Source: Acidobacteriota bacterium
Lineage (GTDB): Bacteria > Acidobacteriota > Terriglobia > Acidiferrales > UBA7541
Assembly (NCBI GenBank): GCA_003223245.1
Contig: QHYI01000154.1
Span: forward strand, 1 to 35,466
DNA: 35,466 bases
Direction: 5' to 3'
Below, in pieces: positions 1 to 35,466 of the stretch. The notes under the pieces were generated by a model. That model ran no database searches and was not told the DNA's origin. It saw nothing but the letters and a program-made list of their open reading frames with translations. Made by a program: the position numbers and the translations under genes. Numbering within the stretch: position 1 is the first letter of the stretch; the number at the start of each line of letters is the position of its first letter.

Positions 1-1
1 G

Positions 2-215
2 GAAACCTTTGTAATCGAGGGAGAAAAAGGATCCGGCGTGATCTGCATGAACGGCGCTGCCGCCCATCTGATTCAGGAAAGGCGAGGAAATTATCATCAT
101 GGGTTTTGAGCTTACCGAGGAGCCAGTGACACCGAAAATGATCCTGGTTGACGAGGAGAATAAATTCGTGCGCTGGCTTGATCCCGAACTGCAGACCCGT
201 GAGATCCACCCCTAA
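2..215 (+). pseudogene. panD: Aspartate 1-decarboxylase, 3' part, frameshifted
   Basis: PanD makes beta-alanine from L-aspartate for pantothenate and CoA synthesis, using a self-generated pyruvoyl group. Only the C-terminal part lies in the window. Reading from base 2 gives [20 protein letters not shown] and then HLIQ, which is the conserved PanD core. The frame then runs into a stop near 108. From about base 84 a second frame gives [19 protein letters not shown] and continues to a stop at 213-215, which matches the PanD C-terminus. Removing one base near 76-79 joins the two as [16 protein letters not shown]. So a one-base insertion, either a real mutation or a sequencing error, breaks the gene. 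The stop overlaps the next start (TAATG), suggesting translational coupling with the phosphopantetheinyl transferase. The identification is fairly sure; whether the break is real cannot be judged here. Confidence 0.8.
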
Positions 216-1111
216 TGAGTGAAGAGATGGAGCCCGTAATGTCCGAGTGGAGCACAGAGGCTGTAATACCGGACCGGCGATCCTCTGCTGCCGTTTTCAG
301 CGATCTAGAGTGCAAGCTGCCGGAAAAGCTGTGCCGTGGGGGAACCACCTGTAGGCACCCTGAGCGACCGGGGCGAGTCGATCCAGTCGCATTGGACAAC
401 ATACGCCGGGCAAATTTGCCGACGACGAGAGTACGCGTCGGTGCGTCAGATACTTCTCTTGACTTGTGGTACGTCGACCTGGATGTGCGTGCCGACGGTG
501 TCCGCCGCTTCCGGGAATGGCTCTCTTGCGATGAGCTTGCTAAGGCGGAGCGTTTCCACTCGGATCTCGACCGGGCCCGCTACATTGTAGGACGCGCCGC
601 CCTCCGAGGCGTGCTTGCCGCGGGGCTCGATTGCTCTCCGGCCGCTATCCGGTTCTCGTATGGCACGAACGGCAAGCCGAAGCTTGAGGGCGGTCATGGA
701 GGCGTTGACTTTAACCTCGCGCACAGCGGAGGCGACGCGGTTATCGCAGTTGCCGATGGCGCGGCCGTCGGAGTGGACATCGAACTATTCCGCCCGATTG
801 CCGACGTCGAATCACTTGCGCGTCTCGTGTTCTCAGATGTCGAGCGCCGTGCGCTCGCACTCGCTCCCGATCCCGTGTCGGCGTTTCTGAATGGCTGGAC
901 GAGGAAGGAGGCATACGTGAAGGCCCTCGGTCTGGGGCTCACCGCGCCGCTGATGGAGATCACCGTTTCGCTGTCGGAGAGGGCAAAACTTCTTTCGACG
1001 GGTCTTCCGGACCAGTCGGTCTCTACTTGGCGCTTGTTGAACGTGCCGCATCCCCGCGCCATTGTGGCCCTGGCGCTCGGCCCTGGGCTCGAGAGCATCA
1101 GGGCGACGTGA
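215..1111 (+). CDS. 4'-phosphopantetheinyl transferase (Sfp type)
   Basis: This enzyme moves the phosphopantetheine arm of CoA onto a serine of acyl, peptidyl or aryl carrier proteins. Visible hallmarks are FNLAHS at about residues 166-171, the Mg-binding GVDIE at 186-190 and WTRKEAYVKALG at 228-239, in the order and spacing of the Sfp/AcpT family. The 298-residue reading is longer than the usual 220-240. The first 80 or so residues look unlike the family and may be untranslated, in which case a later GTG or TTG start around base 415-455 would apply. The ATG at 215 overlaps the panD stop, which favours coupling. The pair is sensible: panD feeds CoA synthesis and this enzyme consumes CoA. No polyketide or peptide synthetase gene lies in the window, so the target carrier protein is unknown. 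Function is confident, the start is not. Confidence 0.88.
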   Translation: MSEEMEPVMSEWSTEAVIPDRRSSAAVFSDLECKLPEKLCRGGTTCRHPERPGRVDPVALDNIRRANLPTTRVRVGASDTSLDLWYVDLDVRADGVRRFREWLSCDELAKAERFHSDLDRARYIVGRAALRGVLAAGLDCSPAAIRFSYGTNGKPKLEGGHGGVDFNLAHSGGDAVIAVADGAAVGVDIELFRPIADVESLARLVFSDVERRALALAPDPVSAFLNGWTRKEAYVKALGLGLTAPLMEITVSLSERAKLLSTGLPDQSVSTWRLLNVPHPRAIVALALGPGLESIRAT

Positions 1112-1145
1112 AAGTTTTATCTGGTGAGCCTCGGAGGCCATCACG

Positions 1146-3321
1146 TTGAGTGGAGCGGGGCTAGAGTCGTGGGCTAAGCCTCTACAGGCCACCCTGTCCC
1201 TGATTGTTCTGCATCTCTGTTTTTCATCTCCACTTTCGGCGCAAGTACCAAAACTTGAACAACCAAATCGGAACGCACAAGCAACTGCGATCGAACATCC
1301 CCCCAAGCTCGACGGAACTCTTGACGATCCACTGTGGCAATCCGCTATTCCGGTTACTGATTTTCGGCAACGCGAGCCTTACGAGGGTGAATTACCCACG
1401 GAGAAAACAGAAGTTCGTATTGTCTACACCCGCCGCGCAGTCTACTTCGGCATTTACTGCTATGATTCACAACCCTCCGGGATCATTGCCAGGGAGTTGC
1501 GGCGAGATGTCTCGCAGGAGCTTGACGATCATTTCGAAATTCTAATTGATGCCAACCACGATCGCCGCGATGCCTACGTTTTCGAGGTCAATCCGCTTGG
1601 CACTCAGGCGGACGGCCTGATCGTCGAGGAGCAAGGTGGCGACGATGAGACAGATGATGAAACAGATTTTGACCCCGGCTGGGACGGTGTTTGGACATCG
1701 AAGGCGAGGATCACCGCAGATGGCTGGACTGCGACAGTCGAAATTCCATTTACGACGCTCAACTTCACACATTCTGTCGAGGTGCTTTGGGGCATCAATT
1801 TCAAGCGCTTTATCCGCAGGAAGAACGAAGAAGACTTATGGCGCGCCTACCGTCGCACGTTTGGTTTCACCAAGGTTTCTGAAGCGGGAGAACTGCGCGG
1901 AATACAGGACATCGGCAGGGGAAGACTTTTTATTGTCAAACCGTACGGCCTGGCTAGGTACGACAAACAGACTGGCCAGGACGCGCTGTTCCCGCTGACC
2001 GGAGGCGTCGATGTGAAGTACGGGCTCAGCTCCAATCTGCTTTTGAATCTTACCGGCAACACCGATTTCGCCGATACGGAAGTCGATCTGCAGCCATTCA
2101 ATATCACGCCATTCAGGGTATTTATTCCCGAGAAACGCCAGTTTTTCCTGGAAAACGCCGGCGTGTTCAACTTTGCCCTTGGAGACCAGGATCAGTTGTT
2201 TTTCAGCCGGCAGATTGGCATTGACCCCATAACCGGGAATCAAGTCCCGGTTAATGGCGGAGCAAAACTGACCGGCACCCTCGGCCGTTTGGAGCTCGGC
2301 GTCATGGATGTCGACACGCGTTCGAGCGGCCCCAATCCCTATTCCAATTTCTCGATCGTCCGGTTGAAGCAATCGCTGTGGCCTGGCTCCTACGTCGGAG
2401 TCATGGGCATCGACAAGCGATCCGGAAATATCTTAGACACCTTCAACCAGACCGGTGGGGTTGACACGCGTCTGATCTTTTTCAAGGACTGGGTCGTTGA
2501 TGCCCACATGGCTGGAACGCAATCACCGGGCAATCCGAGCGGAGCCAGCGATCTCGGGGCTTCGTTGACCTACCGTTCCAATTGGCTCGAAGGTTTAATG
2601 GAACGCCGAAAAACAGGACCGAACTTCAATCCCGAAGTCGGCTTCGTCGAAAGGACGGACTCGAACGAAACGCGTGGAGACCTAACATTCAAAGCCAGGC
2701 CCAAGATCGCCGGCATTCGCGAGCTGCAGTTTGAAGGGTTTCTGCTTCACGCCCCCGATACTCGCGGTGCGGTATCTAGTCAGGAATGGCTGACCAGTTT
2801 TTATGCCGCGTTGAACAATGGTGGCTACACGGACGACGACATCGCGCACGTGTTCACGCAACGCATTACGACGCTGCTGCATATCTATAAGAATATTTTT
2901 ATCCCTGACGGCCGTTATCACTTCACTCGCCATCAGCTCAGTTACGGCTCCCGCCAGGATCGCAGATTCACTTACAACTTTGTCGAGCGATTCGGCAGCT
3001 TCTATGGCGGAAGGCTAAACGAATTAAGCGTACAAGGCAACTATCGTGCCAGTGCAAAATTTTCCATCGGCACTTCTGCGATGTGGGACCGATTCCTCCT
3101 TTACCCGCTTTTTGACATTCACGAGTCTCATTCAGATGGACACGTCCAACACCCAGGCCGCTAGCGCCAACCTCCGTTTGCGCTACAACTACCGCCCAGG
3201 CAGCGATCTTTATATCATCTATAACGTGGGAACGCAGTTCGCGAGTATCGCCCCGGCCAATCCTCCCCAAGTACGCGAAACACGCTTCGCCGTGAAATAC
3301 ACTTATTCTTTCACTCCCTAA
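1146..3321 (+). pseudogene. CBM9-like/DUF5916 outer-membrane protein, frameshifted near 3' end
   Basis: The start is a TTG at 1146 with GGAGG about 9 bases upstream. A signal peptide follows (hydrophobic stretch ending near PLSAQ, residues 15-32). Residues about 50-230 resemble the carbohydrate-binding CBM9-like fold (PPKLDGTLDDPLW, then VEIPFTTLNF). The rest resembles the DUF5916 beta-barrel region, for example FRVFIPEKRQFFLENAGVF. Such proteins are common secreted or outer-membrane proteins in Acidobacteriota and Bacteroidota, and their substrate is not known. The first frame stops at 3164 after WDRFLLYP and then unrelated residues. The expected ending, NLRLRYNYRPGSDLYIIYN to KYTYSFTP, lies in another frame and stops at 3321. 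The break lies near 3095-3120, and a short beta-hairpin may also be missing, so a deletion is as likely as a single-base slip. The intact first frame would give 672 residues. Confidence 0.75.
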
Positions 3322-3385
3322 ACAAAATCCAGCAGCGCTCTTGACCGCGAGCGACCGCAATTGGCGGTGGAGCAGTTTCGGGCAA

Positions 3386-5872
3386 CTAGCTACGCTGCGG
3401 GACAAGCGCGGAAGCTTGGCTGGTGCGAATCAGCGCTGCGACAAGGTCATACAGCGCCGGATTCGTACACACTTCATAATAGCAATGTTCCGTGGGGCGG
3501 CCTATCTTTCCGTCCGGCAGCAATTGGCGTGCGAAGGACTTGCGAATCACTAGCAATTCGACGGACTCGCCCATAGGAACTTCCCCGTAAAACAGGTTGA
3601 CGTTTTGCTTGCCCCACGGCATGTCCAGTTTCGTTTCGATGGAATCGAGCGAAATTTCCTCGGAAAGTTTCTTGAAACCGTCGTCGTTGAGCTCTATGCC
3701 GTTCATGTTGTAGCGCACAAGGAATTCATCCAACTCTTCCGCGGACGCGCCTTCCATCGTGTTCAGAAAATGGAAGACCGAGAAATGCGTTTTCTGCTTG
3801 GCGAGCATGCGCTTGGCCAGCTTGGCGCAGCCAGAGAGCCGATCGGAAACATTGAGCGCTTTCGAAATCATGATGCGCGAATCACCATCCACCCAATAAG
3901 TGGGCGCATCCCCTTGAAAGGCTACGCCCAAACCAAGTTCAAGAGCGGGAAGATCGCTGGAAGAAGCTCGTTCGTTGTAAGAATTGCAAGCCGCGAGAAT
4001 CTGGCGCGAGAGAATGCAAGCTTTCGCCACGGGCCGCGCGTAAGCAACCGACGATTCCGTTTCAAAAATAGCCAGAATGATGGCATCGCCTTCGATGAAC
4101 ACCTTCTTCGCATCGTAGCGATCGAGGAGCTTCTTGACTGGCTCGTGTAAATTCAAACTGAAATGAGAGGCGGGATTCAGTCCGCGCGAAAGCAGATCCT
4201 GAGTCATCCGCGTGGAGCCCCGCACGTCGGCCTTGATGATCACGTGGGAAATTACGTTATCCTGCTCTGGACGGGCTTCTTCGGGAAGAACGCACTCATA
4301 GAGGCGATTATTCATGCGCGACAACTCGCGCGCCTTCTCCGTCGTGACCAGATTGATGCGTTCCATACCAGTGGTCAGGTGCTCGGCGTCGCGAAGATCC
4401 CGGTGCAACCGCAAGAAATCACCGGCAAAACGCAGAACGATCCCCTTCACTTCCTCGCGCGAATACCGCTGGATTCTCCTGGAAAGCTCCTCAATGGTGC
4501 GGAGCGACAACTTCTTCGCGGGAACCTGCTTGATCACTCTTTCGACTTGTTTCAGCTCATCTTTGGAAACCAGCGCCCGGCGAAGCTGCTGAAGATGCAA
4601 AGGCGGACAGTATTCGTCAACGATGGGACGCACTTCATAGCTGGCCAGGACATGAAAGAGCATCTCGTGCTGCTCGAGGCGGTCAAGAAGACGAGTCAAT
4701 AGCTGCGCGCGTAGCGGCGCCGATTCCTCCGGCCCGGCATTCGGGTCAAACAAACGCTGCGCGTTTTCCGGTTCGTCGAGATACTCGCCAAGCCGAGACG
4801 CCTTGCCCTTTCGGAAAAAGTCCAGCTTCTGGCGAGCCTCTTCCACCTCCGGCCCCATTTCCTCCAGCTTGAGTTCCTGATCTTTGAGCTGGCTTTCAAT
4901 ATCGTTCAAAGAGGCTTTGAGCTCCGCCGGATCGTCAGAGCTCAAAAACTTGTTAAAGAAACTTTCCCCGCGGTCGAGACGCTTTCGCGTGGTCTCACGC
5001 TGCTCCTCAAGACGGGTAATCTCCCTGCGGATAGCCTCGACGCTCTCGATCAAGGCAGTATGTGTTTCAACCGCCTCCTTGTGGGCGGGATCGTCAGATA
5101 CGGTGATGCCGGCCTCGCGGAGAAACTCCTGGAAGAGCGCGTCCATCGCTTCGAAGCGGTCGGGGTCGCGCGCGTAATTGCCCAGCAGCACGTAGTGCTC
5201 GAGGAAAAAGATGTCGTCCTTGCCGCCGTCGAGGAAAATCAGCCGGTTCTTGCAAAGCTCGTAGTAGGGGGCAAAATCCTCGCCGAACAGGGCACGGCGG
5301 GTTTTCGCAATAGTGTTCTCTTCGACGTCCGCCAGAATCTGGGCCACCTGCTGCCCCGCGCGGCGAACAACGGCGCGCCGTGATGCCTGCAACTCCGACA
5401 AGCGTGCCTTGATGACGTGTGCTTGCTGGCTGCGTTCGAAATGTTCTCCGCGCTGGCGAATCCATTCCTTGCCTTCGAGGATGATGTTGGCGAACTGATT
5501 GCCGATTTCTGAAGTGAGAAACTTCAACAAGCTCAGGCGGAAAAGGAGGTCAATCTCGATGTTCTTGTGATATTTGGCCTGGGTCAGCGAGCTGTGCAGG
5601 AGTTCAGACAATAGTTTGCGGAACGCCACCGAGTCCGGCCCACGCGTGGCACGCGGCTCCATACCGGAAAATTGCGCTGAACTCGTATTCTGGCGAATCA
5701 GGTCGAGAAGATAATCGCGCGCCGCCTGAACAAATCTCGGGCTGAGGAAAACGTCGTGGTGGATATTGTCGACGCCGATGGCCATCGTCCCCATAGGAAT
5801 CGAGACGCTATAGCTTTTCAAGCCGATTCCGGACGGTTCAGACGTGCTTAACATGGAGAGTTCGCTCGGCAT
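3386..5872 (-). CDS. Large coiled-coil protein with C-terminal class III nucleotide cyclase-like domain
   Basis: The open frame reaches back to 6091, inside tsaE. I prefer the ATG at 5872 (828 residues) because the sequence before it looks non-conserved. No start has a strong ribosome site, so this is uncertain. Residues 1-260 are mostly helical and residues 265-360 form a charged coiled coil (AIRREITRLEEQRETTRK). Residues about 540-690 look like a class III adenylate/guanylate cyclase homology domain. IIKADVRGSTRMT gives the first metal Asp (D549), VFIEGDAIILAIF the second (D596), and ALNVSDRL the Asn/Arg pair (N674, R678). All four positions usually needed for catalysis seem present, although the surroundings are divergent. 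No membrane segment or N-terminal signal is evident. It lies downstream of tsaE as the last gene of the run. The ligand, product and partners are unknown, and activity is an inference. Confidence 0.6.
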   Translation of the reverse strand: MPSELSMLSTSEPSGIGLKSYSVSIPMGTMAIGVDNIHHDVFLSPRFVQAARDYLLDLIRQNTSSAQFSGMEPRATRGPDSVAFRKLLSELLHSSLTQAKYHKNIEIDLLFRLSLLKFLTSEIGNQFANIILEGKEWIRQRGEHFERSQQAHVIKARLSELQASRRAVVRRAGQQVAQILADVEENTIAKTRRALFGEDFAPYYELCKNRLIFLDGGKDDIFFLEHYVLLGNYARDPDRFEAMDALFQEFLREAGITVSDDPAHKEAVETHTALIESVEAIRREITRLEEQRETTRKRLDRGESFFNKFLSSDDPAELKASLNDIESQLKDQELKLEEMGPEVEEARQKLDFFRKGKASRLGEYLDEPENAQRLFDPNAGPEESAPLRAQLLTRLLDRLEQHEMLFHVLASYEVRPIVDEYCPPLHLQQLRRALVSKDELKQVERVIKQVPAKKLSLRTIEELSRRIQRYSREEVKGIVLRFAGDFLRLHRDLRDAEHLTTGMERINLVTTEKARELSRMNNRLYECVLPEEARPEQDNVISHVIIKADVRGSTRMTQDLLSRGLNPASHFSLNLHEPVKKLLDRYDAKKVFIEGDAIILAIFETESSVAYARPVAKACILSRQILAACNSYNERASSSDLPALELGLGVAFQGDAPTYWVDGDSRIMISKALNVSDRLSGCAKLAKRMLAKQKTHFSVFHFLNTMEGASAEELDEFLVRYNMNGIELNDDGFKKLSEEISLDSIETKLDMPWGKQNVNLFYGEVPMGESVELLVIRKSFARQLLPDGKIGRPTEHCYYEVCTNPALYDLVAALIRTSQASALVPQRS

Positions 5873-5985
5873 GTCCTTCGACCACGGGGCCTGTTTCCAA
5901 GCTAACAGCCGTCCTGCGACCGGGCAAGCAACCCAAAGGACAGGCGTAACCAGATAGTTAGCGGAGAGCGTCACAGACGAGGCCC

Positions 5986-6414
5986 TCAGGCGGGATCTAG
6001 CACGGAAATCCGGCGAGTGTCCCCCCCCAGATGCTCCAGCCGGACCCGAACCTGGGGCCAGGGTGAGGGAAGCGCAAACCTTTCTGACCATTCGACAATG
6101 GCGACGGCCGGTACTGCAAACATATCCTCGAGGCCAAGTGTCTCAAAGTCGTGAAAGCTCTCGACGCGGTAGAGGTCGGCATGATAGACCTTGGCTCGCT
6201 TGCCGTACACGTGAAGCAGGGTGAAAGTAGGGCTCGTAACGTCGTTTTCCTTGGCCGCGCCGAGGCCGGAGACCAAGCCCTTGGTCAAAGTGGTTTTTCC
6301 GGTACCAAGATCGCCAGTCAAAAGCACTAACACCGGTGTTTTCAATCGCTTAGCGAATTCCTTGCCCCATTGGGTGGTCTCCTCAGCGGAATGCGTAATG
6401 ATTTCCTCAGCCAC
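5986..6414 (-). CDS. tsaE: tRNA threonylcarbamoyladenosine biosynthesis ATPase TsaE
   Basis: TsaE is the small ATPase that works with TsaB and TsaD to place the t6A modification at position 37 of ANN-decoding tRNAs. The Walker A motif GDLGTGKTT lies at residues 34-42, followed by the family motifs SPTFTLLHVY and HADLYR and the late VEWSER. I chose the GTG at 6414 (142 residues, the usual size). It has GGAGG about 9 bases upstream and overlaps the nnrD stop by only 8 bases, whereas the ATG at 6483 would overlap by 77. Pairing of nnr and tsaE genes is common in bacteria and suggests translational coupling. Function is secure. Confidence 0.93.
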   Translation of the reverse strand: MAEEIITHSAEETTQWGKEFAKRLKTPVLVLLTGDLGTGKTTLTKGLVSGLGAAKENDVTSPTFTLLHVYGKRAKVYHADLYRVESFHDFETLGLEDMFAVPAVAIVEWSERFALPSPWPQVRVRLEHLGGDTRRISVLDPA

Positions 6415-8035
6415 GCCGCTGGACCTCCCTAAGGAGAGTGCTTCTCGCCATGGGGATAGAATGAGCCACACTACTCGCAACAACGCCAGACGGGTCTTGG
6501 TATCCCAGACTGGCCTGTCCGGCAGCCCCGTGGAGATAAGCGCCTAACGCTAGCACACGCAGCCAATCTTGCGTTCCAAACTGGGCAGTCAATGCCGCCA
6601 AGACGCCCGTCAACACATCGCCGGACCCGCCTTTCGAGAGCCCGGCGCCCCCCGTTGTATTCACCCAGGCCTGACCATGGTTTGAACAAACAACTGTGTG
6701 AAACCCTTTCAAAATCACGTGAGCGTTCCAGCGACGCGCTGCCTCTGCCGCACACTTCAGGCGGTCGGATTGAACTTCGGACGTCTTAACCCCCAGCAAT
6801 CTTGCCATCTCCCCCGGGTGGGGAGTGATGGCAAGAAACGGTGATTTTCTCTCTCGCAAGAGATCACCCTTGCCAGCGAAAGCATTTAAACCATCTGCGT
6901 CTAGAATGATTGGAATTCGAGAGTTGCGAACGACATCGAGAACGAACTGTTGCGTCTCTGTCTCTGTGCCCAGGCCGGGTCCCAAAGCAAGGACGGTTTT
7001 TCCCTCAATCAAGCTCGCGAATCGACCCGAACTTACATTGGCAGCGCTAATCGTTCCGCTTTCTGTCGAAAACAGCGGCTCAGTCATGTATTCAGCACAA
7101 CTCGAAGCTACCATCGCAAGGACCTTGTCGGGAGTCGCGATGGTAGTCAAACCCGCTCCGCCGTGAAGACATCCTTCGCCGGCCAAGACCGCCGCACCGG
7201 ACTTCCCAACAGAACCTGCTACCAGCAGCGCATGGCCAAACATACCTTTGTGCGAGTCCGCAGCTCGAACGAGCGGCAGAGACTCGAACTCATCCGGACC
7301 TGCCCAGCGAACGCTACCTTTTCCGACCTCGTTAGGAAGAGCGGGGCTCGAGTCGCCGATAAACTTAACGATTAATTCACCACAACAGGAGGCCTCCGGA
7401 GAGATGAGCTGACCGATTTTCGGTGCGATGAATGTGACCGTTTTGTGCACGCAAAGAACGGGCCCTTGCGCTGTTTCGCCGTCGGAAGGCAGACCCGAAG
7501 GCGTATCGACCGCCAATATCAAACTAGGGAGAGGCGCAGTCGCGTTGCGCGAGAACCGGTTTAGTTCCTCTATGGCGCGCGCCATTAGGCCGCTTGCCCC
7601 ACCGCGCAGACCCGTGCCGAGCATTGCGTCCACAACGATGTCAGCCGAAGAGACCTCCTCCCAGACCCTCGTCCAAACAGAATCATCAATAATTTCCGTG
7701 ACCGAGCCGCCATCGTTAGCCCAACGCTTGTAGTTCTCAGAAGGGTCCCTCTGTAAATCCGTCGTTCTCCCGAACAAGTAAACTCCGACATGAACGTTGG
7801 GAAGCTGATTCTTCAGATGCCGAGCCGCCACCAATCCGTCCCCGCCGTTGTTCCCTTTGCCACAGAGAACAGCGATTCGACGGGGTCGATCCAAATGGAA
7901 AGATGCAAGGTGTGAGCGGATGATTTCAAATACGCGAATTCCCGCGTTTTCCATGAGTTTGAGGCTGGGAATGCCGTAACGCTCGGTGGTGAGGCGGTCC
8001 ACCTCGCGCATCTCGGCAGCGGTGAGAGCTTTCAT
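6407..8035 (-). CDS. nnr: Bifunctional NAD(P)HX epimerase / ADP-dependent NAD(P)HX dehydratase
   Basis: This enzyme repairs hydrated NADH and NADPH. The N-terminal half (about 1-215, YjeF_N/NnrE) interconverts the R and S hydrates and shows GKGNNGGDGLVAARHL at 59-74. The C-terminal half (about 230-540, NnrD) is a ribokinase-fold dehydratase with ITPHPGEMARLLG and GGSGDVLTGVLAAL at 469-482. The length of 542 residues is normal for the fused form. The start ATG gives MKALTAAEMREVDRLT, the standard N-terminus. It lies 18 bases after the SDR gene and overlaps tsaE by 8 bases, so the three are probably co-transcribed. Confidence 0.95.
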   Translation of the reverse strand: MKALTAAEMREVDRLTTERYGIPSLKLMENAGIRVFEIIRSHLASFHLDRPRRIAVLCGKGNNGGDGLVAARHLKNQLPNVHVGVYLFGRTTDLQRDPSENYKRWANDGGSVTEIIDDSVWTRVWEEVSSADIVVDAMLGTGLRGGASGLMARAIEELNRFSRNATAPLPSLILAVDTPSGLPSDGETAQGPVLCVHKTVTFIAPKIGQLISPEASCCGELIVKFIGDSSPALPNEVGKGSVRWAGPDEFESLPLVRAADSHKGMFGHALLVAGSVGKSGAAVLAGEGCLHGGAGLTTIATPDKVLAMVASSCAEYMTEPLFSTESGTISAANVSSGRFASLIEGKTVLALGPGLGTETETQQFVLDVVRNSRIPIILDADGLNAFAGKGDLLRERKSPFLAITPHPGEMARLLGVKTSEVQSDRLKCAAEAARRWNAHVILKGFHTVVCSNHGQAWVNTTGGAGLSKGGSGDVLTGVLAALTAQFGTQDWLRVLALGAYLHGAAGQASLGYQDPSGVVASSVAHSIPMARSTLLREVQRRG

Positions 8036-8053
8036 GAAAAGTTCGCAAAATGA

Positions 8054-8797
8054 TCAGAGCATCCAGCCGCCGCTGACGTTGACCACTTGTCCGGTGACAT
8101 ATTCCGCCTCTTCCGAAGCAAAAAAAGCCACCGTGGCCGCGACGTCTTCGACCGTCGGCGGACGCCCAATCGGGAAGCGCGCGTCGCGCATGCGGCGCGC
8201 TTCCTCCAGCGTCAATTCATTTTCGTCGATACTGGATGGGTTCACAACATTGACGGTGATGCCGTTCTTGGCTTCTTCCAAGGCCAGCGAGCGCGAGAGC
8301 GCAACCACCGCTGCCTTGGCCGCGGCATACGCCGAAATTTTCGCTTGGCCGAATGCGCGTTCCGCCCCTACTGCTCCCATGTTGATGATCCTCCCCCAGC
8401 GCGCCTTCCTCATGTGCGGCAGCACGGCGCGGCTCATGTACAGAACCGTGAAAAGATTCGACGCAAAAATGCTTTGCCAGTCCGCTAGAGAGGATTCCCC
8501 CAGCATCCCCCACCGAAAATCGCCAACATTGTTGACCACAATATCTACGCGGCCGTAGCGGTCGGCAACCGTTTTGACCAGCTGATCGCAGCGATTCGAA
8601 TCCGTGATGTCGGTCTCGACCGCCACGCAGTCCGCGCCGCCCGCTTGCAACTGGCGCAACGCCTGCTGGGCGGCAACTTTATTTGAGCGGTAAGCAATTG
8701 CGATGCGCGCGCCTTCCTGCGCGAGCCGCAACGCCAATCCCCTGCCGATGCCCCGCGTTCCGCCGGTCACCAGCGCCACACGATTTCGAAGCGACAT
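8054..8797 (-). CDS. Short-chain dehydrogenase/reductase, FabG-like, atypical active site
   Basis: This is a 247-residue Rossmann-fold oxidoreductase of the classical SDR type. It has the cofactor motif TGGTRGIG at 11-18, NNVG at 89-92 (usually NNAG), N114, and the YxxxK pair Y157/K161 (SAYAAAKAAV). The position where FabG has its catalytic Ser, about 13-16 residues before the Tyr, reads NMGAVGAERAFG, so Ala appears in its place; S155 is the only nearby Ser. It may therefore reduce a specialised substrate, use a neighbouring side chain, or be weakly active. RSNK at 37-40 suggests preference for NADPH, but this is inference. There are no fatty-acid synthesis neighbours, so fabG is not assigned. 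It lies upstream of nnr in the same run. Confidence 0.85.
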   Translation of the reverse strand: MSLRNRVALVTGGTRGIGRGLALRLAQEGARIAIAYRSNKVAAQQALRQLQAGGADCVAVETDITDSNRCDQLVKTVADRYGRVDIVVNNVGDFRWGMLGESSLADWQSIFASNLFTVLYMSRAVLPHMRKARWGRIINMGAVGAERAFGQAKISAYAAAKAAVVALSRSLALEEAKNGITVNVVNPSSIDENELTLEEARRMRDARFPIGRPPTVEDVAATVAFFASEEAEYVTGQVVNVSGGWML

Positions 8798-8855
8798 TCT
8801 TTTCCCCAGCCAACCTTTGCGGGATTTTGAGTATAACTTAGGCGCAACGGAGCTA

Positions 8856-10856
8856 CTACCGAAGCCGCGTCACAATGACGGTCATGTCATCGGCTTGTTC
8901 CGGCGTTCCCGCCCATTCTTCCGCGGCGGCCATCAGGGATTCCGCCACCGTCAAAGGCTTTGCGCTTTGAACTCGGATAGCAGCCTCTCTTAGTCGCGCG
9001 ATTCCAAACTCCTCTCCGTACACGTTCTCCGGTTCGACAAGGCCGTCGCTGTAGCCGATGAGCAACGAATCTGGGGCCACCTGCAGCAAGCCCTGCTCGT
9101 AAACGTAATCTTCCAGGACGCCCAGCACCATGCCGCCTTTGTCCAACAGATGCGACGAGCCGCTGCAGATAAGAAAGGAAGGCAGGTGGCCGGCGTTCGT
9201 GTAGCGCAGCGTTCGCGTGGCGCTGTCGTAGACAGCAATGAAAAAAGTGGCGAAGCGATCGTCGCCGGTGTTGCGCACGAGATGTTTGTTGAGCCGCGCC
9301 ACTAGTTCTGCCGTGCTTAGTGATTCGCTGCCTTCCGTGAGCGCCTGGCTACGCAGAGCCGCTTGCAAACTGGCCATGAGCAATGCCGCGGAAATTCCCT
9401 TCCCCGAAATATCCGCAATGGCAATAGCCACCTGCGTCGGGCTGAGCTGAATGAAATCGTAATAATCCCCGCTGACAGAGCGTGCGGCTTTGCAAATCGC
9501 TTCGATTTCTACGCCGGGAACCGAAGGCAACGTGCTGGGAAAAAGCTGATTCTGCACTTCGCGGGCAATAGCGATTTCGTTTTCCAGCCGCTGGCGCTTG
9601 TTCTGCTCCTCAATGAGCGTGCCGATGGAACTGGTCATCTGGTTGAAAGATTCTCCCAAAGAGCCCAGTTGGTCCATGCGCTCGACCTGGATGCGGTGGG
9701 AAAAATCTCCGCTCTGAACAAATAGTGTGGCTTTATAAAGATCGGCGACTGCCCGTGTAATTCGTCGAGTCAGCACAATCCCAGTGGTCCAGGCCACCGC
9801 TTCGATTAAAAGAAAAATGATCCCCACAAGCACGAACAAGATGACGTAAGTGCTTCGCAGTTCTCCGAGCGACGTGAAAATTCTCGCATTCAACCGCGAG
9901 GGCCGGGCATTCGAAACCGCCAGCAAGGGCCGCGCCGGGTCCACGGTTCCGTCCTTCGCCACAAAAACAGAATCGAGGCGTGACAGCACGTTCACCGGCG
10001 AATCGAGCCAGAACATCGCAGGTTGGAGCGTGCGGTTGCTGGCGACGATGCGCCCCGCCACGCGATATTGCTTCTCGCCGGACCTGTAAACAACACCTTG
10101 CCGTGCGGCTCCTTCGTAATTCTCCATGAGATTGAGCTGGATGACGCCGAGGTCCGACGCAATGGTGCTGAGGAATTCCGATTCCGACGTGACAGGAACG
10201 CGGAGAACAACCCAACGCAGTTCTTTGGAATCCTTAATCTTCCGCAGGCTCATGAGCCAAAGCGGCACTGGCGAACCCTCTTCCTGCAACAATCCGGAAA
10301 AAGAGTCCTTGCCTTGCAGCGTCGCTTTTTGCAGCGGAGATGGGTCATGGGAGAGGTCGATTTTCAATCCGGGAAGTTCGCGGTCGTGAACGGCATGCGA
10401 TTGTGCCGTGAGGATTTCTTTCAATTCGTCCTGCGAGATGCCAGCCGGGAGGGTCTGGCAAGTGATCGCAATATGCTGCGCAATATCCGCGATCATTTCG
10501 ATACGCTGGTGAATGTCGTCATAAAGAAGATAGGCGCCCAATTGCGAATATAGAATCCTTGCCGCCAGCACGACAAGAACGATGATGGACAGAATTGGGA
10601 CGACCGCAATAAGCAAATAGGCGACAATGAGCCGGTTTCGCAGGCTCCACAGCAATCGGCTTCTCCACCATCCAACCAGGCGCACAATGAGATAAATGCC
10701 CGCCACGACTGCCAGAAATTCTAGGAAGCCGAAAACTCCGGAGTGGATGCCAAAGAGTTCAACGACCAGCCCTAGCACGACGATCACCGAACAAACGACG
10801 TCCAGCCACGACAGGCGGCTCCAAACCTCTTTCAAGTTCGTGAAAAAAGGTTTCAT
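8856..10856 (-). CDS. Membrane-bound SpoIIE-type serine phosphatase with HAMP domain
   Basis: This is a PP2C-like phosphatase of the RsbU/SpoIIE class, which in known systems dephosphorylates an anti-sigma-factor antagonist. There are two or three hydrophobic segments in residues 17-100, an extracytoplasmic sensor region at about 105-330, another membrane segment at 336-358, HAMP at about 360-412, a short coiled linker (QRLENEIAIAREVQNQLFP), then the phosphatase domain. Metal-binding motifs are present: SGDYYD 462-467, ADISGKG 481-487, NAGH 554-557, YSDGLVE 602-608 and QADDMTV 654-660, so it should be active. No anti-sigma kinase or antagonist gene lies nearby, so its partner is encoded elsewhere. 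The signal it senses is unknown. Confidence 0.92.
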   Translation of the reverse strand: MKPFFTNLKEVWSRLSWLDVVCSVIVVLGLVVELFGIHSGVFGFLEFLAVVAGIYLIVRLVGWWRSRLLWSLRNRLIVAYLLIAVVPILSIIVLVVLAARILYSQLGAYLLYDDIHQRIEMIADIAQHIAITCQTLPAGISQDELKEILTAQSHAVHDRELPGLKIDLSHDPSPLQKATLQGKDSFSGLLQEEGSPVPLWLMSLRKIKDSKELRWVVLRVPVTSESEFLSTIASDLGVIQLNLMENYEGAARQGVVYRSGEKQYRVAGRIVASNRTLQPAMFWLDSPVNVLSRLDSVFVAKDGTVDPARPLLAVSNARPSRLNARIFTSLGELRSTYVILFVLVGIIFLLIEAVAWTTGIVLTRRITRAVADLYKATLFVQSGDFSHRIQVERMDQLGSLGESFNQMTSSIGTLIEEQNKRQRLENEIAIAREVQNQLFPSTLPSVPGVEIEAICKAARSVSGDYYDFIQLSPTQVAIAIADISGKGISAALLMASLQAALRSQALTEGSESLSTAELVARLNKHLVRNTGDDRFATFFIAVYDSATRTLRYTNAGHLPSFLICSGSSHLLDKGGMVLGVLEDYVYEQGLLQVAPDSLLIGYSDGLVEPENVYGEEFGIARLREAAIRVQSAKPLTVAESLMAAAEEWAGTPEQADDMTVIVTRLR

Positions 10857-10954
10857 GCTTTTGACTTCGGAAGGAATACTTTACCTGAAGATGCCTCGAC
10901 ACGCAGGACCAAGCGCACCCGCGGACAAATAACGAAGGAATTTGAGCCAAACGC

Positions 10955-12430
10955 CTATTTTGCGGCCACCACGGGTTGCTTCATGTTATTGCGGACCTTG
11001 CTGTGCTTGCAGCTGTATGTGAAATAAATAACCAGCCCGATCACCAGCCAGATCACCAGCCGCCATTTTGTTGCCGGGGAGAGGCCATAGATCAATGCGC
11101 CACAAAACACGATGGACAGAATGGGCACCAGTGGCACCAGCGGAGTCTTGAAGGGTCGCGGCAGTTCCGGATGCGTCTTACGCATCACCCACACACCTGC
11201 ACTCACAAGAACGAAAGCCAGCAGCGTGCCGACGCTGGTCATTTCATCGAGAATGTTGAGGGGAATCAATGTGGCCAGCACGGCCACGAACAGGCCTACA
11301 ACGATGGAACTGACATACGGTGTGCGGAAGCGCGAATGAATCTTGCTTGCCCACGGCCAGAGCAGTCCATCGCGCGACATCGAGTAGAAAACGCGCGACT
11401 GACCCAGCAACATCACCAGCATTACCGTTGCAAGACCGGCCAGCGCGCCCAGCTCCACTAAAAAAGTCGCCCATTGGTAACCGGTCACCCGAACTCCAAC
11501 CACAACCGGATCCGGAACATTGAGTTGTGTGTACGGAACCAGGTGCGTCAACAATCCCGACACAAGTATGTAAAGAATCGTGCAAATCACCAGCGAACCA
11601 AGAATCCCGAACGGCATGTCCTTTTTAGGGTTCTTGGCCTCCTGCGCTGCCGTGGAAACGGCGTCAAAGCCGATGTACGCAAAAAACACCACACCAGCCC
11701 CGCGCAGAATCCCTGACCAGCCAAACTCGCCCGTCGTTCCGGTGTTCGGCGGAATAAATGGATGCCAGAAATTTGGTTTCCAGGCATGCTCCGCTAAGAA
11801 CATCGTGGCCAAAGCAATGAACATACACACGACAGCGACTTTAAGAATCACAATCGCTGTCGTGACATCCGCCGATTCCTTAATGCCGATAACCAAAATC
11901 GTGGTGATCGCCAAAATAACGAGGAACCCGACATAGTCGTACTTCAACTGGACCGGAATGCCAAACAAGGTGAACCTCGAAGTCGGCATCGTGGGCAGAT
12001 TCCATCCCAGGTCGCGCATAAAGGCTCGCAGGTGGCCGCTCCAGCCCACAGCGACGGTCGCCGCGCCAAACGCGTATTCAAGGATAAGGTCCCAGCCGAT
12101 GATCCACGCGACCAACTCGCCGAGCGTTGCATAAGAATACGTATACGCGCTTCCTGCAATGGGAATCAGCGACGCGAACTCCGCGTAGCACAGCCCGGCA
12201 AAGGCGCACGCAATTCCCGCAAGTACGAACGAAATAACGATCGCAGGTCCGGCGAACTGCGCCGCCGCCTGTCCGGTGATGACAAAGATTCCCGCGCCGA
12301 TAATGGCGCCGATCCCGAGCGTCACCAGGTTGATCGGGCCGAGCGCGCGCCTCAGGCTGTGCTCTCCTGTTTCGCCCGCCTCTTTCATCAGCGTTTCAAT
12401 CGGCTTTGTTGCCAACAAGGGGTTGCCCAT
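10955..12430 (-). CDS. APC-superfamily amino-acid permease (CAT-like)
   Basis: This is a 491-residue inner-membrane transporter with about twelve or more hydrophobic segments. Residues 38-48 (LGIGAIIGAGI) carry the unwound helix-1 motif typical of the amino acid-polyamine-organocation superfamily. AGLCYAEFASLIPIAGSAYT is the second APC signature. The overall layout, including the late YSMSRDGLLWPW motif, resembles the bacterial cationic amino-acid transporter (CAT/YfnA-like) group. The actual substrate cannot be read from the sequence. A second, different APC permease lies immediately upstream, separated by 91 bases that contain a REP-like palindrome. Confidence 0.88.
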   Translation of the reverse strand: MGNPLLATKPIETLMKEAGETGEHSLRRALGPINLVTLGIGAIIGAGIFVITGQAAAQFAGPAIVISFVLAGIACAFAGLCYAEFASLIPIAGSAYTYSYATLGELVAWIIGWDLILEYAFGAATVAVGWSGHLRAFMRDLGWNLPTMPTSRFTLFGIPVQLKYDYVGFLVILAITTILVIGIKESADVTTAIVILKVAVVCMFIALATMFLAEHAWKPNFWHPFIPPNTGTTGEFGWSGILRGAGVVFFAYIGFDAVSTAAQEAKNPKKDMPFGILGSLVICTILYILVSGLLTHLVPYTQLNVPDPVVVGVRVTGYQWATFLVELGALAGLATVMLVMLLGQSRVFYSMSRDGLLWPWASKIHSRFRTPYVSSIVVGLFVAVLATLIPLNILDEMTSVGTLLAFVLVSAGVWVMRKTHPELPRPFKTPLVPLVPILSIVFCGALIYGLSPATKWRLVIWLVIGLVIYFTYSCKHSKVRNNMKQPVVAAK

Positions 12431-12485
12431 GCAACTCCTCCTCTCGGAACCCTCATTTCCTCGCTGTCAATCGGGCCTAAAGCAT

Positions 12486-12514
12486 TGTAGTGGCGCGGCA
12501 TGCCACGCCCTACA
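12486..12514. repeat. REP-like palindrome
   Basis: An imperfect inverted repeat: TGTAG at 12486-12490 pairs with CTACA at 12510-12514, and GGCG pairs with CGCC with one bulged T. The apical part contains the palindrome GGCATGCC. It shares its TGTAGTGGCG edge with the repeats at 27892-27950, which suggests a dispersed intergenic family. It could also act as a stem-loop between the two permease genes. Confidence 0.6.
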
Positions 12515-12521
12515 ACAAAAT

Positions 12522-14078
12522 TCAAGGATTGTTGACTGTTAGCTTGGAACTCCGGCGCGACCACAGCAAATAGACCGGAAGGCCCAAAAGCACAATAAGC
12601 AGCCCCGGCCACGCCGTCTGTGTTTGATAGAGAAGCAGAACGAACATGATGGCCGTGGCGGCGACGATGTAAAGCAAAGGAACAAACGGGTAACCGAGCG
12701 CCCGATAAGGCCGTTCGACTTCCGGCCGCTTCGCGCGCAAGACAAAAATCCCAATGATGGTCAGCACATAAAAAATGAGCACGGAAAAAACAACGTAATT
12801 GAGTAGGTCGTTGTAGAGATTCCCGTAAGTGACGGTGCCTGCCGCATCCACGTGGCGCGTCCGCATTAGAATCAGGATGGTTACCCAGATTCCCTGATAG
12901 ACGAGCGCCGAAGCGGGCACGCCTTTGTTGTTCAGCGTGCCCGTTGAACGGAAGAAGAGCCCGTCGCGAGCCATAGCGTAAGACACGCGCGCCCCGGCAA
13001 GAATCAATCCATTGTTGCAGCCAAATGTCGAAACGATGATGGCCACTGCCATGATCGCTGCCCCCATCGGCCCGAAAATGACGTTCAGCGCCGCGCTGGC
13101 TACGCGGTCGTCAGGAACCGTCTGAATCTGCACCAAGGGCATGGTAAACAGGTATGCGACGTTCGCCAGGAAATACAACGTGATGACAATGATGGTACCC
13201 AGAGCCATAGACAGAGCGACGTCGCGCTTCGGATTCTTCACTTCCGCCGCAGTGAAGCCAATGTTGTTCCATGCGTCCGCGGAAAATAGCGATCCGACCT
13301 GCGCGACGCCGAAAGCAACCAACAATCCAAACGCGCCGCTGGCAGCAGAAACTCTAGGTATGAAGCCTTTCAGGAAATTTGCGCCTGGCTCCAGGGTTTG
13401 TGGATTGTGAAGCACCCAGAGATGGCTGAAATTCTCGCGAATCGCGCCGGCGTTTCTCCCCACGAAAATTCCCAGGACAATTAGCCCAATCAAGGATAGC
13501 GCCTTCGCGCTGGTGAAGACGTTTTGGATCAGTTTGCCTAAGTAGACTCCGCGCGTGTTGAGGAAGGTGATGAAAAGAATCATTAATATTCCGACCAATT
13601 GCTGCACGGAAAGGCTCACCGCATATTTCGAGCCGAGCGAAATCGGGTGAACAATCCACGTGCGCGGAGAAATGACGGGAAAGAGCACCCCTAGATATCT
13701 CGCAAATCCCACGGCTACGGCCGCAATCGTGCCCGTCTGAATCACCAGGAAAAGCGTCCAGCCGTAAAGGAATCCCCACAACGGCGAATAGGCCTCGCGC
13801 AAATACACATATTGACCGCCCGCATGCGGGAAAAGCGCCGCCAATTCGCCATAGGAAAGCGCCGCCGAAATGGTAAGCAGTCCTGTAAGAATCCACGTAA
13901 GCAGCAATCCGCCCGACGAGCCCGTCTGCCGCGAAATCTCGGCGGCCACAATGAAAATGCCGGAGCCAATCATCGACCCGACAACAATCATCGTGCCATC
14001 GAACAAGCCAATGGCGCGCACGAAGCCGTGTTCGTGCGCGGCGCTTGCCGTCGAAATTGCTGGTGTGCTCTCAGCCAT
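12522..14078 (-). CDS. APC-superfamily amino-acid permease (LAT-like)
   Basis: This is a 518-residue inner-membrane transporter with about twelve hydrophobic segments. Helix 1 carries VVGSMIGSGIFIV (about 32-44). SYGELAALFPHAGGQYVYL followed by REAY is the signature of the L-type amino-acid transporter/exchanger branch of the APC superfamily (SteT-like). The substrate is unknown. It begins 20 bases downstream of thiE and precedes a second APC permease; the two are not close copies of each other (different lengths, helix-1 motifs and C-termini), so this is not a recent tandem duplication. Confidence 0.88.
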   Translation of the reverse strand: MAESTPAISTASAAHEHGFVRAIGLFDGTMIVVGSMIGSGIFIVAAEISRQTGSSGGLLLTWILTGLLTISAALSYGELAALFPHAGGQYVYLREAYSPLWGFLYGWTLFLVIQTGTIAAVAVGFARYLGVLFPVISPRTWIVHPISLGSKYAVSLSVQQLVGILMILFITFLNTRGVYLGKLIQNVFTSAKALSLIGLIVLGIFVGRNAGAIRENFSHLWVLHNPQTLEPGANFLKGFIPRVSAASGAFGLLVAFGVAQVGSLFSADAWNNIGFTAAEVKNPKRDVALSMALGTIIVITLYFLANVAYLFTMPLVQIQTVPDDRVASAALNVIFGPMGAAIMAVAIIVSTFGCNNGLILAGARVSYAMARDGLFFRSTGTLNNKGVPASALVYQGIWVTILILMRTRHVDAAGTVTYGNLYNDLLNYVVFSVLIFYVLTIIGIFVLRAKRPEVERPYRALGYPFVPLLYIVAATAIMFVLLLYQTQTAWPGLLIVLLGLPVYLLWSRRSSKLTVNNP

Positions 14079-14098
14079 TGGTCATTTCCTTAGACGCT

Positions 14099-14743
14099 TT
14101 AGGCGCCCGCAGCGTGGTTTGCCTCTTGTAAAATCTTGAGGAACTCCCGCGCTCGCTCTCCCGGGTACGCAGCGCGGAGTATATCGCTGATCACCGCCAC
14201 CGAATCTGCTCCGGCTCGAACCACTTCCGCAGCGCGCTTCAGCGTGATTCCCCCAATGGCCACGATGGGTTTGTCCGTCAGTGGCCGCACCTCGCGGATA
14301 AATTCCGTTCCAACCGCAGGATCCGGGTTCGCCTTGGTAGACGTGGCAAAGATCGGTCCCACCGCAATATAGTCTGCCGAAGTGGCCGCAGCTTGTTCGA
14401 ATTGCGTGCGATTGTGTGTCGAGACGCCAACCAGTTTGTCTGGCCCAACGACAACCCGCGCTTCCTCTGCGCCCAAATCTTCCTGCCCAACATGAACTCC
14501 GCTGGCATCGGCAAGCGCGGCAACGTCGGCGCGATCGTTTACGATAAATGTCACACCGCGGGAGACCCATTCCGCTGAAAGACGCTTCGACCTTTTCAAT
14601 AGCTCACGGGAAGACGCTGTTTTGTTCCGGTATTGGAGTAGCCGGACTCCGGCGTCCACAAGTTGGCGGGCGCACGCTGTTTCGGAAATGGTAAGCAACG
14701 CTGCGTCTAATATCACATACAGCGGTGGAAGGACAAGGCGCAT
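14099..14743 (-). CDS. thiE: Thiamine-phosphate synthase
   Basis: ThiE joins HMP-pyrophosphate and thiazole phosphate to make thiamine phosphate. The 214-residue TIM-barrel protein shows the family motifs in order: LLQYRNKTASSRELL, FIVNDRADVAALADASGVHV, GQEDL, GVSTHN, DYIAVGPIFATSTK and PIVAIGGI. It starts 7 bases after accC and is followed 20 bases later by a permease, so it is probably part of the long transcript. No TPP riboswitch is evident upstream, because the preceding sequence is the accC coding region. Other thiamine genes are absent from the window. Confidence 0.93.
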   Translation of the reverse strand: MRLVLPPLYVILDAALLTISETACARQLVDAGVRLLQYRNKTASSRELLKRSKRLSAEWVSRGVTFIVNDRADVAALADASGVHVGQEDLGAEEARVVVGPDKLVGVSTHNRTQFEQAAATSADYIAVGPIFATSTKANPDPAVGTEFIREVRPLTDKPIVAIGGITLKRAAEVVRAGADSVAVISDILRAAYPGERAREFLKILQEANHAAGA

Positions 14744-14750
14744 GCTCGTT

Positions 14751-16100
14751 TTATTTTCCGTTCGCGCCTACGAGCCGATCAATGAAGTGCGTATTGTAGT
14801 TTCCGGACACAAATCTCGCGTCCGCCAGGATTCTGCGGTGCAACGGGATCGACGTCTTGATGCCCTCAATCACAAACATTTCGAGGGCCCTTTTCATGCG
14901 CCCAATCGCTTCCGTCCGGTCGCGGCCCTTGACGATGAGCTTCGCAATCAGCGAGTCGTAGTAAGGCGGAATGACCGCATCAGCATAAGCAGCCGAATCC
15001 ACACGCACACCCGTGCCACCCGGGGCTTGGAAAGTCGTAATACGTCCCGCCGAAGGCACGAATGTATCCGGATCCTCCGCATTGACCCGGCATTCAATGG
15101 CGTGCCCGGAAGCAATGACGGCTCCCGTTGCATCCTCCATTTTCTCGCCCGCGGCGATGCGGATTTGCGCCTTAATTAAATCCACTCCGGTTACCAACTC
15201 CGTTACGGGATGCTCCGCTTGAATCCGCGTATTCATTTCGATGAAATACAGCGAACCGTCCTGGTCCATCAGAAACTCAACGGTTCCCGCGTTCGTGTAG
15301 CCCACCATTTCCAGAGCTTTGACCACCATCGCGCCAAGCTCTTTCCTTCGCTTGGCGTCCATCACCGGCGAAGGCGATTCTTCCACTAGTTTTTGGTGTC
15401 GCCGCTGGATGCTGCATTCGCGCTCGCCCAAGTGAATGACTTTGCCGTGCTGGTCGCCAAGCACCTGAAACTCGATATGCCGCGGAAACTCCAGAAATTT
15501 CTCCATATAAACGTCGGGAGTGCCGAAAGCCTGCTGCGCTTCGCTGCGAGCGGTTTGATATGCGCTTAGTAGTTCTTCCTGTTTGCGCACCACGCGCATG
15601 CCCCGCCCGCCTCCTCCGGCCGAGGCTTTCAGGATCAGTGGATAGCCAATTCGCTCTGCTTCCTTGGCGAGCTGTTCTTCTCCTTCCACCACACCATCGC
15701 TTCCGGGAATCGTTGGCAAACCCGCTGCTTTTACTTCGCGGCGCGCGCGGTCCTTTTCTCCCATTAACTCGATGACTTCCGGCCGCGGCCCGATAAAGGT
15801 AATCTCAGACGCTTCGCACACTTTGGCAAAGTTGGCATTCTCCGATAGAAAACCATATCCCGGATGGATGGCGTCTACATTGGTGATTTCCGCGGCGCTA
15901 ATCACCTGCGGGATATTGAGATAGCTTTCGCCGCTGCGCGCTGGGCCAATGCAAACCGCTTCATCGGCGAAACGCACGTGTAGCGAATTGCGGTCCGCTT
16001 CCGAATAGACCGCCACTGTGGAAATACCCAGCTCCTTGCAGGCGCAAATGACCCGCAGGGCGATCTCCCCGCGATTGGCGACTAGGATTTTCTGAAACAT
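14751..16100 (-). CDS. accC: Acetyl-CoA carboxylase, biotin carboxylase subunit
   Basis: AccC carboxylates the biotin carried on AccB using ATP and bicarbonate, the first half of the committed step of fatty-acid synthesis. The 449-residue length is typical. It shows the N-terminal [17 protein letters not shown], the [12 protein letters not shown] motif, the glycine-rich ATP-grasp loop [24 protein letters not shown] and [16 protein letters not shown] with catalytic residues. The biotin carrier gene lies 15 bases upstream, the usual accBC order. The carboxyltransferase genes accA and accD are not in the window. Confidence 0.97.
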
Positions 16101-16115
16101 AGGGCGGCGTGTCGG

Positions 16116-16655
16116 CTATTTCTTCCGGCTGGGGCGGATGCCAAAAAGAGGCTGTCCATATTCGACGGGCTGTCCGTTTTCCGCGAAAATTCGCACGATC
16201 TCGCCCGTCTCGTCCGACTCGATTTCATTCATCAGCTTCATGGCTTCCACAATGCAAAGCGTCTGTCCTGTTTCTACGAATGCACCCACTTTCACGAAGG
16301 GCTCTGCGCCAGGACTAGGCGAGCCATAAAACGTGCCCACAATCGGAGATTTCACCAGGTGGAGATCTTCGGTCAAGCGCGCTTCCGGCCCCGCTGACGC
16401 GGTTGCGAGTGCACCTTGAGCCGCAGGAGCGGCTCCGCCAGGATTTCCGGCAACAATAATCTCGGGAGCCGCCGGCCGCGGTGCTCCCGATCCCACGCCA
16501 GACGACGGCTTGCGCAGCCGGATATGCAAATCTCCCCGCGAGTATTCAAATTCCTCGAGGTCATGATCGGTCATGAACTGAAAAAGCTGTTCGATTTGCT
16601 CCATCTCGGGACTGGCAAACGTTGGAGTGGACTTTGTAGGCTGTTTGCGTTTCAT
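16116..16655 (-). CDS. accB: Acetyl-CoA carboxylase, biotin carboxyl carrier protein
   Basis: AccB carries the biotin that shuttles carboxyl groups between AccC and the AccAD carboxyltransferase. It has an N-terminal helical region (1-50), an Ala/Pro/Gly-rich flexible linker (about 52-92) and a C-terminal biotinyl domain (about 100-176). The biotinylation site EAMKLMNEIE puts the modified lysine at K140, and the 'thumb' sequence GSPSPGAEPF, typical of acetyl-CoA carboxylase carriers, is present. It lies 7 bases after the peptidase gene and 15 before accC. Confidence 0.96.
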   Translation of the reverse strand: MKRKQPTKSTPTFASPEMEQIEQLFQFMTDHDLEEFEYSRGDLHIRLRKPSSGVGSGAPRPAAPEIIVAGNPGGAAPAAQGALATASAGPEARLTEDLHLVKSPIVGTFYGSPSPGAEPFVKVGAFVETGQTLCIVEAMKLMNEIESDETGEIVRIFAENGQPVEYGQPLFGIRPSRKK

Positions 16656-16662
16656 GCCGTTT

Positions 16663-17745
16663 CTAGAGTTCGATGAGATTCCGCGGTGCTCTGGTTAGTA
16701 TTTCCGTCCGGCCGGCGTGCACGGCGACATCATCTTCAATGCGTATGCCCCCGATGCCTTCCGCATATACGCCAGGTTCAATCGTAATTACGTTTCCGGG
16801 TTCCAGCCGCCGTGCTTGCCCCTTCGCGACTCTGGGATCCTCGTGAATTTCCAGTCCCAGGCCGTGACCCGTGCTGTGGACGAAAAGATGGTCTAACCCG
16901 TAACCTGTCAGGACTTGCCTCGCGGCCGCGTCCACCTCCCCGCAGGTCACTCCCTCTTTTGCCCTCGAGATGGCCGCTGCCTGCGCTTCCAGGACCGCCT
17001 TATACCACGTCTGGATGCGCTTCTGCGCTCGCCCGCAAAAAACGGTGCGGGTGACGTCGCTGCAATAGTGGCCGAGTATAACACCCAGGTCTAGCACGAC
17101 CAACTCATTTTTCCTCAATCGTTTGGCGGTGGGCCGCGCGTGCGGCAGCGCCGCCCTGTCCCCAAATGCAACAATCGTTTCAAACGACGGTCCCGCGGCT
17201 CCCCGCGTGCGCATCTCGTATTCAACTTCTGCGGCTACCTCAGTTTCACGGACCCCTGGCTTCAGCAAGCCGATCGCGAACTCCATGATGTCTCCCGCCA
17301 GGATAGCCGCCTTGCGCATTTGCGCCAATTCCCCATCGTCTTTGCGCATTCGAAGCGCCTCGACCATCCCAGCAGCGGGGATCCATTGCCATCGGCTCGC
17401 AGACGCTTTGCGGGCTGCTTGAAGCTGAGACACGGTCATGTGCATCGCATCAAAACCTACTTTTCGGATCCGCAGCTTTCCGAGGACCCGGGCGACAGAT
17501 TCAGGCAAGGTGCCTTCCTGTTGGCAGATGCGTACGTTTTGCGTCTCTGCTTTCGCCTGTACTACAAATCGCCCGTCGGTGACGAGCGCCGTGGCCTTCG
17601 GTGACACCACCAGCGCGCCAGAATCCCCGGTAAATCCTGTCAGATAGAACCAGTTCGCGGGGTGCATCACGAGCAGCGCATCGATTCTGGATTTCTGGAG
17701 GAGTTCCCCCAACTTGTGCCGGCGATGATGGAACTGTGTTTCCAT
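16663..17745 (-). CDS. M24-family Xaa-Pro aminopeptidase/dipeptidase
   Basis: This is a 360-residue metallopeptidase of the pita-bread fold that cleaves peptides next to proline. An N-terminal creatinase-like domain (about 8-135) precedes the catalytic domain. The five metal ligands are visible: D219 and D230 (VLDLGVILGHYCSD), H294 (HSTGHGLGLEIHED), E323 (TIEPGVY) and E337 (IRIEDDV). Whether it is an aminopeptidase (PepP) or a dipeptidase (PepQ) cannot be settled. It sits just before accB, a common bacterial arrangement. The ATG has no Shine-Dalgarno directly upstream: that position is the 3' arm of a perfect hairpin whose 5' arm carries GAGGAG. Translation may therefore depend on hairpin opening or on coupling. 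Confidence 0.92.
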   Translation of the reverse strand: METQFHHRRHKLGELLQKSRIDALLVMHPANWFYLTGFTGDSGALVVSPKATALVTDGRFVVQAKAETQNVRICQQEGTLPESVARVLGKLRIRKVGFDAMHMTVSQLQAARKASASRWQWIPAAGMVEALRMRKDDGELAQMRKAAILAGDIMEFAIGLLKPGVRETEVAAEVEYEMRTRGAAGPSFETIVAFGDRAALPHARPTAKRLRKNELVVLDLGVILGHYCSDVTRTVFCGRAQKRIQTWYKAVLEAQAAAISRAKEGVTCGEVDAAARQVLTGYGLDHLFVHSTGHGLGLEIHEDPRVAKGQARRLEPGNVITIEPGVYAEGIGGIRIEDDVAVHAGRTEILTRAPRNLIEL

Positions 17746-17751
17746 AAGCAG

Positions 17752-17778
17752 AACGAGGAGACTTTTAGTCTCCTCGTT
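17752..17778 (-). promoter_or_regulatory. Perfect 12-bp stem-loop before the M24 peptidase gene
   Basis: AACGAGGAGACT and AGTCTCCTCGTT form a perfect 12-bp stem with a 3-base loop. On the transcribed minus strand it ends 6 bases before the peptidase ATG and hides a GAGGAG sequence in its 5' arm. There is no U-tract on the minus strand, so it is a poor intrinsic terminator in that direction. It could be an mRNA processing or stabilising element, or a translational control hairpin. Confidence 0.6.
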
Positions 17779-17795
17779 TCGTTCCTCAGTTAAAA

Positions 17796-17815
17796 GATAA
17801 TTTCTTCGAATTATC
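17796..17815 (-). terminator. Weak stem-loop with T-run at the pilQ stop
   Basis: GATAATT (17809-17815 on the minus strand) pairs with AATTATC (17796-17802) around a 6-base loop, and TTTT follows. The stem overlaps the pilQ stop codon. The shape is that of an intrinsic terminator, but the AT-rich 7-bp stem is weak, so partial read-through into the peptidase-accBC part is likely. Confidence 0.4.
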
Positions 17816-19856
17816 CCGGAAGGATTCGCGGCGTCAGGAAGAACAGCAGTTCCTGAGAGGAGGTGCTAACGCTTCTCCGCCTAAAGAGATTCCCAATCAA
17901 CGGCAAGCTACCAATGATCGGCGTCTCTTGCATGTCCACGCGCTGCGAGGAGACGATGACTCCGCCGATAACCACAGTGCCGCCATCTGCGACCGTCACC
18001 TTGGTTTCCACTGCCTGGGTATCGAGCGCCGGGACTCCTTGAATACGCGGAATGCCCTGGTCGATCTGCGTATTCTCCACGAGTACGTCCATGAAAATGG
18101 TGCCTTCCGCGGTGATTTGCGGCGTGACTTCCAGCTTCAATACGGCGTCAATGTACTGGACGGAAATGGTGTTGTTGATCGTCGTCTGGATCGGAATCTT
18201 GGTACCTTGCTTCACCGAAGATTTTTCGTTGTTCTGGCTGATGAGCTTGGGCTTCGAGAGCAATTTTCCTACGCCCTTCGATTCTGCGGCCGTGATAATG
18301 AAGTCGAGCGCAAAATTTGGAGAGCGGTGTGCAAACGTAAATCCAGTGCTCGGAGAACCAGCCGGGAAATTCGTATTTAGCGGAGTTCCGGTCGTTACTC
18401 CGTTGCCGCTAGTAGGTCCGCCCGAGACGCAACTAGAGGGAGAAATAATCGGACCAACGAGGCCGCTGCACCCTACCTCGGGCGTTCCGCCAAACACCGA
18501 GCGTCCGCCGGTCGTTGTTCCCGCAAACCCAAGCTGGGTGCCGATATCTTCCGCAAAGGAACGGGAGGCCGACACTACGCGCGCTTCGATTTCCACCTGC
18601 TGCGACTTGCGGTCCAACTGCGCCCTCAGGTTATCGATTACTGGTATTACGGATGGAATGTCGCGAATAATCAAGGTATTCGATCGATCATCGGATAGAA
18701 TATCGCCGCGTGAACTAAGAAATTTCTTCAGCGTGTCCTTCAGCACGGAAGCCTTTGCATAGCTCAGCACGCGGGTTACGGTGACCGGATCAACCGCTTC
18801 TGCCTGTGCCTTCACTAAATCCCGCTGGGATTCTGCTTCCGACTTCAGCGTAGACTTCATCGCGATTCGCAAAACGTTCCCGTTCAATTGTTTGTCCAGG
18901 CCATTGTTCTGCAACACGATGTCGAGCGCCTGGTCCCAGGGCACTTCATCGAGAACAATCGTCAGGCTTCCCTTTACCGCAGGGTCCAGCACCACATTCA
19001 AACCGCTGATTTCGTGGATCAGCCGGAAAAAGTCGCGCAGATCCACGTCCTTCAGGTTGACCGAAATAGGTTCGCCGGTGTACCTCGCCGCCGACTGCAT
19101 GGCCATTGGCGCTGGCGTTTGTGCGGCCGAAGTCGCCAACGTTGTGGCCGCCGTGTTTGCCTGCTGAATAGCCTGCTGGGCCGCCTGCTGCAGGTTCGCT
19201 TCCGGGCGAGCTGGGCCATTCTTCTCGCGGAACGAAGCCAGTGCGACGGGGGGCTCGGTCAGTTCGCCCGGCAAGGCAAAGCGAGGAGCAGGAATCTTGT
19301 TGGCGCTAGCAGAACGTTGTTCCTCAGCTTTACGCGGCGAAGGGGCACTCTGACCGACGCGCGGCTGTGACGAACGGTCGGTCAACGATGTTGTCAATGT
19401 CGGGTTCTGCCGAAGGCTCACAGGCATGGCTGCCGGAGTGCTAAAGGAAATTACCACGGCTTTGCCGTCTCGCGATACATGATAAGGCGTTGCCGTTGTC
19501 AGGTCGATCACCACTCGCGCCACGTTCGGTTGATACTGTCCCATGCGGACATCGACTACCGGAGCCGACACTCCCGGGATAACCGTTTTGTGAACCGCCA
19601 GCCGCGCTCCGACAAAGTCGAGCACCAAACGATCCGGGTGCTGCATGCGCGCCGCGCGAACGTCGAGCTTACCCTCTCCCTCCACGCGCACCGCCGATAC
19701 CTCAGGCGCTTGCGTGATCGCCACGCTGGAGATGACCGCGGCGGACTTGCCTGGGCTTGTGGGCTCCAGGGTTTGTGCCGGCGCGGACATCGTCGTCAGC
19801 GTTAAGCTCGCAAGCATCACGCAGCCATACTTGACGGCTGGCCAATTCGTTTTCAT
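17811..19856 (-). CDS. pilQ: Type IV pilus secretin PilQ
   Basis: PilQ forms the outer-membrane pore through which the type IVa pilus passes. The 681-residue protein has a signal peptide (cleavage near APAQ, about residue 28), one AMIN domain that should bind peptidoglycan (about 55-140), a low-complexity Pro/Gln/Ala linker (145-255), an STN/N0 domain (about 264-332), a secretin N1 domain (about 357-415) and the secretin barrel domain (about 420-681) with the signature IIGSLPLIGNLFRR at 647-660. A Gly/Ser-rich loop with two Cys (C463 and C476) is inserted in the gate region. It overlaps pilP by 4 bases and is last in the pilMNOPQ cluster. Confidence 0.95.
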   Translation of the reverse strand: MKTNWPAVKYGCVMLASLTLTTMSAPAQTLEPTSPGKSAAVISSVAITQAPEVSAVRVEGEGKLDVRAARMQHPDRLVLDFVGARLAVHKTVIPGVSAPVVDVRMGQYQPNVARVVIDLTTATPYHVSRDGKAVVISFSTPAAMPVSLRQNPTLTTSLTDRSSQPRVGQSAPSPRKAEEQRSASANKIPAPRFALPGELTEPPVALASFREKNGPARPEANLQQAAQQAIQQANTAATTLATSAAQTPAPMAMQSAARYTGEPISVNLKDVDLRDFFRLIHEISGLNVVLDPAVKGSLTIVLDEVPWDQALDIVLQNNGLDKQLNGNVLRIAMKSTLKSEAESQRDLVKAQAEAVDPVTVTRVLSYAKASVLKDTLKKFLSSRGDILSDDRSNTLIIRDIPSVIPVIDNLRAQLDRKSQQVEIEARVVSASRSFAEDIGTQLGFAGTTTGGRSVFGGTPEVGCSGLVGPIISPSSCVSGGPTSGNGVTTGTPLNTNFPAGSPSTGFTFAHRSPNFALDFIITAAESKGVGKLLSKPKLISQNNEKSSVKQGTKIPIQTTINNTISVQYIDAVLKLEVTPQITAEGTIFMDVLVENTQIDQGIPRIQGVPALDTQAVETKVTVADGGTVVIGGVIVSSQRVDMQETPIIGSLPLIGNLFRRRSVSTSSQELLFFLTPRILPG

Positions 19857-20683
19857 TGCTGTTCTCCTGAACTGGTGGAGTAGATTCGCTTGTTCACTTG
19901 GCGTTCCACCGGCTTGCCAAAAGCGTCTTTTCCTTCTTCGTGGAACGAAACGCCGTCCATGGTGATCTTCTCGACGCTACCGTCATACAGGTGGTCGCCC
20001 TCGCGCAGGAAATACGTTCTCGCCTGCGGGTTGGAAACTACGGCGATCATTCCATTCGGAGACCGCACGATGCCATCCAGCCGCAGCGTGCTGACTTGCA
20101 GGCCTGCCTTCCCCGGGGGAAGGTTGCTCGGCGTGCCCTTGCCTTCTGTCCCGTGGCTGACGAGAGACTCAAAAGGGTCCCTCCGTGCGGCCTTCAATTC
20201 GCTTTCAGCCGCGGCCCTGGGAGCGCCCTCCGGCCCCGCGGGGTTTTCTACGGCGTTCACGGGAGGCTCGCTTGCGCCTTTCTTCCGCGCGGATTTCGTG
20301 GCAGGCTTTGCCGCTGGTTTTCCCGGAGCCCTCACTGCCGGCTTCGCTGCTGCCAGTGACGCGGCAGGCTTTGCGGCTGCTGCAGGCTTCGTTGCTGCGG
20401 GCGCGGGCCTTACTGGCCCCTGGGCCGCTGGTTTTGCCGATGCCTGCGCAGCAGGCTTCGCCGGAGTTTGCGTCGCGGGCTTAACTGGAGTCTGCGCAGC
20501 CGGCTTCGCAGGAGTTTGCGTCGCTGGTTTGGCCGGAGGCTTGGTAGCCTGCTGCGTGCTCTGCCCCGCTTGTTCCGCCGTGGAGTTTCCAATACCGGGT
20601 GGAAGCGGATTCCTCTGCGCGCGCAAGCTTGGAGCCGCCGTGCCGATTAAGAGCCCTAATCCGATGGTTATCGCTGAACGCAT
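19853..20683 (-). CDS. pilP: Type IV pilus assembly protein PilP, with long Lys/Pro/Ala repeat linker
   Basis: PilP links the inner-membrane PilNO complex to the PilQ secretin. This 276-residue version has a signal peptide (about 1-22) with no clear lipobox Cys, unlike the classic lipoprotein. Residues about 44-135 are a repetitive stretch of KPATQTPAKPAAQTP-like units, and the C-terminal beta-domain (about 170-270) contains TLRLDGIVRSPNGMIAVV and YFLREGDHLYDG, which fits PilP. The identification also rests on its place between pilO and pilQ. The repeat region probably forms an extended periplasmic spacer. Confidence 0.85.
   Translation of the reverse strand: MRSAITIGLGLLIGTAAPSLRAQRNPLPPGIGNSTAEQAGQSTQQATKPPAKPATQTPAKPAAQTPVKPATQTPAKPAAQASAKPAAQGPVRPAPAATKPAAAAKPAASLAAAKPAVRAPGKPAAKPATKSARKKGASEPPVNAVENPAGPEGAPRAAAESELKAARRDPFESLVSHGTEGKGTPSNLPPGKAGLQVSTLRLDGIVRSPNGMIAVVSNPQARTYFLREGDHLYDGSVEKITMDGVSFHEEGKDAFGKPVERQVNKRIYSTSSGEQQ
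20395..20560 (-). repeat. In-frame tandem repeats in pilP coding for KPA(A/T)QTP units
   Basis: Degenerate repeats of about 24 bases, in subunits of 12, encode alternating Lys-Pro-Ala and Gln-Thr-Pro steps. At least four successive units are clear, then the repeat decays into AAAKPAA-type sequence. Slippage at such repeats could change the linker length in frame. Confidence 0.7.
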
Positions 20684-20700
20684 AGTTCGCTCGTTCCCGC

Positions 20701-21348
20701 TCAGGGTTTTCCAGGCGCGCCGCCCGGCTTGGCTCCCGCTGCGGCAGCCACAGTCGAGTCGGCAGGCTTGGTGAAAAATGTTGTTGCGGTGAAAATTCCG
20801 GAAACCGTCGTTCCTGGCCGCACCGGGTATTTTGCCCCCTTGGCGCTCTCCGGACCGTTAAACGTCAGGTCGCCCACATTGATAATTCGTGACAAACGGC
20901 CCAGCCGCCCAAAAAAGTCCAGCACGTTGAAGTACGGCCCGTCGGCCTGAATTTCAAACGGCATCTCGTAGTGATATTCCTTGGGCACGATCGCCAGCGA
21001 CTTCAGGCTGCGAATTTGTACGTTGGAGGCGCTCGCCGCTCCTTGGATCAGGCGGATGAACTCGTCCGCTTCTTTTTCCTCGGGAACAATCGTCTTCAGC
21101 GTTTCCAATTGTTTCGAGAGCGCGTCCATCTGCTGCTTCAATTCCCCGTAGCGCTGCTTGTAGACCTGAAGTTGCGCCACTTCCTGGCTTAACTGGGTCC
21201 GTTTCACTACCGCGGCGTCCACATCATCCCGCTCGTGCGCAATCGGCGACCCCGGCACGTAAACTCCAACCAGCACCAGCACCACCGCAACGGCCGCGGC
21301 CACGAGGGCCTGCATGATCACCGACATGTCTCGCAAAGGATTGGCCAT
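20701..21348 (-). CDS. pilO: Type IV pilus assembly protein PilO
   Basis: PilO is a bitopic inner-membrane protein that dimerises with PilN in the pilus alignment complex. The 215-residue protein has a short cytoplasmic N-terminus, one membrane segment at about 12-32, a periplasmic coiled coil (about 45-95, QLQVYKQRYGELKQQMDALS) and a C-terminal ferredoxin-like domain (about 100-190) with the family motif PFEIQADGPYFNVLDFFGRL. It ends in an Ala/Gly/Pro-rich tail. It lies 8 bases after pilN and 17 before pilP. Confidence 0.92.
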   Translation of the reverse strand: MANPLRDMSVIMQALVAAAVAVVLVLVGVYVPGSPIAHERDDVDAAVVKRTQLSQEVAQLQVYKQRYGELKQQMDALSKQLETLKTIVPEEKEADEFIRLIQGAASASNVQIRSLKSLAIVPKEYHYEMPFEIQADGPYFNVLDFFGRLGRLSRIINVGDLTFNGPESAKGAKYPVRPGTTVSGIFTATTFFTKPADSTVAAAAGAKPGGAPGKP

Positions 21349-21356
21349 GGGTCCCC

Positions 21357-21998
21357 TTAACCTTTCTTCGCCGGTGTGTTGGCCGCTGCCGCAGATGCAG
21401 TGGCCGGCCGTGCCTGCATGGGCGGCGGCGGTGCGATTTCCGCAGTGATCTGGAAGGTAATCGTTTGCAGGCCCTGCGTCTTGTCATCCTGCTTCGATTC
21501 CAGGATTTCCACCTTCTGGAAGTACCCCGAGCGCTTCAGCGCCGTAATGAAATTCGCCACCGCATTGATTGACGCGGACGCTCCGTTCATTGACAAGGCG
21601 TTCCCCTTCCGCGCCATTTCCGTCAGCCACAGGTTTTCTGTCCGCGACACGGTATTTGCCACCATGTCCAGCAGTTCTTGCCCGCCGGTACGGTCACGCT
21701 GCAACTGCTCGATGGTGTTGACGCGCTGCTGCAAAATGACTTTCTGCTTTTCAAACGCCTCGACTTGCAACTTGGTCTGCTCGAGTTCCGTTTTCTGCGC
21801 TTGCAGCGTTTTGATCTTGTTGTTTTCTTCGGTCAATTGTTTGTCCCAGGTGTAATAGAAGAACCCGAGAACCAACACGCCGACAAGAACGCCCACAGCA
21901 ATGAACGCCACGGGCATCGCTCCGCCAGTATCCACCGCCATTGTCGGCCGCCGGGCAGCCCTTGGTCGCGTTTGTCCAAGAAGGTTTATGCGAATCAT
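21357..21998 (-). CDS. pilN: Type IV pilus assembly protein PilN
   Basis: PilN is the inner-membrane partner of PilO, and its cytoplasmic N-terminus docks into PilM. The conserved docking peptide IRINLLGQ is at residues 2-9. A membrane segment (about 30-50) is followed by a coiled coil (about 55-100) and a Fimbrial_assembly-type domain (about 100-185). It starts 2 bases after pilM ends, consistent with translational coupling. The C-terminus is an extended Pro/Ala-rich tail from about residue 187. Confidence 0.93.
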   Translation of the reverse strand: MIRINLLGQTRPRAARRPTMAVDTGGAMPVAFIAVGVLVGVLVLGFFYYTWDKQLTEENNKIKTLQAQKTELEQTKLQVEAFEKQKVILQQRVNTIEQLQRDRTGGQELLDMVANTVSRTENLWLTEMARKGNALSMNGASASINAVANFITALKRSGYFQKVEILESKQDDKTQGLQTITFQITAEIAPPPPMQARPATASAAAANTPAKKG

Positions 21999-22000
21999 GG

Positions 22001-23053
22001 CTAGTCGAAGCTCCTCAGTGCCAGACCTACAGCAATCACCAACCGCGGCGCGATGTCGCGGATCTGATCATCGCTATGCCGGCTGGGATTGATGAGCACC
22101 CTGCGGAAGGGATTCAATTCCTCCACAGGCATGGCAAACTCCTCGCGTAACAAATCCACAAGTCCGGGCACCCGCGCCGTTCCGCCCGCCACCACAATCC
22201 GCTGGATGTTTTCCCCGCTCGCGGTGGCCCTGAAAAAGTCAAATGTCTTCTGGATTTCCAGAGTCAAAATGTCGGACACACTGCGCAAAATCTGTTGTCT
22301 CTGCTCATCGGTGACGCTCGGCAGCGTCTCGCCTTTTTTCAGGCGCTCGGCATCTTCAAAGCTCAGGTCCAGTTCCTTTTGCAGCGCGTCCGTGTATTGG
22401 TTCCCACCCACGCTCACGTCGCGCGTGAACAGCGGAATCCCGCCGCGCACGATGTTGATGTTCATCACGCTCGCGCCGATGTTCAGCAGCGCCACCGTCT
22501 GCGCGCTGTCCGGCTCATAATTTACTTCAAAGCAGTTCTGCAAGGCGAAAGCATCGATGTCCACAATCATCGGGGTCTTCCCCGCCTGCGCCAGCACATT
22601 GGTGTGGTTCAGAATCTTGTCTTTCTTCACCGCCACCAGCAGCACATCCATCTGGGAGTCCATCGACTCGAGCAGTTGATAGCTCAGATTCACGTCCGCG
22701 ATGTCGAAGGGAATATGCTGGCTGGCTTCCGAGGGAATCCGGTCGTACAACTCCTCCTCGGTCATCAACGGCAGCGGCACACGCTTAACGATGACCGAGT
22801 GCCCCGATACCGAAGTTGCCACATTCCTGATCTTGATGCGTTCGGCATCAAATATCTTGCTGATGGCGTTGGCGACCTGGGGCGCGTCCATGATCGCCCC
22901 GTCCACCACCGTGTCTGGCGCCAAGGACTCCATTCCGAAGCTTACGAGTTCGTAGCCCGCCTTGGTGGCTTTCAGCTCCACCGCTTTGATGGAGCTGGAT
23001 CCAATGTCCAGGCCTACGATTTGCTTGCTCTTTTTTCCGCCTAGTAGCCCCAT
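22001..23053 (-). CDS. pilM: Type IV pilus assembly protein PilM (actin-like ATPase)
   Basis: PilM is the cytoplasmic actin-like protein that binds PilN and connects the pilus motor to the alignment complex. The 350-residue protein shows VGLDIGSSSIKAVEL (phosphate-1 loop, 13-27), SVSGHSVIVKRVPLP, LLNIGASVMNINIVRGG (phosphate-2) and IVVAGGTARVPGLVDLL (adenosine motif). AGGAGAG lies upstream of the ATG. It is preceded 28 bases upstream by a small helix-turn-helix gene and followed by pilNOPQ. The motor and pilin genes (pilB, pilT, pilC, pilA) are not in the window. Confidence 0.96.
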   Translation of the reverse strand: MGLLGGKKSKQIVGLDIGSSSIKAVELKATKAGYELVSFGMESLAPDTVVDGAIMDAPQVANAISKIFDAERIKIRNVATSVSGHSVIVKRVPLPLMTEEELYDRIPSEASQHIPFDIADVNLSYQLLESMDSQMDVLLVAVKKDKILNHTNVLAQAGKTPMIVDIDAFALQNCFEVNYEPDSAQTVALLNIGASVMNINIVRGGIPLFTRDVSVGGNQYTDALQKELDLSFEDAERLKKGETLPSVTDEQRQQILRSVSDILTLEIQKTFDFFRATASGENIQRIVVAGGTARVPGLVDLLREEFAMPVEELNPFRRVLINPSRHSDDQIRDIAPRLVIAVGLALRSFD

Positions 23054-23081
23054 TGCGGCCTCTCTCCTACGATCATTCTTG

Positions 23082-23312
23082 CTACGCGTGCCGTCTCGCG
23101 GCAGACTGGGTCATCTTTCTTTCCATCCACCGGTCTAGGATCGTCTTCCGCAGCTTCCAACGGTTGCCTAGCTTGAACGCTGGTATCTCCCCTTCCGTGA
23201 TGTAACGGTAGAGGGTATCCGGGGAGATGCCCAGATATTGCGACGCCTGCCTTACATTCATTACTTCGCGCGACTCAATCACGTAGAACGCCACCCCGGC
23301 ATTCGAACTCAT
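23082..23312 (-). CDS. Small excisionase/MerR-like helix-turn-helix protein
   Basis: This is a 76-residue DNA-binding protein of the helix_turn_helix_17 (excisionase family) type. MNVRQASQYLGISPDTLYRY is followed by ITEGEIPAFKLGNRWK and a closing LDRWMERK helix. The family includes phage Xis proteins and free-standing regulators. No integrase or phage gene is nearby, so a regulatory role is more likely. The first 17 residues may be untranslated, since a second ATG gives MNVRQASQ directly; neither start has a strong ribosome site. It is the first gene of the pil run and sits behind a candidate promoter, so it may regulate its own operon. That role is inferred from position only. Confidence 0.85.
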   Translation of the reverse strand: MSSNAGVAFYVIESREVMNVRQASQYLGISPDTLYRYITEGEIPAFKLGNRWKLRKTILDRWMERKMTQSAARRHA

Positions 23313-23387
23313 GCCAGCAGATCACAACCCTACAGGTGCGCCCCTCTCGCGCTGCGGATCGGGATTGAGGGCACAACCCGTGGGTGC

Positions 23388-23416
23388 TTTATGCCATTCT
23401 GCACTCCGAGCGTCAA
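23388..23416 (-). promoter_or_regulatory. Candidate sigma-70-type promoter of the pil operon
   Basis: On the minus strand TTGACG (23411-23416) and CATAAA (23388-23393) are separated by exactly 17 bases. These match the consensus boxes at 5 of 6 and 4 of 6 positions. Transcription would begin near 23380, about 70 bases before the helix-turn-helix start. This is a pattern match only. Confidence 0.4.
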
Positions 23417-23447
23417 GGGAATCTATGGGTCTGTTGTGCTAAGAATA

Positions 23448-23499
23448 GGGGTAGTTCTAGGCAGTTCGGGGGTATTTTCGGGTAGTACCACAATACCCG
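23448..23499. promoter_or_regulatory. Cluster of GGGTA(G/T)T motifs, operator-like
   Basis: GGGTAGT occurs at 23449-23455 and 23480-23486, GGGTATT at 23470-23476 and its inverse AATACCC at 23492-23498. The inverted copies can form two competing stem-loops. The cluster lies about 32-88 bases upstream of the candidate -35 box, a position suited to an activator site. No regulator is assigned. Confidence 0.35.
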
Positions 23500-23611
23500 T
23501 AGGGTCCACTGTTTTAAAACCACAATTAGTTGCGCTTTTTTGCGAACGCCACCTGTCCTCGCGTACCGTTAATCCTTTGTCTGCACCCTCCAAAAGCATT
23601 CGGTCGCTAGT

Positions 23612-23642
23612 TCCTTTTTACCTGAACTATCTCCTTTTTACC
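23612..23642. repeat. 11-bp direct repeat with 20-bp period
   Basis: TCCTTTTTACC occurs twice, at 23612-23622 and 23632-23642, exactly 20 bases apart. Two helical turns would put both copies on the same DNA face. It lies about 200 bases upstream of the candidate pil promoter and about 90 bases beyond the ubiD stop. Confidence 0.5.
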
Positions 23643-23731
23643 CAGCAATTTGCCGTTTTCCTTCGATTTGTCTTCGTGCGAATGGCGGCCGAAAATGCCC
23701 TAAGAGGCAACAGTCTACTTCGGATAACCGC

Positions 23732-25261
23732 TCAATCCACGCCCAAAGTTTTCCACAGTTCTTCCACATGTTTCTTGGTCCCTGGGTCCATGCAGATCTC
23801 ATCCGGCCATGGTCTTGTGAACCCCTCCGAAGCCCATTTGCGGGTCGCATCGACCCCCATCTTCGACCCGAAGTCCTGCATCCGGGCGGCATGGTCCAGG
23901 GTATCGATAGGCCCCAGCGAAAATTGCACGTCCCGCTCCGGATCCAGGGCGCAAAGCGTCTTCCACACCACCTCGCTGTAGTCATGGATGTCCACATCGT
24001 GGTCTACCACTACAATCACCTTGGTAAACATCGCCTGCCCCAGCGACCAAATCGCATTCATGATCTTTCGCGCGTGCCCCGGATAGGACTTCCGAATCGC
24101 CACGATCATCAAATTATGGAAAATCCCCTGTGCGGGCATCGACACATCCACAATTTCCGGGTACTGCATCTTCATGACGGGCAAGAAGATACGCTCTACG
24201 GCGTGGCCCATATAAAAGTCTTCCTGCGGCGGCGGCCCCACCACCGTCGTCAAGTAAATTGGCTCCTTCCGGTGGCTCACGCACTCTACATGAAAAACCG
24301 GGTACTCCCCTTCGAGCGAATAGAACCCCGTGTGATCCCCAAACGGCCCTTCCGTGCGCATCTCATTCAGGTTCACATACCCTTCCAGCACAACCTCTGC
24401 ATTTGCAGGCACTTCCAGCTCATTCGTCTGGCACGCCACCATTTCCACCGGCTCGCGCCGCAAAAACCCCGCAAACATCATCTCGTCCAAGTCCGCCGGA
24501 ATCGGCAGCATTCCCGCCAGTGCCGTTGCCGGATCGGTCCCAATCGCCACGCTTACCGGAATCCGCCCCTCCGGATTCTCCTCCCGTGCCCGCCGGAAAT
24601 GCTCCGCGCCGTGCTTCTGCGTTTGCCAGTGCATCCCGGTCGTCCGCTCGTCATAAATCTGCATCCGGTACATCCCCACGTTGCGCTTCCCGGTCTCCGG
24701 ATTCTTTGTAAACACCAGAGGAAATGTGATGAATCGCCCGCCATCCTGCGGCCAGCATTTCAAAATCGGAAAGTCGAACAGGTTCACGTCCTTCCCCTTC
24801 TGGACCGTCTCCTGGCAATAGCCCGTTTTCACGCTCTTCGGGAAAAACGAGCCCAACTCCGACAGTTTTGGCAACAATTTGATTTTGTCGAAAAGCCCTT
24901 GCGGCGTCTCCATGCTCAAGAATCCCTGAATCCGCTGGGCGATTTCGTCCAGGTCGTTTACTTCGAGCGCCAGGCACATCCGCCGTACGCTTCCAAACGC
25001 GTTAATCAGCAGCGGAATCCTCGACCCTTTAGGCCTCTCAAACAGCAGGGCTTTGTTCGGCACGGGTAGCACAGGCTCTCTTGTCTCTGCGCTCGTTGCT
25101 TCGCCCCCCTGTCTATGGCCGCCTCCCCGGTTCTTCGGTCTACACATTCTTTGCACCACTTCGGTAATCTCCAGTAGCGGGTCCACTTCGGCCCGCACTC
25201 GTTTCAACTCCCCTTCCTTCTCCAGCCTGGCAATAAACTCCCGCAAATCCCGATACCCCAC
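23732..25261 (-). CDS. UbiD-family prenyl-FMN-dependent decarboxylase
   Basis: UbiD enzymes decarboxylate (or reversibly carboxylate) aromatic or unsaturated acids using prenylated FMN made by a UbiX partner. The protein shows VGYRDLREFIARLEKEGELK, RMQIYDERTTGMHWQ, AIGTDPA and EGPFGDHTGFYS with family acidic residues, then VERIFLPVMKMQYPEI and VDHDVDIHD. I place the start at the GTG at 25261 (509 residues) because GGAGG lies 5 bases upstream and GYRDLREF is the usual N-terminus; the frame continues to 25324. Candidates include the quinone-pathway decarboxylase or an aromatic-acid enzyme, and the substrate cannot be told. No ubiX is in the window. It is divergent from the alcohol dehydrogenase gene. 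Confidence 0.9.
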   Translation of the reverse strand: MGYRDLREFIARLEKEGELKRVRAEVDPLLEITEVVQRMCRPKNRGGGHRQGGEATSAETREPVLPVPNKALLFERPKGSRIPLLINAFGSVRRMCLALEVNDLDEIAQRIQGFLSMETPQGLFDKIKLLPKLSELGSFFPKSVKTGYCQETVQKGKDVNLFDFPILKCWPQDGGRFITFPLVFTKNPETGKRNVGMYRMQIYDERTTGMHWQTQKHGAEHFRRAREENPEGRIPVSVAIGTDPATALAGMLPIPADLDEMMFAGFLRREPVEMVACQTNELEVPANAEVVLEGYVNLNEMRTEGPFGDHTGFYSLEGEYPVFHVECVSHRKEPIYLTTVVGPPPQEDFYMGHAVERIFLPVMKMQYPEIVDVSMPAQGIFHNLMIVAIRKSYPGHARKIMNAIWSLGQAMFTKVIVVVDHDVDIHDYSEVVWKTLCALDPERDVQFSLGPIDTLDHAARMQDFGSKMGVDATRKWASEGFTRPWPDEICMDPGTKKHVEELWKTLGVD

Positions 25262-25443
25262 TCTTCCCTCCAGTAGCACGAGCACTCTTGCCTGTGCTGT
25301 TCCCCAAGCCGCAGACTCTAACATGAACCAACTCGATCCGCCCTTGTTTGCGCCTCTCGTCGCAGCTTTTGCCTAACCTGCCACCGCGCTCCCGCATCAA
25401 AATGAATGCGGCCTTCAACTCTCATCCTTCCGAGGAACAGCCC

Positions 25444-26457
25444 GTGCCCAAGATGAAAATCGCGCTTGTCACCAAGCCTGGCGCCGATTTTGAGTTACAA
25501 GAACGCGACATTCCCCAGCCTCCCGCAGGACAAGTCCGCATCCGCGTGCAAGCGTGCGGCATCTGCCTCAGCGACCACCTCGTCAAGGACGGCCTCTGGC
25601 CCGGCGTAACCTATCCGCGTTCTCCCGGCCACGAAGTCGCCGGCATTATCGATGAAGTCGGCTCTGGCGTCACCATTTGGAAGAAGGGCCAGCGCGTCGG
25701 CGTCGGCTGGCACGGCGGCCATGACGGAACCTGCTTGCCATGCCGCCGCGGCGATTTCATCAATTGTGTCAACGAGAAAATCTGTGGCATCACCTACGAC
25801 GGCGGCTATGCCGAATACATGGTCGCCCCCGCAGAAGCCGTTGCGCAGATGCCTGACGGGCTCGATCCCGTACAAGCCGCCCCGCTTCTCTGCGCTGGCA
25901 TCACTACCTTTAACGCTCTTCGCCACAGTGGCGCGCATCCGGGCGATTTAGTCGCCGTTCAGGGAATCGGCGGACTAGGTCACCTCGGGGTGCAATTCGC
26001 CAGCAAGTTTGGCTATCGCGTCGCCGCCCTCAGCCGTGGCAAAGAAAATGAGCCGCTCGCCCGCAAACTTGGCGCCAGCCTGTACATTGATTCCGCATCC
26101 ACCAACGCCGCCGAGGAACTGCAGAAACTTGGCGGCGCGAAAGTGATTCTTGCCACCGCGCCCAGCGGCAAAGCCATGTCTGAGCTGGTCCCCGGCCTCG
26201 GCCCGCACGGAAAGCTCATGGTTATCGGCGCCAGCGGCGACCCTCTCGAGATTCCTACTGTGCTCATGATCGGCGGAAGCAAAACCATTCAAGGCTGGGC
26301 CTCGGGAACCGCTACGGATTCCGAAGAGACCATGCGCTTCGCGGAACTCACCGGCGTCCGCCCCATGATCGAAAGATTTCCGCTTACCAAAGTAAAGGAA
26401 GCCTACGCCCGCATGATCAGCGGCAAAGCCCAATTCCGCGTCGTCCTCACGATGTGA
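25444..26457 (+). CDS. Zinc-dependent alcohol dehydrogenase (MDR family)
   Basis: This is a medium-chain dehydrogenase/reductase that oxidises alcohols or reduces aldehydes with NAD(P). The catalytic zinc ligands are visible in CGICLSDH and GHEVAG. The structural-zinc lobe reads DGTCLPCRRGDFINC, with three Cys and an Asp where the first Cys normally lies, a known variation. The nucleotide motif GIGGLGHLGVQFA is intact. I choose the GTG at 25444 (337 residues) because GAGGAA lies 6 bases upstream; an ATG at 25453 is also possible. It is divergent from ubiD across a 182-base gap, so a shared control region is possible. The physiological substrate is unknown. Confidence 0.9.
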   Translation: MPKMKIALVTKPGADFELQERDIPQPPAGQVRIRVQACGICLSDHLVKDGLWPGVTYPRSPGHEVAGIIDEVGSGVTIWKKGQRVGVGWHGGHDGTCLPCRRGDFINCVNEKICGITYDGGYAEYMVAPAEAVAQMPDGLDPVQAAPLLCAGITTFNALRHSGAHPGDLVAVQGIGGLGHLGVQFASKFGYRVAALSRGKENEPLARKLGASLYIDSASTNAAEELQKLGGAKVILATAPSGKAMSELVPGLGPHGKLMVIGASGDPLEIPTVLMIGGSKTIQGWASGTATDSEETMRFAELTGVRPMIERFPLTKVKEAYARMISGKAQFRVVLTM

Positions 26458-26606
26458 AGCGCAGATCGCCGGAGCAATCCGCTCGCTGGCTTTGAATTTG
26501 TTTGAAGGATCTGCGAAGCACTCTGCGGATTTTCGCAAGCCGTGTCAGGTGTGAATTGCGGATGCTGAAATTCCTTAGCAGAAAATTGTGATGGCTTCTC
26601 CGTTCC

Positions 26607-26882
26607 TTAACGGATGCGCTCTTGCAATCGCACCTTCACGGTTTGGCCAGCCTTTTTCCCGATTGCGCGGCGTATCTCTAGTTTTACGGGCAGCATGTGC
26701 CTTCCGTCGCCCATGGCCATGAACGAGCTCCTGAAGGTGTGTCCATCTATCGTACCCTTCACCTTAACCAGGCCGCGTGTCCCAAACAATTTGACCGAAT
26801 TCGCCCAGACAACGTACGTCCATCCGCCCTTGTGGCTCTTTTGCAATTTCGAGGAAAACGATTTGTTTAGTCCGCTCCCCAT
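26607..26882 (-). CDS. DUF1905 domain protein
   Basis: This is a 91-residue protein of the DUF1905 family (small beta-barrel): [51 protein letters not shown] and the final GQTVKVRLQ are typical. The function is unknown; the domain is often found alone or fused to YdeI/OmpD-associated domains. The ATG at 26882 is chosen because GGAGAG lies 6 bases upstream, although the frame is open to 26930. It stands alone, on the opposite strand to the alcohol dehydrogenase. Confidence 0.85.
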
Positions 26883-27061
26883 TCTCAGCTCTCCGATCGC
26901 CACAGTATCACTTCCATGATGGCCAACCAAGACGGCATATTCGCCGCCCTTCTTTTTCGCGGCAGATCCTTAGTGGTCATCGAGTCCAACACGCACAGCG
27001 TCTAGCGCTGAATTAGACTGGCGTGTCTTAGGAGGATGCAGTCCTCGTTGAAGCCGCGGGG

Positions 27062-27352
27062 TTAAATTCGCGTCATCCGTAAGAACGTATTCGTCTCGGT
27101 GGTCGGTCCAGGCAAATGCAAGGCCTCACTCGTCCTCGGATCGATATAGGATTCCATTGGAAGCACAGAAGGATCGTATTCCTTGGCAGGCGGCGGCCGT
27201 GCGTCTGCCTGCTTTCGATAGGCATTAAGTATCCGTTGATCGGTCATCTCTGGCAGCTTGTTGTGCCGAAGCTCATGGTTCTTGCAAATATAGCTCCACC
27301 GGACCGCGACTCCCCTTCCGGCGTAGGCGAAGCGTTAAAGTCGCTGGCGTGA
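27062..27352 (-). pseudogene. Possible decayed gene, unrecognised
   Basis: After an in-frame stop near 27350 the minus strand reads RFAYAGRGVAVRWSYICK and onward through MTDQRILNAYRKQADARPPP to LHLPGPTTETNTFLRMTRI, ending at 27062. An ATG inside it (27247) would give only 61 residues. The adjoining frame just upstream also stays open for about 70 codons without a start. I do not recognise a family. The pattern could be an eroded gene with frameshifts or simply chance. Confidence 0.2.
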
Positions 27353-27816
27353 ATGGGTAATAATCGGAATATGTTGTTGAGCCCCTTTGTCATGGGGACC
27401 GGGCCTTCTATTAATCATGGCTAACATGGTTCCCAATACCGATTTCCTTACAAACTGGCCATCGATAGAGTATTCATAATCGACGCGCGCGCACTCTCGT
27501 CTCCAGAAAATTCTAACCGTCCGGCGGGGTTGCGTACAATCATCCGAATTGCCAGGAAGCTAAGGAAACGGGAACGGTTTCGCGACTGGCCACCACGCCC
27601 GTTTCATCCTGAAACGCCTTGTCTCACTTCCGCCGAGACTGCGATCCACTCCCTTCCTCCCCATTCCTCACCCTTCTTCGCTTCGCAATAAGACCCCGCA
27701 TTCACAGCAAGTTACAGATACGTTTTGGCATTTCCTTTTTGGAATCGTCCCCGCAATTGGCCGTTGAAGTGCTTTTCCCTTCAGGGTACAAAGGAACCGT
27801 CGCTAGTAAGCTGACG

Positions 27817-27836
27817 GTCGGACCTGTAAGTCCGAC
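27817..27836. repeat. 7-bp stem-loop
   Basis: GTCGGAC and GTCCGAC form a perfect stem around CTGTAA. It lies in the gene-poor region near the REP-like palindrome and has no T-run, so it is more likely a repeat element than a terminator. Confidence 0.45.
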
Positions 27837-27891
27837 ATCGCAATCGCTCTGCGTCCTCAGGAAAGTTTGCTTCGGACAACTCCACGCGACT

Positions 27892-27950
27892 CGTAGTGGC
27901 GGATCCAAAGATTTTGTAGAGGCGGGGCTTCAGCCCCGCTCTGTAGTGGC
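27892..27950. repeat. REP-like palindrome flanked by TAGTGGCGG repeats
   Basis: GCGGGGCT-TC-AGCCCCGC (27922-27939) is a perfect 8-bp stem with a 2-base loop. TAGTGGCGG occurs on both sides, at about 27893 and 27943, and a TAGAGGCGG variant opens the stem. The TGTAGTGGCG edge is shared with the palindrome at 12486-12514. Confidence 0.65.
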
Positions 27951-28067
27951 GGGTCTTCTTTAGGCCGAGGCTTCTAGCCAACGCCAGACTTGTTCTTTTG
28001 ACAAGGAAAAATCACGGCAGCGCGTGGCCGTTGCTCTTGCACTTCGGCGCCGGCCTCGGACACAAAA

Positions 28068-28343
28068 ATGGCAAACCTACTTCACAACCTGATTCGTTTG
28101 GACTACATCTCTTGTGTCCTTACCATCCTTGGCACGATCCTGCTCGGGCGCAAACTCTGGCAAGGCTGGGTCGTCTGCGCCATTAATAGCGCCGTAGTTT
28201 GCGTCATCGGTGTGCGCACCGCGCAATTCGGCTTCATTCCCGCCAACCTCTTCTGCATCGCCCTCTATACTCTCAATCTCCGCACCTGGCGCTTTTCTGC
28301 ACCGCGAGGCAGTGCCAAGGGGCGCGTCACAGCGGATTCCTAA
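28068..28343 (+). CDS. Small membrane protein, three hydrophobic segments
   Basis: This is a 91-residue protein with hydrophobic stretches at about 12-28, 33-50 and 55-72 and a basic C-terminal tail, so it should sit in the inner membrane. The string LLGRKLWQGWVVCAINSAVV is faintly like part of the PnuC/SWEET-type small transporters, but it is too short to assign. No strong ribosome site precedes the ATG. Codon use looks like that of the neighbouring genes, which supports coding. It is the only credible gene between the DUF1905 gene and the cysteine desulfurase gene. No function is claimed. Confidence 0.6.
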   Translation: MANLLHNLIRLDYISCVLTILGTILLGRKLWQGWVVCAINSAVVCVIGVRTAQFGFIPANLFCIALYTLNLRTWRFSAPRGSAKGRVTADS

Positions 28344-28845
28344 CAACTCCGCCGCCTGGCTCGGCAAAAGCTTTGTCCTAAAACGATCTTCCCCTGAGTT
28401 GCCCTAGGACGATTCCCCGGGGACCTCACGGGCCATGCGAATCGCCATGTAGTAATCATTAGCTTCTAGCAGCAGCCGTGCTGTCATTTGGTGTGTTTAT
28501 TGGGAGCCAAAGGGGAAAAGCCGACACCGAGCCAGATGCATCTCCGAAGGGCTCACACCTCGACTTTGTCGGTCGCGTCTCAAGCTTCTGTCAATTTCTC
28601 TGCGCCGCCCAGCTCTTTGCGCCCCCAAAAATAGCCCTAAGTCTTTTGAAATGATATCTTTAGCAGGCACTCACCGCTTAACTTCAACGGAATCGGTAGT
28701 ACGAGCCTCTAGCTTAGCTTAGCTAGCGGCCAATTTCCATGTTTTGCGCTTCCAGTTTCGTGCCTCTGGCCTTGAGTCACCAGTCACCCGGCACCAGTCA
28801 CATCCTTTCGAGTATCATGTCGAGTATCATGATGTGAGTTGAGCT
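28344..28845. other. Intergenic region upstream of the cysteine desulfurase gene
   Basis: About 500 bases without a gene on either strand. It contains a duplicated CACCAGTCAC (28777-28799 area) and a 12-bp tandem duplication directly before the start of the next gene. No RNA gene or clear promoter was recognised. Confidence 0.5.
28808..28831. repeat. Exact 12-bp tandem duplication
   Basis: TCGAGTATCATG occurs twice without a spacer, ending 14 bases before the ATG of the cysteine desulfurase gene. Each copy contains TATCAT, close to a -10 box, but no matching -35 box is seen at 17 bases. It may be a regulator site or a replication slip. Confidence 0.6.
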
Positions 28846-30030
28846 ATGAACCGCGTCTACCTCGATTACAACGCCACCACCCCCGTCGAGCCCGAAGTGC
28901 TCGACGCCATGCTTCCCTATTTCTCTGCGGAGTTTGGCAATGCCTCTTCCATCCATGCCTTCGGCCAGAGGGCGCGCGCTGCCGTCGAAACCGCCCGCGA
29001 ACAGGTTGCCGCGCTGATTGGCGCCGCTCCTCGAGAGATTTTCTTCACCAGCGGCGGCACCGAGTCCGACAACCACGCCATCTTCGGAATCGTCGGCTCC
29101 TCCGCTATGCCCCCAGGCCGCCGTCCCCACGTGATCACCTCGTTTGTCGAGCACGAAGCCGTTCTTAACACTTGCCAAGCTTTGGAAAAGCAAGGCGTGG
29201 ATGTTACTTATCTTCACGTGGACCAAGACGGCTTGATCGATCTCGAGGATTTGCACGGCGCGATTCGCAAGGAAACCGTGCTCATCACCATCATGCACGC
29301 TAACAACGAGCTCGGCACGATTCAGCCCCTCGAAGAAATCGGTCGCATCGCCAAAGAAGCCGATGTCTATTTCCATACTGATGCCGTGCAATCCGCGGGG
29401 AAAATTCCCGTCGACGTGAACCAGTGCCGCCTCGATCTTCTTTCTCTTTCGGGCCACAAACTGTACGCCCCCAAAGGCATTGGCGCTCTTTACCTTCGCG
29501 GCGGCACTCGTTTGCAGCAGCTCCTTTACGGCGGCCATCACCAGCGCGGCGTTCGTCCGGGCACGGAAAATGTTGCGGGCATCGTTGGCCTCGGCAAAGC
29601 TGCTGAGATCGCCCGCCATTCGCTCGCAAACGACGCCAAACGCCTCAGCGCGCTCCGGGATCAGTTGGAGCATGGCCTGGTGAATCGCATTCCCCACTCG
29701 CGCATCAATGGCGGCCGCGCTCCGCGCACCCCCAACACGACAAATCTCGTTTTCCCCGGCGTCGAAGGCGAGGCGCTCCTCATCGCGCTCGACCTGAAGG
29801 GTTTGGCCTGCTCCACTGGCGCCGCTTGCTCTTCCGGCGCCGTCGAGCCTTCGCACGTTCTCACCGCGATCGGCTTGCCTGCGGAACAAGCGCGCGCCAG
29901 CTTGCGTTTCAGCCTTGGCCGTCACACCACGCAAGCCGACATCGACTTCGCCATCCAGGTCGTACCCGCCGCCGTCGCTAAACTCCGCGAACTCTCGCCG
30001 ACCTACCAAAGGGCCGTCGCCCATGACTAA
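28846..30030 (+). CDS. Cysteine desulfurase (NifS/IscS family)
   Basis: This PLP enzyme releases sulfur from L-cysteine as a persulfide for Fe-S clusters and thio-modified tRNA. The 394-residue protein begins MNRVYLDYNATTPVEPEV. It has the PLP lysine K205 in SLSGHKLYAPKG, HANNELGTIQP, and the active-site loop ACSTGAACSSGAVEPSHVL with C328 as the likely persulfide Cys. The IscS/NifS (group I) loop length fits. MnmA, which takes its sulfur from such enzymes, follows in the same direction 117 bases later. No iscU, iscR or other cluster genes are nearby, so a tRNA role is the simplest reading. The gene symbol is left open between iscS and nifS. Confidence 0.95.
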   Translation: MNRVYLDYNATTPVEPEVLDAMLPYFSAEFGNASSIHAFGQRARAAVETAREQVAALIGAAPREIFFTSGGTESDNHAIFGIVGSSAMPPGRRPHVITSFVEHEAVLNTCQALEKQGVDVTYLHVDQDGLIDLEDLHGAIRKETVLITIMHANNELGTIQPLEEIGRIAKEADVYFHTDAVQSAGKIPVDVNQCRLDLLSLSGHKLYAPKGIGALYLRGGTRLQQLLYGGHHQRGVRPGTENVAGIVGLGKAAEIARHSLANDAKRLSALRDQLEHGLVNRIPHSRINGGRAPRTPNTTNLVFPGVEGEALLIALDLKGLACSTGAACSSGAVEPSHVLTAIGLPAEQARASLRFSLGRHTTQADIDFAIQVVPAAVAKLRELSPTYQRAVAHD

Positions 30031-30034
30031 CTGC

Positions 30035-30100
30035 TTTCCTTCCTCTCTGCGCCATCTCCGTCTACCTTGCGCCTCTGCGTTTCGTCTTGTCTTTGGTTCC
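30035..30100. repeat. CTCTGCG-type degenerate repeat tract
   Basis: Between the desulfurase gene and mnmA the strand is pyrimidine-rich with spaced CTCTGCG(C/T) units (TCTCTGCGCC, GCCTCTGCGTTTC). Read on the other strand these resemble the CAGAG units at 31376-31404 and 34335-34375. It looks like a dispersed short-repeat family and not a gene. Confidence 0.4.
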
Positions 30101-30147
30101 TCTGGCTGCGCGCCGAAACTGAATCCGTTTACAATGAAATTGTGCCC

Positions 30148-31332
30148 ATGAACGCCGCCAGCCAATTCGCTACCCTGCCCGAGCGCGCAGAAACCCAGCC
30201 CGGCCTTGTCGCCGTCGCCATGTCTGGTGGTGTCGATTCCTCCACCGTCGCCGCACTCCTGCAGCAGCAAGGCCGTCCGGTGGTCGGCCTCACCATGCAG
30301 CTCTGGAACCAGCGCCGTCTGCCCGAACTGCAAGGGGATGGCCCTGCGCAGCACCGCTGCTGCTCGCTCGACGATGTCTACGACGCAAAGGCCGTGGCGC
30401 GGCATCTGAATTTTCCGCACTATGTGGTGAACTTCGAGCAGCAGTTCGAGTCGCGCGTGGTGCGTCCGTTTGTGGATCAGTATCTCGCCGGACGTACGCC
30501 CATCGCCTGCACAAATTGCAATACCGACGTGAAATTCGAGCCGCTCTTGCAGATGGCGCGGCAAATCGGCGCGGAGCGCCTCGCCACCGGGCACTACGCG
30601 CGCATCCGCAAAAACGAAATGACCGATCGCTGGGAATTGTTGCGTGCGTGCGATGAAACGAAGGACCAATCGTATTTTCTGTGGGGGCTCACGCAGGAAC
30701 AGCTTTCGCGTAGCGAATTCCCTCTCGGCGAACTCACCAAGGAAGAAGTGCGTGCGTTGGCCCGCCAGGTGAATCTTCCCGTAGCGGAAAAACCGGAAAG
30801 CATGGAGCTGTGTTTTGTGCCTAACGGCAACTACGTGCAGTTCATCCATGCGTATTCGCGCGAGCGCGGAACTCCTCTAAGCGACGCGGAAGGCGAAATC
30901 GTCAATGAACGCGGCGAAATCATCGGCCGCCACAACGGCGTGCACAATTTCACCGTTGGCCAGCGCAAGGGACTTGGGTTTGCCGCCGGCAAGCCCCTTT
31001 ACGTTCTCTCGATCGATCGGCAAAACAATCGCGTGGTTGTCGGCGAAGATGAAGCCTTGCGTAAGCGGACCTTTGAAGTGAAAGGCGTGAATTGGGTTTC
31101 GATCGCGCAGCCATCCGGAACGTTTCGCGCTTCGGTCAAGATTCGCCACAAGCACGAACCCGCTCCCGCCACGGTCGTAGCTCTTGACGAAACCCACCTG
31201 CGCGTCACCTTCGACACGCCGCAGCGTGCCATCACTCCCGGCCAAGCGGCCGTCTTCTACGGTTCTGATGATTGCGGCAACGGAAAGAACCCTCGCCTCC
31301 TCGCCGGCGGCTGGATCCGCGGAAGCAAGTAA
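30148..31332 (+). CDS. mnmA: tRNA-specific 2-thiouridylase MnmA
   Basis: MnmA adds sulfur to U34 of Glu, Gln and Lys tRNAs using ATP and a persulfide relay. The 394-residue protein has the PP-loop AMSGGVDSSTVAALL near residues 25-39, the catalytic Cys in RTPIACTNCNTDVKFEPLL, the second Cys in ESMELCFVPNGNYVQFI, and the typical central HNFTVGQRKGLG. The ATG at 30148 is chosen because homology begins soon after it; the frame is open to 30067, but that part is the repeat-like spacer. A GTG two codons upstream is also possible. It follows the cysteine desulfurase gene, its likely sulfur donor. Confidence 0.95.
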   Translation: MNAASQFATLPERAETQPGLVAVAMSGGVDSSTVAALLQQQGRPVVGLTMQLWNQRRLPELQGDGPAQHRCCSLDDVYDAKAVARHLNFPHYVVNFEQQFESRVVRPFVDQYLAGRTPIACTNCNTDVKFEPLLQMARQIGAERLATGHYARIRKNEMTDRWELLRACDETKDQSYFLWGLTQEQLSRSEFPLGELTKEEVRALARQVNLPVAEKPESMELCFVPNGNYVQFIHAYSRERGTPLSDAEGEIVNERGEIIGRHNGVHNFTVGQRKGLGFAAGKPLYVLSIDRQNNRVVVGEDEALRKRTFEVKGVNWVSIAQPSGTFRASVKIRHKHEPAPATVVALDETHLRVTFDTPQRAITPGQAAVFYGSDDCGNGKNPRLLAGGWIRGSK

Positions 31333-31404
31333 TCAGTTTTCAGTTTTCGCTTTTCAGTTCAGTTGAGGAGAAGGAGCAAAACAGAGAGAACCCAGAGGAC
31401 CGAG
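31333..31404. repeat. TTTTCAG heptamer and CAGAG repeat tract
   Basis: TTTTCAG-like heptamers (31337-31360) stand in a near-tandem row just after the mnmA stop, followed by AACAGAGAGAACCCAGAGGACC. The tract lies between convergent genes. No clear terminator stem was found. Confidence 0.45.
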
Positions 31405-31470
31405 GATGGGTTGTTTCGGTTTTCAGTGCGAGTTCTAATTACTGAAACCTAAGAACGGAAATCCGGAAAA

Positions 31471-31953
31471 CTAGATGAAGAGTTCTTCTTCTTGAGGTTC
31501 GCGGGGTTCATCGCTGCGCCGGCGGTCCGGCCGTCCGTCCGAGCTGCGGCGCCGTGAACGCAGCAGATCGATGCCTACCTTGATTCCCTGCACGAGCGCC
31601 GAGGCCTTTTGCATCGGAGCCCAGAACTTGTCTTTAAATTGGAGTCCCGGTTGACCGCGAAATCGGTCCGCCGCTTCCGTGAACACGCGGTCGACTTTTT
31701 GCGCCTGCCCGCGCGCCAAATACACGATGTGGGAGGCATCGTTCACCATGGTGGAGATTTTCGGCTGCGTGTCTTCGAGGAGAATCTGCATGCGCGTGAG
31801 AATCGGACCCATGCGGGATTGCACTTCGCTCACCATGCGGTTCACGTTCTTGGTGGTGCGGCGCATCTGAAGCAGAAGCCCCGTCAGAATCACAACTTGC
31901 ACGACGAGAGCGACCGCCGCAACGATACTGAAGATTTCGAGCCACACCTGCAT
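31471..31953 (-). CDS. DUF948-like membrane protein
   Basis: This is a 160-residue protein with one N-terminal membrane segment (about 5-30, IFSIVAAVALVVQVVILTGL) followed by a long amphipathic helical region (about 32-95) and a basic, Arg- and Glu-rich tail. The layout fits the DUF948 group of small membrane-anchored helical proteins, often described as general stress proteins and often next to YtxH genes, as here. The function is unknown. The final EEELFI tail is acidic. It lies 51 bases downstream of the YtxH gene. Confidence 0.75.
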   Translation of the reverse strand: MQVWLEIFSIVAAVALVVQVVILTGLLLQMRRTTKNVNRMVSEVQSRMGPILTRMQILLEDTQPKISTMVNDASHIVYLARGQAQKVDRVFTEAADRFRGQPGLQFKDKFWAPMQKASALVQGIKVGIDLLRSRRRSSDGRPDRRRSDEPREPQEEELFI

Positions 31954-32004
31954 ACGTGCCCCGCCTGCCCCGGAAAGGGGCCAAACTTCTTTCCCGCTAC
32001 CGCG

Positions 32005-32301
32005 TCACTGGGACGACTGCTTGGACTCCCGCAAATACGCTTCGCGTCCTGCCTCGACCGCCGCCGAAATCGAATCCTTCTTACGCACCGCCACTTCTTT
32101 TCCGCGTTCGATCAATTCATCGGCGCGTTCGCGCAGCTCGCGGGCTTTGCGCTGCGCATATTCCTTGCCTTCGTCCGCCTTCTTTGTAAGAAAATCGCGT
32201 GTCTCATCGCCGGACTTTGGCGCAAAAAGAACGCCCATCAGAGCGCCAACACCAAGACCGACGATGAAGTACGTCACCTTGGAACCCACGTTGTCCGCCA
32301 T
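32005..32301 (-). CDS. YtxH domain protein
   Basis: This is a 98-residue protein of the YtxH (Gas vesicle GvpP-like) family: KVTYFIVGLGVGALMGVLFA makes a single membrane segment at about 8-27, followed by PKSGDETRDFL and a long charged helix. The ATG at 32301 has GGAGG 6 bases upstream, so it is preferred over the open frame to 32346. The family is linked to general stress in Firmicutes, but its biochemical role is unknown. It lies between uvrC and the DUF948-like gene. Confidence 0.88.
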   Translation of the reverse strand: MADNVGSKVTYFIVGLGVGALMGVLFAPKSGDETRDFLTKKADEGKEYAQRKARELRERADELIERGKEVAVRKKDSISAAVEAGREAYLRESKQSSQ

Positions 32302-32378
32302 CACAACCTCCAAGCACACCGTAGCACAGCCGGAGGGAGGCTGCAATGGCGGCTAACCGGTATTGTCGATTCGAGCGG

Positions 32379-34220
32379 TTACCGCTCGTTCGAACGCTGT
32401 GCGGGATGCTCCAGGCCCGCGAGAATCTTCTCTGCGCTTTTTCGCGGAATGACCGCGCTCAGTTTTTCCACGCCTGCTCTTTGAATATTCGCGACGCTGC
32501 CAAATTCTTCGAGCAGCTTCTGAGCAGTCTTTGGTCCGACGCCGGGAATCTCGTGGAGTGCGCTGTGGGTTTGCCGCTTGCCGCGACGTTGGCGGTGGAA
32601 AGTGACGGCGAAGCGGTGCGTTTCATCGCGGATTTGTTGGATTAGGTGCAGGACCGGCGAATGGCGCTCGAGGATGATGGGTTCATCTTCCTGGCCGAGG
32701 ACGAAAAGGATTTCTTCTTTTTTGGCGATGCTGGCCACGGGCTGATTGATGATCTGGAGCGATTCGAGAGCCTGCGCGGCGGCGTGCAATTGTCCGATGC
32801 CGCCATCGATAAGGATTAGGCTGGGCAGCTCTTTCTTTTCCTCCTGCAGGCGGCGGTAGCGGCGCGTAACCGCCTCGCGCATGCTGGAAAAATCATCGTT
32901 CAATCGCGGCAGCGCGCCATTGCCGCCTTCGCCACGAATGACGAATTTGCGATAGTCGGATTTCTTCATGCGGCCGTTTTCCCAAACAACCATGGAGGCG
33001 ACGGTGTCGGTTCCTTGGATATGCGAAATGTCGAAGCTCTCGATGCGTTTGGGCTCTTCGAGCAAGTTCAAGGCGTTCTGAAGGGCTTCACCGATGGCTT
33101 TGGAAGTTGGCTTTAGTACACGGAAGCGCTGCTCAAAGGAATGCTTTGCGTTGTTTTCCACGAGATCAAGAAAAGCGCGCTTGGAGCCGCGTTGCGGCGT
33201 GCAAATCTCAACTTTGTGTCCAGCGCGCTCCGTGAGTGTTTCTTCGAGCAAGGCACGTTCCTCGAAATCTTCGGGGACGTGAATCACTTTGGGCAGATAC
33301 TCAGCATCGAGATAAAGCTGCTTCAAGAGGGACGGCACAAACTCCTGCGGATCAAATTCCTCAAGGTCTTCCCAGTAAAATTCGCGGCGGTCCACCACGC
33401 GCCCGCCGCGCAAGTGAAAAAGATTCGCGGCCACCAGCGGCGGCTCGGCGTAATAGGCGAAAACGTCGGTATCATCGCCCTGCGTCGCCGCGATCCGCTG
33501 GCGCTCCTCGATGTCTTCGAGCGTGCGCAGCAGGTCGCGATAAGCCGCGGCTTGCTCGAACAATTCTTTCTCCGCGGCGGCGGTCATGCGTTCTTCGAGG
33601 CTGTTCATCAAATCGTGGCGGCGTCCTTCGAGAAACATGCGCGCATCACGCGCGGCTTCGGCGTAGCGCTCGTCGGTAGTGAGTCCGGCAACGCAAGGGC
33701 CAAGACAGCGCTTGATGTAATACTGCAAGCAGGGACGCGGATGATGGCGTGTGAGGTCGACCGTGCATGACGGAACCATAAAGCGCTTATGAATGAAGTG
33801 AAGGATGCGACGCGCCAGCCCGGCGGGGAAATACGGCCCGAAATAGAGAGAGCCGTCCTTCTTGATGCGCCGCGTGAAATAGACGCGCGGATATTTTTCG
33901 GTCGCGGTGAACTTGATGTAAGGATAGGTTTTGTCGTCGCGGAGCAGGACGTTGAATTTCGGGCGGTATTTTTTGATGAGGTTGTGCTCGAGCGCCAGGG
34001 CTTCGCGCTCGTTGCCGACCACGATAGTTTCGAGATCGACAATTTCGCGCGCCAGGGAGCCGGTCTTGGCATCGATCGAGCGCGACTCCGTGAAATAGGA
34101 GCGCACGCGGCTGCGCAAGTTGCGCGCTTTGCCAACGTACAACACTGTTTCCGCGGCGTCTTTGAAAAGGTACACACCGGGATTTTCGGGAAGTTGGGCG
34201 GCTTTTTCGCGAGGCTCCAT
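32379..34220 (-). CDS. uvrC: Excinuclease ABC subunit C
   Basis: UvrC makes both incisions during nucleotide excision repair after UvrA and UvrB have marked the lesion. The 613-residue protein has an N-terminal GIY-YIG nuclease (about 10-95; NPGVYLFKDAAETVLYVGKA), the Cys-containing PCLQYYIKRCLGPC, a UvrB-binding UVR motif (about 205-240), an RNase H-like nuclease (IESFDISHIQGTDTVASMVV and LILIDGGIGQL) and a C-terminal helix-hairpin-helix (IPGVGPKTAQKLLEEFG). Length and order are normal. It has no strong ribosome site, although the ATG agrees with the family start. uvrA and uvrB are elsewhere. Confidence 0.97.
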   Translation of the reverse strand: MEPREKAAQLPENPGVYLFKDAAETVLYVGKARNLRSRVRSYFTESRSIDAKTGSLAREIVDLETIVVGNEREALALEHNLIKKYRPKFNVLLRDDKTYPYIKFTATEKYPRVYFTRRIKKDGSLYFGPYFPAGLARRILHFIHKRFMVPSCTVDLTRHHPRPCLQYYIKRCLGPCVAGLTTDERYAEAARDARMFLEGRRHDLMNSLEERMTAAAEKELFEQAAAYRDLLRTLEDIEERQRIAATQGDDTDVFAYYAEPPLVAANLFHLRGGRVVDRREFYWEDLEEFDPQEFVPSLLKQLYLDAEYLPKVIHVPEDFEERALLEETLTERAGHKVEICTPQRGSKRAFLDLVENNAKHSFEQRFRVLKPTSKAIGEALQNALNLLEEPKRIESFDISHIQGTDTVASMVVWENGRMKKSDYRKFVIRGEGGNGALPRLNDDFSSMREAVTRRYRRLQEEKKELPSLILIDGGIGQLHAAAQALESLQIINQPVASIAKKEEILFVLGQEDEPIILERHSPVLHLIQQIRDETHRFAVTFHRQRRGKRQTHSALHEIPGVGPKTAQKLLEEFGSVANIQRAGVEKLSAVIPRKSAEKILAGLEHPAQRSNER

Positions 34221-34731
34221 GGGGAAAAACAGAGATCAGCTATCGATTCTCGGTACTCCGTTATCATACTAGATTCGCGACTGGTGAATTGGTGACTCGT
34301 GGAACCAGCCGTCATGGAAACCGGGAAAAGATTCAAAGCAGACAGCACAGAGCGAAGGGCCCAGAGGGCACGGAGAGCCCGAGGCACATCTTCGCGTTTC
34401 AATGAGTCGAGCGACCATACCACGATACCTCCCTGTATTCGGAAGTCGCCCTGAAAAGGGCTGTTCATTAAGCTCACAGGACATCACCGAGAGCGCGAAA
34501 GAGTTCTATTCGTCGTGCAACATGGCAAGGGTGTTTATGCTAGCGGCTTGGGCAACGGGAGACCAAGTGGCGCTGGCCACGAGCAGGAGCAATCCTGCCG
34601 TAGCGACCGTCATCGGCGAGAATCGCGCGGCCAAGCTGCGGAGGGATTGCGAGCAGCGAGAATAGGCTTGCCGAAGCGTTCACAACATCCACATGTTGCG
34701 CGTATTCCCGAACCGTTGCGGCTGTTCGTGA
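34221..34731. other. Intergenic region between uvrC and TnpB
   Basis: About 510 bases without a confident gene. It contains CAGAG/CACAGAG repeats (about 34335-34375), a small stem-loop GCCCT-GAAA-AGGGC (34448-34461) and a 35-codon signal-peptide-like frame on the minus strand. The plus-strand frame at 34402-34665 has no recognisable features. Confidence 0.5.
34506..34613 (-). CDS. Possible micro-ORF or 5' remnant with signal-peptide character
   Basis: ATG at 34613 gives a 35-residue peptide with a hydrophobic core AGLLLLVASATW and a likely signal-peptidase site after VAQAA, then stops at 34506. It has no clear ribosome site. It may be the front end of a lost secreted protein next to the transposable element, or chance. 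Confidence 0.2.
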   Translation of the reverse strand: MTVATAGLLLLVASATWSPVAQAASINTLAMLHDE

Positions 34732-35466
34732 TCACTCCGTCGCCTGAAAGGCGACGGCTTCTCGCGGCACGCATGAGACGACATCCTCTACGTTATGCCG
34801 CGAACGCCCGATCCGGGCGCGTTGCAGTATGACTTGCGCGCTGACCACGTCGCGAGGCGCCGACAACCCGCATACCGGACATTCATGCCAACGCTCCGCA
34901 AGGGTCTTGGGCACGGCCGCTCCGCATACGCACACTTGGCTGGTTCCACGCGCATCCACCTTCACCAGCTCTCGCCCGGCGCTCGCAGCCTTGTACCAGA
35001 GTTTGGCAAAGAAAGCGTTCCATCCGGCGTCGTGGACCGGGCCGGCCAATCTTCCGCGCGAAAGTCTTTTGATGTTCAAGTCTTCCACCCCGATCAACCC
35101 GTAGCGTTTCACCAGCCTACGGCTGAGATCATGATGAAAGGCAGCACGCTGGTTTCTGATTTTACGGTGCGCCTGGGCCACCAATACGGCGGCCTTGCGG
35201 CGCCGCTGGCTGCCGCGCTTGCGACGGGAAAGCCGGCGCTGGGCGCGGCGCAGGTGTGCCAACCCGCGCTTGAGGTGTCGCGGATTGTCGATCTCCTGGC
35301 CATTCGAAAGTGCGACAAAGCTATCCAGTCCGACATCCATGCCGATCTCTTCGGACGACTCCGGCACCGCCACACTGTCCCGCTCGACGGAAAAACACAC
35401 GTACCAATGGTCCACGTCCCGCTTGATCGTAACGGTCTTGATCGCACCCTCCACCGGCCGGTGCAG
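34732..35466 (-). CDS. tnpB: TnpB-type RNA-guided nuclease / IS200-IS605 accessory protein, 5' part outside window
   Basis: TnpB is the OrfB protein of IS200/IS605-type elements, a RuvC-fold nuclease guided by an RNA from the element's right end. The 244 residues seen lack the N-terminus, which lies beyond the window. The RuvC motifs are visible: EIGMDVGLDSFVAL (first Asp), LIGVEDLNIKRL (Glu) and APRDVVSAQVIL (last Asp). The zinc ribbon reads SQVCVCGAAVPK...HECPVCGLS: the first pair is C-x-C, not C-x2-C, and the usual DRDxN is PRDVV, so it may be decaying. A hairpin sits in the last codons. No tnpA is visible on this side. Confidence 0.88.
   Translation of the reverse strand: MHRPVEGAIKTVTIKRDVDHWYVCFSVERDSVAVPESSEEIGMDVGLDSFVALSNGQEIDNPRHLKRGLAHLRRAQRRLSRRKRGSQRRRKAAVLVAQAHRKIRNQRAAFHHDLSRRLVKRYGLIGVEDLNIKRLSRGRLAGPVHDAGWNAFFAKLWYKAASAGRELVKVDARGTSQVCVCGAAVPKTLAERWHECPVCGLSAPRDVVSAQVILQRARIGRSRHNVEDVVSCVPREAVAFQATE
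34737..34757 (-). mobile_element. Right-end hairpin of the TnpB element
   Basis: CCGTCGCC-TGAAA-GGCGACGG is a perfect 8-bp stem with a 5-base loop, 3 bases inside the TnpB stop. IS200/IS605-family elements typically carry such a hairpin overlapping the OrfB 3' end. It should mark the 3' part of the guide (omega) RNA and lie close to the right boundary, which is not precisely placed here. Confidence 0.6.

Follow-up and report, generated by a model that had tools for sequence, protein, structure and literature searches.

Within the stretch of Acidobacteriota DNA analysed here (the window, 35,466 nucleotides), a gene on the minus strand (3386..5872, 828 aa, ATG start at 5872) encodes a protein whose C-terminal domain is, by descent and by fold, almost certainly a class III nucleotide cyclase, and whose base-reading pocket is rewired and fixed in its family. 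The original prediction of a divergent class III cyclase domain is thus borne out by structure matches and by profile homology to PF00211 proteins, but it missed the main oddity, namely that the base-specificity residues have been replaced by a nearly invariant different set. Homology, predicted fold, invariant catalytic and pocket residues and purifying selection are all established by the comparisons below. Judged from sequence, the family is probably a lineage-inherited, dimeric class III cyclase that is probably active. The account we lean towards is that of a soluble class III cyclase whose base choice is altered and whose input part would be a helical module.

The gene and its cyclase domain

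The original prediction gave the right coordinates for this gene but left its strand unstated; on the plus strand of 3386-5872, stops are present in frame. The full open frame on the minus strand covers 3386-6091 (901 aa), and a start at 6091 was considered and not preferred. Since a methionine is aligned with the 5872 start in 27 of 30 homologues, the 5872 ATG, giving 828 aa, is the better start. The gene begins 113 bases past the TsaE gene, and 221 bases separate its end from a convergent gene that matches DUF5916. A scan for promoters and terminators found 1 and 3 sites, where shuffled sequence had 1.2 and 3.8. The best 19-residue stretch of the window protein reaches a hydropathy of only 1.19 and so indicates no membrane segment, in agreement with the soluble protein that had been predicted. 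A chance or frame artefact was ruled out by conservation, selection and structure matches.

An AlphaFold model made from 26 family sequences (mean pLDDT 83.6) has the fold of the class III superfamily, the outcome that the original prediction had anticipated for a structure prediction. The core of the domain, supported by the model, the structure matches and hhalign, consists of residues 536-700 (3773..4267, minus strand) and is followed by a C-terminal part with long beta strands at residues 701-811 (3440..3772, minus strand), as read from the secondary structure of the model. When Foldseek was run with the model, class III cyclases ranked first, CyaC being the best (E 1.6e-6), with 64 matches at E <= 0.001. 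VIA-align reached a Z of 15.9 with an rmsd of 3.0 over 177 residues, in the model range 518-809. The structure matches listed, the best 50 of 668 from Foldseek and the best 50 of 933 from VIA-align, are class III cyclases.

The Pfam search proposed with the original prediction turned out negative: PF00211 was absent from the matches of 30 domain sequences at E <= 10, which amounted to two chance Pfam matches in all, neither of them PF00211. Nor, when 26 full-length members were searched at E <= 1, did it appear among the 25 families listed out of 50. NCBIfam did not name the protein, its two weak matches falling on the coiled coil, and sequence searches of the PDB returned nothing. Homology to PF00211 proteins was recovered by profiles. 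The family profile matched five proteins of related genomes at 8.5e-8 to 9.5e-4, all of which carry PF00211 plus GAF or CHASE2 domains, and hhalign aligned the family with 25 ordinary cyclases (95%, E 4e-8) that had been chosen through a separate profile (PADLOC PycC). These 25 come from 36 rows, after leaving out four for which only a fragment was located (L111, L112, L174, L181), three seeds (L113-L115), the window genome's own cyclase (L116), one partial sequence (L172) and the PycC-like L160 and L161. The PF00211 protein of the window genome itself is not recovered significantly by the family profile (E 0.22). Members were also matched by a canonical profile made from the five proteins that the family profile had picked, a circular result that was not counted as evidence. 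In a tree the family is a single clade (100/100) whose stem is very long and whose neighbours are unsure.

Catalytic residues and the base-reading pocket

The four catalytic residues are numbered as originally predicted, and the codon of each was checked: the two metal aspartates D549 (first; 4226..4228) and D596 (second; 4085..4087), and the transition-state residues N674 (3851..3853) and R678 (3839..3841), all on the minus strand. They are invariant in 31 of 31 rows of a first alignment and in 78 of 78 rows of a larger one that includes the window. The 78 rows, which stand for 77 genes since L059 recurs as the truncated copy L065, were drawn from 141 profile matches by dropping those shorter than 700 aa and those whose last 200 residues were identical. 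K547, R551, S553, F592, E594, G595, A597, S670 and D677 are equally fixed in this alignment. Among 36 rows, the 13 that lie farthest from the window protein still share 50-61% identity with it in the core (536-700) and 7-31% in the coiled coil. Nei-Gojobori dN/dS of the core was 0.018, 0.027 and 0.041 in three pairs, rough values with synonymous changes near saturation, and in all three comparable pairs no other part of the protein is as strongly constrained as the cyclase core. We consider the domain likely to be catalytically active.

The four pocket positions compared are, counting back towards the N-terminus, the second residue from the first metal Asp, the fourth and the second from the second metal Asp, and the seventh from the Asn. 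Ordinary Acidobacteriota cyclases hold Phe, Lys, one of Ile, Val, Met or Leu, and Thr at these four positions (25/25). The family instead holds K547 (4232..4234) in place of the Phe, F592 (4097..4099) in place of the specificity Lys, E594 (4091..4093) at the place of the base-reading Asp or Gln of pyrimidine cyclases, and I667 (3872..3874) in place of the specificity Asp or Thr, all on the minus strand. The first three are invariant (78/78 each); the complete K547/F592/E594/I667 set occurs in 77 of the 78 rows, the remaining one having K/F/E/V. The pocket is unlikely to be decaying, because its new letters are fixed.

According to excerpts of PMC7384201, class III cyclases read adenine with Lys and Asp or Thr. 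With F592 and I667 (Val in one row) at these places, the family has neither the canonical adenylyl cyclase readers nor those of canonical guanylyl cyclases (Glu at the Lys place, Cys or Ser at the Asp place). It also differs from PycC, K547, F592 and E594 standing against F, R and Q in EaPycC or Y, D and R in BcPycC. The family and both kinds of PycC nonetheless have a polar residue at the second position ahead of the second metal Asp, as do 0 of the 25 ordinary cyclases. It seems somewhat the likelier case that the substrate base is one other than adenine. A Lys donor and a Glu acceptor fit a keto base with a ring NH, and therefore GTP or UTP would be the likeliest substrate; as far as four residues can tell, guanine or uracil should fit K547/E594 better than adenine or cytosine.

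The best-surviving alternative is an adenylyl cyclase whose Lys and Phe have changed places between strands, K547 taking the adenine contact of the canonical Lys and F592 filling the place of the canonical Phe, so that cAMP would be made for the cell's CRP-like proteins. Indeed, the exchange goes both ways, the F/K of ordinary cyclases being K/F in the family, and the window genome (G000) has 12 matches to PF00027 (cyclic-nucleotide-binding) versus one to PF00211, which makes cyclic-nucleotide receptors plausible. However, the second reader (Asp/Thr) is lost as well, being Ile or Val in 78/78 rows, and the added acidic E594 suits adenine poorly; we regard an adenylyl cyclase as unlikely. A catalytically dead cyclase fold, retained for nucleotide binding or dimerisation, is a little less probable again. 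It would be in keeping with a non-canonical base pocket and with a domain that no standard profile recognises, whereas the invariance of the four catalytic residues together with their neighbours G595, A597 and S670 in all 78 rows, and a core that is the most constrained part of the protein in every comparable pair, argue for a working enzyme. GGDEF and class III domains have a palm-like fold in common, and a domain of this fold might carry out another reaction, for example dinucleotide synthesis as by GGDEF domains. This we hold to be very improbable: the best 50 structure matches listed from each search are class III cyclases, and the N674/R678 pair belongs to class III. Pfam gave no GGDEF match for the domain.

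The N-terminal half and the genomic setting

Ahead of the cyclase domain, the original prediction described about 540 residues of helical and coiled-coil sequence. A helical module is confidently predicted, but the coiled coil is limited to about residues 256-365: the conserved unit before the cyclase is the module, and the coiled coil is a variable insertion. The module, a proposed input domain, is made of residues 18-255 (5108..5821), conserved in 36 rows, and residues 366-520 (4313..4777), recognised from the model and from 36-row conservation. Between them lies the hairpin of residues 256-365 (4778..5107; these three features are all on the minus strand), with helices at 262-302 and 315-365 in the model. 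About 110 residues long, the hairpin is reduced to 12-17 residues in 26 of the 78 rows (25 genes), all of which belong to one bacterial family, f11. Predicted alone, residues 18-530 gave a pLDDT of 89.9 and a pTM of 0.81. A Foldseek search of the PDB with the N-terminal half returned 359 matches at E <= 10 and none at 0.001. Because the VIA-align rows for this half (best Z 11.2) fall mainly on the coiled coil, we do not claim that the module has no known fold. As had been predicted, neither Pfam nor NCBIfam recognises a sensor domain here. PADLOC matched residues 151-474 of the window protein to LmuB (0.0098), but this region is helical and coiled-coil and the match was discounted. Right before the cyclase, the secondary structure of the model has a strand-helix-strand segment at residues 505-527 (4292..4360, minus strand). 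In other class III enzymes a cyclase transducer element precedes the cyclase domain (excerpts of PMC7384201), and the segment may be likened to it by position only.

Of 41 genomes, counting that of the window, 30 have the family. Across the class, the domain profile matches 116 of 399 genomes sampled and real members occur in 115, G509 being excluded for having matched solely via an ordinary GAF cyclase and G642 contributing just a 41-position fragment. In a survey of the phylum that scored a maximum of two candidates per genome, at least 7 of 396 genomes match; six are real, all six in the same class, and G090 matches the coiled-coil stretch only. Other phyla were covered through a single-protein scan of genome contigs alone, which yielded 22 loci; in 21 the record title reads Acidobacteria, Acidiferrum or Terriglobia. 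One locus titled Betaproteobacteria (L052, CAJCHZ010000024.1) has a gene order that matches the window and is probably a mislabelled record. The gene is mostly single-copy and syntenic, and a search for a mobile origin gave no plasmid match and 24 viral stretches that fit a pattern, none encoding a relative.

The setting after tRNA-modification and NADPHX-repair genes, as originally described, holds in the window's group: genes for TsaE (PF02367) and NnrD (PF01256/PF03853) lie directly upstream of the window gene, and both recur upstream in 21 of 22 related loci, with a SpoIIE-type phosphatase upstream in 18 of 22, although some contigs end early. It does not hold in f11, where an M28 peptidase (15), a MutY-like protein (13) and a redoxin (11), named by Pfam from one representative of each, recur instead across 25 loci. 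Since the TsaE/NnrD setting is absent from f11, which is of the same class, position says little about function. Elsewhere in the window, 8856-10856 encodes a HAMP and SpoIIE-type phosphatase protein, membrane-anchored by its look and a possible signalling partner; 17811-23053 (minus strand) is a type IV pilus assembly run (secretin, PilP, PilO, PilM), and 28798-30849 (minus strand) is a 683-aa open frame without a Pfam match at 0.001. No PF00027 domain, as might mark a Pycsar receptor or effector, was found among the window proteins scanned.

The least probable reading, and a disfavoured one, is that of a Pycsar pyrimidine cyclase acting in phage defence: the PADLOC PycC profile PDLC02368 matches 18 of 30 members (best 2.3e-5) and a polar residue stands at the place of D94 in BcPycC and Q144 in EaPycC, but no PycC model matches the window protein, 3 of 14 control genomes also have proteins that the same profile picks up, the 12 PF00027 matches all lie outside the window contig (C104), the mostly single-copy, syntenic gene has neither a plasmid match nor a viral relative, and the family stands apart from the PycC-like L160 and L161 in the tree, whose deep branches are unsure.

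Proposed function and comparison with known cyclases

In the reading that we favour, a soluble class III cyclase with altered base choice, the C-terminal domain (536-811) would be the nucleotidyl cyclase of a soluble signalling enzyme and would act as a head-to-tail dimer, as in its relatives. Two metal ions would be held by D549 and D596 of one chain, the transition state would be stabilised by N674 and R678 of the partner chain, and an NTP would be converted to a 3',5'-cyclic NMP and pyrophosphate. K547 and E594 would line the base site, with F592 and I667 standing for the usual Lys and Asp/Thr and with GTP or UTP as the likeliest substrate. The 12 PF00027 matches of the window genome, set beside its one PF00211 match, count in favour of this reading as well. 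The N-terminal helical module (18-255, 366-520) may be the input part, acting through segment 505-527, and the coiled-coil hairpin may serve as an accessory arm for dimerisation or docking. Only tentatively do we put forward the fullest version, namely a lineage-specific, chromosomal cyclase outside phage defence, with an undescribed helical input and a Lys/Phe/Glu/Ile pocket of a third kind, whose product is not cAMP but, for instance, cGMP or cUMP.

The open-licence full-text literature, subscription papers being outside its scope, yielded no paper on cyclases of Acidobacteria, and cyclic-nucleotide signalling in Acidobacteriota seems little described. A cyclase family that is missed by Pfam and has a fixed, unfamiliar pocket would widen the known modes of base choice. 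The protein may make an unexpected signal molecule, and if cGMP or cUMP is the product, it would be a chromosomal source of such a signal outside phage defence.

CyaC of Spirulina platensis (PF00211, PDB 1WC0-1WC6) resembles the family in its fold, its two metal Asp and its Asn/Arg pair, whereas identity is 15-17% in the best rows and the N-terminal parts differ. From PF00211 adenylyl cyclases the family is set apart by lacking both the Lys and Asp/Thr base readers and a PF00211 match. Guanylyl cyclases are alike in fold (Cya2, Foldseek E 5.2e-6; the RhGC domain 6SIR, VIA-align Z 15.9), and an acidic base reader is possible in the family too. However, excerpts of PMC7384201 place the Glu with which known cyclases read GTP four, not two, residues before the metal Asp, and the guanine Glu of RhGC thus sits at the place of F592, not of E594.

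Among pyrimidine cyclases, EaPycC reads CTP with F100, R142 and Q144, which occupy the positions of K547, F592 and E594 in the family, and has D102 and D146 as metal residues, while the base readers of BcPycC are Y50, D94 and R97 (excerpts of PMC11224242). We place D94 at the position of E594 because L160 and L161 show Tyr, Asp and Arg at exactly the BcPycC spacing (44 and 47). These two frames (232 and 274 aa), from other Acidobacteriota families, are themselves candidate pyrimidine cyclases with the spacing of the uridylate cyclase BcPycC. Like PycC, the family places a polar residue at the second position ahead of the second metal Asp and lacks a Lys at the fourth; unlike PycC, it has a long helical N-terminal module, is lineage-inherited and is accompanied by no PF00027 receptor on the window contig. 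As described in excerpts of PMC4886424, the DUF2652 proteins are likewise bacterial and cyclase-like, were found by remote homology and have unusual specificity residues. They differ from the family in being nearly all single-domain proteins with an average length of 250, in being hosted by Actinobacteria, Bacteroidetes and Proteobacteria, and, in the mycobacterial set, in having Ile where the family has its invariant Asn.
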